Assembly (NCBI RefSeq): GCF_031081985.1
Contig: NZ_JARWSK010000005.1
Coordinates: forward strand, 124,001-188,000
Direction of reading: 5' to 3'
Source of the DNA: Komagataeibacter xylinus
Lineage (GTDB): Bacteria; Pseudomonadota; Alphaproteobacteria; Acetobacterales; Acetobacteraceae
DNA: 64,000 bases
Shown: positions 1 to 64,000 of the stretch, one piece after another
How the letters are laid out: each line of letters begins with the position of its first letter
Position numbering within the stretch: position 1 is the first letter of the stretch
Translations under genes and position numbers: made by a program
Notes under the pieces: generated by a model
What the model saw: the letters and a program-made list of their open reading frames with translations, nothing else
What the model was told of the DNA's origin: nothing
The model's database searches: none

Positions 1-681
1 ATCGGCCTCGAGAATGGGCGGGAACCACGTATAGCGCGAGACATCGCCATACCGGCCAAGCGGCACGAAATTAAATCCGGCCTTTTCTATTTCCGATGCC
101 ACGAAGGCCTCGCCAAGCGGCCAGAATTTGATCCCTGCCCCCGGCGCCGACATGGCGCGCCGCCGGGCTGCCAGATGCACGAGTGCGCGGCTGGAAAAAA
201 AGGAAATGCAGTTAAGCGAAGCGCGCAACTGCCCATCGGGATAGATGCCGGTATGAAACGCCGTCCAGTACCATGACAGGTCAGCCGTAATGGGGTGGGC
301 CACGAAATCGGCCCCATCGGCAATCATGTCAGCGAGCAGGCGGTTACCGTTGCCGCCAATGCAGGCGTCATATTCAACAAACAGGTAATACGCATAATCG
401 GGAATGCAGGCCTGGACCTGATAATGAGTGTAGTCGGCATTCCACCATAGCAGGCTGCCTTTTTCAAAACGGTTGGCAAACCCTGCTTCCACCATATCGG
501 CATTGCAGGTGCGCAATACGTTGGGGTGGGGAATATTGCCTGCAAAGCCGTTTGTCTCATCAATGGAAATGAAGATGTCCGTATCGGGAAATGTGGCCTG
601 CAGGCGCTGCAACTGGCGCTGCACGAAACTGTCCCACGCATAGGTTTTCAGTACAATAGCACATGTTCGTGCAGCATCCAT
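1..681 (-). CDS. Unrecognised protein, possibly glycosyltransferase-like (partial, 3' end outside window)
   Basis: An open frame runs without a stop from an ATG at 681 to the window edge, giving 227 codons. It begins MDAARTCAIVLKTYAWDSF and contains FISIDETNG (about residues 38-46), WWNADYTHY and FVEYDACIGG. The alternation of hydrophobic strands with acidic motifs, and the EYD triplet after a hydrophobic stretch, recall GT-A type glycosyltransferases, but I do not recognise the family. No signal peptide or membrane segment is visible. It is divergent from a DegT-type aminotransferase, a common partner in surface sugar biosynthesis, so a glycan role is a context inference only. Other frames in this stretch lack coherent protein character, which supports this reading. 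Confidence 0.65.
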   Translation of the reverse strand, partial: MDAARTCAIVLKTYAWDSFVQRQLQRLQATFPDTDIFISIDETNGFAGNIPHPNVLRTCNADMVEAGFANRFEKGSLLWWNADYTHYQVQACIPDYAYYLFVEYDACIGGNGNRLLADMIADGADFVAHPITADLSWYWTAFHTGIYPDGQLRASLNCISFFSSRALVHLAARRRAMSAPGAGIKFWPLGEAFVASEIEKAGFNFVPLGRYGDVSRYTWFPPILEAD

Positions 682-1012
682 GTCGGTCACGTTCCCTGAT
701 TCATTGGCATTATGACCTAAATTGACCGAAAGATATTTTGGTTTTCCCGTTTTTTGTGAATATATCCTATAGGCAAAAAAAACTGGTCATTTTTTTTCGG
801 TGCATGAATTTTTATTTTCTTTTTCACTTATCGTATACTTCAGCGGCACATACGATCACTTAAACGTGTGGTAAACGATATGCCTCTGTGCGCGTTAAAA
901 ACGTACATGTTATGTGATTTTACAGGCGCTCTGAGGGCATATGGCATCCGGGCGCTGCAATCAGGTCAATACTTGCACTACTCCCCGAATTCAGTGAATC
1001 GGAATGTAAAAA
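682..1012. promoter_or_regulatory. AT-rich divergent intergenic region
   Basis: About 330 bases without a convincing gene separate two divergent genes. The middle (about 720-840) is strikingly rich in A and T runs, unlike the surrounding GC-rich DNA, and contains TATA-like hexamers such as TATCCTATAGG near 765. Promoters for both neighbours probably lie here. I could not assign specific boxes. Confidence 0.4.
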
Positions 1013-2170
1013 ATGACAGAAATGTCGCTCCCGGAAATATCGTTCATCCGTTCCAACATTCCGAAGATCAGCCAGTTATCCGAGAGCGTCATCGCCCTGG
1101 AAAACTCGGGCATCTATACCAATTATGGCCCGATCAACCAGAAGTTCGAAAAACGCCTCGTCGAGCAGATGTTCGGTGGCGTGGGCCAGTGCGTGACGGT
1201 ATGCAACGCCACCATCGGCCTCATGATGGCGCTCAAATACGCAACACGCCACACCAACCCTGAGCGGCAGCGCTATATCATCATGCCATCCTTCACATTT
1301 GCCGCGGCAGCGCATGCCGTGCTGTGGGCAGGCTTCGTGCCGCTTTTGTGTGATATCGACCCTGATGACTGGATGGCATCGCATGATGCGGAACAGGCGC
1401 TGCTGCAACAGTACAAAAACCAGATTGCTGCAATATTTCCCTACGCCACCTTCGGCAATGCAGCTGACATGACATACTATACGGAACTCGAAAGGCGCAC
1501 CGGCATTCCCGTCGTGATCGATGCCGCAGCCTCACTTGGCGCGCGCGACGGGCAGGGCCGTGGCTTTGGCCAGGGTTCGCCGCATGCCATTATCTGTTCG
1601 TTACACGCAACAAAAACAATGGGGATTGGCGAAGGCGGTTTCATCTACGCCAACAACCCCGAGATGATCGATGCCCTGCGGGCCATGGGCAATTTCGGTT
1701 TTGGCCAGGTCCGCCATGCCACCATGCCGGGCCTCAATTCCAAACTGCCTGAAATCGGTGCGCTGCTGGCCCTGTCGGGGCTGGAGCAGCTTGATGCCGT
1801 GGTCGAGAAAAAATGCAGCATAGAACGACTGTATTACGACCTGCTGCCCGAATTCACGTTCCAGCGCCAGCGCGGCACGCGCACGGCCTATCAGTTCCTG
1901 CCGGTGCGCCTGCCCGCGCATTATGCGCCTCACCGCCGCGCGATACTGGAGCGCATGAAGCAAAAGCGCATTGGCACCTCCACCTATTTTTCGCCCCATC
2001 TGCATGAACAGAGCTATTTCGCCGCCAATAGCGTGGCGGGTGACCTGAGTGCGACTGAAGCCCTGGCCTCATCCATCGTGTCGCTGCCGCTATGGCACGA
2101 AATGACCCCTGAAATGGTGCATTACGTGTGCCGCGAATTCAGGGCCGCCTGCCATGCCCAGATAGCCTGA
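1013..2170 (+). CDS. DegT/DnrJ/EryC1/StrS family PLP-dependent aminotransferase
   Basis: A 385-residue protein of normal length for sugar aminotransferases of the DegT/DnrJ/EryC1/StrS family, which transfer an amino group to keto-sugars of cell-surface glycans or secondary metabolites. Visible family marks are the N-terminal NSGIYTNYGPINQKFE segment, the CNATIGLMMAL segment that holds the cofactor phosphate, the DAAASLGA loop with Asp170, and the SLHATKTMGIGEGGF motif in which Lys201 should form the Schiff base. The following FAD enzyme starts 45 bases after the stop, suggesting one transcript. The amino-acceptor sugar cannot be told from sequence. Confidence 0.85.
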   Translation: MTEMSLPEISFIRSNIPKISQLSESVIALENSGIYTNYGPINQKFEKRLVEQMFGGVGQCVTVCNATIGLMMALKYATRHTNPERQRYIIMPSFTFAAAAHAVLWAGFVPLLCDIDPDDWMASHDAEQALLQQYKNQIAAIFPYATFGNAADMTYYTELERRTGIPVVIDAAASLGARDGQGRGFGQGSPHAIICSLHATKTMGIGEGGFIYANNPEMIDALRAMGNFGFGQVRHATMPGLNSKLPEIGALLALSGLEQLDAVVEKKCSIERLYYDLLPEFTFQRQRGTRTAYQFLPVRLPAHYAPHRRAILERMKQKRIGTSTYFSPHLHEQSYFAANSVAGDLSATEALASSIVSLPLWHEMTPEMVHYVCREFRAACHAQIA

Positions 2171-2214
2171 GCCCCCGTCGTTCCCTCCAACCACGGAAAA
2201 CGGACCCATGCCTC

Positions 2215-3597
2215 ATGTCCACCCACGCGACAACGCCCATCCTCATTGCTGGCGGCGGCCCCGCGGGCATCGCCATCCTGCTCGCGGCCTCACGCATCGG
2301 CCAGTTGCCCCACCTCCTTGATGCAGGCGTGACCCTGGTTGAACAGGGCAGCACGATCGGCTCCGGCATGCTCGGGCGCTACGTCATCAATTCCGACAGT
2401 GCTGCCGAAACCTTTGTCGATGCGATTACAGCCAACCCCGTGCCGGAACTTGCCCGCCTGACCCATCACCCGCTGGTGGAAATGATCCGCAGCCAGGGCA
2501 GGCAGCCCCTGCCGTTGCGCATCGTGGCGGATTTTCTTGATGTGGTGGGCCATGTGCTGACCGAGCTCATCGCAGCCCATCCCGCCTCCCGCCTGCTCAC
2601 CGGCTGGCGGCTTGAAACCCTGACCCGGCAGGAAGATGGCGGCTGGCTGGCCGATCTTGCCACAACCCGCGGGGCACACAGCCAGCAGATTGTTGCAGGC
2701 AAGGTGGTGCTCGCCCTTGGGGCCTGCCAGCCCCAGGCGCGCCTGTATACCGAGAACGTGGCCGGCCGCCCCCTGCTGCCACGTTACAAAGGGCGTATCG
2801 TGCAATCCGATGCCCTGCTGGCGCCTGAGGGCATGCACACGCTGCGCGCCATGCTGGCGGGATGCGAAAAACCCAGGATCACCATTATCGGCGGCGCCAG
2901 CAGCGCCCTGTCATCAGCCAATGTCATCTTGCGCGACATGGGCGAGCGCATCGCGCCGGGGCACCTCACACTTCTGCACCAGTCCCGGCTAAAGCTGTTC
3001 TACCGCACGGCGGAGGAAGCAAAAGCCGACGGCTATGCCGATTTCAACGAGGGTGACATCTGCCCGGTCAGCCAGTTCGTGCATCGCTTTGGTGGCCTGC
3101 GTTATGATTCACGCACCCTGGCCATGCGCCTGCTCGGCATTGCAGGCGCCACACCCGAGCCACGCCTGCACGCGCAGCAAATGACACCGGACAATGCAGC
3201 GCGCATACAGCACATTCTCGATCACTCCGATGCCATCATCGCCTGTCTTGGCTATAGCCCGCGCCGCGTGTGCGTGCGCGACATCAATGGCCAGCCTGTC
3301 GCCCTTGAGGCAGATGAGCCCCACGGTGCCCTGACCGGGCCGAACTGTGGCGTTCTCGATCAGGCAGGCCATGAAATTCCCGGCCTGTTTGGCATTGGCC
3401 TGGCCTCGGGCTTCAGGCCATCGGGGGCCATGGGGGGGGAGGCCAGCTTCCGCGGGCAGGTCAACAGCCTGTGGCTGTGGCAAAACGCCATTGGCGAGCG
3501 GATACTGACGCACATCCTGCCCTTCTCGGCCGGTGCGCGTTCATCGCCCATTCCTGCACGCCCGTTCGACCTCGCGCGTGGGCATGTGCATCTTTGA
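2215..3597 (+). CDS. FAD/NAD(P)-binding oxidoreductase, monooxygenase-like
   Basis: About 460 residues. A first dinucleotide-binding fold is marked by ILIAGGGPAGIAILLAA at residues about 8-24 and a second by ITIIGGASSALSSANVI at about 221-237. This two-Rossmann arrangement is typical of flavin monooxygenases and pyridine-nucleotide dependent flavoproteins (FAD first, NADPH second). A longer frame starts upstream at 2128 but overlaps the aminotransferase; ATG 2215 leads directly into the FAD fold and is preferred. The C-terminal ATG-motif-like segment FGIGLASGFRPSG would close the FAD site. The substrate is unknown. Its place behind the DegT aminotransferase suggests oxidation of an amino or hydroxyl group on the same product, which is inference. 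Confidence 0.7.
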   Translation: MSTHATTPILIAGGGPAGIAILLAASRIGQLPHLLDAGVTLVEQGSTIGSGMLGRYVINSDSAAETFVDAITANPVPELARLTHHPLVEMIRSQGRQPLPLRIVADFLDVVGHVLTELIAAHPASRLLTGWRLETLTRQEDGGWLADLATTRGAHSQQIVAGKVVLALGACQPQARLYTENVAGRPLLPRYKGRIVQSDALLAPEGMHTLRAMLAGCEKPRITIIGGASSALSSANVILRDMGERIAPGHLTLLHQSRLKLFYRTAEEAKADGYADFNEGDICPVSQFVHRFGGLRYDSRTLAMRLLGIAGATPEPRLHAQQMTPDNAARIQHILDHSDAIIACLGYSPRRVCVRDINGQPVALEADEPHGALTGPNCGVLDQAGHEIPGLFGIGLASGFRPSGAMGGEASFRGQVNSLWLWQNAIGERILTHILPFSAGARSSPIPARPFDLARGHVHL

Positions 3598-3615
3598 AAA
3601 TTGAGGCTTCAAAAG

Positions 3616-3643
3616 ATGTCGCCTTTCAAAAGAAAGGCGACAT
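3616..3643. terminator. Bidirectional hairpin terminator between convergent genes
   Basis: A perfect 12-bp stem, ATGTCGCCTTTC / GAAAGGCGACAT, with an AAAA loop lies between the stop of the FAD enzyme (3597) and the stop of the convergent sugar porter (3667). The position fits a shared terminator. Confidence 0.7.
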
Positions 3644-3666
3644 TCAGAAACTGCCTTCCTTCAGGT

Positions 3667-5034
3667 TCAGCGCAGCCGGTCGAAGGCACCTGCCTTGAGC
3701 GCGGTCTCGATTTCCTCAAGCGAGCGCCCCCGGGTCTCGGGCACGTAACGCCAGATGAACACAAAGGCCAGCACGTTCAGCCCCGCATACATCCAGAACG
3801 TGCCCGCCGCCCCAAGCGCCTGCACCAAGGAAAGCGTGGTGAGCGAGATCAGCAGATCCGCCGTCCAGTGGGTTGCAGCCACAAGGCTCATGCCCTTGCT
3901 GCGGCATGAGAGCGGATAGACCTCGGCACCCACCAGCCAGATCGCAACCGACAGGCTGCCCACATTGAATATGGCGTAACAGACCACCGCAGCCGCCGTG
4001 ATCCATGTATTGATTCCATGCGTTGCGCCCTGCGCAAACATCGCGCCAAGCACCATGAGCGATATGGCCGCACCGGGCACAAGCCGCAGCAGCAGCCTGC
4101 GCCGCCCCCATGCATCGACCGCCCAACTGCCGAAGGCGGTGGAAATGACCATGGCCACGCCAATGGCAATCGAGGTCAGCAGCGCCGAACCCTCGCCAAA
4201 CCCCACGCCTGCAAAGATGGTGGGCGCGTAATACAGCACCGCGTTGATGCCGGTAATCTGGCAGAACAGCGCCACACCCACGGATGCCACGACCGCAGGC
4301 CGCACCCAGGGCTGCAGCAGGGCAGACCAAGGGGCCTGCTCATCATGCATGGCCACGATGGCATCGAGTTCCGCGCGCGCGGCCACCGGGTCACGCCGCA
4401 GGCGTTGCAGCACATCGAACGCACTTTCCAGCTTGCCTTTCATGGCCAGCCAGCGCGGGCTGCGTGGCAGGAGCGACATGCCGCCAAACAGAATGACCGC
4501 CGGAATGATGCCAAGCCCGAACATGAGCCGCCATGACTGCGCACGGAACACATAGCCCACAATAAACGAGACAAGGATACCGGTCACAACAGCCAACTGG
4601 AACAGTACCACCATCTGGCCGCGTTTTTCACGCGGGGCAATTTCCGCGATATAGACCGGCACGATCTGCGAGCACATGCCAACGGCCAGCCCCAGGATGA
4701 AACGCGCCGCGACCAGCACGCCCACGCCTGGCGCAAACGACGCCACCAGCGTGCCGACAATAAAGACAAGGGCGGCGAACATGATCATGTAGCGCCGCCC
4801 CAGCCGGTCCGACAGGGGGGCCGCCATCAGGCAGCCCGCCAGCGCCCCGGCCACAATGGCCGAGGTCACCACCTGCTGCCCCAGCGTGCCCAGGGCAAAG
4901 TCCGGGGTGATCTGGAGCAGGGCGGCGGAAATGATGCCCGTGTCATACCCGAACAGAAGGCCGCCGGTCGCGGCCACGCCTGCAATCAGGTTGACAATGC
5001 CGGAACCGGTAACCGTTTGACTGTGATGCGCCAT
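3667..5034 (-). CDS. MFS sugar porter (sugar:H+ symporter family)
   Basis: A 455-residue inner-membrane transporter of the major facilitator sugar porter family (XylE/GalP type). Diagnostic motifs are GGLLFGYDTGIISAALL in helix 1, the DRLGRRYMI loop between helices 2 and 3, PRSPRWLAMKG after helix 6, and PETRGRSLEEIE at the C-terminus. About twelve hydrophobic segments can be read. An in-frame TTG lies six codons upstream, but ATG 5034 has a GAAAGAA ribosome-binding sequence and is preferred. It shares strand with the MRJP-like gene and xylulokinase to the right, which suggests uptake of a pentose or pentitol entering metabolism as xylulose. The substrate is inferred only from context. Confidence 0.88.
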   Translation of the reverse strand: MAHHSQTVTGSGIVNLIAGVAATGGLLFGYDTGIISAALLQITPDFALGTLGQQVVTSAIVAGALAGCLMAAPLSDRLGRRYMIMFAALVFIVGTLVASFAPGVGVLVAARFILGLAVGMCSQIVPVYIAEIAPREKRGQMVVLFQLAVVTGILVSFIVGYVFRAQSWRLMFGLGIIPAVILFGGMSLLPRSPRWLAMKGKLESAFDVLQRLRRDPVAARAELDAIVAMHDEQAPWSALLQPWVRPAVVASVGVALFCQITGINAVLYYAPTIFAGVGFGEGSALLTSIAIGVAMVISTAFGSWAVDAWGRRRLLLRLVPGAAISLMVLGAMFAQGATHGINTWITAAAVVCYAIFNVGSLSVAIWLVGAEVYPLSCRSKGMSLVAATHWTADLLISLTTLSLVQALGAAGTFWMYAGLNVLAFVFIWRYVPETRGRSLEEIETALKAGAFDRLR

Positions 5035-5091
5035 TATTATGCGTTCTTTCAACTGCGCCGGGTCAGGGCGGGGCGACGGTGCGCCCGGGGT

Positions 5092-6228
5092 TTATTGCAT
5101 CGGTATCTTCACCACCAGCCAGGGGCGCTCTTCCATGTCGTGCCCATCATGGAACACGGGCAGCCGGCCCCACTGGCCCACGGTCAGCCACAGCGCGTTA
5201 TCCTTGATGGTCAGGCCATCAGGCGCGATCAGGCGCGGGTCATGAGCCACAACCGAAAGCTGCCCGTCAGGCAGGCGGCGCAGCACGGCGTGGCGTTCGA
5301 TATCGGTCAGGTAGAGGGAATTGTCCGGCCCCGTGGCCATGCCATCCACCACGGCGTCCTCCCCTTCATCGCGCACGGCGTGTTCAAGCTGCGCGGGCTT
5401 GGTGGCGGGATTGGCCAGCAGCGCGGTGGGCGCGCTGTACAGCCTGCGGCTGGACAGAGGCTGCCAGTAGAGCGTGCTGGAATCAGCACTCAGCGTCACG
5501 CCGTCAATGCCGCCCTGCCCCATGGCCGGATGCGCCATGTCATAACGCAGCATTTTGCCGTCGAGTTCCATGGCAAAGCCCTGCTCGGCACTGACGGAGG
5601 GCGCGTTTTCAAGCACGCGACGGGCATGGCCGGTGGCAATATCGACCACGATGATGGCCGGGTGATCCATCTGCGAGGTATCGCTGATGAACGCGGTGCC
5701 CTTCTCGCCATGCGTCAGGTCCACGCGCACGTCATTGACGTGGCTGTCCGTGCGCGTGGCGCCGGTGTCCGGGCCGAGCGCGATGGTGGCAATGATCTGG
5801 CCGCTCCTGGGGTCCAGCCCGATCAGCGCCGGGGTGGCGGGGGCTGCCTGCCCGGCCACGGTGCCTTCATCCACGATCCACAGGTGGCCTGCTGTATCCA
5901 CCGTCATGCCAAGGGGGGAAATGAAACGCGCCTGTGTCGCCTCATCGGGGAAAGGAATGGCCTTGCCCTTGACCAGTTGGCCAAGGCGCGGCCCCTTGTG
6001 GTCGGCGGCACTGCGGGGGAAGGCAATGACCAGCCGCCCATCGGGCAGGGCGGCAATGCCGGAAGGCTGCATGTCGGCAAACCGGGCCACCACGGTTATG
6101 TTGCCGCTTGGCGCCGCACCATGGTCCACGCTGTCTTTGGCATGGGCGTCAAGGGGGGCGAGAAGGGCCAGCAGCGCGGCCCCGCAGGCATAGTGGTGGA
6201 AAAGACGGGAGAATAGGCGTGTTTTCAT
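5092..6228 (-). CDS. Secreted MRJP/SMP-30-like beta-propeller protein
   Basis: About 378 residues with an N-terminal signal peptide (MKTRLFSRLFHHYACGAALL, Ala-rich cleavage region near DAHAK). The rest reads as repeated strands of a six-bladed propeller, with PSGIAALPDGRLVIAF, PLGMTVDTAGHLWIVDEG, GIDGVTLSADSSTLYWQPL and APDGLTIKDNALWLT. These match major royal jelly/yellow-related and gluconolactonase-like bacterial proteins that occur in the periplasm. The enzymatic role is uncertain; a lactone or related periplasmic substrate is possible. It lies between a sugar porter and xylulokinase on the same strand, consistent with periplasmic sugar metabolism. Confidence 0.75.
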   Translation of the reverse strand: MKTRLFSRLFHHYACGAALLALLAPLDAHAKDSVDHGAAPSGNITVVARFADMQPSGIAALPDGRLVIAFPRSAADHKGPRLGQLVKGKAIPFPDEATQARFISPLGMTVDTAGHLWIVDEGTVAGQAAPATPALIGLDPRSGQIIATIALGPDTGATRTDSHVNDVRVDLTHGEKGTAFISDTSQMDHPAIIVVDIATGHARRVLENAPSVSAEQGFAMELDGKMLRYDMAHPAMGQGGIDGVTLSADSSTLYWQPLSSRRLYSAPTALLANPATKPAQLEHAVRDEGEDAVVDGMATGPDNSLYLTDIERHAVLRRLPDGQLSVVAHDPRLIAPDGLTIKDNALWLTVGQWGRLPVFHDGHDMEERPWLVVKIPMQ

Positions 6229-6325
6229 CAAACTTTATCCATTTCCTTATTCTTGCCCGACATGCGTAACATGATCGCCATAGGGCCATAACCATCTTTT
6301 TCCACACCCTGCCCCGCCTGTACCA

Positions 6326-7795
6326 TCAGATGACCGGGGCCGTCATCGCCCCACGCAGGGCGGGATAGAGCGCACGGTAGCGAGCCAGTGGAACTGCATA
6401 GGCGTCGGCCATGCCCGCATCGGGCACGAGCGTCTCTTCACGCTGCTGCGGCTGGCATACCGCGCTCACCGCCTCAGCCGTTACAGCGATTCGGGCCAGA
6501 CGCGCCGCGCCAAAGGCCCCGCCCTGCGCCCCATGCGCCAGGCGGTGCAGCGCAAGCCCGGTAACATTGGCAAGGATCGAGACCCACAGGCGACTGTGGG
6601 AGCCACCGCCAATCACATCCGCATCGTGCAGCATGGACCCCGCATCGGCCAGCGCATCGACCACGTCACGAAACGAGAAGGCAACGCCTTCAAGCACGGC
6701 CTGCGTCATGTCCGCCCGCGTGGTGGCATCTGACAGCCCGGCAAACCCGCCACGGATCTGCCCGTCATTATGCAGCGTGCGCTCGCCCGAAAGGTAGGGC
6801 AGGAACATGACCGGCGAAGGCCGCGTGATCTCGGGTGGCAGTTCGGCCAGCAAAGCACTTTCCGTCATGCCGGTCACGCGCGCCCACCACGCCAGCGAGG
6901 ACGCGGCGGAAAGGGTGACCCCCATCTGGTGCCACGTAGCAGGCACGGCATGGCAGAAGGCATGGATGCCGCCCTGCGGGTGCGGACGGAAGCGATCGGT
7001 CGTCACCCACACCACACCCGACGTGCCCAGCGACAGGAAGGATGATCCCCCCTGCACTGCCCCCAGCCCCACGGCACCGGCGGCGTTATCACCCGCGCCG
7101 CCTGCCAGCACGGGGCGGCCCTTCATGCCCCAGCGCCGGGCCAGATCGGCATGGAGCACGCCCGCCCGCGCCGTGCCCTCGACCACCTCCGGCATGGCGT
7201 CACGGCCCAGGCCGGTAGCCGCCAGCGCCGCATCCGACCAGCAGCGCCCGCCAACATCGAGCCACAGCGAACCGGCGGCATCCGACATGTCATCGATCAT
7301 CTCGCCGGTCATGCGGTAGCGTAGCCAGGCCTTGGGCAGCAGCACATGGCGGGTGGCGGCAAACACTTCGGGCTCATGTTCCGCCACCCAGATCAGCTTG
7401 GGCGCGGTAAAGCCGGGCATGGCGATATTGCCACACACCTGCCGGCTGTAGGGAAAGCGGCGCTCGAATTCGGCGCATTGCGCAACGCTGCGCAGGTCAT
7501 TCCATAAAATGCACGGCCGCAGCACGCCGCCATCAGCGCCCAGCAGCACCGCGCCATGCTGTTGCCCCGACAGGCCAATGCCCGCCACCTGCGCCATCTC
7601 GCGCGGGTTTGCCGCCGCCAGCGCATCCATGGTGAGCAGCAGGGCCTCCCACCAGTCCTGCGGGGCCTGCTCGCTCCAGCCCGGCCGGGGGGATGTTACG
7701 CGCAGGGGGTGGGCGTGGCTGGCCACGACCTGCTGCCGGTCATCGACCAGCACGGCCTTGAGAGATGATGTACCCAGATCCAGTCCGACAAACAT
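6326..7795 (-). CDS. xylB: Xylulokinase
   Basis: A 489-residue FGGY-family kinase of the usual xylulokinase length. It phosphorylates D-xylulose with ATP in the cytoplasm and feeds the pentose phosphate pathway. The N-terminal phosphate loop MFVGLDLGTSSLKAVLVD, the GWSEQAPQDWW segment, the ISGQQHG-like GLSGQQHGAVLLG, the ILWNDLRS loop, the ATP-site glycine motif LGTSGVVWV and the C-terminal GGGSHSRLW are all present. It is the last recognisable gene of the leftward sugar set. No pentitol dehydrogenase or xylose isomerase is in the window, so xylulose must come from enzymes encoded elsewhere. Confidence 0.92.
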   Translation of the reverse strand: MFVGLDLGTSSLKAVLVDDRQQVVASHAHPLRVTSPRPGWSEQAPQDWWEALLLTMDALAAANPREMAQVAGIGLSGQQHGAVLLGADGGVLRPCILWNDLRSVAQCAEFERRFPYSRQVCGNIAMPGFTAPKLIWVAEHEPEVFAATRHVLLPKAWLRYRMTGEMIDDMSDAAGSLWLDVGGRCWSDAALAATGLGRDAMPEVVEGTARAGVLHADLARRWGMKGRPVLAGGAGDNAAGAVGLGAVQGGSSFLSLGTSGVVWVTTDRFRPHPQGGIHAFCHAVPATWHQMGVTLSAASSLAWWARVTGMTESALLAELPPEITRPSPVMFLPYLSGERTLHNDGQIRGGFAGLSDATTRADMTQAVLEGVAFSFRDVVDALADAGSMLHDADVIGGGSHSRLWVSILANVTGLALHRLAHGAQGGAFGAARLARIAVTAEAVSAVCQPQQREETLVPDAGMADAYAVPLARYRALYPALRGAMTAPVI

Positions 7796-8000
7796 TATTG
7801 TTATTCCCGCACCACAACTGGCATTGCAGTCGTGGCATTGCTGTTTTCTGCTTGTTCAGGACTTTACTCAATACATACCGGCTGCCTTGTGGCAAGCACC
7901 GGCTGGACACCTTATAGTGACTGCAATGCGGCAGGAGAGACGATTCCTGCTGAAAATGAATGTTCTGGGTTTGATGTTTTACAAAGTGTCGATGGTTCCC

Positions 8001-8044
8001 CGATAAAATAAAAGTTTCCGGGTGCCGCCTTTTTTAAAGGCGGC
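8001..8044. repeat. Dispersed intergenic repeat with hairpin, also acoC terminator
   Basis: The sequence ends in a perfect GCCGCCTTT/AAAGGCGGC hairpin (8024-8044), 22 bases past the acoC stop, so it can end acoABC transcription. The flanking ATAAAAGTTT and GGGTGCCGCC are shared with a copy at 44012-44086, marking it as a repeat family member. Otherwise 7796-8066 shows no gene. Confidence 0.65.
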
Positions 8045-8066
8045 GTGGTTGTTGCCAATACAGGCA

Positions 8067-9209
8067 TTACGCCGTAGCCACCTCATGCCCGATAAAGGCT
8101 CCCACAACTTCATTGACGGCCGTTGCACTTTCAAGCTGTGGCATGTGCCCGATGGCAGGCAGGAGGTGGCGGGTCACGCTGCCCGGCAGGCCATCAGCCT
8201 GCACGACTGGGAGGATTTCATCCGCCTGCCCCCAGATCAGGGTCACCGGTACATCCGCGCCCGCCAGCACGGGGCGCAGGTCATCGCCCTGCTTTCCACC
8301 GGGAAAACACGCTTCCGCCACCTGGCGCAGGGCAGCCTCAGCCCCATCCAGCCGCTTGTAGCGCAGCACGTCATCCGCCATGCGCCGCCCGATCAGTGAT
8401 TTGTCATGCACGAGGTATTTCAGCACGTCCTGCAGGCCGCGCACGCGGTCGGCCTCGATGAAGCCGTTGATGAAATCCATGTTGATCTGCGGCCCCAGCC
8501 CGGCAGGGGCGATAAGGGTCAGTGACGCCACAAGCGCGGGCCGGGTGCGCGCCAGTGTCAGCGCAATGCCGCCACCCAGCGAATGGCCCATCACATGCAC
8601 GCGCGAAAGATCGAGATGCGCCAGCAGTTGCGCCGTGACATCGGCAAAGAACGCCAGCGTGCCCGGCCCCACATCCTTTGACGAGCCACCGTGCCCCGGC
8701 AGGTCGAATGCAATGACGCGCCGCCCGTGCGCGAGGGCCGCGTGATTGAGCATCCAGTTCTTGAGGTCGCCACCAAAGCCATGAATGAGCACAAGCGGCG
8801 TGCCGTCGCCCGCCCCCCGGTCATGCACGCGCAGGCTGTGCGCGCCCACCTGCATCATCACCGGTTCATCGGCAGCCTCCGCCCCGTCAGGCTGATCGGA
8901 TGCGGCGGCAAAATCGGCCTGGAAGCGGGTGATGAAGGCATCGATATCCGTATCCGCCACCGCCGCATCGGCCACAATGCCGATCAGCGCGCCCACGGGC
9001 AGCATCTCGCCATTGGCGGCCACATGGCGGCGCAACAGGCCTGCGACCGGACTTTCGAAGGTGTTGGTGATCTTGCTGGTCTCGATATCGACGAGTTCCT
9101 CGCCAGCCGTGACCTGCGTGCCGGGCTCGACCAGCCAGCCCGCAATCTTGCCCTCCGTCATGGCGAGGCCGAATTTGGGCATGGTGATGGGGGTGATGTC
9201 GGGGGTCAT
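8067..9209 (-). CDS. acoC: Acetoin dehydrogenase E2-like subunit (lipoyl domain plus alpha/beta hydrolase)
   Basis: A 380-residue protein with two parts. Residues 1-80 are a biotinyl/lipoyl domain with the lipoylation Lys46 in VDIETSKITNTFE. Residues about 130-375 are an alpha/beta hydrolase with LIHGFGG, nucleophile Ser210 in GHSLGGG, and C-terminal GHMPQLE supplying the histidine. This architecture, without the usual E3-binding domain and CoA acyltransferase core, is typical of AcoC in acetoin cleavage complexes, which pass the acetyl group to CoA. It follows acoB with one base between stop and start, so translation is probably coupled. The acoL dihydrolipoamide dehydrogenase is not in the window. 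Confidence 0.9.
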   Translation of the reverse strand: MTPDITPITMPKFGLAMTEGKIAGWLVEPGTQVTAGEELVDIETSKITNTFESPVAGLLRRHVAANGEMLPVGALIGIVADAAVADTDIDAFITRFQADFAAASDQPDGAEAADEPVMMQVGAHSLRVHDRGAGDGTPLVLIHGFGGDLKNWMLNHAALAHGRRVIAFDLPGHGGSSKDVGPGTLAFFADVTAQLLAHLDLSRVHVMGHSLGGGIALTLARTRPALVASLTLIAPAGLGPQINMDFINGFIEADRVRGLQDVLKYLVHDKSLIGRRMADDVLRYKRLDGAEAALRQVAEACFPGGKQGDDLRPVLAGADVPVTLIWGQADEILPVVQADGLPGSVTRHLLPAIGHMPQLESATAVNEVVGAFIGHEVATA

Positions 9210-9210
9210 G

Positions 9211-10239
9211 TCACACTTTCTCCGTTACGCGGTGGTTCATGGTCGCGGTGACGGCGGCCTCGATCTTTTCAACGCTGGGCATGTACAGCGTTTCCAGCAC
9301 GGTGGCGAAGGGCACCGGCGTGTGGGGCGGCACCACGCGGCGGATGGGCGCGCGCAGGCTGTCGAACGCCTCCTCCGCCACCAGGGCCGCAATATCGGTG
9401 GCCATGTTGCAGCGCGGGCTGGATTCATCAACAATGACCAGTCTGCCGGTATCGGCCACGCAGTCCAGTATGGTCTCGCTATCGAGCGGCGATGTGGTGC
9501 GCGGGTCGATGACCGTGCAGCCTATGCCCTTTTTGGCCAGCCGGTCGGCGGCCTCGTTGGCCATGCCCACCATGCGGCCAAAGGCCACGATGGTCACGTC
9601 ATCGCCCTCGCGCGTCAGGTTGGCCTCGCCAAAGGGGATGGCGTAAGGCTCATCGGGCACGTCTTCCTCAACATCATACATCACCTTGTTTTCAAGGAAG
9701 ATGACGGGATCATCATCGCGTATGGCTGAAATGAGCAGGCCCTTGGCCTCGTAGGGGGATGACGGGATAACCACCTTCAGCCCCGGAATATGCGTAAACA
9801 GCGGATACAGCGCCTGGCTGTGCTGGGCTGCGGCGTTGAAGCCCGCGCCGTACATCGCCCGGATGACCAGCGGCGTGCGCGCCTTGCCGCCAAACATGTA
9901 ACGGAACTTGGCGGCCTGGTTCATGATCTGGTCAAGGCAGCAGCCGACGAAATCGACAAACATCAGTTCCGCCACCGGGCGCAGGCCGGTTACGGCGGCC
10001 CCTGCGGCAGCACCGATATAGGAGGCCTCGGTAATGGGGGTGTCGAGCACACGGGTCTCGCCAAACTCCTCATACAGTCCCTTGGTCACGCCAAGCACGC
10101 CGCCCCAGGCATCTTGCGTGCCAGCCGAGCCGCCACGGCCGCCCGCCACGTCCTCGCCCATCAGGATGACGGTGGGGTCACGGCGCATTTCCTGGCGCAG
10201 GGCCTCATTGATCGCCTGCCGGAAGCTTTTCTTGCTCAT
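9211..10239 (-). CDS. acoB: Acetoin dehydrogenase E1 component, beta subunit
   Basis: A 342-residue transketolase-like E1 beta subunit of standard length. MSKKSFRQAINEALRQEM, ILMGEDVAGG, DTPITEASYIGAAAGAA, ELMFVDFVG and IIPSSPYEAKGLL-like VVIPSSPYEAKGLL are all family signatures; the GED glutamate should contact the thiamine diphosphate aminopyrimidine ring. With AcoA it cleaves acetoin into acetaldehyde and a hydroxyethyl-ThDP intermediate passed to AcoC. The start has a GGAAGGAGA-like ribosome site just upstream. It lies 30 bases after acoA and one base before acoC, clearly one operon. A pyruvate dehydrogenase assignment is less likely given the AcoC-type partner. Confidence 0.92.
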   Translation of the reverse strand: MSKKSFRQAINEALRQEMRRDPTVILMGEDVAGGRGGSAGTQDAWGGVLGVTKGLYEEFGETRVLDTPITEASYIGAAAGAAVTGLRPVAELMFVDFVGCCLDQIMNQAAKFRYMFGGKARTPLVIRAMYGAGFNAAAQHSQALYPLFTHIPGLKVVIPSSPYEAKGLLISAIRDDDPVIFLENKVMYDVEEDVPDEPYAIPFGEANLTREGDDVTIVAFGRMVGMANEAADRLAKKGIGCTVIDPRTTSPLDSETILDCVADTGRLVIVDESSPRCNMATDIAALVAEEAFDSLRAPIRRVVPPHTPVPFATVLETLYMPSVEKIEAAVTATMNHRVTEKV

Positions 10240-10269
10240 GGGTTGTCTCCTTCCTGCCGTGGGGTGGGG

Positions 10270-11235
10270 TCAGTAACGCACATACACATCAGCCAGCAGG
10301 TCGGCTGACTGGGGCAGCGGGTCATCCTTGGCCTGCATCACGGCGGCCTCGATCTCGTCGGTTACGGCCGCATCGACCTCATCGAGCACGCTGTCCTCGA
10401 ACAGGCCCGCCTGCGTTACGCGCTCGCGGAACAGCTTGAGGCAGTCATGGTCACGCCGGGCCTCGGCCACTTCATTGGGCGCGCGATAGGTCATGGCATC
10501 GCCTTCAAAATGGCCATACCAGCGCTGCAGGTGCACATGCAGCATGACCGGCCCCTTGCCCGCGCGGGCATGGGCTATGGCCTCGCCCGCCGCCTCGTGC
10601 ACGGCGAAGTAGTCCGAGCCATCACATTCGATATACGGCATGCCAAACCCTGCGGCGCGTGCCTTCTGGGTGCCCGCACAGGCGAAGGAGGCGGCCGTGG
10701 CCTCGCCATAACCATTGTCTTCCACCACGAACACGGCGGGAAGCTGCCAGACGGAGGCGAGGTTGAGGCTTTCAAGCGTGGTGCCTTCATTCGAGGCGCC
10801 ATCGCCATAGAACGCCACCGCCACCCCGCCATCACGCAGGGTCTTGTGCGAGAGCGCGGCGCCACAGATCAGTGGCGGACCACCACCCACGATGCCATTT
10901 GCGCCCAGCATGCCGCAGGCCAGATCGGCAATATGCATCGACCCGCCCTTGCCCCGGCACACGCCGGTGCTGCGGCCATAGATCTCGGCCATCATGCCCG
11001 CCACTTCCACGCCCTTGGCAATGCAGTGGCCGTGGCCGCGATGGGTGCTGGCAATGGTGTCGTTATCGGTCAGGTTGGCGCACACGCCCACGGCGGAGGC
11101 TTCCTCGCCGCAATACAGATGCACGAAGCCTGGTATCTCGCCGGTTGCAAATTCGACATGCAGACGCTCTTCAAACATCCGGATGGTCCGCATCGCCCGA
11201 TACGAGCGCAGCAGCGTTTCACGCGCTATTTGCAT
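10270..11235 (-). CDS. acoA: Acetoin dehydrogenase E1 component, alpha subunit
   Basis: About 321 residues. The thiamine diphosphate signature is visible as GDGASNEG (GDG at 144-146) with the closing Asn174 in VEDNGYGEAT. The substrate-side motifs STHRGHGHCIAKG and GRSTGVCRGKGGSMHIAD are conserved. ATG 11235 gives a normal N-terminus (MQIARETLLRSYRAMRTIR); a much longer open frame reaching 11400 encodes cysteine- and histidine-rich sequence unlike the family and is rejected. It is the first gene of acoABC and diverges from an AcoR-like regulator 214 bases away, which probably controls it. A branched-chain or pyruvate E1 is an alternative, but neighbours favour acetoin. Confidence 0.9.
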   Translation of the reverse strand: MQIARETLLRSYRAMRTIRMFEERLHVEFATGEIPGFVHLYCGEEASAVGVCANLTDNDTIASTHRGHGHCIAKGVEVAGMMAEIYGRSTGVCRGKGGSMHIADLACGMLGANGIVGGGPPLICGAALSHKTLRDGGVAVAFYGDGASNEGTTLESLNLASVWQLPAVFVVEDNGYGEATAASFACAGTQKARAAGFGMPYIECDGSDYFAVHEAAGEAIAHARAGKGPVMLHVHLQRWYGHFEGDAMTYRAPNEVAEARRDHDCLKLFRERVTQAGLFEDSVLDEVDAAVTDEIEAAVMQAKDDPLPQSADLLADVYVRY

Positions 11236-11449
11236 GGGTCTTTTCCCTGTTTCTTCCCTGGTCCCGTCGCGCATGCCATGCGGCATGCAACCGGGCTGGG
11301 GGCAGCACACACGCAAGCCCGCCCCATGCGCAAGCATGCAGCCCCGGTGCTTCACGCCCATGTGACGGCGGTGGTACGAAGTGTCGCGAAACCGCGCCAT
11401 GTGGCCGCGTGTTTAGCCGCCACCCCTCCCCACATGGCAAAGAGACAGC

Positions 11450-12409
11450 ATGCTGCATGGTTCCGGTTTTCCGCCCGCCTTCCCTGCACGGCCTGCCCTT
11501 TCCGCAATCGGAACAGGGCTTGAAGCCTCATGGCGGCGCTGCCGACATGACTACGCGCTCGACCCCGGCACGCCCGCATTGCCCGATGTGCTGTCCGGCA
11601 CGGAACTGCGCCATGCCTGCCAGCACGCAGGCCGCATGCTGTATTTTGCGGGGCCGGAAATGGAGCGGCTACACCATGCGCTTGAACCCGTAGGCTATAC
11701 CGCCCTGCTGGCTGATACGGATGGGGTGGTGCTGGCGCATAACGTGGCGGGCACGCTGCAACGTGGCTGCCGCCGGTGGAACCTGTGGCCCGGCGCCGTA
11801 TGGCACGAGCGGCATGCAGGCACCAACGGCATTGGCACCTGCCTTGCCGAACAGCGCAGCATCAGCGTGCACCGCAATGAACACTGGCGCAGTTTCCTGC
11901 ACGGGCTGACCGGCATTGCAACGCCGGTCTATGACGCGACGGGGCGCATGGCGGGCGCGCTCAATGCCAGTTCCTACCGCCCCTCGCCCGATGGCAGCCT
12001 TGGCGCGCTCATCGCCTCAGGCCTGCTGCAGGCCGCGCGCCAGATCGAGCAGGCTTTCTTCATGGACCTGTATCGTGGCCATACCATCATGCTGCTCGGG
12101 CCACCGCAGGGGGCATCGGCCTCCGTGCCCATGATGGCGCTCAACCGCGAGCGGCATGTGGTGGGTGCGACCCATGCCGCGCGCGTGCAGATGGGCCTGC
12201 CGCCTGCGGGCGATGTCAGCCTGTGCCTGATGGAGGAGACCGCGCAGCACTCGCCCCTGCGCGAGGCCCAGGCCATGGCCATCCGCACCACCCTTGCCAG
12301 CGCGGGGGGCAAGGTGGCCGTGGCGGCAAGGATGCTGGGTATCAGCCGCTCGACCCTGCACCGCAAGCTGCGCGCCCTTGATGGCACGCGGGCGACCATG
12401 CGGCCCTGA
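11450..12409 (+). CDS. AcoR-like GAF-HTH regulator lacking the sigma-54 AAA+ domain
   Basis: A 319-residue regulator. The N-terminus (IGTGLEASWRRCRHDYALDP) and GAF-like region (about 60-200, including HERHAGTNGIGTCLAE and ATPVYDATGRMAGALN) match the sensor half of AcoR activators. The C-terminus carries a Fis-type helix-turn-helix, VAVAARMLGISRSTLHRKL (about 287-305). Between them there is no Walker A, no Walker B and no GAFTGA loop, so it cannot act as a classical sigma-54 activator. The segment about 205-280 is short and divergent. Its divergence from acoABC indicates local control in response to acetoin or a related signal, which is inference. The exact start is uncertain. Confidence 0.75.
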   Translation: MLHGSGFPPAFPARPALSAIGTGLEASWRRCRHDYALDPGTPALPDVLSGTELRHACQHAGRMLYFAGPEMERLHHALEPVGYTALLADTDGVVLAHNVAGTLQRGCRRWNLWPGAVWHERHAGTNGIGTCLAEQRSISVHRNEHWRSFLHGLTGIATPVYDATGRMAGALNASSYRPSPDGSLGALIASGLLQAARQIEQAFFMDLYRGHTIMLLGPPQGASASVPMMALNRERHVVGATHAARVQMGLPPAGDVSLCLMEETAQHSPLREAQAMAIRTTLASAGGKVAVAARMLGISRSTLHRKLRALDGTRATMRP

Positions 12410-12417
12410 GCGGTCCT

Positions 12418-13065
12418 TCAGGTAATCCGTTCACACACGTTGAAATTCGGACCACCCGCCACCTGCCACAGTTCATACCACGGCTCGGCCTCGCGCAGGG
12501 TCAGCACCGCGCGCCGCATTTCCAGTGGCATGTAAAAATCATCCTCCGGCCAGGACTGGTGCCAGCCGCCCACAATGGCATCGACATTGTCCCGGAACAG
12601 ATCGCCCCGTTCGGTATAGATATCATCATAGGCCCTGCCCAGGGGCGCAAGGGCGGCGCGCGTGTATTCATACCGCTGCAACCCGAGGGTTTTCAGCCAT
12701 GCCGCCACTTTTTCGCTGCCATAAAGGCAGACTGCCGCAAGGGGCGGGAAAGACGTATCGGGTGTCGCATAAAGCGGCAGCCCGGTGCAGCCGAGTGCCG
12801 TGACCGGCTGCTGTGAGCGCAGCACGTTGTAGAACCGCTCATCCTCCACCTCGCTAAAGCCGATGCTGGCATAGCCCATGGGCATGCCCGTCTGCACGAG
12901 CAACTGGCTGTCGAGCGTCATGATATGCCGCCGCAGCGCCGGAGGGGTATAATCGGGGCGTTCGCCGCGCCAGTATCCGGCAATGTCGCCACGACCTTCC
13001 ACACTGAGCGTAAAGCACGAGCGGCGCAGGCTTTCGCCTTCGGCCAGCAGGTCATCAAGTATCAT
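12418..13065 (-). CDS. Hypothetical protein
   Basis: A 215-residue soluble protein that I do not assign to a family. It has coherent protein character, with segments such as MILDDLLAEGESLRRSCF, GMPMGYASIGFSEVEDERF, FPPLAAVCLYGSEKVAAWL and EAEPWYELWQVAGGPNFNVCERIT. No signal peptide, membrane helix or cofactor motif is visible. Its stop lies nine bases from the convergent AcoR-like gene and its start is 71 bases from the msrQ stop on the same strand. Function is unknown. Confidence 0.6.
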   Translation of the reverse strand: MILDDLLAEGESLRRSCFTLSVEGRGDIAGYWRGERPDYTPPALRRHIMTLDSQLLVQTGMPMGYASIGFSEVEDERFYNVLRSQQPVTALGCTGLPLYATPDTSFPPLAAVCLYGSEKVAAWLKTLGLQRYEYTRAALAPLGRAYDDIYTERGDLFRDNVDAIVGGWHQSWPEDDFYMPLEMRRAVLTLREAEPWYELWQVAGGPNFNVCERIT

Positions 13066-13136
13066 CGGGTTAATGCTCCCATATCAGGCACGGTATCAGG
13101 CGACCACCTTGATACCATAGTCCACACCCCTGCGCC

Positions 13137-13769
13137 CTATGGTCCTGCACGCCCGATGCGGGCACGGACTCCTGACACGGCCCGCCACGCCACCATGGCC
13201 ATCAGGGCCGCCGCATAGCTGACGCTGGTGGCGTTATAGGTCTTGAACGCCAGCAAAAAATGCACCGCAACCAGCACGGCCACACCATAGACCAGCCGGT
13301 GCAGCCTGCCCCAGCGCCGCCCCAGCCTGCGGATGGACCAGTTATTTGATGTAAATGCGAGGGGCAGCAGCAGCATAAAGGCCGCAAACCCCAGCATGAG
13401 AAAGGGCCTGCGCGTGATGTCATGCCACAGCACGGCCAGGTTGCCCTGCTGGTCGAGCGCCACGTAAACGCTCACATGCATCAGCGCATACCAGAAGGCC
13501 AGCAGCCCCAGCATGCGCCGGTAGCGCAGCAGGCTGATGCCGCTTACCACCCGCAACGGCGTGACCAGCAATGCCGCAAGCAGAAAACGCACCGCCCACA
13601 ACCCCAGCCACAGCTCGAACACATTGACCGGGTCCGGTCCCAGCCTGTCATGCGCGCCATACCAGAAATAGAGCGCCGCAGGCAGCAGCCCCAGCGCCAT
13701 CAGCACCATGGTCTCGCCGCGCCACGGCAGCAGCGTGCGGGTGCGCCCCGCCCCGGTCAGGCGCGGCAT
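13137..13769 (-). CDS. msrQ: MsrQ, heme b membrane subunit of periplasmic methionine sulfoxide reductase
   Basis: A 210-residue inner-membrane protein with about six hydrophobic helices, the usual MsrQ (YedZ) length. It passes electrons from the respiratory chain or flavin to the periplasmic catalytic subunit MsrP. Histidines suited to heme binding occur in ALMHVSVYVALDQQG, LHRLVYGVAVLVAVHFLLA and nearby. The segment LGLWAVRFLLAALLVTPLR is characteristic of the ferric reductase-like transmembrane family. It starts one base after the msrP stop, so the two are almost certainly co-translated. Confidence 0.9.
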   Translation of the reverse strand: MPRLTGAGRTRTLLPWRGETMVLMALGLLPAALYFWYGAHDRLGPDPVNVFELWLGLWAVRFLLAALLVTPLRVVSGISLLRYRRMLGLLAFWYALMHVSVYVALDQQGNLAVLWHDITRRPFLMLGFAAFMLLLPLAFTSNNWSIRRLGRRWGRLHRLVYGVAVLVAVHFLLAFKTYNATSVSYAAALMAMVAWRAVSGVRARIGRAGP

Positions 13770-13770
13770 G

Positions 13771-14715
13771 CTAGTAAAAGCTGCGCAGGTTCATGGTGCC
13801 ATACAGCCCGGCCACCTGCGCGCCATAGCCGTTGAACATGAGGGTTTTCTTACGCCCGCCGCCAAAAAATCCGCCCGCGCCGATCACCCGCTCCGAAGCC
13901 TGGCTCCAGCGCGGATGGTCCACATCGGGGTTGACGTTGGCGAAGAAGCCATACTCGGCAGGGTTCATCTGGTTCCATGTCGTGGGCGGCATCTTTTCCA
14001 CCAGCCGGATGCGGGTGATGGACTTGATGCCCTTGAAGCCATACTTCCACGGCACGACCAGCCTGAGCGGCGCGCCGTTCTGGTTGGGCAGGGTCTCGCC
14101 ATACAGGCCCACAGCCAGCAGGGTAAGCGGGTGCATGGCTTCATCAAGGCGCAGCCCTTCCACATACGGCCAGGCCAGGCTGTCGAGCCCGCCGGTCTGA
14201 CCCGGCATCTCGGCGGGGCGCACGACCGATTCAAACGCCACGTAGCGGGCACTCCCCAAGGGTTCGGCCAGAGCAAGCAGGCTGGCCAGCGGAAAGCCAT
14301 CCCACGGGATGACCATCGACCACGCCTCGACACAGCGCATGCGATACAGCCGCTCCTCAAGTGGCATGGCGGCGATCAGCGCATCAATGTCCCACACGCG
14401 CGGATGGGCCACCAGCCCTTCGACCGACACCGTCCATGGTCGCGGCCTGAACTGCCCGGACCGGGTTGAGGGATCGGTCTTGTCCAGCCCGAATTCATAG
14501 AAATTGTTGTAGTGGGTGACGTCTTGCAGCGGGGTTGGCGTTTCCGCCGCCTGAAAGGGGCCGGGCCGGGTATGCAGGGCGGCGGCAAAGGCGCGCGGCC
14601 CCGCACCTGCCGCCATGCCCAGCGTGGCCCCGGCCAGCAGCCTGCGCCGCGACAGCCAGACCCCGCGCGGCGTAATCTCGCTTGATGGCGGACGCGGATA
14701 AGACCATCGGGCCAT
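13771..14715 (-). CDS. msrP: MsrP, molybdopterin periplasmic protein-methionine-sulfoxide reductase
   Basis: About 314 residues. A twin-arginine signal, [13 protein letters not shown] (residues 21-33), directs the folded molybdoenzyme to the periplasm. The sulfite-oxidase fold follows, with [12 protein letters not shown] and the molybdenum ligand Cys128 in [31 protein letters not shown] is a further family mark. It reduces methionine sulfoxide in envelope proteins damaged by reactive chlorine or oxygen. ATG 14715 is chosen because GGGAGAGG lies just upstream and the twin-arginine motif is well placed; an upstream extension to 14781 is unlikely. Confidence 0.93.
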
Positions 14716-14826
14716 GCGGACCTCTCCCCTTGCATGTGTGTGCAACACGCCAAACGCATCGCACCCTGCGCGGTATCCCACCTATCCGCAAGATGGCCTG
14801 CAGGACAGGGGTCTGGTCGGCCGCCT

Positions 14827-15093
14827 TCAGTCCTGATCCGGGCATGAACGGGGCGTTACGGGGCCTTTACGTTTTTCAAGGCAGGCCGGGCACAGGCAGG
14901 CGGCCCCGGCCTGCGTAGGCACGGGATGCACCGGCGGGTGCTTCTTGCACCAGCAATCGCCGTGCGGATCGCACCCGAACGGTGCCTGACAGATGGCGCA
15001 GTAAGCCAGTTTATCCCCCTTCCCCGCTACGCGGGTTCCGCATGCCGTGCCCTTCAATGCCGCAGCATGCCATAAACAGGGCGAGAGGGGCAT
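14827..15093 (-). CDS. Cysteine-rich CWC family protein
   Basis: A small protein of about 88 residues, start uncertain (an in-frame upstream start at 15132 is possible). The core YCAICQAPFGCDPHGDCWCK, then a second pair CLCPACLEKRK, is the cysteine pattern of the CWC family, probably a zinc-ribbon-like fold of unknown role. It lies behind msrPQ in the reverse direction with its own short upstream region. The frame has strongly conserved cysteine spacing and no competing frame. Confidence 0.65.
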   Translation of the reverse strand: MPLSPCLWHAAALKGTACGTRVAGKGDKLAYCAICQAPFGCDPHGDCWCKKHPPVHPVPTQAGAACLCPACLEKRKGPVTPRSCPDQD

Positions 15094-15167
15094 ATACGGC
15101 GGCAGAGCGAAACGACCCGATGCAACAGGCAATATCCGCCCATGGAGGATGGCACACCGCCTGCCTG

Positions 15168-16016
15168 CTATCGTTGGTCCTGATCGAGATGGAATTCCAC
15201 CGGCACGCTCAGCACGATGGGGTCGCCCCTGACCTCAGCCGGGGGCAGCGGCAGGGGTTGCGCCCGCCCGAGCAGGGCGAGCGTTTCCGCATCAAGCAGC
15301 GCATGGCCTGCGCTGCGTTCAATGCGGGCCGAAAGGACATGGCCCTGCCGGTCCATTGCAAAATGCAGCAACGCAACCCCTTCCTGCCGCCCGGCCTGCG
15401 CCTGCGCGGGGTAGCGCTTGTAATGTTCCAGCCGTGCCAGCAGTGCAGCCTGCCAGGTGGGCAGCGCCTGCGTGGCATGGTCCGGATCAGCCCCCGGCGT
15501 GGGTGCGGCCTGCGCGGTAGCGGGTGGCGCTACAATGTGCTGCGGCTCTGTTGTGGCCGTGGCAGGGGGCCTGCGGTTATGTGGCGCATCCTTGACGGGA
15601 GGCGGGGGGCGTTTCCTTTTGGGCGGGATCTGGTGGTCTTCCTCCCGTGGCACGACAACGGGCGGGCTGGGCGCGGGCGACGGGGGCGCCGTGATCTCGG
15701 GTGGGGGCTGCGGCATGGGATCAGGTTGCGAGAGAACCTGCATGGGGCCGGGCGGCGCATCGGTCGGGGGCGCGGGAATGGCAACGGGTTCGGGGGCCAG
15801 GTCAATGGCAATGGCCGCAGGCGGGGCTTCAGGCACGGGCATGGCCGGCGGCCTGTGGCGCGTCACCCACCATGTCGCCCCTGCCAGGCCGCCCAGAACC
15901 ACCAGCAGCGACGCGCCCCATACCAGCCTGTCGCGCTTGTCGGCATGCCGCAGGCTGGCGGCATGCCATGGCGCAAAGGAAGCTGCTGCATCATGAGATT
16001 GAAAAACGCGGGGCAT
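15168..16016 (-). CDS. tonB: TonB-family energy transducer
   Basis: A 282-residue protein with one N-terminal membrane anchor (LVWGASLLVVLGGLAGATWW), a long proline-rich periplasmic spacer (about residues 55-180, repeated PxP with acidic and KRKRPPPP segments), and a C-terminal TonB domain beginning HYKRYPAQAQAGRQEGVALL and containing VLSARIERSAGHALLD. It transmits proton-motive force from ExbBD to outer-membrane receptors. The start ATG overlaps the exbD stop by one base, showing operon coupling in the order exbB-exbD-tonB. The divergent siderophore receptor is the likely partner, though it may serve the other receptors in the window too. Confidence 0.9.
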   Translation of the reverse strand: MPRVFQSHDAAASFAPWHAASLRHADKRDRLVWGASLLVVLGGLAGATWWVTRHRPPAMPVPEAPPAAIAIDLAPEPVAIPAPPTDAPPGPMQVLSQPDPMPQPPPEITAPPSPAPSPPVVVPREEDHQIPPKRKRPPPPVKDAPHNRRPPATATTEPQHIVAPPATAQAAPTPGADPDHATQALPTWQAALLARLEHYKRYPAQAQAGRQEGVALLHFAMDRQGHVLSARIERSAGHALLDAETLALLGRAQPLPLPPAEVRGDPIVLSVPVEFHLDQDQR

Positions 16017-16456
16017 CAGGGCGCCATGCTCCCCACATCCGCCTTTTGCAGATTGACCAGCGCAACCTTGAGGTAACCCGCCGCGCGCAGCCGGTCCATC
16101 ACGCCCATCAGCGTGCCGTAATCCACGGTTTTATCCGCCCGCAGGAAAATGCGCGCGTCACGATTGCCCTGCGTTGCGGCGGCAAGGGCATCGGGCAGGC
16201 TGTCTTCTGTCACGTCAGCCTCGCCAAGCGCCAGCCCGTGATCGGCCTTTACTGTGAGGAAGACCGGGGCATCGGGACGCGGCGCAGGCTTTTCGGTCGA
16301 GGAAGGCAGGTCAACAGGCACATTGACGGTGGTGAGCGGTGCCGTAACCATGAAGATCACGAGCAGCACCAGCATCACGTCAATAAAAGGCGTGACATTG
16401 ATGTCATGCGCTTCATGCGCACTGTCATCACCGTGGCGGATACGATGCATTGCCAT
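16016..16456 (-). CDS. exbD: ExbD biopolymer transport protein
   Basis: About 146 residues with one transmembrane helix, INVTPFIDVMLVLLVIFMVT, whose Asp in the FIDVML motif is the conserved proton-path residue. The remainder is the small periplasmic domain (DARIFLRADKTVDYGTLMGVMDRLRAAG). ATG 16456 (or 16450) is preferred to a longer frame starting at 16600 that would overlap exbB and adds no family sequence. It overlaps the tonB start by one base. Confidence 0.92.
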   Translation of the reverse strand: MAMHRIRHGDDSAHEAHDINVTPFIDVMLVLLVIFMVTAPLTTVNVPVDLPSSTEKPAPRPDAPVFLTVKADHGLALGEADVTEDSLPDALAAATQGNRDARIFLRADKTVDYGTLMGVMDRLRAAGYLKVALVNLQKADVGSMAP

Positions 16457-16467
16457 CACCCGCGCCC

Positions 16468-17208
16468 CTATTCCGCCGCCGCGCGGGCAGCATGCAGCGT
16501 GTAGCCACGCAGCACGGCATCGCCCTGCGCAGCCCGCCCCAGATCGCGCGAGACCAGGCGCATGACCAACGCGGTGAGATCGGCCACCTGCGCCCGGCAC
16601 CCTGCCGACTGGCGCATGATGTGGTTATAGATCACCACCGCCGGTATGGCGGCGACAAGGCCGAGCGCGGTTGCCAGCAGGGCCTCGGCAATGCCCGGCG
16701 CCACGACGGCAAGGCTCGTGGCCCGGCTGGCCGCAATGCCGGTAAAGGCGGTCATGATACCCCACACCGTACCAAACAGCCCGATAAAGGGGGCAGTCGC
16801 GCCAATGGTGGCCAGCAGGCCGGTGCCGCGCATGAACCGCCGCCCCTCAGCCGCCTCCAGCCGTTCAAGATGCAGTACGATCCGTTCCTTCACCCCCTCC
16901 GCATCGCCCGCGATATCATGCGACTGCCTGCGCTCGGCCTGCACCGCCGCGAGCAGGGTGCGGGCGATGCGGCAGGCGGGCGCGCCATCAGCGCCATCCG
17001 CCACCGATGCGCATTCATCGAGCGCGGCGGCGGCATTGTGCATCTGCCTGCGCGCCAGCAGGAGTTCGACGGTCTTGGCAATCAGGATGGTCCATGTAAC
17101 GAGGCTGCATGCGACGAGCACGAGCATGACGCCGCGCACCACGGGCCCCGCATTCACGAACATCTCCCACGCTGAGAACGACATGGGCGCGGAAAGGACT
17201 GGTGGCAT
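16468..17208 (-). CDS. exbB: ExbB proton channel protein
   Basis: A 246-residue MotA/TolQ/ExbB family protein with three membrane segments: MLVLVACSLVTWTILIAKTV, the GTGLLATIGATAPFIGLFGTVWGIM region and VAPGIAEALLATALGLVAAIPAVVIYN. The last two hold the family's conserved polar channel residues. It forms the TonB motor with ExbD. It is first in exbB-exbD-tonB; a Fur-like site lies about 150 bases upstream of its start, indicating iron-dependent control. TolQ is an alternative, excluded by the tonB neighbour. Confidence 0.92.
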   Translation of the reverse strand: MPPVLSAPMSFSAWEMFVNAGPVVRGVMLVLVACSLVTWTILIAKTVELLLARRQMHNAAAALDECASVADGADGAPACRIARTLLAAVQAERRQSHDIAGDAEGVKERIVLHLERLEAAEGRRFMRGTGLLATIGATAPFIGLFGTVWGIMTAFTGIAASRATSLAVVAPGIAEALLATALGLVAAIPAVVIYNHIMRQSAGCRAQVADLTALVMRLVSRDLGRAAQGDAVLRGYTLHAARAAAE

Positions 17209-17358
17209 GAATAAATCCCGGATTTTTACGCTGTGAATACAATAACGGCATGTATGCCTGCCGGTCAGGAAGCACGATTATTCCTGACACGACGGAACAG
17301 CACGCCTGCGCCCGCAGGGGCATGCCGCACCAGCAGATGGCAAATTCCGGCATTTTAT

Positions 17359-17377
17359 GCAAGTGATAATCAATATC
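17359..17377. promoter_or_regulatory. Fur-box-like operator upstream of exbB
   Basis: The 19 bases match the classical Fur consensus GATAATGATAATCATTATC at 15 positions, including TGATAATCA and TATC. It sits in the 474-base divergent gap between exbB and the siderophore receptor. The rest of the gap holds no gene. Confidence 0.6.
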
Positions 17378-17573
17378 AAATTAGTGATGCCATAGCGCAA
17401 GCCCCCGTCGCGCCACAGCCCTGATCGCCACATTTCTTTGATAAAACAGGTCTCTTTACGCTGCCTGGCACCCGCATCGTTACATGATTACATATTATTT
17501 CATGAATTTTTCGTTCTTATTCTTGATTTGATCATGTTGCCCGCAGGCAACACTTAGCTTTGTTCTTTGTTAT

Positions 17574-17592
17574 AATAATGATAATCATTTGC
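17574..17592. promoter_or_regulatory. Fur box upstream of the siderophore receptor
   Basis: The core ATAATGATAATCATT is an exact 15-base match to the Fur consensus, 16 of 19 positions overall. It lies about 90 bases before the receptor start, where iron-loaded Fur would block transcription. Confidence 0.78.
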
Positions 17593-17682
17593 GTTATGCG
17601 TTGCGAGCGATTATCAACAACTCGTTTCCGCCATCATAATCAGACAACACACCCACCATGAGGGTGCAGCAGGAGTGGTGAA

Positions 17683-19986
17683 TTGAGCCAGCCAGAACTC
17701 TCCCCCACCAGGGCACAGGGGCACGGTCTTCGCGTGGCCGTGGCACTGGGCATGTCGGTCGGCCTTGGCGCGGGCGCGGATGAAGCCCATGCCGATGCCC
17801 CGCCCGAACCGACCGATACAGCCGACAGCACCATCAAGCTTTCCGCCGTGCGCGTGGGCGGTACGGCACAAGATGCAGATGCGGGCATTGCAGCGGGCAA
17901 CACCAATAGCGAGACCCTGCATATCGCGCGCATGCCCGCCAGCGTGCGCGATACGCCACAGACCATTACCGTTGTGCCGCAGGAACTGATAAAGCAGCAG
18001 CGCGCCTTCACGCTCGACCAGGCGCTGGCCAACGTGCCGGGCATCACCCTTTCCACCGGCGAGGGTGCGGGCGGACTGAATGGCGACCAGTTCCGCATTC
18101 GCGGGCTGCAGGCGCGCCAGGACATCTATACTGATGGCCTGCGTGATTTTGGCACCTATACGCGCGATACCTTCAACACCGAGAGCGTCGAGGTCATCAA
18201 AGGCCCATCGGGCGAATATTTTGGCGCAGGCAATGTGGGCGGTGTCATCAACCAGAGCCAGAAGCACGCCCATGCGGGCAACAGCTACAGCTATGACCAG
18301 ACCTTTGGCAGCGGGCCGCTGTTTCGGGGCGTGGGCGACATCAACTATCAGATCAACGAGGACATGGCCATTCGCATCAATGGCATGTTCAACAAACAGG
18401 ATGTGGTTGACCGCGACAACGTGACCTCGAACCGTTACGGCGCCGCGGTCGATTTTGGCGTGGGCCTGCGCAGCAAAACGTCATGGCACCTGACATGGCA
18501 GTGGCTGAACAGTAACAGCAAGCCTGATTACGGCGTGAGCATGATCGATGTCGGCGGCATCTATCGCCCCATTACCGATTATGGCGTGGCCCGCAACACC
18601 AGCTACACGCGCAGTTTCGACTTTGACCGCTCCAATATCCATACCCTCACCTCCGCGCTCAAATCAGACATCACGCGCTGGTTCACGCTCACCAATGACA
18701 CGCGGCTGAGCCTGTACGAGCGCGACTATACCGCCACCACGCCTGCCGCGTGCTCGGGGGCGTGTGCCGCGGCCATCCTGTCAGGTGGCAATTACGCCCT
18801 GCCCTATGGCGCGGGCGGCGGGGCGGCCTACCGGCAGCAGGGCTGGGGGGTGCAGAATGTCATCATGGGCCGCGCGCGCTTCAATACCGGTTTTGTGCAT
18901 CATGACCTCAAGGCGGGTGTGGACATCAACTACGCCAGTGACTCGCGCTGGCCGGGCAGCTTCACCAACCGCACCAACAACCAGACCATCCGCAACCCGC
19001 AATATGCCTATCCGGGCACGTCGCTCAGCTTTCCCGCCACGGGCTACGGCAATGCCAATGCGCGTGACCTCGGGCTGTTCGTGGCCGACCGCATACAGTT
19101 GACCCGGCAGCTTTCGCTGTTCGGCACCGCGCGGTGGGATTCGTTCAGCAGCACGTATTACCAGCAGTCAACCGCAAGCAATGGTCGCGCCGAGCAGAAA
19201 TCCGACCGCTGGAGCCCTTCGGGCAGCATCATGTATTCACCGCTGAAGGATACATCATTCTACTTCACCTTCTCGCGCTCGTACAAGCCCGTGGGCACGG
19301 ATGTCTCCTCGCTGGTCACGGTCAAGCCGCAGGCGGGCGACGTGGCGCAGAAAGGCGTCAACCTCTCGCCCCAGCGCAGCGACCTGTTCGAGTTTGGCAA
19401 CAAGTCCGACTTCTTTCACAAGCGGCTGGGCACCACGGTTGCCTTCTTCCAGATCAGCGAGAACAATTCGCGCTATTATGACGTGAATGGCGACATGGAA
19501 ACCGGCTTTGCCGATTCCGGCAGTGGCCGCCGCATCCGTGGCGTGGAACTGAGTGCAAACGGCAAGATCACGCGCGACTGGCAGGTCTTCGCCTCCTATT
19601 CCTACATGGACGGGCGCGTGACCCACAGCAACACCGGCGATAACGGCAAGGTCGCGCCACAGGTGCCGCACAACAATATGTCGGTGTGGAGTTCGTATGA
19701 CCTCTCGCGCCTGCTGCTGCGCCCACAGTGGGGTGACCTCAAGATTGGCGGTGGCGCACAGTATTCATCAGGCTACTGGGCCGGGCCGGACACGACCAAT
19801 ACAGCCCGCATGCCCTACACCTTCAACCTCAACGGCATGGTTTCATGGGATTACAGGCACTACCATGTCTCGTTCAACGCCAACAACATCACCAACCGGC
19901 TCAACTATGCCTCCTCGTTCTCCGGCTCGCGGGCCGTGCCTTCGCCGGGGCGTTACTTCCTTGGCAGCATCGGCGTATCATTTTGA
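17683..19986 (+). CDS. TonB-dependent siderophore receptor (PiuA/Fiu-like)
   Basis: A 767-residue outer-membrane receptor. After an export signal (RVAVALGMSVGLGAGADEAHA), the plug domain shows the TonB-siderophore receptor pattern ARMPASVRDTPQTITVVPQE, LANVPGITLSTGEG, FRIRGLQARQDIYTDGLRD and VEVIKGPSGEYFGAGNVGG. The barrel ends with the terminal aromatic Phe (YFLGSIGVSF). The start appears to be TTG at 17683 with AGGAG seven bases upstream; no better ATG precedes the signal sequence. A Fur box lies upstream, and Sel1, DUF4405 and PiuC genes follow, the arrangement seen around PiuA receptors of Pseudomonas for catechol-type siderophores. Ligand identity is not provable from sequence. Confidence 0.9.
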   Translation: MSQPELSPTRAQGHGLRVAVALGMSVGLGAGADEAHADAPPEPTDTADSTIKLSAVRVGGTAQDADAGIAAGNTNSETLHIARMPASVRDTPQTITVVPQELIKQQRAFTLDQALANVPGITLSTGEGAGGLNGDQFRIRGLQARQDIYTDGLRDFGTYTRDTFNTESVEVIKGPSGEYFGAGNVGGVINQSQKHAHAGNSYSYDQTFGSGPLFRGVGDINYQINEDMAIRINGMFNKQDVVDRDNVTSNRYGAAVDFGVGLRSKTSWHLTWQWLNSNSKPDYGVSMIDVGGIYRPITDYGVARNTSYTRSFDFDRSNIHTLTSALKSDITRWFTLTNDTRLSLYERDYTATTPAACSGACAAAILSGGNYALPYGAGGGAAYRQQGWGVQNVIMGRARFNTGFVHHDLKAGVDINYASDSRWPGSFTNRTNNQTIRNPQYAYPGTSLSFPATGYGNANARDLGLFVADRIQLTRQLSLFGTARWDSFSSTYYQQSTASNGRAEQKSDRWSPSGSIMYSPLKDTSFYFTFSRSYKPVGTDVSSLVTVKPQAGDVAQKGVNLSPQRSDLFEFGNKSDFFHKRLGTTVAFFQISENNSRYYDVNGDMETGFADSGSGRRIRGVELSANGKITRDWQVFASYSYMDGRVTHSNTGDNGKVAPQVPHNNMSVWSSYDLSRLLLRPQWGDLKIGGGAQYSSGYWAGPDTTNTARMPYTFNLNGMVSWDYRHYHVSFNANNITNRLNYASSFSGSRAVPSPGRYFLGSIGVSF

Positions 19987-20046
19987 TACTTATACATTCA
20001 GAAATTCCTGACATATACTGTCGAGAACCAGAGAATACCGTGTGAA

Positions 20047-20733
20047 ATGAACAAAAGCGGAGAGGCCGCCCCCAACAGCGGCCCCATGCCCCACCCCGGC
20101 GTGGTGGAGACGCAGCTCATGCTGGGGCAGATCCATCTTGATCACGGGCGCATGGAGGACGCCTTTCTCATGTTCGAGGCCGCCGCACGCAGCAGCGACC
20201 CACGTGCAGTGAACATGCTTGGCCGCGCTTACGAGCGCGGCTGGGGCACCACGCGCGACCCGGCCACCGCGGCCCTCCTTTACACCCATGCGGCGGATCA
20301 CGGGTATGGCTGGGCATTGTTCAACCTGGCCGACCTGTATCTGGCAGGCCGGGGCGTGCAGGCCGATCCGTGCCGTGCCCATGTCCTGTATGTCGCCGCA
20401 GCCCGGGCGGGCGTTGCCAAGGCGCTGAACATGCTTGGCGTCATGGCAGAGCAGCGCATGGTGCCAACGGTACTGCCCGCAAGCGCGCCCGTGTTCTTTC
20501 ATGCCGCAGCCATGGCAGGCGACTGCTGGGGCTGCGTCAATCTGGCACGGCTGCATCTGGCAGCGGACCAGACGGCGCATGCCATACCGTGGCTGCGCAA
20601 GGCGCTGGAACACGGCTTTGAAGATGTATTTGCGGCCATTGCCACGCTGCTGGCCACAAGGCCGGAACCCCTGCTGCGCGCTGTAGCGCGTGAGGCAACA
20701 GGGCGGATGATGCCCCGCGCCGATGACACGTAA
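20047..20733 (+). CDS. Sel1-like (TPR-like) repeat protein
   Basis: A 228-residue helical repeat protein. At least four Sel1-type units are readable: ETQLMLGQIHLDHGRMEDAF, AVNMLGRAYERGWGTTRDPA, WALFNLADLYLAGRGVQADP and AKALNMLGVMAEQRMVP. Such repeats mediate protein contacts. No signal peptide is visible. It starts 60 bases after the receptor stop and lies with piuC, as Sel1 genes do near PiuA/PiuC loci in Pseudomonas; the molecular role there is not established to my knowledge. Confidence 0.8.
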   Translation: MNKSGEAAPNSGPMPHPGVVETQLMLGQIHLDHGRMEDAFLMFEAAARSSDPRAVNMLGRAYERGWGTTRDPATAALLYTHAADHGYGWALFNLADLYLAGRGVQADPCRAHVLYVAAARAGVAKALNMLGVMAEQRMVPTVLPASAPVFFHAAAMAGDCWGCVNLARLHLAADQTAHAIPWLRKALEHGFEDVFAAIATLLATRPEPLLRAVAREATGRMMPRADDT

Positions 20734-20788
20734 TGGGGGCGTTGCCGTAAGTGCCGGATATTTTTCCCACAACACGATCGCATGACAC

Positions 20789-21304
20789 ATGAAACTGATG
20801 ATAAAGAAATACGCCACGCCCCTTATTACCGGCCTGTTCCTGGTCTCGGCCATTTCCGGCACGGCCCTGTTCTTTCACTGGATGCCGGGCATGTTCCACT
20901 CCATGCATGTCTGGCTGAGCATGGTGCTGCTGCTGCCTTTCGTGCTGCATATGTGGCGCAACTGGGCACAGTTCCTGCTTTATTTCCGCACGCCCTCCAT
21001 GCTGGTGGCCTGCGGGCTGTCGCTGGCAGCAGCCATTGGCTTCGTGCTCACCACCGGGCATGCGGGCGGCAACCCGGCACGCCAGCTTTTTCCGCTGCTG
21101 ACCCATGCGCCGCTGAACACGCTGGCTCCCGTGCTGCACATTGCACCCGACGCGCTGGCCGAACGCCTGAGCCGTGAGGGCTGCACGGTCCATTCCACTG
21201 ACGAGACTCTGGAACAGGTCGCAACGGATTGCGGCCAGAAATCAAACGACCTCCTGCTGCGCCTGCTGCCGCATCATGGCGATCATGGCGATCATCGGCA
21301 TTGA
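20789..21304 (+). CDS. DUF4405-like small membrane protein (cytochrome b561-like fold)
   Basis: A 171-residue membrane protein with about three hydrophobic helices: [38 protein letters not shown] and [19 protein letters not shown]. Histidines at helix positions ([25 protein letters not shown]) resemble the heme ligands of b561-type and DUF4405 proteins. The C-terminal soluble part ends in a histidine-rich tail ([10 protein letters not shown]) that might bind metal. Its place in an iron-regulated gene set suggests electron transfer, for example reduction of imported ferric siderophore; this is inference. Confidence 0.7.
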
Positions 21305-21335
21305 GCACAATGATCCGGTCAACAGGAAATTCCTC

Positions 21336-22019
21336 ATGCTGATCCATATTCCCGGCGTGCTCAGCCGCCATGATGTCGCCCATTGCCGCGCGGTGCTGGG
21401 CCGCTCGCAATGGGTTGACGGGCGGGTGACGGCGGGCGAGCAGTCCGCCAAGGCCAAGTTCAACCTCCAGATCCCACATGACAGCCCCGAAGGGCGTGAC
21501 CTCGCCGACCTGGTGCTGCAGCGCCTGGGGTGCAATGCCATCTTCAACAGCGCGGCCCTGCCGCTGCGCGTGTTCCCGCCCCTGTTCAACCGCTATGACG
21601 CGGGCATGTGCTTTCACACCCATATCGACAACGCCATCCGCCCCCTGCCCGGCACGGGCCACCGGCTGCGCACCGATGTATCCTCCACCCTGTTCCTCAG
21701 CGAACTTGAGGAATATGACGGCGGCGAACTGATGATACAGGACACCTATGGCACGCAGAAGGTGCGCTTCCCCGCAGGCGACATGGTGCTCTACCCCGCC
21801 ACCAGCCTGCACAGCGTCACCCCCGTTACGCGCGGGAGCCGCTGGGCGTCGTTTTTCTGGTCCCAGTCCATGGTGCGCAATGACGTGCAGCGCACCTTGC
21901 TCTACCAGTTTGACCAGTCGATCATCGAAACCCGCCGCACCCTGCCCGACAGCCACCCCGCCGTGCTGGGCCTGACCGCCACCTACCACAACCTGCTGCG
22001 CCAGTGGGCTGAACTGTAG
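21336..22019 (+). CDS. piuC: PKHD-type Fe(II)/2-oxoglutarate dioxygenase PiuC
   Basis: About 227 residues. The facial triad is readable: HxD in [11 protein letters not shown] and the distal His in [18 protein letters not shown], whose Arg should bind 2-oxoglutarate. The opening [20 protein letters not shown] and [11 protein letters not shown] are typical of the PiuC/YbiX family linked to siderophore receptor genes. ATG 21336 is chosen because AGGAAAT precedes it; a longer frame from 21174 overlaps the previous gene and adds no family sequence. It closes the iron-uptake operon. Confidence 0.88.
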
Positions 22020-22069
22020 CCGCCCGCCCCACCGGCACGCATGGCCCGCATGCCGGTGGGGCGGATATT

Positions 22070-22582
22070 TCATTCATTCACCTGCCAGAATGTCAGGCAC
22101 GCGCCATCTTCGGGCCATATGCCTTTTTCCGAGATTTCAAATTCAAACCGCCTGCCCGGATAACATTCCGACAGGGCGAAGCGCCAGTAGCGCTCGATCT
22201 GCCGTGCAAAAGCGAGCTTCAGGTCCATATATTTACGCCATCCTTCCTCTGCCGTTTCAGTAACACAATCGCTCACTTCCTCGCCGACCAGAAAAAAATC
22301 TTCTATGCAGAACAGATTATAATAACGCTCTCTTTCCTTTACAGTGGCATCTGTAAACTTCTGCCTGCCCTCGCTGTAGTCGATTGATTCTACGTTTTCC
22401 CACATGATGCAGCCGTCAACTTCAAGGAATTTCGGGCTCAGGATTCCCATCACACCAAGCGTTTTGTCCACACTCACGTGATTGCTGACATACAGAAAAA
22501 AATCATCGAATGGAAAAGGCTTGGCGAACAGCTCCATTATTTTGCCGTCCATCCGATTATTTAATTGTTTCATTTTCAACAC
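22070..22582 (-). CDS. Hypothetical acidic protein, AT-rich orphan
   Basis: A 170-residue soluble protein (start could also be ATG 22573), rich in Asp, Glu and aromatics: AKPFPFDDFFLYVSNHVSVD, FLEVDGCIMWENVESIDYSE and RQIERYWRFALSECYPGRRF. I recognise no family. The gene and its upstream 180 bases are clearly richer in A and T than both neighbours, suggesting recent acquisition. It stands alone between piuC (convergent) and a divergent SulP transporter. A role such as an immunity or small accessory protein is only a guess. Confidence 0.6.
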   Translation of the reverse strand: MLKMKQLNNRMDGKIMELFAKPFPFDDFFLYVSNHVSVDKTLGVMGILSPKFLEVDGCIMWENVESIDYSEGRQKFTDATVKERERYYNLFCIEDFFLVGEEVSDCVTETAEEGWRKYMDLKLAFARQIERYWRFALSECYPGRRFEFEISEKGIWPEDGACLTFWQVNE

Positions 22583-22767
22583 CTAATAAATTTAAAATAA
22601 AAACCATTTTGCCATACAGCAGGCGATCGACCTGCTTTGGTGACAGGCACCGGCGGCACGGCTGGATACACCGATATATTCATTATAAACATGCGCCGGA
22701 TGCCGCATAGAGGAACGCTACCCAATGAACACCACCAACGTTTTCCACCCCACAAGGCGCTGAGGTG

Positions 22768-24426
22768 ATGGAACCGGACCGGAGCATGCGGGGGCGGCTG
22801 CGCGATATTGTGGCCGGGCTTTCCCTGGCATCAATGAACATCCCGCAGGTGCTGGGCTATACCCGCATTGCCCAGATGCCTGCGGTAACCGGCCTTTACA
22901 CGGTGCTGCTCCCGCTGGTTGCCTTTGCGGGGTTCGGGGCCTCGCGCCATCTGGTTGTGGCGGCCGATTCCGCCACGGCGGCAATTTTCTCCAGTGCACT
23001 CGGGCGCATGGCCGTGCCGGGCAGCGCGCATTACATGGCGCTGGTCAGCACGGTGGCCCTGCTCAGCGCGGGGTTTTTGCTCGTTGCGCGGCTGTTCCGC
23101 CTTGGCTTTCTGGCCGATTTCCTCTCCCGCACCGTGCTGGTGGGGTTCATGGCCGGTGTGGGCGTGCAGGTAGCACTCGCCATGACACGCGACATGCTGG
23201 GCATAAACGTCACCGCCCATAACACCGTGCTGCAACTGTTCCAGACAGTGCAGCGCCTGCCACGGCTCAACGGGCCGACACTGTTCCTGTCAGCAGGCAT
23301 TGTGGCGATCATCATGGCAGGCGAGCGGCTGGCCCCGCGCCTGCCGCTGCCCCTACTCACGGTGGTGGGGTCGATCATGGCCAGCATGATGTTCGATCTG
23401 GCCGGGCATGGCATCGCCATCATCGGCCCGATTGAAAGCGGCCTGCCACGCCTGCGCCTGCCCGATATTTCGTGGAATGAAATGCTGGCCCTGCTGCCGG
23501 TCACCACATCATGCGTATTTGTCATCATTGCACAGAGTGCCGCGACCTCGCGCGCCTTTGCCCAGCGCTTTCATGACCCTATCAATGACAATGCCGATAT
23601 TCTCGGCCTTGCCGCAGCCAATGCCGCCGCCGGGCTGAGTGGCACCTTCAGTGTCAATGGCAGCCCGACCCAGACCGCCATGGCCGTGCAGGCGGGGGCC
23701 CGCACGCAGCTTGCGCAACTGATCTTTGCTGGCGTGACCATGATCGTGCTGCTGTTCCTGACCGGCCCGCTCCAATACCTGCCGCGCTGCGTCCTGGCCT
23801 CGATTGTCTTTACGGTCGCCCTCGGCATGATCGACAGGCGCGCGATGCTGGCCATCTACCGTGAAAGTCCGGGCGAGTGCGGGCTGGCCCTTGCCACGGC
23901 GGCCGCCGTGATCAGCATCGGCGTGGAACAGGGCATCTTCCTGGCCATTGCGCTCTCGCTGTTCCGCCATGTGCGGCACAGTTACGAGCCCCATACCATG
24001 CTGCTGTGCTACGACATGCACTCCGGGCTGCTCGAACCGCAACCCGTCTCGACAGGAGCGCAGACCGCGCCCGGCATCGTGCTCTACCGGTTCTGCGCGG
24101 ACCTGTTCTATGCCAACTCGATGCGCTTTGTCAGCGACATCCGCTCCCTCGTTGCCCCTGCCCGCGCGCAGCCTGACTGTATCGTGGTGGATGCCAGCGC
24201 CATTACCGATATCGACTTTTCCGCCGCGAGTGACCTGCGCGACCTGTTTACCGATCTCAGACAGCAGGGGGTCAGGATCATATTCGGGCGGGTCACGCCC
24301 TATCTGCGCGCTGACATGGACCGCCATCGCATCACGCCCGTTATCGGGGCAGAGAACCTTTATGCGCAGTTGCATACGGCCATGGCGGCGGCACAGCATA
24401 TCGTGAACAAGCACGCGCCCGCCTGA
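22768..24426 (+). CDS. SulP-family anion transporter with STAS domain
   Basis: About 552 residues. An N-terminal SLC26/SulP core of roughly ten to twelve helices starts with LRDIVAGLSLASMNIPQVLG and ARIAQMPAVTGLYTVLLPL-like sequence; the substrate-site region contains VVAADSATAAIFSSAL. Residues about 440-540 form a cytoplasmic STAS domain with IVVDASAITDIDFSAASDLR. Such proteins move sulfate, bicarbonate or C4-dicarboxylates by symport or exchange. Start is ATG 22768 or GTG 22765. No linked sulfur-assimilation or carbonic anhydrase gene is present, so the anion is unknown. Confidence 0.85.
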   Translation: MEPDRSMRGRLRDIVAGLSLASMNIPQVLGYTRIAQMPAVTGLYTVLLPLVAFAGFGASRHLVVAADSATAAIFSSALGRMAVPGSAHYMALVSTVALLSAGFLLVARLFRLGFLADFLSRTVLVGFMAGVGVQVALAMTRDMLGINVTAHNTVLQLFQTVQRLPRLNGPTLFLSAGIVAIIMAGERLAPRLPLPLLTVVGSIMASMMFDLAGHGIAIIGPIESGLPRLRLPDISWNEMLALLPVTTSCVFVIIAQSAATSRAFAQRFHDPINDNADILGLAAANAAAGLSGTFSVNGSPTQTAMAVQAGARTQLAQLIFAGVTMIVLLFLTGPLQYLPRCVLASIVFTVALGMIDRRAMLAIYRESPGECGLALATAAAVISIGVEQGIFLAIALSLFRHVRHSYEPHTMLLCYDMHSGLLEPQPVSTGAQTAPGIVLYRFCADLFYANSMRFVSDIRSLVAPARAQPDCIVVDASAITDIDFSAASDLRDLFTDLRQQGVRIIFGRVTPYLRADMDRHRITPVIGAENLYAQLHTAMAAAQHIVNKHAPA

Positions 24427-24475
24427 ACACCGCGTCATCTCATGGTGTTTTATCTACCCTTTACCCTCGCGGCCC

Positions 24476-25162
24476 TCAGTCCTTCAGGGGCTGGAGGATC
24501 TGGCTCAGTATGGTCGTGGTGGCTGGCTCGCGATGGAAGTCGAGGCAGCTTTCAATCCCTTCCAGATGCCGCGCCATCAGGGCGGAGGCTTCGGCATAGT
24601 CATGCGCCCCAAGTAGCTCGAGCAGGTCGTGATGATCGGAGGACAGGCAGCATGTCGTGTTCTGTCGCTCATACATGGTGATGATGAGCGACATGCGCAG
24701 GATCAGTTCGCCGGTAATGCTTTTCAGCACTTTGTTACCCAGTTCCTCGATCAGTGTCAGGTGAAACTGGCCGGAAAGATAGATCATGGCAATCGCGTCA
24801 TGCGCCGCATGCGCCTGGGCTTCCTGCGTCATGATCCGGCGCAGTCGCTCCGCCCCCTGCGCGGAAAGCTTGCGGTAGGGACGCGCGAGCAGGCTGACCT
24901 CGATCAGGCGGCGGCTGGCCAGCACGTCACGCGCCTCCTGCGGGGAGGGGCGGCTGACAAAAGCCCCGCGCCCCGGTTCCAGCGTGACGATGTGCGAGCG
25001 CGACAGCAGCAGCAGCACCCGGCGGATCTTGGCGCGGTTGGAGCGAAATATCTGGGCAAGCTCTTCCTCGGGCAGCTTGCTGCCTGGTGCCAGCTTGCGT
25101 TCCAGGACCGCCTTGCACAAGGCATCAGCAATGCGCGCTTCTTCCTTGGCAGATGATCCCAT
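24476..25162 (-). CDS. GntR-family (FCD) transcriptional regulator
   Basis: About 228 residues. The N-terminal winged helix shows KLPEEELAQIFRSNRAKIRRV and LLLLSRSHIVTLEPGRGAFV; the C-terminal half is an all-helical FCD ligand domain with DVLASRRLIEVSLLARPY and HLTLIEELGNKVL. FCD domains often bind a carboxylate or metal-ligand complex through His and Asp. ATG 25162 has a strong GGGGAGGGGAGG upstream and is preferred to the start at 25198. It diverges from the racemase-like gene; TTGTAAACAA in the shared gap and before the TonB receptor gene is its likely operator. Confidence 0.85.
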   Translation of the reverse strand: MGSSAKEEARIADALCKAVLERKLAPGSKLPEEELAQIFRSNRAKIRRVLLLLSRSHIVTLEPGRGAFVSRPSPQEARDVLASRRLIEVSLLARPYRKLSAQGAERLRRIMTQEAQAHAAHDAIAMIYLSGQFHLTLIEELGNKVLKSITGELILRMSLIITMYERQNTTCCLSSDHHDLLELLGAHDYAEASALMARHLEGIESCLDFHREPATTTILSQILQPLKD

Positions 25163-25240
25163 GGCCGGTGCCTCCCCTCCCCTTTTGCTGAAACGCATTT
25201 CTGTTGGGGCAGTCTGGCGTTTCCGTCAAGAGGCTTGATA

Positions 25241-25284
25241 TTGTAAACAATAATGGTTGACGAAATACGTTTCCAAATCATACT
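25241..25284 (+). promoter_or_regulatory. Promoter with putative GntR operator TTGTAAACAA
   Basis: TTGTAAACAA (25241-25250) is followed by a possible -35 TTGACG (25257-25262) and, after 16 bases, -10 CATACT (25279-25284), leading to the racemase-like gene. The same operator and -35 arrangement recurs at 26104. The TTGT..ACAA half-site symmetry is usual for FCD-type GntR proteins. Confidence 0.55.
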
Positions 25285-25320
25285 GACTGACAGAGGCCAC
25301 TGCCATGGCCCCCTTGAATC

Positions 25321-26094
25321 ATGATTGGATGCCTGCCCGTGTCGCGCCTGCTGCTTATCAATCCCAATACCGATACAGACATGACGCAACGCATGGTGGC
25401 GTATGCCGAAGCCCAGTTTGCCGGTGCTGTCGCGGTTGAGGCGGTCACGGCCCGGTTTGGGGCGCGCTACCTGACCAACCGCGTTTCCGTAACCATTGCA
25501 GGCCATGCGGTGCTCGATGCGCTGGCCTGCGCGCGCGGCCCGTTTGATGCGGTGCTCGTGGCCTGTTTTGGCGACCCGGGGCGCGAGGCGCTGGCCAGCC
25601 TCTGCCCGGTGCCGGTCGCGGGCATGGCGCAGGCTTCCCTCATACGGGCGGCACGGCTGCCGGGGCGCTTCTCCATCGTGACCGGCGGCCCGGAATGGAA
25701 GCCCATGCTCGTCAATCTGGTGCAGGCCATGGGGCTGAGCGCGCGGCTGGCATCCATCCGCATCCTGCCCGCAGCAGGCAATGTGCTGGCGCAGGGCGGG
25801 GCTGCCGCCTGCCGCGAAATCGCGCGCGCGTGCAATGACGCGGTGCGGGAGGATGGCGCTGCCCGCGTGGTGCTTGGCGGTGCGGGGCTGGCAGGCTTTG
25901 CCGCGCGGATTGCGCCAGATGTAAATGCTCCGGTCCTGTGCTCCCTGCATGAAAGCCTGCACGAAGTCCTTAACCTTCTGTCGCGCCCCGTGCTGCCGCA
26001 GCACCCATGGCAGAGCATGGAAACGGTGGGCCTGTCCGCCGAATTGCGCCGTTACCTGGCCTCTGGCGCGACCGTACGCGCCCGCCAGGATTGA
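25321..26094 (+). CDS. Asp/Glu/hydantoin racemase family protein with one catalytic Cys missing
   Basis: A 257-residue protein of normal hydantoin/allantoin racemase length. SRLLLINPNTDTDMTQRM, TARFGARYLTNRVS and VACFGDPGREAL match the family, the last holding the first catalytic cysteine. The second cysteine normally lies in a GCAG-type motif; here the motif reads VVLGGAGLAG, with GGT in its place, so normal two-base racemisation is doubtful. A GTG start at 25339 is possible. It sits between the GntR regulator and a TonB receptor with shared operator sequence, suggesting a role with hydantoins, ureides or N-carbamoyl compounds. Confidence 0.8.
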   Translation: MIGCLPVSRLLLINPNTDTDMTQRMVAYAEAQFAGAVAVEAVTARFGARYLTNRVSVTIAGHAVLDALACARGPFDAVLVACFGDPGREALASLCPVPVAGMAQASLIRAARLPGRFSIVTGGPEWKPMLVNLVQAMGLSARLASIRILPAAGNVLAQGGAAACREIARACNDAVREDGAARVVLGGAGLAGFAARIAPDVNAPVLCSLHESLHEVLNLLSRPVLPQHPWQSMETVGLSAELRRYLASGATVRARQD

Positions 26095-26103
26095 AATCCA
26101 TTT

Positions 26104-26146
26104 TTGTAAACAATATGCGTTGACACATATTTTAAACCGATATTAT
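26104..26146 (+). promoter_or_regulatory. Promoter with second copy of TTGTAAACAA operator
   Basis: TTGTAAACAA (26104-26113) repeats the sequence at 25241. A TTGACA box (26120-26125) and TATTAT (26141-26146, 15-base spacer) follow, ahead of the TonB receptor gene. The conserved spacing of operator to TTGAC suggests the same regulator acts on both genes. Confidence 0.55.
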
Positions 26147-26238
26147 CCTCTATCCGTAATGAGAGACATTTCTCTCAAGTATCATTCCATGTCGCGATCC
26201 TGGCCTGCCGGGCGGGATAGAGAATAAGGACACCGGCA

Positions 26239-28722
26239 ATGTACCTTGACGGAAAAAGCCCGACCGGATCGTATCCCTCCAGGCAGGCCGTGCCGCTGCT
26301 CCGTTTTTCCGTTCAGGCACCCGGTCACCGGTTTTTTCTGGTGCTGACAACCGCGCTGGTGTTCGGTGCGCCGCGCGCGGCGGCCCTGGCCCGCACGGTC
26401 CCGGCCCACGACACGCATGCGCACGACGCCAATCACGCCACCGCGCAGCCACAGGGCGTAAAGGCCACGGGTGGTGCCGAGCAGATCCGGGTGGGCGCCA
26501 GCGTTGTCCATTCACCCGATGGCGTGACCGGGCGCGCGCCCGGCGGTGGCCTGATCCAGAAACAGACCGCGCCCAAGGCCCGCAGCACCGTCACCCCCGA
26601 TTACATCATGAAGCAGTCACCCGCGCAGAACGCCTATAACGCCGTCAAGCTGCTGCCGGGCATCGTGGTGGCCAATACCGACCCTGCCGGCCACGAAAAA
26701 TCCGCCCTGAGCATGCGTGGCCTGACGCAGGACCAGATTGCCAATGTATGGGAAGGCATGCCGCTGAGCAGTATCGGTGGCTACAACCTTGACGTGGCAT
26801 GGGTGACCGATAGCGAGAATATCGGCAGCGTTTCCGTGCAGCCCGGCTCATCCAACCTCGATACGCCCGCCATCAACGGCTCGGGCGGCATGTTCGAGTT
26901 CAAGACCCGCGATCCCTCAAAGAAATTCGGCGGGCTGGGCGATGTGGGCGTGGGCAACCGCGACTATACCCGCCAGTTCCTGCGCGTGGATACGGGTGAA
27001 TGGGGCAAGACGGGCATCCGCTCCTACATCTCGTTCTCCAACCAGCATGACACGTTCTATCACGGCCCCGGCCAGGAGGACTTCAAGCATATCGACTTCA
27101 AGATCCTCAAGGAATGGGGGGATGGCAACCGTGTGTCGCTGGTCGGTGGCTTTACACGCGGCATTATCGGCAACGAGCCCTACTGGGACATGACCATGGC
27201 CAGCTGGAAGCAGAAGGGGCTGAAGAACGAACTCGCCGGTTCCTACAACCTCAATGATGCCGCTGGCGGCACCGATTACTGGAAGCTGAACTGGCTGCAT
27301 TCCAAGACCTTCAACATCGCCGCCCCCTCGCACTTCAACTTCGGGCGGCTCGGGCTTGATGTTACGCCTTACATTGCCGCCAACCAGAAGGTTTACGGCT
27401 CCGGCTTTGAACTCAACGACCAGGTGTACAATGGCTATGGCGGCAGCCCGCAATCCATTGTCATTCCCGGCCAGCAGGCGGGCCAGTCCTCTGGCGTGGC
27501 CGAGCAGTACAGCAGCCTCAATGAAATGCGTGGCGGCGTGAACGCCAAGCTGAGCTACAAGGTCGGCAATCACCATGTCTATCTGGGCTACTGGTTCGAT
27601 TACGACAATTCGACCAACCTTGTCGGCTATACCGGGGTAAGCAGCGGGGGCGACCCGGCAACATCATGGGGGCGGGCGCGCAACTCGCTGCGACTGGGCA
27701 ACGGGCAGGTTTTCTATTCCCAGAACTACAGCGACATTTCCACCGTCAACGGCATCTATGCAGGCGATACGGTCACGCTGCTCAACGGACGGCTGGTGCT
27801 TGATGGCGGCATGCGCGTGACCATGATCCACCGTGACGGCACCGACAACATTCCCGGCCTGCAGCGCAAGGTCAGCGCCAACGAGTTCATGCCGCTGCCC
27901 ACGCTTGGCGGGCATTTCCAGCTCAACAAATACGTGCAGATCTTCGGCGGGGTCTCGACCGGCGCCAAGGCGCCGCCTGACAGCGCCATGATCACCACCA
28001 TCAACCCCAATACAGGGCAGATCGCCAATCAGGGCCAGACCCACATCCATGATGAATATAATATTACCGAAGAAGTGGGCATGCGCTACACCGGCAAATA
28101 CATCATCGGCTCCTTTACCTACTTCCATTACAACCTGTCGCATCATCAGGTTTCCACCTCCATGTTCCTCGGCAACGAGGCCATCGGGCAGGTGATTGAC
28201 GCAGGCAACCAGACGACCAACGGGTTTGACGCGGAAATCGGCACGCGCCCCATCCACCATTTCCGCCCCTATGCGTCCATGCAGTATCTGCACTCAACCA
28301 TCAACAACAATATCCAGGGGCTGCCCACCAAGGGCAAGATGGCCGTCGATACGCCCACATGGGCGGCCTCGCTCGGGGTGGACTGGGATAACGGCATCTT
28401 CTTCTGGAATTATGGGCTGAACTACTTCTCCAAACAGTATTCAACCTTCATGAACCAGGAAGCACTGCCCTCGCTTTACACCATGAATGCAACAGTGGGC
28501 GCGCGCCTGCCGCGCAACAGCCTGGTCGGGCGCGGGCTGAGCTTTCTCAAAAGCCCGGAAGTCATGCTGTGGGTCAACAACATGATCGATACCCATGCCT
28601 ATTCCGCCATCAACAGTGTCAGCCTGACCAATACCACCATCGGCAAGATCCAGGGCACGGCGCCCACCTACAATACGCTGGGGCGTTTCTCCGCCGTGGT
28701 CACCTTCCGGGCCGGTTTCTGA
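26239..28722 (+). CDS. TonB-dependent outer-membrane receptor
   Basis: An 827-residue receptor with a long export signal (hydrophobic run about residues 35-52), a plug beginning QSPAQNAYNAVKLLPGIVVA with LSMRGLTQDQIANVWEGMPL and INGSGGMFEFKTRDPSKKFG, and a beta-barrel ending in the terminal Phe (AVVTFRAGF). AAGGA precedes the ATG. It is not of the siderophore subtype. It is followed 89 bases later by an NCS1 permease and preceded by the racemase-like gene, so it may import a nitrogen-rich ring compound, an unusual role for this class; that is inference. Confidence 0.88.
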   Translation: MYLDGKSPTGSYPSRQAVPLLRFSVQAPGHRFFLVLTTALVFGAPRAAALARTVPAHDTHAHDANHATAQPQGVKATGGAEQIRVGASVVHSPDGVTGRAPGGGLIQKQTAPKARSTVTPDYIMKQSPAQNAYNAVKLLPGIVVANTDPAGHEKSALSMRGLTQDQIANVWEGMPLSSIGGYNLDVAWVTDSENIGSVSVQPGSSNLDTPAINGSGGMFEFKTRDPSKKFGGLGDVGVGNRDYTRQFLRVDTGEWGKTGIRSYISFSNQHDTFYHGPGQEDFKHIDFKILKEWGDGNRVSLVGGFTRGIIGNEPYWDMTMASWKQKGLKNELAGSYNLNDAAGGTDYWKLNWLHSKTFNIAAPSHFNFGRLGLDVTPYIAANQKVYGSGFELNDQVYNGYGGSPQSIVIPGQQAGQSSGVAEQYSSLNEMRGGVNAKLSYKVGNHHVYLGYWFDYDNSTNLVGYTGVSSGGDPATSWGRARNSLRLGNGQVFYSQNYSDISTVNGIYAGDTVTLLNGRLVLDGGMRVTMIHRDGTDNIPGLQRKVSANEFMPLPTLGGHFQLNKYVQIFGGVSTGAKAPPDSAMITTINPNTGQIANQGQTHIHDEYNITEEVGMRYTGKYIIGSFTYFHYNLSHHQVSTSMFLGNEAIGQVIDAGNQTTNGFDAEIGTRPIHHFRPYASMQYLHSTINNNIQGLPTKGKMAVDTPTWAASLGVDWDNGIFFWNYGLNYFSKQYSTFMNQEALPSLYTMNATVGARLPRNSLVGRGLSFLKSPEVMLWVNNMIDTHAYSAINSVSLTNTTIGKIQGTAPTYNTLGRFSAVVTFRAGF

Positions 28723-28810
28723 ACGGGCGCCGCGCAATGGCATACATGGGCCTGCATGACCTTCACACGACTGCCACACCCGGGCATAGTGACCTGCGGG
28801 GGAGCGGTGT

Positions 28811-30295
28811 ATGAACATGCGGGCACGACCGGAAGCGGTTCCATCTTCTCCAGCCATGCAGCCTGCCGCGCACGATGACAGGTTGCGCAACAGCGACCTG
28901 CTGCCCGCGGCAAAGCAGGACTGGAACTGGTACGACTACCTGTCTTTCTGGATGTCGGATGTGCATAGCGTTGGCGGCTATGTCACGGCGGGCAACCTCT
29001 TTACCCTCGGCCTGCCTTCGGGGCTGGTTTTTGCCGCCCTGCTGGCGGGCGTGCTGATTGTAAACGCCCTGTGCAACCTTGTGGCGGTGCCCAGCCAGCG
29101 CACGGGCACGCCGTTTCCGGTTATATGCCGCATGTCCTTTGGCGTGCTTGGCGCCAATATTCCCGCGCTGATCCGTGGCGTGATTGCCGTATGCTGGTAC
29201 GGCATACAGACATGGCTCGCCTCGAACGCGCTGGTGGTGCTGACCCTGCGCCTTGCTCCCGGCCTGACGCCCTGGGCCGAGGTCAGGCTGCACGGCATGC
29301 TGGGGCTTTCCGTTGTGGGATGGGGCGCATTTGCCCTGTTATGGCTGGTGCAGGCCGCCATTTTCTGGCGGGGTATCGAGACAGTCCGCCGGTTTATCGA
29401 ACTGGCGGGCCCTGCCGTATATGCCATCATGATCGCGCTGGACCTGTATCTGCTACACCATGTGGGGTGGCGTCATTTTTCCTTGCGGATTACCGGAACC
29501 GGCACTCCCCTGCATGGAGGTGCACTGGTATGGGCCAGCGTGAATGCCGTGGCGCTTGTCGTATCCTATTTTTCCGGCCCCATGCTCAATTTTGGTGATT
29601 TCGCCCGCTACGGGCGCAGTCCAGCCGATATCAGGCGCGGCAATTTCTGGGGGCTGCCGTTCAATTTCATCGGGTTTTCGGCCCTGACAATCTGCACCAT
29701 TGCCCTGACCGCACCTGCTTTTGGCCATGTCATGATCGATCCGGTGGAAACGGTCGCGCATATCGACAGCCTGACAGCGGTCATATTCGGCATGCTGACA
29801 TTCATCATTGCAACGGCGGGCATCAATATCGTGGCCAATTTTGTCTCGGCCTCGTTTGATTTTTCCAACCTTTCGCCCCGGCATATCAGCCTGCGCGGCG
29901 GCGGCATGATTGCAGCGGCTGGCTCCATCGTCATCATGCCATGGAAACTGTATGGCAACCCACAGGTCATGCATCTGACACTCGATGTGCTGGCAACGTT
30001 TATCGGCCCGTTATTTGGCATTCTTGTCTGTGACTACTATATCGTGCGCCGCAGCAAGGTTGATGTCGCGGCACTTTATACCACCAGCGTGCAGGGCCGT
30101 TACTGGTACCGCAACGGGGTCAACCCGGCGGCTGTCCTGGCCCTGCTCATTGCGGTGGCGGCGGGGAGCGCGAGCGTGTTCGTGCCGGCGTTCTCGGCCC
30201 TGTCTGAATTTGCGTGGTTTATCGGGTGCCTGACGGGCGGGGCGTGTTACCTTGCCCTGATGAAATCAGGCCGTGCCGGCAACACGCCGCCCTGA
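28811..30295 (+). CDS. NCS1-family nucleobase/allantoin/hydantoin permease
   Basis: A 494-residue inner-membrane transporter with about twelve helices. The N-terminus LLPAAKQDWNWYDYLSFWMSD is the NCS1 signature (NxDL..P...R.W...), here with a shortened form, and CRMSFGVLGANIPALIRGVIAVCWYGIQTW holds the substrate-site Trp and Gln typical of NCS1 proteins. SYFSGPMLNFGDFARYGRS is also conserved. GGGGAG precedes the start. Members import cytosine, purines, allantoin or hydantoins with protons or sodium. With the racemase-like and amidohydrolase genes a ureide or hydantoin substrate is the best guess. Confidence 0.87.
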   Translation: MNMRARPEAVPSSPAMQPAAHDDRLRNSDLLPAAKQDWNWYDYLSFWMSDVHSVGGYVTAGNLFTLGLPSGLVFAALLAGVLIVNALCNLVAVPSQRTGTPFPVICRMSFGVLGANIPALIRGVIAVCWYGIQTWLASNALVVLTLRLAPGLTPWAEVRLHGMLGLSVVGWGAFALLWLVQAAIFWRGIETVRRFIELAGPAVYAIMIALDLYLLHHVGWRHFSLRITGTGTPLHGGALVWASVNAVALVVSYFSGPMLNFGDFARYGRSPADIRRGNFWGLPFNFIGFSALTICTIALTAPAFGHVMIDPVETVAHIDSLTAVIFGMLTFIIATAGINIVANFVSASFDFSNLSPRHISLRGGGMIAAAGSIVIMPWKLYGNPQVMHLTLDVLATFIGPLFGILVCDYYIVRRSKVDVAALYTTSVQGRYWYRNGVNPAAVLALLIAVAAGSASVFVPAFSALSEFAWFIGCLTGGACYLALMKSGRAGNTPP

Positions 30296-30332
30296 CAGGG
30301 GCGCAGCCTGCACATATCCCGCCCCTGACCGA

Positions 30333-30412
30333 GAGACTGTTTGAAAAGTTAGCTCAGGAAACATCCAGCAATCATAAGAAAGTTTTGGTGAAGCTTTTTT
30401 CAAAAAGGCAGC
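30333..30412. repeat. Dispersed intergenic repeat copy
   Basis: GAGACTGTTTGAAAA opens this copy and AAGCTTTTTTCAAAAAGGCAGC closes it, matching the start and end of the copy at 44012-44086 with internal differences. The closing part can fold back weakly and lies between convergent genes, so it may also terminate transcription. Confidence 0.6.
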
Positions 30413-30463
30413 ACTCAAAAACTTTTATTGTTTTTTATCAATGCGTTGTTTTCAAGCATTCTT

Positions 30464-31726
30464 TCAGGCAGGGTCGAAGTGTTCATCTGCCGCCATGATC
30501 GCACGCATCAGCACGTTTGCACCCGCCACGATATCATCGGGCGCGGCATATTCCGCCTCGTTGTGGCTCAGCCCGTCACGGCAGGGAATGAAGATCATTG
30601 CCGTCGGGCAGATCCGGGCCATGTAGGCTGCATCATGCCCCGCGCCGGAAATGATGTCGCGATGGCTCAGCCCCGCCTTCCGGGCTGCATCGCGCACCAT
30701 GTTCACACAGGCGGGGTCAAACGGCACGGAAGGCGAGCCCCAGCTCTCCTCGATCGAGAGTTCAATACCCGCTTTGCCCGCAATGGCGGCCGCCTGCGCG
30801 CGAAAATCGGATTCCATTGCATCAATCACGGCATCATCGGGGTGGCGCAGGTCCAGCGTCATGCGCACTTCGCCCGGCACCACGTTGCGGCTGCCCGGAC
30901 TTGCATCAATGATGCCGATGGTTGTCTTGGCATCCGGCCCGTGCGCTGCCGCCACCTCCGCCGCCAGCACCATCAGGCGGGCCGCCGCGAGCAGGGCGTC
31001 GCGGCGCAGTTCCATCGGGGTGGTACCAGCATGGGCTTCCTGGCCAATCAGGGTCACGTCAAACCAGCGCATGCCCTGCACGCCTGTCACGACGCCAATG
31101 GTTTTGCCCTCGTTTTCCAGCACCGGTCCCTGTTCGATATGCAACTCGAAATAGGCGGCAAGCGGGTGCGCGCCACAGGGTTCATCGCCTTTATAGCCAA
31201 TCGCGAGCAGGGCATCACCCAGACGGACCCCATCACGGTCGGTAAGGCCATAAGCCTTCTCAAGCGTAAAGACGCCGCTAAAAACACCCGATGCCGTCAT
31301 GGCAGGGGCAAAACGTGCCCCCTCTTCATTGGTCCAGTTGGCCAGTTCGATTGAGTGACGCGGCACGTATCCCGCCGCCCGGAAGGCCCGCAGCACGGCC
31401 AGGCCGCCCAGCACGCCATAAATGCCATCATACCGGCCGCCGGTGGGCTGGGTGTCGAGGTGGCTGCCCATCATCAGTGGCGGCAGGGTCGGATCACTCC
31501 CCTCCAGGCGCAGGAACTGGCTGCCCATGGTATCGACCGTAAGGGAACAGCCAAGGGCCTCACCCTGGGCTGCCAGCCAGTCACGAACAAGGCGGTCCTC
31601 CGCCGAAAGGGCCAGCCGGCGGATCCCGCCGCGTGGTGTTGCGCCAAAACGGGACGTGAAGACAATATCCTCGTTCAGGCGGGAGCCATCAATCGTGATA
31701 TTGGCGTTCTTGTGCATCTGGCTCAT
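30464..31726 (-). CDS. M20-family amidohydrolase (N-carbamoyl-amino acid hydrolase / allantoate amidohydrolase)
   Basis: A 420-residue binuclear metal hydrolase of family-typical length. Metal ligands are visible in LMMGSHLDTQPTGGRYDG (His, Asp), LANWTNEEGARF (Glu pair), AAYFELHIEQGPVLE (His) and SGAGHDAAYMARICP (His). These match N-carbamoyl-L-amino acid hydrolase, beta-ureidopropionase and allantoate amidohydrolase. It would release ammonia and carbon dioxide from a carbamoyl group. It converges on the NCS1 permease gene and follows a LysR gene on its own strand by about 100 bases. Which carbamoyl compound it uses cannot be decided from sequence. Confidence 0.87.
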   Translation of the reverse strand: MSQMHKNANITIDGSRLNEDIVFTSRFGATPRGGIRRLALSAEDRLVRDWLAAQGEALGCSLTVDTMGSQFLRLEGSDPTLPPLMMGSHLDTQPTGGRYDGIYGVLGGLAVLRAFRAAGYVPRHSIELANWTNEEGARFAPAMTASGVFSGVFTLEKAYGLTDRDGVRLGDALLAIGYKGDEPCGAHPLAAYFELHIEQGPVLENEGKTIGVVTGVQGMRWFDVTLIGQEAHAGTTPMELRRDALLAAARLMVLAAEVAAAHGPDAKTTIGIIDASPGSRNVVPGEVRMTLDLRHPDDAVIDAMESDFRAQAAAIAGKAGIELSIEESWGSPSVPFDPACVNMVRDAARKAGLSHRDIISGAGHDAAYMARICPTAMIFIPCRDGLSHNEAEYAAPDDIVAGANVLMRAIMAADEHFDPA

Positions 31727-31826
31727 CTTCTTTCATGCTCCTGTGCCGCTGGCGGCTGCGAAAGTCAGCATCCTGTTGCGCCGGGCGTCGAGCCGGGCCA
31801 GCCCTCTTCTTCCTGCCACCTGAGCG

Positions 31827-32693
31827 CTAATTCATATTTTCAAGGTAACTGGAGAAATCACGGATAAGAACATGTTTTTCGCTATTTTTTCTGTAAATAA
31901 TATGATAATTTTCCGTTATGTTATTCTTGCATTTTATTTCAGAAAGGCTTCCATTCTCAAGTTCATCCAGCACAAGAACCCTGGGCAGCAGGGCAATGCC
32001 GATCCCGCTCATGGCGGCGCCAATAATGGTCATGTACTGGTCAAACAGGGTGCCGTTGACTGCTTCGGGGTAAAAGCCCTGGTTTTCAAACCAGCGTTCC
32101 CACATATCCGGTCGGGACGTGAAGTGGAGCAGCGGCGCCTCCCCCATATCCTCCACCTGTTTTACGCGGAACCGGGCCAGCAGGGTTGATGCGCATACAG
32201 GTATGATAGGCACGGACAGGATTTCACGCACCACCATTTCGTGGTCATCATCCGTTGGCAGGCGGATGCAGACGTCTATATTATCCTGCCGCATGTCAGA
32301 AATGAGGTTGATGTCCACATCGGGGTGCAGGACATGAAAATCCTTCAGGGCTGGCAGCAGCCAGCGTGCGCCAAGTGTTGCATCAATCCCGACATTGATG
32401 GACCGCCCGCTCGGGCAGGCCCGGAACCCCAGCGTTGCCTGCGATATGAGGGCAAGGGCGCTGCGGATCTCGACAGCGTATAATTCGCCCGCACGTGTCA
32501 GCCTTACGGTCTGGCGGTCACGCACGAAAAGGGAGGAGCCAAGCCGTTCCTCAAGCATGCGGATGTGGCGGCTGATGGCGCTCTGGGTCAGGTTCAGTTC
32601 ACGCGCGGCGGCGGTAAAGCTCAGATGCCGCGCCGATGCCTCGAACGAGCACAGGAACGTAATGGAAGGCAAAAAACGGCGTATGAAGGTCAT
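31827..32693 (-). CDS. LysR-family regulator (GcvA-like)
   Basis: A 288-residue regulator with winged helix at residues about 15-75 (FEASARHLSFTAAARELNLT, SAISRHIRMLEERLGSSLFV) and a periplasmic-binding-like effector domain. The RFLPSITFLCSFEASARH opening resembles the GcvA group. Its start ATG overlaps the stop of the upstream permease remnant in an ATGA junction, so translation is coupled. It lies between the lysine-type catabolic genes and the amidohydrolase and may control either. Confidence 0.87.
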   Translation of the reverse strand: MTFIRRFLPSITFLCSFEASARHLSFTAAARELNLTQSAISRHIRMLEERLGSSLFVRDRQTVRLTRAGELYAVEIRSALALISQATLGFRACPSGRSINVGIDATLGARWLLPALKDFHVLHPDVDINLISDMRQDNIDVCIRLPTDDDHEMVVREILSVPIIPVCASTLLARFRVKQVEDMGEAPLLHFTSRPDMWERWFENQGFYPEAVNGTLFDQYMTIIGAAMSGIGIALLPRVLVLDELENGSLSEIKCKNNITENYHIIYRKNSEKHVLIRDFSSYLENMN

Positions 32694-33274
32694 GACCCGA
32701 TCCTTTGTTCACCACGTAGCTGCACATCTGCACGGCGGCATGAAAGCTGTTTGCGGATGGCGTAGATGGCCAGGAAAAACAGGACCGTGAGGAAACAGAA
32801 CACCACGGTCGCGCGCTGGTCCGCCCGGCTGAACATGGCAATGAACGTGACGACACTGAACGCGATGACCAGCGCCGTGCGCAGGACATGACCCAATGCC
32901 TGCCTGCCTGCCGTAGCCCTGAACAGGGTGTAATGCGCCGTCGAGATCATGACATACACGACCAGCACGACCGCCCCGCTACAGTTGAGCAGGAAGGAAA
33001 ACACGCCGCCGGGTGACAGGATGGAAGAAAACGCCACCAGCACCACGCACTGCATGATCATGACCGTATGCGGCACCCCGATGCGCGCCAGCGTGGTCAG
33101 GAAGGGGAAATGCCCCGGCATGACATCCTTCCACGGCGTGACGAGCAGGATCAGCAGGAGCGAACACAGGTAAAAGGAACAGATGTGCAGGCCGCCGCCT
33201 ATGGCGCCGCCCAAGGCGATCATCGAGATATGCCGCTGCTTGAGTTTGGATGATACTGCCACCGGCCCCTGCAA
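32690..33274 (-). pseudogene. Amino acid permease remnant (GabP/AAT family) with two internal deletions
   Basis: An open 194-codon frame. Residues 9-30, SKLKQRHISMIALGGAIGGG, are the standard N-terminus of amino acid transporters of the GabP/ProY family, which are about 450-480 residues. Next comes LHICSFYLCSLLLILLVTPW, which in complete members is near residue 280, so about 250 residues are missing in frame. A second join, AFSSILSPGGVFSFLLNCSGA, skips roughly another 55-60 residues. The rest of the C-terminal helices are intact. Reading frame is kept throughout and its stop overlaps the LysR start. Transport function is very unlikely. It once probably imported lysine or a related amino acid for the adjacent catabolic genes. 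Confidence 0.75.
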
Positions 33275-33488
33275 TTCAGCATTTCCCTTTAGAAGATCAT
33301 GACCAATGGCACCAGGCGGGAAAGCTGTCGTCTCCCGGGCACCATCATGTTGTTAAACTGAAACATTGCATACCCAGCCCCCTGCAAACAACGTTTCATA
33401 ATGAAGTCATAACATTTTGGAATGACAACGGGCGCAGACAGGGTGAGAGGAGTGGCGCGCAGGAAACAGATCGGGGCAGGCGGCCGGG

Positions 33489-34865
33489 TCAGTGCGCCTG
33501 CATTGCCGCAAAATGCACGGCAAGCTCTTCGAGGGATTTTTCCTGTATGGTTTCATACAGTTCGAATGGATCAATTACCTTACGGCCCAGCGCTGCCTCC
33601 AGTTCGGCGCGCGATCCCTGGCTGTCGTAACCCTGGCTGCTCCCGCTGCCAAGATTGGAGCGAAAGATGCCCGCGGCGCTGATGGGCAGAAAGTCCTCAT
33701 ACGTAATCGGAATGGCCTGCACCCATCGGGCAGCCAGCCAGTCGGGCAGTGTCGTGCCGGTGGCCACGGGTCGGGCCGCTTTCCCTTTCTGTGTCAGGGC
33801 ATAGCGGAAATAGGCAAGCCGCTGTTGCCGGAGGGCCTGCAGATCATCGGGAAAATCCCGGAAAGCATCCCGCAGGCGCGCGTCATGGTCGTGGCCTGCG
33901 GGGTGCTCGCCCGCGCGTGCCTTGTGCAGGCAGGCATCATACAGGGCACGGCCTTCAGGCGTCAGGGCCATGCCACGCTGTTCGATCTCGCCAAAGCGCG
34001 CCGTATGGGTGCCGCGCTGCATCGCGGCGCCATCAGGAAAGGAAATGACCTCCTCCAGCGCCTTGAAACTGGTCTGCCGGAGCAGGATGGCCTCCATGCG
34101 GCGGGGCGGGCCTTCTATGTAGTCTTTCGCATCAATGCCCCGGCGCAACATTTCGGCCTGTGCTGCATCAATATCGAGCACGCGCGGGGTCAGGTGGTTG
34201 ATATGCGGCCCCTGAAAGGCCGCGACATCCGCCACAAGCCGGTGGGCTGCATGCATTTTGCGGTAGGTCTCGATATCGACAATGGCCTGACTGTGCCAGC
34301 GGAAGATGGCCAGCACCTCGGCTATGAATTCCTGCGCGTCACTTTCAGCCACGCCGCCGTTACGCTCGGCATTTTCCAGCAGGGCCAGTCCACGTTCCGA
34401 TATGATCCGGCGCCGCTGCAGAACCTTTTGCGCCTGTGCGCGCAGGGCGGGATCTTCAATCAGTTCAAGCCTGAGCAGGGATGTAAAGATACGAAACGGG
34501 CACGCGCGCAGTGCCGCCTCATCCACCGGGCGGAATGCGGTCGAATGCACCGGCACGCCAGCGGCTGCAAGATCGTAATACCCAACAGGATACATGCCCA
34601 GCACCGCGAAGATACGGGCAAGCAGGGCCAGCTCGGCCGCCGTGCCCACGCGCACCGCGCCATGCCGCTCAAGGTCAAGCCGCGCGCGTTCACCCGTATC
34701 GGCAAGGGACTGGTCCAGCGCCGGATCATTGTGCAGGACCGTGGCATTGACATGCGCCACGATATCGAGAAGCGTGCCGTAAAGAGGCACCTCTCGGCGG
34801 TACATGTCCGACATGCCAGCGGCAAACAGGCCGCGCAGTGAATCTGTCGTTACAAACTGGTTCAT
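33489..34865 (-). CDS. hglS: 2-oxoadipate dioxygenase/decarboxylase (HglS, YdcJ/DUF1338 family)
   Basis: About 458 residues, the usual length of the YdcJ/HglS family. These non-heme iron enzymes convert 2-oxoadipate to D-2-hydroxyglutarate in bacterial lysine breakdown. Family segments include LYGTLLDIVAHVNATVL with an early His, AAFQGPHINHLTPRVLDID, GPPRRMEAILLRQTSFKALEE and ITYEDFLPISAAGIFRSNL. I did not verify every iron ligand against a structure. ATG 34865 has CAGGG upstream. It is on the same strand as an ALDH7-type dehydrogenase and an amino acid oxidase, the same three enzyme types found together in Pseudomonas putida lysine catabolism. Confidence 0.87.
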   Translation of the reverse strand: MNQFVTTDSLRGLFAAGMSDMYRREVPLYGTLLDIVAHVNATVLHNDPALDQSLADTGERARLDLERHGAVRVGTAAELALLARIFAVLGMYPVGYYDLAAAGVPVHSTAFRPVDEAALRACPFRIFTSLLRLELIEDPALRAQAQKVLQRRRIISERGLALLENAERNGGVAESDAQEFIAEVLAIFRWHSQAIVDIETYRKMHAAHRLVADVAAFQGPHINHLTPRVLDIDAAQAEMLRRGIDAKDYIEGPPRRMEAILLRQTSFKALEEVISFPDGAAMQRGTHTARFGEIEQRGMALTPEGRALYDACLHKARAGEHPAGHDHDARLRDAFRDFPDDLQALRQQRLAYFRYALTQKGKAARPVATGTTLPDWLAARWVQAIPITYEDFLPISAAGIFRSNLGSGSSQGYDSQGSRAELEAALGRKVIDPFELYETIQEKSLEELAVHFAAMQAH

Positions 34866-34943
34866 TCCCTGCTTCCGTCGCAATATGGGTCCGGACGCAT
34901 ATGCCCCGCCCTTCAGCGTGAAGGACGGGGCGTGTGTCGTGTG

Positions 34944-36455
<1,512 letters not shown>

Positions 36456-36497
36456 GTTGCTTCTTTTCCTTCCCGGAATGAAAACAGGATGCTCTTC

Positions 36498-37787
36498 TTA
36501 CAGGCGATCAAAAACGGCGTGAACCGCCGTTGAGCCGAAACGATAGATGGTTTCGCGCGCGATGCGCAGGGGGGGGTGTTTGATATGCGTAAGGGGCAGC
36601 GGCATGTCGGCATCCGCCAGTTCACCACAGATGCGCCGCGCCAGTATCTGCCCGAACATGGTGCCGGGTGAAATGCCACGCCCGTTGAAGCCGCTGATGG
36701 AGAGCACCTGCTCATCAAGCCGGTGGTAGCGTGGCACGGAATCCATGGTCATGCCGATGCGGCCATACCATTCCGATTCAAACGCGATGTCGCGCAGCAT
36801 GGGGTAGATGCGGGTCAGCGCCCGGTGCGCCCACTGCCGGTGGATGTTGCGCTCGATCATGCCAAGCGACCCGACACTGCCCACAACCAGCCTGCCCGCC
36901 TGGTCCAGCCGGAAGGATGTCAGGACCTCGCGCGTGTCCCAGACGCCCTGCTTTTTGGGCAGGATCAGCTCAAGGCATGCGGGCGGCAGCGGGCGGGTTG
37001 CGATATTGAAATAAGGCAGATGGATCTGCTCTTCACGAATTTCGGGCCATAGCTGGTCGGTATAGGTATTGGTTGCAACAATGACCCATTGCGCCTTCAC
37101 GCTGCCCCGGGGCGTGCGCACGAGCCAGCCCCCATCCTCGCGGTACACGCTGGATACGGGACTTGCGGTGTGGATTTCAGCGCCTTCCGCCATGGCGGCG
37201 GCGGCCAGTCCGCGCGCATAGGAAAGGGGCTGGATCGTGCCCGCGCGGGCATCAAGCAGAGCGGCCCTGTAAGCGTGGCTTCCCGTCAGCCTGCGGGTCT
37301 CGCCTTCACCAAGCAGGGTTACGGGCGCGCCAAGCTGCTGCCATTCCTTCTCGCGCTGCTGCAGGTTGCGCACGCCGGCATGGTCCGGCGCGCAGTGCAA
37401 CGTGCCGGTGGGCTCCGCCTCGCACATGATGCCGTATTTCCTGACCAGCGAGAAAACGACTTCCGGCCCCTGCCCGAGCAGGGAAAGCACACGTTCGCCA
37501 TAGGTCTGGCCCAGCGTACGCATCACATCGGATGGCATGAGCCACAGCCCGGCATTGACCAGCCCGACATTGCGCCCCGAACCACCATAACCGATTTCCT
37601 GGCCTTCCAGCACAACGACTTTCCTGCCCGCGCCTGCAAGGTGCAGCGCTGCGGAAAGCCCGGTATATCCGGCGCCGATAATGGCGACATCGGCAGTGGT
37701 GTCCTGTGTCAGGCATCCTGTAACCGGCGCATCACAGGCGCTTTGTGCCCAGAGGCCATGGCTACGGGGGTCGTTTGTTACACCCAT
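36498..37787 (-). CDS. amaA: FAD-dependent amino acid oxidase, probable L-pipecolate oxidase
   Basis: A 429-residue DAO-type flavoprotein. The FAD fold is marked by ADVAIIGAGYTGLSAALHLA and KVVVLEGQEIGYGGSGRN; ISGFNGRGISPGTMFGQILA near the C-terminus closes the FAD site. The family includes glycine, gamma-glutamylputrescine and pipecolate oxidases. Because it heads an operon with ALDH7-type AmaB and HglS, L-pipecolate oxidation to piperideine-6-carboxylate is the most likely reaction; gamma-glutamylputrescine oxidase is the main alternative. The function call rests on context. Confidence 0.72.
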   Translation of the reverse strand: MGVTNDPRSHGLWAQSACDAPVTGCLTQDTTADVAIIGAGYTGLSAALHLAGAGRKVVVLEGQEIGYGGSGRNVGLVNAGLWLMPSDVMRTLGQTYGERVLSLLGQGPEVVFSLVRKYGIMCEAEPTGTLHCAPDHAGVRNLQQREKEWQQLGAPVTLLGEGETRRLTGSHAYRAALLDARAGTIQPLSYARGLAAAAMAEGAEIHTASPVSSVYREDGGWLVRTPRGSVKAQWVIVATNTYTDQLWPEIREEQIHLPYFNIATRPLPPACLELILPKKQGVWDTREVLTSFRLDQAGRLVVGSVGSLGMIERNIHRQWAHRALTRIYPMLRDIAFESEWYGRIGMTMDSVPRYHRLDEQVLSISGFNGRGISPGTMFGQILARRICGELADADMPLPLTHIKHPPLRIARETIYRFGSTAVHAVFDRL

Positions 37788-38097
37788 TCTGTTGCATCCT
37801 GATTGCCTGTGATCATTCCATCACGAATCATCAATACACAAGGAGCAAGCCTTGTCTGGGCAATCATTTCCTGTTTCCCATAAAAGGCAAAACGTTATTG
37901 CATCATAGACTCATGATGAAATGGAATGACCCAGCCCCCTGCCCGCGCGCATGCTGGTAGTGTCTCGTTATGATTCCGTTATGTCATGCAGCAGAAATCC
38001 GCCCCCTGCTGCGTGAACAGGCCATTGCCAATATCGCACTGCCCCGTCTTTTGTTGAGGGCAGGTCATTACGGCCTCGCTGTCGGTCCGGGTGGTCA
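37788..38097. other. Gap upstream of amaA and a receptor remnant
   Basis: About 310 bases with no convincing gene. It should hold the amaA promoter. I see no plug-domain sequence of the following receptor remnant here, so its N-terminal half is lost rather than frameshifted. Confidence 0.4.
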
Positions 38098-39180
38098 ATG
38101 ATGGCCTGCACTGGATGTGCTGGTCAGTGTCAGCAGGATCAGGCGGCCTTCGTGCAGGACACCTATCGCCCGATCCGTAACCTTGCCCTGCATTTCGGGT
38201 TCAAATCGGTGCTCAATACGACACGGGTAGGCGATGGTTACCTCAACCAGAGTTACTACGGCAATATTGGCAACATCACCAGCGGCGAGAGCCAGACAAT
38301 CGCCAAGCCGTTCCTGCCCCATATCGGCGAGGACTGGACGTTCCTCAAAAATCATGAACTGTTCATCGATATTTCAGAGAACGTCCATACTTATGCTGAA
38401 TCGGACTTCAAGCTTTCAAACTCGCCTTTTGCCGTGACACAGGATGCCTACAATAATTCGCGCAACAGCATCCGGCCCGAGACGGCATGGACCTATGCCA
38501 TTGGCTATCGCTACCACGACAGACTGCTGAACGCATCGGTTTACGCCTACCGGACCAACTTCAATAACCGCCTGCAGCAGGTTTCATCCGGCCCGGCCGT
38601 CAACCCGGTTTCCACCGTGGCCAATGTGGATGGGGTGACCATGAACGGCGTCGATGCGGCCCTGATCATCACGCCGCTGCGCAACCTCGCGATCACAAAC
38701 AGCATCAGCTACAACCATGCTGTCTATGACAATAACATGACGGATTCAGACGGCACGCACCTGACCCGCGGGCAGCAGGTCGTCAACTATCCGCGCTTCA
38801 TGTACAAGGCACGGCTGTCATATGACTGGCGGGCGCTCAGCTTTTATATTGATGGCAACTATGTTGGCCAGCGCAATTACTCTTACGATGGGGATTACCG
38901 CGTACCGGGTTACTGGCTGTCAAACCTTGGCCTGCAGTGGCATGCGAAGAAAACAACGGATACCAGCCCGCGCCTTGGTGGGTTCCTGCGTGGGCTGCCC
39001 CTGTCGTTCAACCTGACCAATACCCGTTATATCGCCACCATGGGCGAGAACGGCAACCCGATGACAGCCTCTTCAGCCTATACCGACCAGTCCATGCTGA
39101 TCGCCCCCCCCCCCGCATGGCGTTTGGCGCCATCAAGGCGGATTTCTGACAGCCCTCTTCCACGTGGCATCATGTTTTAA
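38098..39180 (+). pseudogene. TonB-dependent receptor remnant with frameshift at a C11 tract
   Basis: The frame encodes barrel strands of a TonB receptor (QDTYRPIRNLALHFGFKSVL, RPETAWTYAIGYRYHDRLLN, NGVDAALIITPLRNLAITNS, YDWRALSFYIDGNYVGQRNY). Signal peptide, TonB box and plug are absent, leaving under half of a receptor. At 39104-39114 is a run of eleven C. In the current frame the end is garbled (WRLAPSRRISDS), whereas the alternative frame after the run reads PRMAFGAIKADF and stops at 39149, a proper receptor end with terminal Phe. Nine or twelve C would restore it. Lies downstream of the divergent amaA gene and upstream of putA. Confidence 0.78.
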
Positions 39181-39422
39181 TTTAACCCCCCTCCGGAATT
39201 TCGCCATTTTTATTTATAAATATCCCTTCTGTATTTTCAAAACGGATCGCAGCTTTCGTGCCGCCTGTTCCGGCCCCCATCCGCCGTGCCCAAAGATACC
39301 GGCTGTTCATATATGATGTTGCGAATCATATATTATCGTGGAATGGATATATTATTCTGAAGCCAACCCCTTCTGCGCCGCCCGCCAGAGAGGCACCCTT
39401 TCACAGACCGGAACAGAAATTC

Positions 39423-42400
39423 ATGTCAGTTCATGACACGTTTGCCCCTGCGTTTTCGTCCCGTTCCCCCTTGCGTCAGGCCATTGTAAAGGCGATCCGC
39501 CAGCCCGAAGCCTTATGTGTCGAGGCACTGACCCCCGCCGCAACCCTGAGCGCTGCGGAAAGCACGCAGACGGAAGCTCTGGCAACCCGCCTGACCGAAG
39601 GCCTGCGGGCGGAGCGCCATCCCGGCCTTGTGGAAACACTGGTGCAGGAATTTGCCCTTTCCTCAGCCGAGGGCGTGGCGTTGATGTGTCTGGCCGAAGC
39701 CTTGCTGCGCATTCCCGACATGGCCACGCGCGATGCGCTGATTGCCGACAAGATCGGTGATGGCGACTGGCTGGCGCATGTGTCGCGTGACCGGCCGCTT
39801 TTTGCCAATGCCGCGGCCTGGGGGCTGGCGCTGACGGGTGAAGTCGTGGCCCGGCATGATGAAAAAACCCTGAAATCCGCCCTGCTGGGCCTTGTTGCCC
39901 GCGGCACCCGGCCTGCCATCCGCAAGGCGGTTGATGCCGCCATGCGGCTCATGGGCGCGCAGTTCGTGCTTGGCGAGACCATCGGGCAGGCCCGTGAGAA
40001 CAGCGCCGGGCTGGAAGAGGCTGGCTTTTCCTATTCCTATGACATGTTGGGCGAAGCCGCCTTTACCGCACAGGACGCCAACCGCTACCGGCAGGATTAC
40101 CTTGACGCCATCAACGCCATTGGCCGCAGCGCACGCGGCACCAATGTGTATGAACGGCCGGGCATTTCCATAAAGCTTTCAGCCCTGCACCCCCGTTATG
40201 CCCGCGCCCAGCGCGAGCGGGTCATGACCGAGCTGCTGCCCGTGGTGCAGGAACTGACCCTGCTGGCGCGGCGTTACGATATCGGGATTAATATCGATGC
40301 CGAAGAAAGCGAACGGCTCGACCTGCTCGAAGCGCTATGCCATACGCCCGGCCTCGAAGGCTGGAACGGGATCGGCTTTGTTGTACAGGCTTACGGCAAA
40401 CGGTGCCCGTATGTGCTGGACTTCATCATCGACCTCGCCCGCCGCAGCAACCACCGCCTGATGGTACGGCTTGTAAAAGGCGCTTATTGGGATAGCGAGA
40501 TCAAGAAAGCACAGGTCGACGGGCTCCCCGATTTTCCCGTCTATACGCGCAAATGCCATACCGATATCAGCTACATTGCCTGCGCGCGCAGGCTGCTGAC
40601 AGCGCGTGATGTCATCTTCCCGCAATTTGCCACGCATAATGCCCGCACGCTGGCAACCATCCACACGCTGGCGGGTGAACCCTTTGAAGTAGGGTCCTAT
40701 GAATTCCAGTGCCTGCATGGCATGGGCGAGCCGCTTTACCGGCAGGTGGTTGGCCCGACCGGACTGAACCGGCCGACCCGTATCTATGCCCCGGTTGGCA
40801 CGCATGAGACCCTGCTGGCCTATCTGGTGCGCCGCCTGCTGGAAAACGGGGCGAATTCCTCCTTCGTGAACCAGATCGGCGATGAATCGATCCCGGTCTC
40901 GACACTGGTGCAGGACCCGCTGGCCATCGCGCGCGGCTTTACGCCCTATGGTGCCCCCCACCCAGACATACGCAGGCCCTGCGACCTGTTTGGCACGGAA
41001 CGCCGCAATTCCGCCGGTCTGGATCTGGCCGATGACCGGGTCCTGTCAGAGCTGGTAGCCGGATTGCAGGCCGCCCCGAACAACTGGAAAGCCGCCCCCC
41101 TTGTTGTTGGCGTGCAGGCTGACGGCACGGCCCTGCCCGTCACCAACCCGGCCAACCACAGCGATCAGGTGGGAACGGTCATCCCGGCTACACCGGAGAT
41201 GGTAAAACAGGCCATAACGGCGGCCCAGCCTGCCTGCACCGGCTGGGCAGGCACACCACCCGCAACCCGTGCCGCAATACTGGAAAAAGCATCCGGCCTG
41301 CTGGAATCCCGGCAGGCCGAACTGCTGGCCCTGCTCTCGCGCGAGGCCGGTAAATCCCTGCCAAACGGCATTGCCGAAGTGCGCGAGGCCGTGGACTTCC
41401 TGCGCTATTATGCCGCCACCATCCGCCGGGACTTTGATAACGCCACCCATGTGCCCCTTGGCACGGTGGCGTGCATCAGCCCATGGAATTTTCCGCTGGC
41501 CATCTTTATGGGCCAGATCGCCGCAGCCCTTGCCGCAGGCAATGTGGTTGTTGCCAAACCGGCGGAAGAAACCCCGCTGGTTGCGGCCCTTGCCGTAGGA
41601 ATCCTGCATGAAGCTGGCGTGCCAGCAGGCGCCGTACAACTGCTGACCGGTGAAGGCGATATCGGCGCGGCGCTGGTGGGCGATGACCGGGTCATGGGCG
41701 TGATGTTCACGGGCTCCACTGCCGTGGCGCAGGCCATCAACCGCCAGCTTGCAACACGGCGCACGCATGTTGGCCAGCCTGTACCGCTGATTGCGGAAAC
41801 TGGCGGCCAGAACGCCATGATTGTTGATTCCTCCGCCCTGGCGGAACAGGTGGTGGCGGATGTCGTGGCATCGGCCTTTGACAGCGCGGGGCAGCGCTGC
41901 TCCGCCCTGCGGCTGCTATGCGTGCAGGAGGACTGCGCCGATCATGTCCTGACCATGCTGCGTGGCGCCATGCGGGAACTGAAGATGGGCAACCCCGCCC
42001 TGCTTTCCACCGATGTCGGTCCGGTCATTACGGCACAGGCGGCAGATGGCATTACCCGGCATATCGCGGATTTCCGCAACAAAAAGGCACCTGTCTTTGC
42101 CCTGCCCATGCCGCAGGGCTGTGCAGATGGCAGCTTTGTTCCCCCCACCCTGATCGAGATCCTGAACGTGCAGGAAATGGGCAGCGAAGTGTTTGGCCCG
42201 GTCCTGCATGTCCTGCGATATGCGCGCCGTGATCTCGATCAGCTTCTGGCTGATATCAATGCAACCGGATATGGCCTGACCTTCGGGTTGCATACCCGTA
42301 TTGAAGCCACTGTGCGGCATGTGCTGTCGCGGGTGGAGGCAGGCAACCTGTATGTCAACCGCAATACGATCGGGGCGGTGGTGGGCGTGCAGCCCTTTGG

Positions 42401-43046
42401 CGGGCGGGGCCTGTCTGGCACGGGGCCCAAGGCGGGCGGCCCGCTTATCCTGCGCAGGCTGCTGGCACTGGCCCCTGCGCTACCACCGCTTGTGCGCGGG
42501 CAGGCACAGCCAGCCATGACCTTATGGACGGACTGGCTGCGCGGCCAAGGGGAAGTGGCAGCGGCTGCCACGGCGACAGCCCTGCGCGACAGGCCGCTGA
42601 GCGGTGGCGCGCTGGCCCTGCCTGGCCCGGTGGGGGAGGAAAACCTCTATAAACTGACCGCCCGTGGCAATGTGCTCTGTATCGCCACCGGCAAGGCCGC
42701 GCTGTATGACCAGATCTCGCTGGTGCTGGCCGGGGGCAATACCGCCCTCGTGCTGGGCAATGCCGTGCCGCCTGCATGGTACGCCACATTGCCTGATGTC
42801 GTGCAGGCCAACGTCAGACCGGTGGACAACGCCACGAGCGAACCCTGTGCCGTTATCCTGAGCGAGAAGGATGACGCGGTCCTTGCCGCGGCCCGGCTGG
42901 CACTATCCGTTGGCGACCAGCCGATCCTCTCCGCATGGCTGACAGGGGGCGGCCTGCCCGGTGCCGAATGCGTGCTCGAGGAGCAGTCCGTCAGCATCAA
43001 CACCACGGCGGCGGGTGGCAATGCCAGCCTGATGACGCTGAACTGA
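39423..43046 (+). CDS. putA: Bifunctional proline dehydrogenase / P5C dehydrogenase PutA
   Basis: About 1207 residues. The proline dehydrogenase barrel (about 170-470) shows ERPGISIKLSALHPRYARAQ, RLVKGAYWDSEIKKAQ and RIYAPVGTHETLLAYLVRRL. The aldehyde dehydrogenase part (about 550-1010) carries FDSAGQRCSALRLLCV with the catalytic Cys and PFGGRGLSGTGPKAGG. A C-terminal extension follows. The N-terminal ribbon-helix-helix DNA-binding domain of trifunctional PutA is absent, so it is not self-regulating; the GntR gene downstream may act instead. It oxidises proline to glutamate at the inner membrane face, using FAD then NAD. ATG 39423 begins the family sequence; an upstream extension to 39258 is unlikely. 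Confidence 0.93.
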   Translation: MSVHDTFAPAFSSRSPLRQAIVKAIRQPEALCVEALTPAATLSAAESTQTEALATRLTEGLRAERHPGLVETLVQEFALSSAEGVALMCLAEALLRIPDMATRDALIADKIGDGDWLAHVSRDRPLFANAAAWGLALTGEVVARHDEKTLKSALLGLVARGTRPAIRKAVDAAMRLMGAQFVLGETIGQARENSAGLEEAGFSYSYDMLGEAAFTAQDANRYRQDYLDAINAIGRSARGTNVYERPGISIKLSALHPRYARAQRERVMTELLPVVQELTLLARRYDIGINIDAEESERLDLLEALCHTPGLEGWNGIGFVVQAYGKRCPYVLDFIIDLARRSNHRLMVRLVKGAYWDSEIKKAQVDGLPDFPVYTRKCHTDISYIACARRLLTARDVIFPQFATHNARTLATIHTLAGEPFEVGSYEFQCLHGMGEPLYRQVVGPTGLNRPTRIYAPVGTHETLLAYLVRRLLENGANSSFVNQIGDESIPVSTLVQDPLAIARGFTPYGAPHPDIRRPCDLFGTERRNSAGLDLADDRVLSELVAGLQAAPNNWKAAPLVVGVQADGTALPVTNPANHSDQVGTVIPATPEMVKQAITAAQPACTGWAGTPPATRAAILEKASGLLESRQAELLALLSREAGKSLPNGIAEVREAVDFLRYYAATIRRDFDNATHVPLGTVACISPWNFPLAIFMGQIAAALAAGNVVVAKPAEETPLVAALAVGILHEAGVPAGAVQLLTGEGDIGAALVGDDRVMGVMFTGSTAVAQAINRQLATRRTHVGQPVPLIAETGGQNAMIVDSSALAEQVVADVVASAFDSAGQRCSALRLLCVQEDCADHVLTMLRGAMRELKMGNPALLSTDVGPVITAQAADGITRHIADFRNKKAPVFALPMPQGCADGSFVPPTLIEILNVQEMGSEVFGPVLHVLRYARRDLDQLLADINATGYGLTFGLHTRIEATVRHVLSRVEAGNLYVNRNTIGAVVGVQPFGGRGLSGTGPKAGGPLILRRLLALAPALPPLVRGQAQPAMTLWTDWLRGQGEVAAAATATALRDRPLSGGALALPGPVGEENLYKLTARGNVLCIATGKAALYDQISLVLAGGNTALVLGNAVPPAWYATLPDVVQANVRPVDNATSEPCAVILSEKDDAVLAAARLALSVGDQPILSAWLTGGGLPGAECVLEEQSVSINTTAAGGNASLMTLN

Positions 43047-43295
43047 CATTATTGCCGGCCCGTCTGTGTCATGATGGGCGGGCACAGCCGACGAAAGGCA
43101 GACCATGCCCTTGCCGCCGCCAGCCCAATGCAACGGCTTCCTTGCAGTCCCGGCATGATACCCTGACATGAACCGCATGGCATAGGTTTCATATGCCCAC
43201 TGTCTATGCCTGCCCGTAGACTCCCGATAAAGTCATGCCGCCTGTGCGCGAACAGGCAGGATTTGATGCCTCACCCTGAAAAGGACCGAAACGCC

Positions 43296-43991
43296 ATGTT
43301 GCCATCTTCCATTTTCGATGCAGGCAACGGGCAGAAACGCGGCATCGCCTCGGTCATGATCAGCACGGCGCTCCGCACTGCCATCGTGTCAGGCGTGTTA
43401 CCGGCAGACCAACCCCTGCCCCAGTCTGAACTCGCGGCGGGGTTCGGTACCAGCATCATCCCCGTGCGGGAGGCGCTCAAGCAGCTTGAAGCCGAAGGGC
43501 TGGTCATGTTCATGCCCAACCGGGGCGCCATGGTTACGGGCATGACGGAAGACGATATTATCGAATATTCAGAAATTCGGGCCTCGCTGGAAGAAATGGC
43601 AGCCCGGCACGCGGTCAGCCGGATGTCGCGCGTTGACCTTGCGCGGATAGAGGATGCCTATGATGCCTTCGTGCAGGGGGCCGCGCAGGCAACGGGTCGG
43701 CACCGTTCGGGGGAACTGAACCGGGCCTTTCACAACGCGATCTATGCCGCCGCCCAACGCCCGCGCCTGCTGGAAATGATTGATGACCTGCACATACGAC
43801 TCAACCGCTATATCCGCAGCCATCTGGAAATTGCAGGCCGCAAGGAGGCCACGGATATCGAACACGCAGCCATCATGCAGGCCTGCCGCCGCCATGATGC
43901 GGAAGAAGTGGCACGTTTGACAAAGCAGCATATTCTTGAAGCCGCGGATATTTCCGTAAAGGTCATTCGCGCGCGCATGGCTACGCCCTGA
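43296..43991 (+). CDS. GntR-family (FCD) transcriptional regulator
   Basis: About 231 residues. Winged helix at the N-terminus (SGVLPADQPLPQSELAAGFG, IIPVREALKQLEAEGLVMFM, PNRGAMVTGM), then an FCD domain with YSEIRASLEEMAARHAVSRM and NRAFHNAIYAAAQRPRLLEM. ATG 43296 follows AAAGGA at good distance; earlier in-frame ATGs at 43266 and 43206 are possible. It follows putA by 250 bases on the same strand and is a candidate regulator of proline use. Confidence 0.83.
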   Translation: MLPSSIFDAGNGQKRGIASVMISTALRTAIVSGVLPADQPLPQSELAAGFGTSIIPVREALKQLEAEGLVMFMPNRGAMVTGMTEDDIIEYSEIRASLEEMAARHAVSRMSRVDLARIEDAYDAFVQGAAQATGRHRSGELNRAFHNAIYAAAQRPRLLEMIDDLHIRLNRYIRSHLEIAGRKEATDIEHAAIMQACRRHDAEEVARLTKQHILEAADISVKVIRARMATP

Positions 43992-44011
43992 CACAACCGG
44001 ACAGGATCATC

Positions 44012-44086
44012 AGAAACTGTTTGAAAACAGATCATTATAAAAAATGATAAAAGTTTTTGGGTGCCGCCTTTTTTCAAAAAGGCGGC
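44012..44086. repeat. Dispersed intergenic repeat with strong hairpin terminator
   Basis: Opens with AGAAACTGTTTGAAAA and ends in a near-perfect GCCGCCTTTTT-TC-AAAAAGGCGGC hairpin (44063-44086) just after the GntR stop. It is shared with 30333-30412 and, for the hairpin half, 8001-8044. It can serve as a terminator in either direction. Confidence 0.7.
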
Positions 44087-44673
44087 GTTCTTCTCAGCTT
44101 TTTGAAAAATGGACACGCTGGTCCACGCCTTCATCCATTCGGAATGCGCAGAAGCATCCGTCCGTGTAGCACTCGACGATGCCGCTCCCCTCTATCGGGA
44201 AAGCCGCAGAAGTGCGACAGGCGGGGAATGACATCCTCCAGCGCTTTATGCGTGAGGTCCTGCCGAATGCCCCGAACGATGAGCGCAAGCCTGGCAGGTG
44301 ACCTCATCAGGACGACTTTCGGTGCCGTCGGCAAGGCGTTCTCGGAGTGAATAGCCCCTACCCTCCTTCGCTGACCAAACTGCCAAGGCACTCGTCCTGG
44401 AAGGGGCGCCAATGCCGTCCGGCGCTACCTGAATCGGATATGCGGCCAGCAGCTACGCGTGAGGTTTAACGGGCGATTACCGTGGGGAAGCATCCCGAAA
44501 ATGATCGAGTTTGGAAAATGGTCAAGATTGATGGATCCGCCCAGTCGGGCTTTGGCAAAGCCGAACCCAGAACGAACCATCCGGTCTGGCCTGGCAAGCG
44601 CGGGTGAGAGCAGTTCTGTTCTTCTTCAGGCGCCTCACCTATATGTATCACCCGGCACATATTGGGGACCAGG
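44087..44673. other. Long gap without a supported gene
   Basis: Nearly 590 bases. Open frames on both strands exist, the longest on the minus strand at 44131-44412, but none has a ribosome site, family motif or balanced composition. It may contain an eroded gene at the border of the accessory stretch that follows. The TetR promoter should lie at its right end. Confidence 0.4.
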
Positions 44674-45285
44674 ATGACGAAGACGCCTGCAGCACGACGC
44701 GGCAGACCGCGTACCTTTGATCGGGACGCAGCGCTCCGACGCGCCATGAACGTGTTCTGGCAGCATGGTTTTGACGGTGCGTCGATGACTCAGCTTGTCG
44801 ATGCCATGCAGATCAACTCGCCCAGCATTTACGCCGCCTTCGGCAGCAAGGAAGACCTCTTCCGCGAGGCGGTCGAACTTTACGTCGCATCCGATGGCGG
44901 TTCGACCATGCGGGCGCTGACCAATGACGGTGACGTGCGCGATGCGCTACGATCGATGCTGGCCGAGACGATCCTGACCTTTACCCGCCATGACGAACCG
45001 CGCGGTTGTCTGATCGTGCTTGGCGCGCGCCATCTCGGGCCTGTCGGTGATCCTGTCCGTGCCTTCCTGCGCGACCAGCGCGAACGCATCCGCATCCTGC
45101 TCGCAGAACGTCTGTTGAAGGCGAAACAGAAGGGCGAACTGGCACCCGAAGCTGATGAGAAGGCGCTCGCGACCTGCGTCATGACGTTCCTCAATGGGAT
45201 ATCGATCGAAACCGTAGATGGCACGTCACAACCGACGCTTCTCGCTGCGGCCGAACTGTTCGTGGATCGCCTGCTCCCCCGCTGA
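44674..45285 (+). CDS. TetR/AcrR-family transcriptional regulator
   Basis: About 203 residues. The helix-turn-helix region is RRGRPRTFDRDAALRRAMNV, FWQHGFDGASMTQLVDAMQI and SPSIYAAFGSKEDLFREAVE, close to the AcrR-type repressors that begin with an RGRPR basic arm. The C-terminal ligand domain includes DEPRGCLIVLGARHLGPVGD, of the TetR C-terminal subfamily seen near oxidoreductases. It precedes a small frame and an epoxide-hydrolase-like gene on the same strand and may control them. Confidence 0.88.
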   Translation: MTKTPAARRGRPRTFDRDAALRRAMNVFWQHGFDGASMTQLVDAMQINSPSIYAAFGSKEDLFREAVELYVASDGGSTMRALTNDGDVRDALRSMLAETILTFTRHDEPRGCLIVLGARHLGPVGDPVRAFLRDQRERIRILLAERLLKAKQKGELAPEADEKALATCVMTFLNGISIETVDGTSQPTLLAAAELFVDRLLPR

Positions 45286-45368
45286 TATTATGTGCTACCC
45301 GTCACAGAATCCTTGCAGACAAGCACTGGGCAATATATGTGCTGCGTATCACATAAAGGATGATGTGC

Positions 45369-45539
45369 ATGCGACCTGCCGGATTTTTGATCGGTGAACC
45401 TGTCTCCGGCTCTGGTTCGGTAACGGACGTTCCCCTTCTGCCGGATGGCCTTGCTAACGCCTTCAAGAGCTATCTGGTCTCGAAACAGCCGGAATCCCTG
45501 CTCGTAGCACGTCAGGCCTTTTTTGCACCCTACGCCTGA
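45369..45539 (+). CDS. Small hypothetical protein (56 aa)
   Basis: A short frame preceded by AAAGGA eight bases before ATG 45369; the earlier ATG 45363 is too close to it. The peptide begins MRPAGFLIGEPVSGSGSVTD and ends LLVARQAFFAPYA. It stops 17 bases before the hydrolase gene, so it may be a leader or first small gene of that transcript. No family recognised; a remnant of a larger gene is also possible. Confidence 0.4.
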   Translation: MRPAGFLIGEPVSGSGSVTDVPLLPDGLANAFKSYLVSKQPESLLVARQAFFAPYA

Positions 45540-45556
45540 CAGACAGGAAACACGAC

Positions 45557-46405
45557 ATGACCCAACCGTCCCTTACACACGGCATGGCCCAGATTGGCGA
45601 CGTGCGCCTCCATTATGTCCGCGCCGGTCAGGGTGAGCCGGTGCTGCTCATCCATGGCTGGCCCCAGACGTGGTACGAATGGCATCGCGTCATTCCCCAC
45701 CTTGTCGAGGCTGGCCATGAAGTGATCGCAGTCGACATGCGCGGTGCCGGAGATTCCTCGCGGCCCGCCAGCGGCTACGACAGCAACACCGTCGCCGACG
45801 AGTTGCACGCACTCGTCCGCCACCTTGGCTTTGCAACCATCCGCCTAGTGGCGCACGATAACGGCGCACGGGTGGCCTATGCCTATGCCGCCCGTCATCA
45901 GGCCGAGGTAAAAAGTCTGGTGTTCCTCGAAAGCAAGATCCTCGGCATAGAAAGCGACGATGATGCATCGAAGGAATATTGGCACTTCGGCTTCCATCAG
46001 GAGGCAGACCTGCCGGAATTACTGCTTGCCGGGCGCGAGCGCGCGTATCTCAGCTTCTTCTTCAAGCGCTATTCGTTCGACCCGCGTTCGATCACGGAAA
46101 CCGATATCGACGAATATGTCCGCTGCTATAGCGGGCTTGGTGGAATGCGCGCCGGTTTCAGTTACTACCGCGCCTTTCCCGAAACCGCAGTGCAAAGCCG
46201 CGAACTGGCGAGAACGAAGTTGAAGATTCCGGTCCTTGCCTATGGCGGATCACATTGCATGGGCGAGATTCCGCTTCGCTCGATGAAACTGGTGGCCGAG
46301 GATGTGCAGGGTGGCGTCATTCCGGACTGCGGCCACTGGGTACCCGACGAGAAACCGGAATGGATCGCGCGGGAGATCAACAGGTTTCACGGGGTCCAAG
46401 GCTGA
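45557..46405 (+). CDS. Alpha/beta hydrolase, epoxide hydrolase / dehalogenase type
   Basis: A 282-residue hydrolase of usual length. The oxyanion loop LLIHGWPQTWYEWHRVIPHL contains HGWP, and the nucleophile elbow reads LVAHDNGARVAYAYA, with Asp in place of Ser. This is the pattern of epoxide hydrolases and haloacetate dehalogenases, which form an ester with the substrate. GGVIPDCGHWVPDEKPEW supplies the catalytic His. GCAGG-like and AGGAAAC ribosome sequences precede ATG 45557. Likely a detoxification enzyme; substrate unknown. Confidence 0.85.
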   Translation: MTQPSLTHGMAQIGDVRLHYVRAGQGEPVLLIHGWPQTWYEWHRVIPHLVEAGHEVIAVDMRGAGDSSRPASGYDSNTVADELHALVRHLGFATIRLVAHDNGARVAYAYAARHQAEVKSLVFLESKILGIESDDDASKEYWHFGFHQEADLPELLLAGRERAYLSFFFKRYSFDPRSITETDIDEYVRCYSGLGGMRAGFSYYRAFPETAVQSRELARTKLKIPVLAYGGSHCMGEIPLRSMKLVAEDVQGGVIPDCGHWVPDEKPEWIAREINRFHGVQG

Positions 46406-46507
46406 AAAGACCAGGCCGCATTGTGAGACAACATTTCCAAACTCGCAACTTGACGATGTTACCGATCAGTACCCACGGTCGGGACACGTAACTTTTCGGT
46501 CAGTCAT

Positions 46508-47782
46508 ATGAAGCTTTCCAAAGCCCGAAACAAGGGAACGCAACGCCCGCACGTCTTCGTTCTGGTGGTCGGGCTCACCTTTCTCTCGCTGCTGGTTTCC
46601 GCCGGTGTCCGGGCCACGCCCGGCGTGCTGATGATGCCGTTGCAGGACGCCTTGGGCTGGAGCCGCAGCAGCATTTCCGTCTCCGCCGCCGTGGGGATAT
46701 TTCTGTACGGGCTCGTCGGGCCTTTCTCCGCCGCCCTCATACAGAAGTTCGGCATCCGCCGCATGCTGATTGGTGCGCTGCTGCTGATCGGTCTATCGAC
46801 GCTCATGTCACTTGGCATGACGCAGCCCTGGCAGTTCTTTCTGACCTGGGGCGTCCTGACCGGTTGCGGCACGGGTGCGGTGGCAATGGTGCTGGGCGCC
46901 ACGGTGGTGAACCGCTGGTTCGTGGCCCGGCGCGGCACGATCATGGGGTTGCTGGCGGCCAGCACCGCAACGGGTTCATTACTTTTCCTGCCGGGTCTGG
47001 CAGCACTTGCCCATCATTTCGGGTGGCAGGCGCCTGTCATGGCCGTTGCCGCAACCACCCTGATACTGGTGCCCCTTGTTGCTCTTTTTCTGCCCGAACA
47101 CCCTGCTGATTGTGGACTGGTGCCACATGGGGCGGAACCAGATCATGAGCCGCTGCGCTATACAGACCAGAACCCTTTACGCACGGCCATAACGGCCCTG
47201 CTGGTGGCTGCGCGCAAACGAGACTTCTGGTTTCTGTTCGCGACCTTCTTTGTATGTGGCTTCACTACGAACGGGCTGATCGGCACGCATTTCATCGCAA
47301 TCTGCGCTGACCATGGCATCGGGGAAGTTCCGGCGGCAGGATACCTTGCCATGATGGGAATGTTCGATCTTGTCGGCACCACCCTATCCGGCTGGCTGAC
47401 AGACCGGCTGGATGCGCGCTGGCTGCTATTTTCCTATTATGGACTGCGGGGGCTGTCGCTGATTGCGCTACCCTTCATCGATTTCTCGCCTGAAAGCCTG
47501 ATGATCTTCGGGATATTCTACGGCCTCGACTGGATCGCAACGGTTCCGCCAACCCTGCGCCTATCCAACATGGCATTTGGGGAACGCTCTGCCCCGATCG
47601 TATTTGGCTGGATCGTGTTCGGGCACCAGATTGGTGCAGCCTGTGCGGCGTCTCTCGCAGGCATGCTGCGACAGGCGCAGGGAAGCTATCAGGACATGCT
47701 TGTCCTGGCGGGCGCTGCTGGAATTGTGGCAGCATTTCTTGCCGTAAGCATAGGTAAGGGCCGTGCCCTACGAAAACAGTGA
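46508..47782 (+). CDS. MFS transporter (monocarboxylate/oxalate-formate antiporter-like)
   Basis: A 424-residue membrane protein with about twelve helices. VFVLVVGLTFLSLLVSAGVR, the substrate-side LGWSRSSISVSAAVGIFLYG, VVNRWFVARRGTIMGLLAAS and LFLPEHPADCGLVPHG are typical of the MCT/OxlT-like branch of the major facilitator superfamily, which exchanges small organic acids. It follows the hydrolase by about 100 bases on the same strand. The substrate is unknown. Confidence 0.85.
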   Translation: MKLSKARNKGTQRPHVFVLVVGLTFLSLLVSAGVRATPGVLMMPLQDALGWSRSSISVSAAVGIFLYGLVGPFSAALIQKFGIRRMLIGALLLIGLSTLMSLGMTQPWQFFLTWGVLTGCGTGAVAMVLGATVVNRWFVARRGTIMGLLAASTATGSLLFLPGLAALAHHFGWQAPVMAVAATTLILVPLVALFLPEHPADCGLVPHGAEPDHEPLRYTDQNPLRTAITALLVAARKRDFWFLFATFFVCGFTTNGLIGTHFIAICADHGIGEVPAAGYLAMMGMFDLVGTTLSGWLTDRLDARWLLFSYYGLRGLSLIALPFIDFSPESLMIFGIFYGLDWIATVPPTLRLSNMAFGERSAPIVFGWIVFGHQIGAACAASLAGMLRQAQGSYQDMLVLAGAAGIVAAFLAVSIGKGRALRKQ

Positions 47783-47901
47783 ACTGACCGGATCATTAAA
47801 GAATATTGCATGATTTTTGGAGGAACCGGATGCCGCTGCCCATCCACGCGCGGCGTAGCCTAAGGGCAACATGGTTCGAACCGCGTGATCTGATTTACGG
47901 A

Positions 47902-48435
47902 TCAGGCCCTCCTTCCAACACGTTTCAGGCTTGATCGAACGACAAGGACATGAAACGGCTTAATCAAGACCAGATAAAGACGACCCAGATTATTGTGGCA
48001 ATGAACGACGGTGGTGACGAGCACCTCGAAATCGCTTCTGTTAACTGGCATTCGGAGCATGATCGAAATCTTGAAATCAAGGTGCCGGTCATTTTCACCA
48101 AGTACAAGCTCATTGGCATTACGTGCAAGAACCGGAAAAAAATCGATGGATTTATTTCCCTCCGCCCGCGCCTTACATCGGAGTTCATCCGTTGTTTTTA
48201 AACCGAAGCGAGCGACTATATTGTCGCGTATTGCCAGCAGGCCACGAACCCACCAGGCAGGACGATCAAAAATGATACGCGCTATAAGGTCTATGTCGTA
48301 GGGCACATCATTATGAGGTGTTATGCTAAAGGAGTCGACAAGGTCGGCGTCCTTGAATGCGCTGGCAATACTGCTTTCTGTAGGCAGATTGACCAACTTC
48401 ACAGCATTGCCCGCCCCATTCGATATCAGTTTCAT
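47902..48435 (-). CDS. DUF2867-family protein
   Basis: A 177-residue protein. The features VNLPTESSIASAFKDADLVD, FDRPAWWVRGLLAIRDNIVA, the central IDFFPVLARNANELVLGEND, HLDFKISIMLR and VVHCHNNLGRLYLVLIKPFH correspond to the DUF2867 pattern, in which a conserved GENDRHLDF-type core is strong. It is probably a soluble ligand-binding or SRPBCC-like fold; its reaction is not known to me. It converges on the MFS gene. Composition is somewhat AT-richer than its neighbours. Confidence 0.75.
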   Translation of the reverse strand: MKLISNGAGNAVKLVNLPTESSIASAFKDADLVDSFSITPHNDVPYDIDLIARIIFDRPAWWVRGLLAIRDNIVARFGLKTTDELRCKARAEGNKSIDFFPVLARNANELVLGENDRHLDFKISIMLRMPVNRSDFEVLVTTVVHCHNNLGRLYLVLIKPFHVLVVRSSLKRVGRRA

Positions 48436-48458
48436 CCGAATGTACCGCCCTGACCGCC

Positions 48459-48767
48459 TTATGCTGGCCCCAACAGGCTTTTATCGAACAATGCCTGAAA
48501 CTGTACGAATGGACCTAGCGCGACTACCTGCCGATCAAGCAGATGTTCCTGAATCATAGGCAAGCGATCGAGTTCGGAGTGAAGGGCGGCTTCATCTGCC
48601 ACTTCGTAGATTAGCGTGACGACAGGTGGTCCTGGCGAGGAATAGAACTCGCGGAGCACCCCATTATTATAAGACTCCCAGACCGCCTTGATCTCCGCAA
48701 CCATGTGCGGTGCGATGTCTTCCACTTTCTTGCCTGCAGCCGGTGTCAGTAAGACCAGGTATTTCAT
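48459..48767 (-). CDS. Small dimeric alpha/beta-barrel-like protein
   Basis: About 102 residues, start ATG 48767 (an in-frame start at 48779 also exists). MKYLVLLTPAAGKKVEDIAP, LREFYSSPGPPVVTLIYEVA and ALHSELDRLPMIQEHLLDRQ resemble muconolactone isomerase- and YCII-like small proteins of the ferredoxin-like dimeric barrel class. It starts 86 bases from a divergent LysR gene, its probable regulator. Function not determined. Confidence 0.6.
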   Translation of the reverse strand: MKYLVLLTPAAGKKVEDIAPHMVAEIKAVWESYNNGVLREFYSSPGPPVVTLIYEVADEAALHSELDRLPMIQEHLLDRQVVALGPFVQFQALFDKSLLGPA

Positions 48768-48853
48768 CTCTCTCTCCATTCCAAGTAAAAATTAATATGT
48801 GGCGGATGAGGATGTTCTTGAAGCTAATTAACGTTCATGTCAGTGTTGACTGT

Positions 48854-49783
48854 ATGTCCACACCGTCGCTGTCTCCGGGCCTTCTTCAGCTTTTGTGGTT
48901 CGTTCGCATCGTTGAAGCGGGCTCATTCGCAGAGGCTGCTCGCCGCGCGGGCGTTACAACTTCAGCCATGTCAAAGGCCCTGACCCGGTTTGAACAAAAG
49001 CATGGTGTTCGTCTGCTACACCGAACGACGCATGCCCTCTCGTTGACGGATGAGGGTGACCGTCTGCTTGGCCAGGGTCGTCATTTGCTGGACAGTCTGG
49101 AACAGATTGAAACGTCACTCGCTGAATTGGGAAATCAGAGTGCCATCGGACGTGTCCGGATCACCGCTCCAACAGCCTTTGCGCGCGCCTGTATCATGCC
49201 CGAACTCCCTGCGTTCCTGCATGCGCATCCTGAAATCAATATCGAGATCCAACTCGGTGACGAAATGGCGGACCTTGCCACACGTGGCATCGATCTCGCT
49301 ATCCGCTCTGGTAGTCTCGTCGGTCTGCCCGGCCATATCTCTCGCAGGCTATATTCATTCCCCTGGATAGCATGTGCCACTCCCGAATATCTCCGGCTTC
49401 ATGGCGTGCCAGAAACACCGGCGGATCTGGCAGGGCACAGGCAGATCGGCTTCAGGAACAAGGGGACAGGCCAAATCGATAACTGGCGCTTCGTGTCACC
49501 GGTAGACGGGAAGGCCATACGTCATGTTCCCCGGCCAAAGCATGTCTTTGACGATGGTGAGGCCGCCTGGAGCATCGTTCGGGCCGGGTTCGGCATCGGA
49601 TGGGCACCTGCGTGGCTGGGTCTTGATGATCTTCGCAGTGGCCATGTCGTCGAGATATTAAAGGACTGGCGGATCGCCGAGGCGCCTCTTTCTGCCGTAC
49701 GTCTGGAGAAACGCCATACGCCTGCGCGCACACAAATCGTTATGGACTTCCTTGCCGCCCTGCCTTCGACTTGGCAGATTTAA
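48854..49783 (+). CDS. LysR-family regulator
   Basis: A 309-residue regulator. LLWFVRIVEAGSFAEAARRA, GVTTSAMSKALTRFEQKHGV and LLHRTTHALSLTDEGDRLL form the winged helix; RVRITAPTAFARACIMPELP and LATRGIDLAIRSGSLVGLPG belong to the effector domain of the CrgA/DmlR-like branch often found beside oxidoreductases. ATG 48854 gives the standard start; an upstream frame from 48710 overlaps the divergent gene and is rejected. Confidence 0.88.
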   Translation: MSTPSLSPGLLQLLWFVRIVEAGSFAEAARRAGVTTSAMSKALTRFEQKHGVRLLHRTTHALSLTDEGDRLLGQGRHLLDSLEQIETSLAELGNQSAIGRVRITAPTAFARACIMPELPAFLHAHPEINIEIQLGDEMADLATRGIDLAIRSGSLVGLPGHISRRLYSFPWIACATPEYLRLHGVPETPADLAGHRQIGFRNKGTGQIDNWRFVSPVDGKAIRHVPRPKHVFDDGEAAWSIVRAGFGIGWAPAWLGLDDLRSGHVVEILKDWRIAEAPLSAVRLEKRHTPARTQIVMDFLAALPSTWQI

Positions 49784-49823
49784 AAGTGAGGACGGCCTCG
49801 GGCGCGGGATTTTCGCTTCGGGC

Positions 49824-50741
49824 CTATGCCGGTTCTCCCAGATGTTCCCGCATCCATTGAGTCTCTTCGCTGGGACTGCGGCGGAAATGGCGCCTGAAGT
49901 CCCGGCTGAACTGGGCGGGGCTGGCATAGCCGACTTCGGCGGCAATCGCGGCAATCGACCCCTTACGCCGTGCGATCATCAACCTGGCTTCGTGCAGCCG
50001 CAGGGCCTTGATGTACTGGATCGGGGTATTCCCGGTAAGGGACTTGAAGCCAGCGTGATAGGAAGGAACGCTCATACCGACCGTTGCCGCAAGTTTCGGC
50101 ACCGACAATCCTTCATTGTAGCGTTCGCGAATGAGCGACAGGCTCTGCACGATCCTGCCTGTCGTGCCGTTGCGACGCAGGGCCACCATTAGCGAGCCCC
50201 CCTGAGGACCGATCAGGACGCGATAATGCAACTCGCGCAGTAATCCTGGACCAAGAATGGCGAGTTCCTGCGGATGATGGAGAGCATGAAGCAGACGCTG
50301 GAGCACATCAGCAACAGAAGGCATCATCCGGCTGGAAACCAGACTTCTTGCCTTCTCCCTCTCCTCATGACCGACCTGCCCTTCCAGCATGGTCACGATT
50401 TCAGCGGCAAGGTGCAGGTCAAAATCGAAGTAGATGGCAAGCAGAGGCTGACCGGGACTGGCTTGCGAGGCCATTCGAAAAGGCACGGGGACCGAAACGG
50501 CAAGATAGTGGTCGGCGTCATAGCGGTAGACCTCGCCATTGAGGAAGCCCTGCTTGGACCCTTGCAATACGAAGACCGCACCGGGACGATAAAGGACCGG
50601 TACATCTTCAAGAATGGTCTCGGAACGCAGGATGCGGATACAAGGCAAGGGCGTGGCGTTGTAGCCATGTCGCGGTGCAAGTTCAGCGGCCAGCGCGATG
50701 AGCGGAGAGGATGCGGGTTGAGAATTCATAGTATCGAGCAA
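49824..50741 (-). CDS. AraC-family transcriptional regulator
   Basis: A 305-residue regulator. The N-terminal cupin-like ligand domain contains PCIRILRSETILEDVPVLYR and FVLQGSKQGFLNGEVYRYDA; the C-terminal pair of helix-turn-helices contains GLSVPKLAATVGMSVPSYHA and GSIAAIAAEVGYASPAQFSR followed by DFRRHFRRSPSEETQWMR. This is the AraC_N (YqhC-like) subfamily that commonly activates a neighbouring oxidoreductase in response to aldehydes or related stress. It diverges from a short-chain dehydrogenase 83 bases away. Confidence 0.9.
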   Translation of the reverse strand: MLDTMNSQPASSPLIALAAELAPRHGYNATPLPCIRILRSETILEDVPVLYRPGAVFVLQGSKQGFLNGEVYRYDADHYLAVSVPVPFRMASQASPGQPLLAIYFDFDLHLAAEIVTMLEGQVGHEEREKARSLVSSRMMPSVADVLQRLLHALHHPQELAILGPGLLRELHYRVLIGPQGGSLMVALRRNGTTGRIVQSLSLIRERYNEGLSVPKLAATVGMSVPSYHAGFKSLTGNTPIQYIKALRLHEARLMIARRKGSIAAIAAEVGYASPAQFSRDFRRHFRRSPSEETQWMREHLGEPA

Positions 50742-50824
50742 GAAAATCAGAGGAAATGCGATAGGGAACGCATTAATAAGATATTATTGATCAAGTCTTG
50801 AATACAATCAAGCAGAGCAGAACC

Positions 50825-51652
50825 ATGCCAGAGCAGACTTTTTTCATCACGGGCGCCAACTCGGGGCTGGGGTTTGCCATTGCCCGAGCCGCCCTTGATG
50901 CGGGCCACAGGGTAATCGGGGCAGTCCGGTCAGAAACCGCAAGGGCCTCGTTACTGGAACGACTACCAGATGCCCGCGCGGTCCTTTGTGATGTCACCGC
51001 GTTCGACCGCATTCCCGCCATCGTCGCACAGGCAGAAGAAGACCACGGCCCGGTCGACGTGCTCATCAACAATGCGGGCTATGGACATGAAGGGGTTCTG
51101 GAGGAATCCCCTCTCGAGGAAATGCACCACCAGTTCGACGTCAATGTCTTTGGTGCGGTTGCGGTCGCCAAAGCCTTCCTGCCGCGTTTTCGCGAACGGC
51201 GCAGAGGGTTCATCGTGAACGTGACATCAATGGGTGGTCTGATCACGATGCCCGGCATAGCGTATTACTGTGGCAGCAAATTCGCCCTGCAGGGGATTTC
51301 CGAAGTCATGCGCGCGGAAATGGCGCCCTTCGGTGTTCATGTCACGGCGCTGTGCCCCGGATCATTCCGCACGGACTGGGCCGGGCGTTCGATGGTCAGG
51401 ACCGAGCGCTCGATTGCGGACTACGACACTCTGTTCGATCCCATCCGGGCTGCTCGACACGAAAAGGACGGCAGGCAGTTGGGCGATCCGGCGAAACTCG
51501 CCGCCGCAGTGCTTCAGCTTGTTGCGTCGGACGCGCCGCCTCCGCAACTCCTTCTGGGCAGTGACGCCCTGCGTCTGGTGCGTGAACGTCTCTCCCGCCT
51601 GGAAAGAGAAATTGCGGATTGGGAGGACCTGACCCGATCGACGGACGGCTGA
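50825..51652 (+). CDS. Short-chain dehydrogenase/reductase
   Basis: A 275-residue classical SDR. Cofactor motif TFFITGANSGLGFAIARAAL (TGxxxGxG, residues about 8-15), VDVLINNAGYGHEG (NNAG), catalytic Ser in VNVTSMGGLITMPG and the YxxxK pair in YYCGSKFALQGISEVMRAEM. Start ATG 50825 leads directly into the cofactor fold. It is divergent from the AraC regulator, its likely controller. Reduces or oxidises an alcohol/carbonyl with NAD(P); substrate unknown. Confidence 0.9.
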   Translation: MPEQTFFITGANSGLGFAIARAALDAGHRVIGAVRSETARASLLERLPDARAVLCDVTAFDRIPAIVAQAEEDHGPVDVLINNAGYGHEGVLEESPLEEMHHQFDVNVFGAVAVAKAFLPRFRERRRGFIVNVTSMGGLITMPGIAYYCGSKFALQGISEVMRAEMAPFGVHVTALCPGSFRTDWAGRSMVRTERSIADYDTLFDPIRAARHEKDGRQLGDPAKLAAAVLQLVASDAPPPQLLLGSDALRLVRERLSRLEREIADWEDLTRSTDG

Positions 51653-51764
51653 CGTTTTCACACGCCACTGTTCGCTGACGGTGGTCCAAATCTGACCACG
51701 CCCTGCATCATGTTACCGGGATGGCAGTTGTCACGTGCTGACGCCCTGCCCTTCGCCAGAACGC

Positions 51765-52343
51765 TCACCCTTCGGGCCGCGAACCTGCGATCAGAACATC
51801 AACAAGACGTTTTGCACGCGGCTCCCAGCCGGGACCTGTCGCGTAGTTCGAGACGCCACCGAGGGCGCACAGCAGATCTACCGGTTCGATGTCAGGCCGG
51901 ATATCACCGCTTTGCGTGGCACGGGTGACAAGCCCGCCAATCGCGGCGGTGAGAACGGTGCGGGAATCCGCATAGATCGCGTCCGTTCCGCCAATCAGGC
52001 TGTTCAGCGCGGGGGCGATCACCTGCTTGGTCGCGATGTAATCCACAAACAGGTTCAGCCACGCGCGCAGCGCTTCAACGGGCGCATGAGTCTCCGCCAG
52101 ATGGGTGGCTGCCGCTGCGAGCCTGTTCAGTTCATCACGATAGACCGCCTCGATCAGGGCCTCGCGATTGGCGAAATGGCGATACAGCGTGCCAATCCCC
52201 ACGCCGGTACGCCGCGCAATTTCATCCAGGGGAATGTCGATTTCGCCTGATCCAAAGGCAGTTCTAGCCGTTTCCAGCAGGCGTTCGCGATTTTTACGTC
52301 CATCGCTGCGTGGCCTGCGCTGGCGCGTCTGGTCCTCTTTCAC
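51765..52343 (-). CDS. TetR-family transcriptional regulator
   Basis: About 192 residues, likely from GTG 52343 preceded by AGGGAAAG. The DNA-binding part is RRPRSDGRKNRERLLETART, IPLDEIARRTGVGIGTLYRH and FANREALIEAVYRDELNRL. The ligand domain includes LFVDYIATKQVIAPALNSLI, common in the TetR_C_33-like group. A longer frame to 52451 crosses the inverted repeat and is unlikely. It diverges from an SDR gene over a short AT-rich gap with an inverted repeat. Confidence 0.86.
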   Translation of the reverse strand: MKEDQTRQRRPRSDGRKNRERLLETARTAFGSGEIDIPLDEIARRTGVGIGTLYRHFANREALIEAVYRDELNRLAAAATHLAETHAPVEALRAWLNLFVDYIATKQVIAPALNSLIGGTDAIYADSRTVLTAAIGGLVTRATQSGDIRPDIEPVDLLCALGGVSNYATGPGWEPRAKRLVDVLIAGSRPEG

Positions 52344-52369
52344 GTCTTTCCCTCTTGTTAAACGGATGA

Positions 52370-52397
52370 ATGCTCCGTATATAAATAAGCGGAGCAT
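52370..52397. promoter_or_regulatory. Inverted repeat operator between TetR and SDR genes
   Basis: ATGCTCCG (52370-52377) and CGGAGCAT (52390-52397) are perfect inverted arms separated by 12 AT-rich bases containing TATAAAT, a likely -10 element. The position fits autoregulation by the TetR protein and repression of the SDR gene. Confidence 0.65.
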
Positions 52398-52465
52398 GCT
52401 TCCACATAACTCCCCGGGCGCCCATTCCGCAAGGAATGGCGTTCCCTTCATGCTGGAGGCCTATC

Positions 52466-53461
52466 ATGGCACAGACTATGACACAGCAGTTTGGCGCGAC
52501 ATCCACAACCGAGGATGTCCTGCACAATGTTTCCCTTGCCGGCAGGCGCGTCCTTGTAACCGGCGTTTCAGCGGGACTGGGCGTTGAGACAGCGCGTGCG
52601 CTAGCAGCCCACGGGGCCACGGTTGTGGGGGCCGTACGCAACCTTGCGAAGGCGGAACACGCCACCGCACAGGTAAGAACTGACGCGGAAAAAGGCGGCG
52701 GATCGCTTGAACTGCTTGAACTCGACCTTGCCGATCTCGCCAGCGTTCGTGCCGCAACGGACCGCCTGAATGCGGCAGGCAGACCGTTCGATCTGGTCAT
52801 TGCCAATGCAGGCGTGATGGCGACCCCTTTCGGGCATACGAAGGACGGGTTCGAAACCCAGTTCGGCACCAATCATCTGGGGCATTTCGTGCTGGTCAAC
52901 CGGATTGCCGGCCTACTGCGGGCAGGCTCCCGCCTGGTCAATCTTTCCTCCGCCGGGCATCGCTTTTCGGATGTCGATCTTGCCGATCCGAACTTCGCAC
53001 ATACGCCGTACGACCCCTGGGTTGCTTACGGCCGCTCAAAGACCGCCAATATCCTGTTCGCGGTTGCGTTCGATGCCCGGCACAAGGCGCAGGGCATACG
53101 GGCCACTGCCGTGCACCCCGGCGCAATCATGACGGAACTCGTGCGGTACCTACCAGAGGGCGCACTGGACGCAATGGAAGCACAGATCAACGCGCAGGCT
53201 GCTGCCGCAGGCAAGCCACCATTCGAGTTCAAGACAGTTCCGCAGGGCGCTGCGACCTCTGTATGGGCTGGCGTCGTTGCAGCCGCCGATGCGGTAGGCG
53301 GCCATTATTGCGAGGACTGCCACGTCGCACCGGTCATTCCCAATGACGCGCCCAAAGGACTGCTTGATGAGGGTGTGCGTGCCTATGCCGTCGATCTGGC
53401 CCATGCCGAGGCATTGTGGGCAAAAAGCGAGGAAATGGTCGGAGAGCGGTTCGCATCGTAA
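52466..53461 (+). CDS. Short-chain dehydrogenase/reductase (retinol dehydrogenase-like)
   Basis: About 331 residues, longer than a classical SDR as in the WW-oxidoreductase/retinol-dehydrogenase-like group. RVLVTGVSAGLGVETARALA is the cofactor motif, FDLVIANAGVMATPFGHTKD the NAG motif, RLVNLSSAGHRFSDVDLADP holds the catalytic Ser and WVAYGRSKTANILFAVAFDA the YxxxK. GGAGG lies upstream of ATG 52466. Its divergent TetR neighbour and the intervening repeat suggest substrate-induced expression. Confidence 0.9.
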   Translation: MAQTMTQQFGATSTTEDVLHNVSLAGRRVLVTGVSAGLGVETARALAAHGATVVGAVRNLAKAEHATAQVRTDAEKGGGSLELLELDLADLASVRAATDRLNAAGRPFDLVIANAGVMATPFGHTKDGFETQFGTNHLGHFVLVNRIAGLLRAGSRLVNLSSAGHRFSDVDLADPNFAHTPYDPWVAYGRSKTANILFAVAFDARHKAQGIRATAVHPGAIMTELVRYLPEGALDAMEAQINAQAAAAGKPPFEFKTVPQGAATSVWAGVVAAADAVGGHYCEDCHVAPVIPNDAPKGLLDEGVRAYAVDLAHAEALWAKSEEMVGERFAS

Positions 53462-53828
53462 CCGCCACCTGCATGACAGCCTGATCTGAAGAGGCATCAA
53501 TGCCTGCCAGATCAGGCCCTCCCCTATGAATGAACTGACCATCCTCCTGCCTGTCGATCCGCTTTAGATGCTCGGCATATCGGCAGATTGCGTTTCCTTT
53601 GTTATTCTTCAGGCTTCTTTCTTTTCGTCTGTAGAACGGCATCAGTATCGACTTCATCAAGCAATAGTTTTTCTTCAGTGATGCCTGCCCTTTGTCCGGT
53701 CGTCACTGAAAGAAGCATCGCAGCCGATCCCGGGAACATCAACCTGTACAGGGCAAAGTGGCGCTGCGCTTGATGGTCAGTCGAACGAACGTCCGGATGA
53801 GTAAATAATCAATTGAAAGGACAGGCAT
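53462..53828. other. Gap before an SDR gene
   Basis: About 365 bases with no supported gene; the short frames present lack motifs. The downstream SDR promoter should be here, and AAAGGA precedes its ATG. Confidence 0.4.
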
Positions 53829-54656
53829 ATGCCTAAAATCTGGTTTGTAACCGGCAGTTCACGTGGCCTTGGCCGCGACATTGTCGAGGCCGCCCTGTCG
53901 GCCGGTGATAGCGTCGTTGCAACGGCGCGCAAGCCCGCTGATCTCGATGCGCTGGTCGCTCAATATGGTGAGCGCATATTGCCTCTGCCCCTTGACGTTA
54001 CCGACGCCCAAGCAGCCCAAGTTGCTGTCCTGCAGGCAAAAGAGCACTTCGGCCACATTGATGTCGTGGTCAATAACGCAGGCTATGCCAATACGGCCTC
54101 GGTCGAGGACATGACGATCGAAGACTTCACCCAGCAGGTCCAGACGAACTTCTTTGGCGTCGTCTATGTCAGCAAGGCTGTTCTTCCCATCCTGCGCGAG
54201 CAGGGGTACGGCCATATCTTCCAGATAGCTTCAGTCGGCGCGCGTATCACGGTTCCCGGTCTGGGTGCCTATCAGGCCGCCAAATTCGCGGTGCGTGGCT
54301 TTTCTCTGGTTCTGGCGCAGGAAATGGCACCGCTCGGCGTCAAGGCCACAACGATCGAACCGGGCGGGATCAGAACTGACTGGGCTGGTTCTTCCATGAA
54401 AATCCCGCCAATCAGTGCACCCTATGAACAGACAGTCGGGGCCTTTGCAAAGATGATACGTAAGAGTTCGGGCCATCAGAGTTCGGACCCCGCCAAGATC
54501 GCCAGCCTGATTGTCGGTCTGGCGAACCGGGCGGACGCACCGGCGGAACTGCTGGTTGGTGTCGATGCGGTTGACTATGTGAAACGGTCTGACGAAGCCG
54601 TGACGGAGAATGACCGTAAGTGGCATGACCTTTCGATCACGACCACGGCGGACTGA
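53829..54656 (+). CDS. Short-chain dehydrogenase/reductase
   Basis: A 275-residue classical SDR: IWFVTGSSRGLGRDIVEAAL (TGxxxGxG), IDVVVNNAGYANTASVEDMT (NNAG), catalytic Ser in IFQIASVGARITVPGLGAYQ and YQAAKFAVRGFSLVLAQEMA (YxxxK). The sequence MKIPPISAPYEQTVGAF occurs in a subgroup often induced near LysR or TetR genes. It is related to the SDR at 50825, suggesting ancient duplication or repeated acquisition of similar modules. It converges on the LysR gene that follows. Confidence 0.9.
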   Translation: MPKIWFVTGSSRGLGRDIVEAALSAGDSVVATARKPADLDALVAQYGERILPLPLDVTDAQAAQVAVLQAKEHFGHIDVVVNNAGYANTASVEDMTIEDFTQQVQTNFFGVVYVSKAVLPILREQGYGHIFQIASVGARITVPGLGAYQAAKFAVRGFSLVLAQEMAPLGVKATTIEPGGIRTDWAGSSMKIPPISAPYEQTVGAFAKMIRKSSGHQSSDPAKIASLIVGLANRADAPAELLVGVDAVDYVKRSDEAVTENDRKWHDLSITTTAD

Positions 54657-54767
54657 TGGATGTTGTCTCTCCGGTTAGCAAAGGTAACGGACGAATAAGT
54701 CAGGCCTCAGGCGTCGGTGCCGATCGCATGGTGAGGCGGGTCGGGACCGGCTTTTTCAAAATCGGGA

Positions 54768-55679
54768 TCACTGATCGGTAGTTTTGCCTAGGCAAAGCTT
54801 CAGCCTGTCGATCAGCCAGCGACCCGCACGCCCCGGCGGCTCGGCCGTGGGATAAACGACCGTCATGGGCATATCCACGCCTCCCCTGGAGATGTTGTCG
54901 ATACGGAGTTCGACCAGTCGGCCGCTTTCGATATCGGCCTGAACGGTGTGCGACGGCATCCCGCCCCAGCCCAGGCCACCAAGAAGAAAATGATGCTTGG
55001 CGTAGAGATCCGCGAGCCGCCATGTCAGCGGAGACATCACGCCGCGTTCCTTGCCAGCGGACAATTCGGTCCGGTCGGTCAGTACGAGCTGGACGTGGCG
55101 GGCCAGTTCTTCCTTGGGAATAACACCGTCAATCTGCGCCAGAGGATGGTCATGGGCTGCCACGATCAGGAAACGGATATCCCCCAGCGCCTCGCTGGAC
55201 ATGGAGGCGGGCAGATCAGGAAGGGGTCCTGCAATGCCAATGCTGGCCCGACCATCGAGAAGCGGCTGAAACACGCCGCCAAGGGCCTCGACATACAGCC
55301 GCAAGGGCGTGTGTGGAAATGTCTCGCGGAATTTCGCGGCCACGGCTGTGATGCGGTCCATCGGGAAGAACACGTCCACCACGACCGACAGTTCAGGTTC
55401 CAGTCCCGACGCCATGCCCTTCGCCCGCGCCTTCATGAAGTCCACATTCGCGACCACGCCGCGCGCATCGGCCAGCAGCACCCGGCCGGCGGGCGTCAGT
55501 TGCGGGTAACGACCTGCCCGGTCGAAGAGCACAATCCCCATCTGCGCCTCAAGTGTTGCGATCATTTCACTGACCGCTGATTGCGACCGGTGCAGCAGCC
55601 GGGCGGCCGCCGAGAAGCTGCCCTCATCACTGGCGGCAATAAAGGTGCGCAGTTGATCCAGTGATACGCCGTCCAGCAT
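54768..55679 (-). CDS. LysR-family regulator
   Basis: A 303-residue regulator with MLDGVSLDQLRTFIAASDEG, SFSAAARLLHRSQSAVSEMI and ATLEAQMGIVLFDRAGRYPQ in the winged helix and a standard effector domain (MSSEALGDIRFLIVAAHDHP). It diverges from the azoreductase gene. A TATAT/ATATA inverted repeat lies in the gap, a plausible binding site. Confidence 0.88.
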   Translation of the reverse strand: MLDGVSLDQLRTFIAASDEGSFSAAARLLHRSQSAVSEMIATLEAQMGIVLFDRAGRYPQLTPAGRVLLADARGVVANVDFMKARAKGMASGLEPELSVVVDVFFPMDRITAVAAKFRETFPHTPLRLYVEALGGVFQPLLDGRASIGIAGPLPDLPASMSSEALGDIRFLIVAAHDHPLAQIDGVIPKEELARHVQLVLTDRTELSAGKERGVMSPLTWRLADLYAKHHFLLGGLGWGGMPSHTVQADIESGRLVELRIDNISRGGVDMPMTVVYPTAEPPGRAGRWLIDRLKLCLGKTTDQ

Positions 55680-55713
55680 GGGGCCTCCCGATCCATCGTT
55701 ACAGCCGGTATTA

Positions 55714-55727
55714 TATATCGGAATATA
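55714..55727. promoter_or_regulatory. Inverted repeat in the LysR/azoR divergent gap
   Basis: TATAT-CGGA-ATATA forms a small inverted repeat in the AT-rich region between the two divergent genes, a plausible LysR contact or promoter element. The arms are short, so chance is possible. Confidence 0.35.
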
Positions 55728-55812
55728 GCGACTTTATAGATGGATAAATCCATGGGACATGCTGGATCATGTTCAGGGCAACCTGTCCAATTCCTCTGCG
55801 GAGATGACCACG

Positions 55813-56424
55813 ATGAAGATCCTGCATATCGATTCCAGTATTCTCGGCAACCATTCGGTCAGCCGTCAGCTTTCGGCAGAAACTGTCGCGCAGCAGAAGG
55901 CCGCGCACCCGGACGCCACCATCACCTATCGGGATCTTGCTGCAAATCCCATCCCCTATCTGACTGGCGAGCATATGGCGGCATTCCAGGGGGCACCGGT
56001 AACGGACGCCGCACTCGCCGATGATCTGGCGACCGGCAACGGATATATCGATGACCTTCTGGCCGCCGACATCATCGTTATTGGCGCACCGATGTACAAT
56101 TTATCTGTTCCCGCCCAGCTCAAATCCTGGATCGATCGTGTGGTCGTTGCGGGCAGGACGTTCCAGTATGGCGCGGCCGGCCCCAAAGGTCTGCTTCCAA
56201 AGGGCAAGAAGGCGTTCATCATCTCGACACGCGGTGGGGTCTATACGGGGGACAGCCCGGCCGCCGCTCTGGATTATCAGGAGAAGTATCTCGGCACTGT
56301 CCTCGCATTCATCGGCCTGACAGATGTCACCTGGATACGCGCTGAAGGACTGGCGCTGGGGCAGGACGCAAAAGATGCCGCCATTGTGCAGGCCCAGGGC
56401 GAAATCGTCGGTCTTCCAGTCTGA
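55813..56424 (+). CDS. azoR: FMN-dependent NADH:quinone oxidoreductase / azoreductase
   Basis: About 203 residues, the usual AzoR length. MKILHIDSSILGNHSVSRQL is the flavodoxin-like phosphate-binding start, IVIGAPMYNLSVPAQLKSWI the FMN-contact region, and FIISTRGGVYTG the second FMN loop. AzoR reduces quinones and azo compounds by two electrons, protecting against thiol and quinone stress. GGAG lies nine bases before ATG 55813. It is divergent from a LysR regulator and is followed by yceI 30 bases later. Confidence 0.92.
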   Translation: MKILHIDSSILGNHSVSRQLSAETVAQQKAAHPDATITYRDLAANPIPYLTGEHMAAFQGAPVTDAALADDLATGNGYIDDLLAADIIVIGAPMYNLSVPAQLKSWIDRVVVAGRTFQYGAAGPKGLLPKGKKAFIISTRGGVYTGDSPAAALDYQEKYLGTVLAFIGLTDVTWIRAEGLALGQDAKDAAIVQAQGEIVGLPV

Positions 56425-56454
56425 ATACCCTTTTATCTCACAGGAATAAGCCCC

Positions 56455-57078
56455 ATGATCAAACGTCATTTTGCCACGTCCGCCCTTATGGCGGCCGTCG
56501 TATTCGGCGCGGTTTCACAGGCTTCCGCCCAGCAGGTTGCCAGCACCGATCCGTCAGCGGTGAAGGCTGGCACCTACAAGGTCGAGCCCTATCACACGCA
56601 GGTCGGCTTTACCCTCTCGCATATGGGTTTCAGTAATTTCTCCGGTTTTTTCACGGGCGCATCCGGTTCGCTCACGATTGATCCTGCCCATCTTTCAGCC
56701 ACCAGCCTTGATGCCACGATTCCAGTGCAGTCAGTCGACACCACGGTGCCGAAGCTCGATGGCGAACTGAAAAGTGCGCAGTGGTTCGATGCCGACCAAT
56801 TCCCCAACGCGACGTTCAGATCGACCCGGGTTGTCCGGACCGGTGCGAATACCGCGAACATCACCGGCAACCTGACCCTGCACGGCGTGACAAAGCCGAT
56901 CACGCTCAAGGCCCGTCTGGTCGGCAGCGGGACCAACCCGCTCGACAAGATGTTTACCGTAGGCTTTGAAGCGACCGGCACGATTGTCCGTAACGAGTTT
57001 GGCGTCAAACAGTACGTGCCGCTCGTGGGTGATAATGTAACACTGACGATCGCCGGCGCGTTCGAGTTGCAGCAGTAA
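56455..57078 (+). CDS. YceI-family periplasmic lipid-binding-like protein
   Basis: A 207-residue protein with a clear signal peptide (HFATSALMAAVVFGAVSQAS, then AQQ). The mature part is a lipocalin-like barrel: KVEPYHTQVGFTLSHMGFSN, FFTGASGSLTIDPAHLSATS, FPNATFRSTRVVRTGANTAN and LHGVTKPITLKARLVG. YceI proteins bind isoprenoid-type lipids in the periplasm and are often paired with cytochrome b561, whose broken gene follows here. Confidence 0.92.
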   Translation: MIKRHFATSALMAAVVFGAVSQASAQQVASTDPSAVKAGTYKVEPYHTQVGFTLSHMGFSNFSGFFTGASGSLTIDPAHLSATSLDATIPVQSVDTTVPKLDGELKSAQWFDADQFPNATFRSTRVVRTGANTANITGNLTLHGVTKPITLKARLVGSGTNPLDKMFTVGFEATGTIVRNEFGVKQYVPLVGDNVTLTIAGAFELQQ

Positions 57079-57103
57079 ACAGCAATCAGCGCCATGGTCT
57101 GTT

Positions 57104-57571
57104 GAGCGATATACGCATCTGGCGATCATCCTTCACTGGATCATGGCACCCCTGGTATCGCAGGCCCGGTTCTCATCGGCTATGATTCAAGGCAGTCTCA
57201 CGCCAGATGCAACGTTCCGTCTCTATCAGCTTCCTAAATCGATCGGCATCACGGTTCTTCTGGCTGCAGTGGTGCGGCTGGCATGGCGTTTCGCGCCACG
57301 GGCCACCACCGCTGCCACAGACAATTCCACAAGGTGAAAAGACGGGGCAGGCCCATACAGGCCACATCATGCTTTATGCCGCGCTGTTCATGATCCCGAT
57401 AACGGGCTGGGCACTGGTATCCAGTTCTTTGTTCGGTATCCTGAGCGTACGGAGTGGTACCATGGTCATTCGGCGCAGCTTTTCAACTGGATCATCGGAG
57501 ACAAACTGAAGGTCCACATCGGGGGCACATACCTGCTGGCAGACGCAGCATCGCAACTGGTTGCGGGTTAG
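57104..57571 (+). pseudogene. Cytochrome b561 remnant, frameshifted
   Basis: RYTHLAIILHWIMAPLVSQA (with heme-type His) and LYQLPKSIGITVLLAAVVRL, AWRFAPR match the N-terminal helices of bacterial cytochrome b561. The frame then stops at 57337, while another frame continues with AHTGHIMLYAALFMIPITGW and ALVSSSLFGI before breaking again. The C-terminal helices are missing or unrecognisable. It directly follows yceI, the usual partner of intact b561 genes, so the operon has decayed next to the element boundary. Confidence 0.72.
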
Positions 57572-57652
57572 GCGGCTCCGATTTGAACCTGTGAAATCAG
57601 CCCATTGATTTATTTGTGTTTTATAGACGCCCCACCATGCGGCCAAACAAAA

Positions 57653-57684
57653 AACCCCACGAACCTATTGGTTTCGTGGGGTTT
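57653..57684 (-). terminator. Rho-independent terminator of the displaced tRNA gene
   Basis: AACCCCACGAA ... TTTCGTGGGGTT folds into a strong stem (one bulge), followed in the minus direction by a T-run. It lies 14 bases past the CCA end of the tRNA fragment at 57698-57716 and reads as that tRNA's native terminator. Confidence 0.75.
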
Positions 57685-57697
57685 TCGATGAGATCGT

Positions 57698-57716
57698 TGG
57701 TTGCGGGGGCAGGATT
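57698..57716 (-). other. tRNA 3'-end fragment, attachment-site scar of an integrative element
   Basis: On the minus strand these 19 bases read AATCCTGCCCCCGCAACCA: end of a T-loop, five T-stem bases, seven acceptor bases, discriminator A and CCA. This is the 3' end expected for an initiator-type tRNA-Met in alphaproteobacteria. The tRNA body does not continue to the right, where it should. This is the usual product of integrase-mediated insertion into a tRNA 3' end: the chromosome lies left, the element right. The intact tRNA should lie beyond the window. Confidence 0.68.
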
Positions 57717-57717
57717 G

Positions 57718-57750
57718 GTTCTCAGCTTGCGGCAACCGCAAGTTGAGAAC
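57718..57750. repeat. Strong hairpin abutting the attachment site
   Basis: GTTCTCAGCTTGCGG and CCGCAAGTTGAGAAC form a 15-bp stem with one G-T pair and a CAA loop, starting two bases from the tRNA fragment. There is no T-run, so it is not a typical terminator. It may be an integrase or excisionase site at the element end. From here to 58008 I see no gene. Confidence 0.5.
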
Positions 57751-58049
57751 AAAGCGGGATTAATAGGCTGTTTTAATGCACTTTTTCTGCACACGCATGA
57801 CCTCTCACTGAAATAAATGCCCCTTATCCTCGTAAAGCGTAAAGCTTATGCATCGAGAGCTATGTCAGCTTCCCCCCCATTGCAGTCGTGATTTCCGGTA
57901 GATGACGGGGACGCCGTGTTCCGGAACGAGGGGCTAGGTGTCTCTGGGATTGGATGGGATCCCGCGTGGGAAGTGGTGATCAGAGGAAGAGGGCGGCTTC
58001 GCCTTTGCTGAACTGCCCCGGGTTTACCGGAGAGCTATTTGTTCAGTAA

Positions 58050-58955
58050 TCAGGCAGCGATATCAAGTATATTCTGATCTGCATAGAAGGCTCGTTCGGC
58101 TTCGGCGGGCGGCCTGTAGCCGATTGGCGCCAGCAGGCGTCGGTTATTGTACCAGTCCACCCATCTGAGGGTTTCCCATTCGACCTGCACCATGGATTTC
58201 CATGGCCCCAGATGATGGATGACCTCGGCCTTGTATAAACCGTTGATGGTCTCAGCCAGTGCATTGTCGTAGCTATCACCAATCGTGCCGACCGAGGCGT
58301 CGATGTCAGCCAGCGCCAGGCGTTCGGTATATCGGATCGACAGGTATTGTGATCCACGGTCCGAATGATGGATCAGCGCCTCGTTTCCCGCGGGCTTTCG
58401 TTGCCAGATGGCCTGTTCAAGGGCATCGAGCACGAACTGGGTGGTCATGGACGTCGAGACTTTCCAGCCCACGATCCTGCGGGCGAACACATCAATGACG
58501 AACGCCACATAGACCATGCCATTCCAGGTCTGGACATAGGTAAAGTCCGAGACCCAGAGCTGGTTGGGGGCCTCAGCCCGGAACTGCCGGTTGCCCCTGT
58601 CATCGGGACAGGGGCGCGCCGTATCCGGACGGGTCGTGATGACCTTCCGGCCCCGGATTACACCCTTCAGACCCATCTGCCGCATCAGGCGCTCAACAGT
58701 GCAGCGCGCAACCTGCCGCCCTTCACGCTTCAGGCTGTGCCAGACCTTACGTGCACCATAAACAGCACGATTGTCCTGCCAGATCCGACGGATATGTTCC
58801 ATCAACTCCCTATCGCGCCGCGCACGCGGGCTGACCCTGACCGGATCTCTTGCTATGGCCGCCTGCTGGTAAAACGTGGACGGGGCAATCGGCAGAACGC
58901 GACAGATTGGCTCGCTCCCGTAATCGGCACGGTAGGCTTCAATAAACGCGATCAT
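58050..58955 (-). CDS. IS3-family transposase OrfB
   Basis: A 301-residue DDE transposase. An N-terminal HTH_21-like part (RDRELMEHIRRIWQDNRAVY, GARKVWHSLKREGRQVARCT) precedes the catalytic core: Asp in LWVSDFTYVQTWNGM, Asp in HHSDRGSQYLS and Glu in GDSYDNALAETINGLYK. Its ATG overlaps the OrfA stop in an AAATGA junction, so it may be made by coupling or by ribosomal frameshift as an OrfAB fusion. All three acidic residues are present, so the enzyme may be active. Confidence 0.93.
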   Translation of the reverse strand: MIAFIEAYRADYGSEPICRVLPIAPSTFYQQAAIARDPVRVSPRARRDRELMEHIRRIWQDNRAVYGARKVWHSLKREGRQVARCTVERLMRQMGLKGVIRGRKVITTRPDTARPCPDDRGNRQFRAEAPNQLWVSDFTYVQTWNGMVYVAFVIDVFARRIVGWKVSTSMTTQFVLDALEQAIWQRKPAGNEALIHHSDRGSQYLSIRYTERLALADIDASVGTIGDSYDNALAETINGLYKAEVIHHLGPWKSMVQVEWETLRWVDWYNNRRLLAPIGYRPPAEAERAFYADQNILDIAA

Positions 58956-59281
58956 TTGTGAAACGGGCGGTCGAGCTCCGCCAGAGCAAAATAAGCCGAG
59001 GCCTTCTTAAGGATCTCATTGGCCTGACGCAGTTCACGGACCTCACGCTCCAGCGCCTTGATCCGTGCTGTCTCGGCCGTGGTCGGCCCCGGTTGCGCCC
59101 CAGCGTCCCGTCGGGCCTGCTTCCACCAGTCGTGCAGGCTGTCGCCCGAGCAGCCCAGCTTGCCACCAATCTCGCGACAGGCCGCCGATAGGCTTGCGTA
59201 ATCCGATCGATGCTCGTCCAGAAGGCGCACAGCGCGCTCACGGAACTCAGGCGAATAACGCGATGTCTTCTTCTCTGCCAT
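58952..59281 (-). CDS. IS3-family OrfA
   Basis: About 109 residues. SRYSPEFRERAVRLLDEHRS begins the helix-turn-helix that binds the IS ends; KALEREVRELRQANEILKKA is the leucine-zipper dimerisation helix. ATG 59281 has GGAAG at suitable distance; 59290 is an alternative start. It overlaps orfB by four bases. Confidence 0.92.
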   Translation of the reverse strand: MAEKKTSRYSPEFRERAVRLLDEHRSDYASLSAACREIGGKLGCSGDSLHDWWKQARRDAGAQPGPTTAETARIKALEREVRELRQANEILKKASAYFALAELDRPFHK

Positions 59282-59331
59282 AGGGCTCATCTTCCGAGAG
59301 TTTTACTCTCCGGTAAACCCGGGGCAGTTCA

Positions 59332-60041
59332 CCACCGATCCCGTTATCGGTCGGCTGGTCGATCGCGGCCTCGACGATGAACTGCGCGGCACGGCCTATG
59401 CGGTGATCGACGGGATTGATGGTAGCACGCACCATGTCCGCCTGCCGCACCTCGAAGCCGCCGGTGACGGGGCAGTCGGTTCCATCGTGGAACTGCGGCA
59501 TTTTACCGACAAACAGGGACGTAACCGTGGCGCGCTGGCCGTGCGCTCGGACGTCACTTTGGAGCGGCAGGTGACGGCGGATGGCGCGACTTGGCTCGAT
59601 CGGCAGGTCATTGCGCGAGAGCCTCTTGCCCTGGCGTCTATCGGGTTCGGCGCTGAGGTGCGCGAGGCGATGGAAAAACGCTCGGATCATCTCGTGGAGC
59701 AGGGGCTGGCCAGCCGCGACGGCGGAAGCATCCGCTACGCCCGGAACCTGATCGCCACGCTGCGCCAGCGCGAGCTGGACGCGCTGGGCCGGAGCCTCAC
59801 CGGTAAGTCGGGGATGCCGTTCCGGCGGAGCGGGGAAGGCGATCCCGTCACGGGCACCTACCGCCAGCGTTTCAATCTGACGTCAGGCCGGTTCACGATG
59901 ATCGATGACGGGCTGGGCTTCGAGTTGGTGCCATGGTCGCCGTCGCTGGAAAAGCAGCGAGGGCGGGAGGTGTCGGGAATCATGCGCGGCGATGGGGGGA
60001 TCGACTGGTCATTCGCGCGCAAGCGGGGGGTGGGTCTATGA
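59332..60041 (+). pseudogene. Conjugative relaxase remnant (DUF3363-type C-terminus), cut by the IS
   Basis: The frame is open from the first base after the IS (FTTDPVIGRLVDRGLDDELR, GTAYAVIDGIDGSTHHVRLP) to a stop at 60041. GSIVELRHFTDKQGRNRGAL, ATWLDRQVIAREPLALASIG and YARNLIATLRQRELDALGRS correspond to the C-terminal part of VirD2-like relaxases with a DUF3363 region. The N-terminal relaxase domain with its catalytic Tyr and His motif is missing and is not on the other side of the IS. The element therefore cannot start transfer with this gene. Short internal starts exist but would make only a fragment. Confidence 0.8.
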
Positions 60042-60247
60042 GCGGAAAATCAAGATTTCTGTAAGGGTGTTTGTTGAGTGGCGTGACAAACGAAATGCTC
60101 ATTCAACATTCGTCTCACGCCTCTCGGAACATGCTACTGGTTAACGTCGCCTGCGTGACCATTTGGAACTTCGTGGTCAGAGAATAATCCTGCTGATGTC
60201 AAAAATGTATATGTAACGTGAAAAAATCTATTCACGATGCGAGATGG

Positions 60248-61180
60248 TTAAAAGATGACCGCCCGATGAATCGGATGATCGGCAGGAAAGGTATTGTTAA
60301 AAGCTGCCAGTAGCTCTGTTCCAAAACGATAACCTTCATCCTTGAGTTCACGAAATTTCTGGTCTGTGTCTCGATTTTCCTTCGAGATTGTCTCAAGATG
60401 GCTGCGCATTTCCTTGTTATCGATTTGACTGAGAAACCTATTATAGCTTGTTACAAGTTCTTGCGTATTTGCCTTGCCGCAAATATGCTCAATGCGTTTG
60501 AGTGGCGGTATGGAGAAAAGACTTTCGAGAGTTTCGATTTTTTCTCTCTGATTTCGGTTGTGGGTCATGGCGACGCTAAACAGGCCGCTCGCGTAGATAA
60601 GTTTGCGAGAAAAGACGAGCTTAATATTTCGGATTGCCCATGGCTTGCCAGACTCCTGGGTCTTAAAAGCGTAATCGACGGTTATCGTTCTCCAATATCG
60701 AATGATATCATTTAGGAGATATTGAGCAATGTGGCGGTCATCTCGCGTTTCAGATACATACCGTTCAATAATATCGCGCCTGATACTCTTGAATTCCGTA
60801 TCATTTGTCAAATACTCGCCTTCAAGTAGGTAAAGCATTCTTCTTGTAATGGTCTGATTTGTGTCCTTGTCGCCGCCAAAGTTGTTAAGTAGATCATTTA
60901 TTTGAATAAGAGATTCAAACGCACCGCCTGCGGCTGGTGGCTTTGTGACGACTTTAGCTATTGCGTCCTTGGCTCGCGTAAACCATTCAGATTCGCTACG
61001 ATCGAGAGCTGGGACGAGGACATAGAAGTCTAAGTCTGACCCGACAGTGGCTTCGCGTCGAGCATACGACCCGCAGGTTAAGGCGATTGCCTCGGGAGGA
61101 ATAATAGACTTGAGAGATTCACGTAGACGCTCAAGAGCGGTGTTGGATGTTTCAGTAGTCTTGTCGTAGGTCGAGATCAT
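60248..61180 (-). CDS. Nucleotidyltransferase-fold protein (pol beta superfamily) in an HD-NTase module
   Basis: A 310-residue protein. Residues about 35-60, ALTCGSYARREATVGSDLDF and YVLVP, match the nucleotidyltransferase motif GS(x)nDhDh with two metal-binding Asp. A mainly helical remainder follows (IAQYLLNDIIRYWRTITVDY, RNIKLVFSRKLIYASGLFSV), as in DUF294/GlnD-like and KNTase-type proteins. The gene is far more AT-rich than the surrounding conjugation genes. It overlaps the upstream HD gene by 29 bases, so both act together. It could modify a protein, a tRNA or a small nucleotide; its target is unknown. I do not recognise it as a named defence family. Confidence 0.78.
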   Translation of the reverse strand: MISTYDKTTETSNTALERLRESLKSIIPPEAIALTCGSYARREATVGSDLDFYVLVPALDRSESEWFTRAKDAIAKVVTKPPAAGGAFESLIQINDLLNNFGGDKDTNQTITRRMLYLLEGEYLTNDTEFKSIRRDIIERYVSETRDDRHIAQYLLNDIIRYWRTITVDYAFKTQESGKPWAIRNIKLVFSRKLIYASGLFSVAMTHNRNQREKIETLESLFSIPPLKRIEHICGKANTQELVTSYNRFLSQIDNKEMRSHLETISKENRDTDQKFRELKDEGYRFGTELLAAFNNTFPADHPIHRAVIF

Positions 61181-62276
61181 GAAAAAAATCCGGAATCGAA
61201 GGAGAGGATAGGTCGTTCGCAGTGGTAGGACTGGGCGCCTTCATCACCCTGTTCTCTTTTCTCTGCGTATACCGATATTTATCGTCACGTAAGTAAAAAT
61301 CAAAACGATGATCAACCGAGAACAATCTCGCTTTGTAGGGTATTTCCTGTGTCGAAGACCGAGCCGCGCGCGAATGCAATTTGAATTTCAGGAGTAACAT
61401 TTTTAGATCAGGTAGTTTTTTGAATATCTGTTTTTCTGTTAAAAAATAATCATCTCGATTAAGACATGAAATGTTGTTCAAGACGAGAGATTCACAAAGG
61501 TAGTCAGACGCTACGCCGAATTCCGACCGCACGATGAAACGATATGCGTGATCCTTGTATTCCCAGAACCTATCGACAATCTGCATGTCAGTAGATGTAG
61601 AGCGATTATAAGATGCAAGGACGACCTTTTCTGGACTAAGGGCGTTTGCATGGGGTTTGACGTAAGTCCAAGATCTCAATATTCCTTCGATCGTATCGAA
61701 GTTGATGGGACCATTGAAAAAACCATCAAAACGCTCAGTCTGCCCATTAGCTATGGAAAGCACCTCTTCGGGGTCAAGACCGTGTGATAACAGGATGTCT
61801 ATGATCTCGCGACCGTAGGGCGACCGTCCGAGGATTATGTCGGCTCCAGCGATGTGATGGTCAATTCCGAAAGAGCGTTTAAAAGCGTTTTCAAGAGTAT
61901 GAGAGAGGGGTGCATGGCCAATGTCATGGAGAAGCGCTGCAACCCATGCGAGGCGCCCCTCTTTGGGAGCCAGTCCTTTAACATCTGCGTAGAGTTTGGC
62001 AAGCTTAGCGACGCCGAGGCTATGCTGCAGGCGAGTGTAGCGCCTATTACCAGGAGCACCGTTGGGATAACGTACGAGAAAATAATCTATGCCGCCGAGA
62101 AAGCGGATATCTGCAAGGCGCCTGAATGCAGATGTCGACACGAGTTCGTAAAATAATGAATCGGAAACGGTATCGCGTGTTGGGACCGATTGTAAGTAAT
62201 CAAAAGATTCTGGTCTTTCTCCATTCGTCACTTCGGTCGATGACTCGAAGCTAAGTGGTATGTCGAGGTTCACCAA
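61152..62276 (-). CDS. HD-domain phosphohydrolase (SAMHD1/dGTPase-like)
   Basis: A 374-residue protein with a complete HD metal site: His in YTRLQHSLGVAKLAKLYADV, HD in ALLHDIGHAPLSHTLENAF, and Asp in INFDTIEGILRSW. A conserved Arg-rich loop (SAFRRLADIRFLGGIDYFLV) precedes it, as in dNTP triphosphohydrolases of the SAMHD1/Dgt group. The start is TTG 62276 or GTG 62273 after AAAGGA. AT-rich like the overlapping nucleotidyltransferase gene. The pair may deplete or process nucleotides during phage or plasmid entry; that role is inference from the protein types and from location on a mobile element. Confidence 0.82.
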   Translation of the reverse strand: MVNLDIPLSFESSTEVTNGERPESFDYLQSVPTRDTVSDSLFYELVSTSAFRRLADIRFLGGIDYFLVRYPNGAPGNRRYTRLQHSLGVAKLAKLYADVKGLAPKEGRLAWVAALLHDIGHAPLSHTLENAFKRSFGIDHHIAGADIILGRSPYGREIIDILLSHGLDPEEVLSIANGQTERFDGFFNGPINFDTIEGILRSWTYVKPHANALSPEKVVLASYNRSTSTDMQIVDRFWEYKDHAYRFIVRSEFGVASDYLCESLVLNNISCLNRDDYFLTEKQIFKKLPDLKMLLLKFKLHSRAARSSTQEIPYKARLFSVDHRFDFYLRDDKYRYTQRKENRVMKAPSPTTANDLSSPSIPDFFHDLDLRQDY

Positions 62277-62480
62277 TTCATTCCTTTGTCTGATCTGCCT
62301 AAGGTTCGTAGATCATGACTCGCACATTCTTTCTAAGCCTACCCGGCTGTAAGGCAATAGGCTATCATAGTGCAGCGATTAAGTCAGTGGCATTTAGATG
62401 TTCCACTATCCAGATTATGCGACGAAATCTTAGTTGCCATCCGACTGTATGGGATGGTCGGAGCAGAGGCTCCGTCTCCC

Positions 62481-62792
62481 TCATGCCCTGCTGACCAGTT
62501 TGTCCAGCGCCCTTATGATCTTATCCTGATCGCGTTCGGCCAGGACGCCGACGGCGGTTCCAAGCTGCGCGGCGGGGACAGTCGCCAGGTCGAACGGGTT
62601 GGCGAAGACGTCCTCTCCCTCAACATGGAGATGCGGCGTCAGTGGGTGATCCGGCGGGGCACTGCCGGACCGTCTAACGAGCGGCATGACGACGCGGCCC
62701 ACGCTGCGCTCCAAGCGATTGCTCTGGACCTGGACGACGAACGGGATATCCCGGTTACGGCCGGGGTTTCGGTAGATCGCGAATTGCGGCAT
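62481..62792 (-). CDS. ccdB: CcdB-family toxin
   Basis: A 103-residue toxin of usual length. MPQFAIYRNPGRNRDIPFVV, VQSNRLERSVGRVVMPLVRR, LTPHLHVEGEDVFANPFDLA and a C-terminal helix ALDKLV correspond to CcdB, which traps DNA gyrase. It follows ccdA by four bases. The C-terminus (DKLVSRA) replaces the terminal WGI tripeptide of F-plasmid CcdB, common in chromosomal and element-borne relatives; potency is uncertain. Probably stabilises the element. Confidence 0.9.
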   Translation of the reverse strand: MPQFAIYRNPGRNRDIPFVVQVQSNRLERSVGRVVMPLVRRSGSAPPDHPLTPHLHVEGEDVFANPFDLATVPAAQLGTAVGVLAERDQDKIIRALDKLVSRA

Positions 62793-62796
62793 CGGA

Positions 62797-63066
62797 TCAG
62801 AGCATCGAGAATTCGTCGCTCAGGAAGCCGTGCCGTGTGTGCAGATCGTTCACAGCGTCGATCACACCGTCGAGCCTACGCTGTTCGTCCTCGCGCTGCT
62901 GACGCGCGGATTGCAGGTAGTCGCCCAGCAGGATTTCGACCGTCGCCGAGAGGTTAGGCGTCACTTCCCGGACCTGCGCCAGCAGATCGGTGTTGAGCGA
63001 CAGATTGACCGGGCGGCGGGGGGCGCTTCGGTCATAGGAAACGCCGGGGCTGGTGCGGCTGGGCAT
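62797..63066 (-). CDS. ccdA: CcdA-family antitoxin
   Basis: An 89-residue antitoxin. RPVNLSLNTDLLAQVREVTP, then NLSATVEILLGDYLQSARQQ, is the ribbon-helix-helix dimer region that also represses the operon; the C-terminal tail (RRLDGVIDAVNDLHTRHGFL, SDEF) binds CcdB. ATG 63066 follows AAGGAG. Gene order ccdA-ccdB is standard. It diverges from traG across about 170 bases. Confidence 0.88.
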   Translation of the reverse strand: MPSRTSPGVSYDRSAPRRPVNLSLNTDLLAQVREVTPNLSATVEILLGDYLQSARQQREDEQRRLDGVIDAVNDLHTRHGFLSDEFSML

Positions 63067-63293
63067 AATCCGACTCCTTATGCGCATACCGTGCGCATGA
63101 AATAAGGATGCCGACGCCTGACCGCAACGCGCAAGTATTTTTTCGCTCCTGCCCGCTCCGGTACGATGGGTGCCGGATCATGCTTGCACGCCGAAAAATG
63201 CCGGTTCTTCGCTGTCTCCCATGACAAGGGGAGGGATCAATGGACCAGCCGGGAACGCGCATCCAGTGAGGGCAGGCGCTGCTGGTCCTGTCC

Positions 63294-64000
63294 ATGATCG
63301 TGCTGTCCTGGTGGACAGCGACCCAATGGACGGCCTGGGCATTGGCCTTCCAGCCGGAACTTGGCCTTCCGTGGTTTACGGTCCTGCATCGCTGGCCAGT
63401 CTATGCCCCGCCGCTGTTCTTCTGGTGGTGGTACGAGTTCGACGCCTACGCGCCGGCGGTGTTCGCGCGCGGCGCCTGGATCGCGGGTTCCGGCGGGGTG
63501 CTGGCCTTCGCGGCGGCGGTGGCACTCTCCGTCCACCGTGCCCGCGAGGCGAAGCGCGCGGCGACCTATGGCTCGGCCCGCTGGGCCGAGGACGCGGAAA
63601 TCCGCGCGGGGGGGCTGCTGGGCGAGGATGGGGTGGTGCTGGGCCAATACCGCCGGGCCTATCTCCGGCACGATGGTCCCGAGCACGTCCTGACCTTCGC
63701 GCCCACCCGCACCGGCAAGGGGGTGGGGATGGTGATCCCCACGCTCCTGACCTGGCCGGGTTCAGCCATCATCCATGACATCAAGGGCGAGAACTGGCAG
63801 ATTACCGCCGGTTTCCGTAATCGCTTCGGGCGGGTGCTGCTGTTCGATCCGACCAATCCGTCCTCGTCGGCCTACAATCCGCTGCTGGAGGTCCGGCGCG
63901 GGGCGTCGGAAGTTCGTGACGTGCAGAACATTGCCGACATCCTGGTCGATCCCGAGGGTTCGCTGGAACGGCGCAACCACTGGGAGAAGACCTCCCATGC
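63294..64000 (+). CDS. traG: TraG/VirD4-type conjugative coupling protein (partial, 3' end outside window)
   Basis: The frame gives an inner-membrane N-terminus (MIVLSWWTATQWTAWALAFQ and later AGSGGVLAFAAAVALSV helices) and the nucleotide-binding start FAPTRTGKGVGMVIPTLLTW, the Walker A region of TraG, followed by SAIIHDIKGENWQITAGFRN and LLFDPTNPSSSAYNPL. It couples the relaxosome to the type IV secretion channel. A better ribosome site (GGGGAGGG) precedes ATG 63240 in the same frame, but codon ten there is TGA (63267-63269), where a normal TraG N-terminus would read on. I annotate the next in-frame ATG at 63294; the gene may be weakened or dead. Confidence 0.85.
   Translation, partial: MIVLSWWTATQWTAWALAFQPELGLPWFTVLHRWPVYAPPLFFWWWYEFDAYAPAVFARGAWIAGSGGVLAFAAAVALSVHRAREAKRAATYGSARWAEDAEIRAGGLLGEDGVVLGQYRRAYLRHDGPEHVLTFAPTRTGKGVGMVIPTLLTWPGSAIIHDIKGENWQITAGFRNRFGRVLLFDPTNPSSSAYNPLLEVRRGASEVRDVQNIADILVDPEGSLERRNHWEKTSH

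Follow-up and report, generated by a model that had tools for sequence, protein, structure and literature searches.

Among described systems, the closest to the locus reported here is Clover. In the available part of its description, Clover consists of an HD dGTPase, CloA, with dTTP as its activator and p3diT from CloB as its inhibitor, and the dTTP-site residues of CloA include S418, N420, T449 and Y452 of the C-terminal bundle (PMC12265719). Within the available portions of the literature on HD plus nucleotidyltransferase (NTase) defence combinations, Clover was the only system that we recognised as matching. For SAMHD1, the accessible part of the relevant paper describes Leu150, Tyr315 and Tyr374 as packing the base and sugar, Gln149 and Asp319 as binding the 3'-OH, Arg164, Lys312 and Arg366 as binding the triphosphate, and Tyr315 as barring 3' substituents (PMC7045340). 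Another point of reference is PDC-M70, a pair of an NTase (M70A) and a TIM barrel protein (M70B), on which no paper was found in the literature.

An overlapping HD–NTase gene pair and its surroundings

We analysed a 64,000-nucleotide stretch of Komagataeibacter xylinus DNA (the window) that carries an HD phosphohydrolase gene and an NTase gene in a slot between relaxase and ccdBA-traG genes. The open reading frames were found where a sequence-only reading of this DNA had placed them, with the overlap of 29 bases that it had described. The features are listed below, the coordinates of residues having been obtained by arithmetic.

59403..60041, plus strand: C-terminal remnant of an RlxS-type relaxase (DUF3363 2e-60, RlxS 3e-53), one flank of the slot
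60248..61180, minus strand: NTase gene, 310 aa, ATG start, matching the PADLOC model PDC-M70A
60863..60865, minus strand: D106 of the NTase, candidate third carboxylate, invariant in 14/14 sequences
61028..61072, minus strand: NTase signature, G37-S38 to D49/D51 (S48-D49-L50-D51)
61152..61180, minus strand: overlap of the HD and NTase genes, 29 bases, also 29 bases in Acetobacter papayae L007
61152..62276, minus strand: gene for the HD phosphohydrolase, 374 aa, start codon TTG followed by GTG
61683..61697, minus strand: D194-G198 of the HD protein; D194 is the metal Asp, and T195 and G198 take the place of the R and Y of EF1143-type dNTPases
61923..61928, minus strand: H117-D118 codons, the HD motif, invariant in 10/10 sequences
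62481..62792, minus strand: ccdB-type toxin gene (CcdB 5e-21), slot flank between HD and traG
62797..63087, minus strand: ccdA-type antitoxin gene (CcdA 3e-13), slot flank between HD and traG

The HD gene probably starts at TTG 62276 or at GTG 62273, the latter being suggested by the spacing to an AAAGGA upstream. Pfam placed an HD domain (7e-14) in the HD protein and NTP_transf_2 (8e-5) in the NTase. Both genes are AT-rich, as had been noted before, with a GC content of 0.466 for HD and 0.452 for the NTase compared to 0.604 for the whole window. The pair had also been placed between a relaxase remnant and traG; these flanks were recovered, but the ccdBA genes between HD and traG had gone unmentioned. 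The name traG for the gene beyond ccdBA comes from that earlier reading alone, its counterpart in A. papayae being a 691-aa ORF. On the other side, ORFs of an IS3-type transposase adjoin the relaxase remnant, the IS3 label being taken from plasmid annotations.

Protein families and active sites of the pair

The HD family profile (A4) matched EF1143 (2o6i) at 2e-20, 2hek at 1e-15 and SAMHD1 at about 1e-12, followed by the Shewanella anti-phage dGTPase 9p8w at 4e-4 and E. coli Dgt at E=1. The metal and catalytic HD motif of the window protein (H85, H117-D118, H126, E129 and D194) bore out the claim of an intact SAMHD1/dGTPase-like site, and these are residues that the family has in common with the EF1143/SAMHD1 dNTPases, its best-matching solved relatives. 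H85, H117, D118, H121, H126, E129, H140 and D194 were invariant in all 10 aligned HD members, which represent five lineages and therefore do not count as 10 independent cases. In EF1143 the counterpart of D194 is the metal ligand D183, when a 24-residue offset of the 2o6i chain is assumed.

HD positions were tentatively put into human SAMHD1 numbering through the HD motif pattern and the SAMHD1 sequence. The positions matched in this way to Q149, K312, Y315 and D319 carry F, T, G and one of S, T, A or C, respectively, in 10/10 members, and the probable match of Y374, where the alignment is less certain, is V or I. EF1143 and 2hek have Q, R, Y and D at the matched pocket positions. Four other HD proteins served as controls (from Paenibacillus, Arthrobacter and Listeria, and the second HD protein of genome G524): they have Q in four at Q149, R in three and Q in one at K312, Y in three and F in one at Y315, D in four at D319, and Y in three and F in one at the Y374 equivalent. 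As judged by these alignments, the HD protein belongs to the SAMHD1/EF1143 class, with its metal and catalytic site intact and its pocket altered in every aligned member; it differs from the known dNTPases of this class in these replacements and in being paired with an NTase. Catalysis thus looks intact in the HD family, and dNTP recognition looks lost. A canonical dNTPase is unlikely, because the residues matched to those reading the sugar, the 3'-OH and part of the triphosphate of a dNTP are replaced in 10/10 members, and the earlier idea of a dNTP-degrading enzyme has become doubtful. A SAMHD1-class enzyme in which all readers of the dNTP 3'-OH are replaced should act on a non-dNTP substrate, and a nucleotide with a 3' substituent, which the NTase might produce, would fit the HD pocket better.

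The window NTase matched PDC-M70A at 1e-61 over residues 6-294. The nucleotidyltransferase site that had been read by eye, G37-S38 followed by S48-D49-L50-D51, is present, and among 14 aligned NTases G37, S38, R41, E43, D49, D51, D106, E120, N157, D158 and R161 were invariant. D106 may be the third carboxylate; D96 had been considered for this part and was dropped, being D, E, A or N among the 14 sequences. The matches to the MntA model (16.2 bits, cut-off 60) and to the ANT(4') model (18.3, cut-off 350) were weak. When compared to CBASS CD-NTases, the window NTase had no SMODS or DncV-like match up to E<=0.1 and none to the PADLOC Cyclase models up to E<=1.

Of the profile and structure searches that had been proposed for both proteins, the profiles placed the HD protein with EF1143/SAMHD1 and the NTase with PDC-M70A; the structural models were poor, with a pLDDT of 46.6 for HD and 56.0 for the NTase, each predicted from 3 sequences. 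Foldseek gave SAMHD1 and EF1143 as best matches of the HD model, weakly (E 4.5e-3 or worse), and no meaningful match for the NTase model.

Compared to Clover, the pair has the same layout, a two-gene operon of HD phosphohydrolase and NTase as in the available part of the Clover description (PMC12265719). The catalytic H, HD, H..E, D pattern is also found in the window HD protein, and the HD gene comes first, as in the Phaeobacter locus. The two HD proteins differ in family, that of the window being EF1143/SAMHD1-type and outside the Dgt/CloA dGTPase family: the CloA chains 9p8s-9p8v were absent from the A4 matches up to E<=10, and hhalign of the HD profile against a Phaeobacter CloA relative covered 64 columns at a probability of 41%. 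They also differ in length (374 aa in the window, 473 in CloA); by length and alignment, the window protein ends at residue 374 with no alignable CloA C-terminal region. For CloB we used a stand-in (P0001), the 259-aa neighbour of the Phaeobacter CloA relative, which is itself 50% identical to a Salmonella CloA fragment. P0001 had no match in Pfam, PADLOC or NCBIfam and carries a motif of the GG..RD ... SDVD family type. Hhalign of the NTase profile (A1) against this one sequence, named as CloB by its place beside the CloA relative and by its motif, gave a probability of 8%, with an alignment outside the catalytic motif. Clover membership, our first guess, was rejected for both genes by the profile search and hhalign. 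No Clover system was found next to the plasmid Dgt relatives H22, H23, H24 and H26.

The pair thus resembles Clover in layout and appears to be built from different protein families. The sequence-only reading had not recognised the two-gene combination as a named system; neither gene falls into the Clover families, but the layout has a precedent in Clover, as far as the available part of that paper goes (PMC12265719). Control of the HD enzyme by the NTase is shown for Clover in the same text (PMC12265719), whereas for the window pair it is proposed.

With PDC-M70 the pair shares an NTase that fits the M70A model, but its partner is an HD protein and not a TIM barrel; PDC-M70B gave no match in the window HD protein up to E=1. 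Membership of PDC-M70 was rejected because the partner differs. The NTase of a Mesorhizobium plasmid matched PDC-M70A far better than that of the window, at 1e-146, and its neighbour is a TIM barrel protein (PDC-M70B, 2e-105). Rhizobium BT04 has a histidine phosphatase as the neighbour, the Rhizobium NTase relative sitting among glycosyltransferase and transporter genes, and genome G607 has a 204-aa protein without assignment. These differing neighbours indicate that the NTase family is constant while its partners change. A constant synthase with changing partners is also known for the signal synthases of defence systems. Based on the profile and residue comparisons, the module is distinct from both Clover and PDC-M70 and has an altered SAMHD1-class pocket.

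Mobile and resident copies of the pair

A scan of the genome collection with the NTase gave two loci, in A. papayae (L007) and Sphingomonas ginsenosidimutans (L008). In A. papayae both proteins are 95% identical to the window pair, the neighbours are again ccdBA-traG, and a 540-aa ORF on the relaxase side extends almost to the end of that locus. In S. ginsenosidimutans both proteins are 71% identical, and an integrase-like ORF, labelled by eye, lies close to the pair. The existence of copies at 95% identity with the same neighbours and at 71% argues that the pairing is more than chance. Purifying selection acts on both genes, with a dN/dS between window and A. papayae of 0.154 for HD and 0.124 for the NTase.

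Searching plasmids with tblastn gave four NTase relatives, in E. coli, Mesorhizobium, Sinorhizobium and Rhizobium. On the 4.5-kb E. coli plasmid the HD ORF spans the record start directly before the NTase, and both genes are annotated in RefSeq; by DNA similarity, this pair was present in 1 of 5426 E. coli genomes. The Mesorhizobium, Sinorhizobium and Rhizobium relatives had no HD gene in the 4 kb examined on either side and, together with that of G607, make four NTases without HD in the stretches read. Overlapping or adjacent pairs were found in A. papayae, Sphingomonas, three genomes of genus g337 and the 4.5-kb E. coli plasmid. Searching phages and viral contigs, with the NTase as the only query, gave no match. 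The pair is rare in the family to which the window belongs, the NTase being present in 1 of 100 genomes, that one being the window's own.

We then counted both families in wider samples. In the class sample (n=385), the NTase family was found in six genomes and the HD family in five, all five within the six; by genus, this amounts to 4/277 and 3/277, respectively. The cut-offs were E<=1e-10 for profile A1 and E<=1e-22 for profile A4, the latter chosen so that generic HD proteins (for example L046, at 3e-17) were left out, and the best 4 HD and best 5 NTase candidates per genome were scored. The probability of such an overlap by chance was 9e-11 when genomes were counted and 1e-6 when genera were counted, figures to be read with the genomes not being independent and both profiles being partly built from them. 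In the phylum sample (n=398), HD and NTase (the latter via PDC-M70A, E<=1e-15) occurred in the same four genomes.

In genus g142, which includes G345, both genes were found in 29/29 genomes. They lie on one contig and on the same strand, with the NTase downstream, in 28 of these, at a gap of 25 to 8101 bases, and unrelated genes separate them in most genomes; the remaining genome has them on different contigs. Genus g337 has both genes in 3/3 genomes, with an HD/NTase overlap of 4 bases, and several of the g142 and g337 copies are on contigs of more than 1 megabase. It had been considered that homologues might mostly be found apart in housekeeping contexts: the copies in these two genera are indeed resident, but the two genes are still together.

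Trees built for HD and for the NTase from one set of 10 loci agreed in their main groups, both (unrooted) separating window, A. papayae, Sphingomonas and the E. coli plasmid from the two resident genera. When the four HD-less NTases were added to the NTase tree, also unrooted, they grouped beside the NTase of the E. coli plasmid with a support of 0.79; therefore no single HD-linked NTase clade is demonstrated. The expectation that the two genes behave as one unit holds in evolution, given their co-occurrence, including 29/29 in g142, and the agreement between the trees. As shown by comparative sequence data, the pair is a coupled two-gene module: both genes are conserved and subject to purifying selection, and they are linked and occur together.

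The mobile pairs are GC-poor compared to their surroundings: 0.460 v 0.609 in the window, 0.463 v 0.635 in A. papayae, 0.504 v 0.658 in Sphingomonas and 0.318 v 0.495 on the E. coli plasmid (leaving out the HD part before the record start). The resident spans, some with intervening genes, are within 0.05 of their surroundings. By these genomic contexts, the module has mobile and resident forms.

Of 259 genomes from the family of the window, 61 had a match to the ccdBA-traG DNA, a query of 1520 bases. Besides the window's own there were seven near-full-length matches, at 90-91% identity, and all seven were examined; tblastn detected neither HD nor NTase at these slot loci (about 8 kb each). The relaxase end was present in four of the seven stretches. 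Three, CBASS and restriction-type loci included, were without it as fetched, so that the ccdB side alone is confirmed there. Cargo was scanned at five loci (10 proteins), L073 and L076 being assessed by eye only. The slot of L078 holds type II CBASS components, namely a cyclase (3e-144), an E1-E2 protein (7e-206), a JAB protein (4e-66) and a SAVED-HNH effector (3e-161). That of L075 holds a kinase (PD-T4-6/mad6 models, 1e-39) with a type I specificity subunit (2e-51), and that of L072 a DEAD helicase (SngC 3e-32) with a HATPase protein (DrmA 7e-11). A Fic protein was found at L074 and an AT-rich protein without a match in the scan at L077. By eye, L073 and L076 carry arsenic-type and hydrolase genes, which look non-defence. 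The mixed cargo therefore points to a hotspot, often but not always with defence genes. The mobile copies of the pair look like defence cargo, because the slot in relatives holds other cargo, once CBASS, and the description of the pair as cargo of mobile DNA agrees with the defence genes in the slot of some related elements.

Proposed function and its alternatives

We propose, with a probability of roughly 0.45, that the two genes form one module with a nucleotide-linked action of NTase and HD protein, which would serve as defence cargo when mobile and is resident in two alphaproteobacterial lineages. The NTase would make or transfer a nucleotide meant for its HD partner. Its product could be a private 3'-extended nucleotide that is hydrolysed by HD, or, following a Clover-like logic, the nucleotide could restrain HD until infection disturbs the pool. 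Mobile pairs would be cargo for phage or plasmid defence, and in the two alphaproteobacterial lineages the pair would have turned into a resident function. A narrower version is somewhat unlikely as a whole: the HD enzyme would have been re-tooled for 3'-substituted nucleotides, a private 3'-extended product of the NTase would be hydrolysed by HD or govern it, and the pair, separate in origin from Clover, would act as mobile immunity or as a fixed circuit. If the proposal is true, HD phosphohydrolases and nucleotidyltransferases of different families were brought together at least two times, and Clover would therefore be a single instance of a broader design. The genus-wide version would also make it possible to ask if immune modules turn into housekeeping circuits or the other way round.

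Presence in 29/29 genomes of g142, in most of them with unrelated genes in between, is unusual for a defence system and counts against reading the pair as a defence module, as do the HD-less NTase relatives, whose neighbours are a TIM barrel, a histidine phosphatase or a protein without assignment. The lack of NTase matches in phages and viral contigs and the four slot loci with a Fic gene, an unassigned gene or seemingly non-defence cargo weigh on the same side. The strongest argument against a role in defence only comes from the resident copies, and presence in every sampled g142 genome argues for a resident role too.

Two alternatives appear unlikely to a similar degree. The HD protein might be a toxin that the NTase silences by transferring nucleotides onto it, in the manner of MntA and HepT in type VII toxin-antitoxin systems, a mechanism with a precedent in the available part of PMC7641770. 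The two-gene layout, the overlapping order with the putative toxin first and an NTase of NTP_transf_2 class would suit such a system, and the nearby ccdBA shows that the region does carry toxin-antitoxin genes. However, the MntA score stayed far below its cut-off, the partner is not HEPN, HD and NTase are up to 8.1 kb apart in g142, and other members of this NTase family have a TIM barrel or a histidine phosphatase as neighbour. The second of these improbable alternatives is a resident metabolic or repair pair, acting sequentially on a modified nucleotide or a nucleotide-linked metabolite, of which the mobile copies would be stray cargo. Presence in all genomes searched of both resident genera, at a GC content near that of the surroundings, is in line with this, as is the Rhizobium NTase with its histidine phosphatase among glycosyltransferase and transporter genes; the GC-poor mobile copies in window, A. 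papayae, Sphingomonas and E. coli plasmid speak against it, as do the CBASS and other defence genes in the window's slot in some relatives.

That the HD protein is an ordinary SAMHD1-like dNTPase, depriving phage of dNTPs under Clover-like regulation by the NTase, is very improbable: the EF1143 and SAMHD1 profile matches, the intact metal and catalytic residues and the weak top Foldseek matches would agree with it, but 10/10 HD members are without equivalents of SAMHD1 Q149, K312, Y315, D319 and probably Y374, whereas 4/4 controls keep Q and D and 3/4 keep R and Y.

The ccdB-side slot

The ccdB side of the slot, which is the cargo place between the relaxase remnant and ccdBA-traG, is a cargo hotspot in related conjugation-type elements (L078, L075, L072, L074 and L077), with CBASS, restriction-type and Fic genes found there across these loci. 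This hotspot is worth mining for new systems.

G1013:C3:129500-137474, slot locus L078
L072:1853-5429 (+), adjoining HATPase protein and DEAD helicase genes, same slot
L077:5392-6381 (+), AT-rich gene (GC 0.42) for a 329-aa protein

The two L072 genes possibly form a two-gene system; DrmA was the top PADLOC model for the HATPase protein (7e-11) and the DEAD helicase matched SngC (3e-32). The L077 protein, for which searches of Pfam, PADLOC and NCBIfam gave no match, is the sole cargo in the same slot that holds the HD-NTase pair in the window.

Flanks of the pair in the window

58050-59290 (-), IS3-type transposase ORFs directly adjoining the relaxase remnant

The counterpart on the relaxase side in the Acetobacter papayae locus (L007) is an ORF 540 aa long. 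Relative to the same locus, the start of the traG reading carries an early in-frame stop (63240-63269), and therefore traG may start further down or be damaged.

Other neighbours of the NTase family

L031:4044-5665 (-), overlapping genes for a divergent PDC-M70A-like NTase and a 204-aa protein

The 204-aa protein had no match in Pfam or PADLOC. A histidine phosphatase gene adjoins the NTase-family gene in Rhizobium (L006:3839-5534, +), and in Sphingomonas one lies upstream of the HD-NTase pair, divergently oriented (L008:3116-3709, -).
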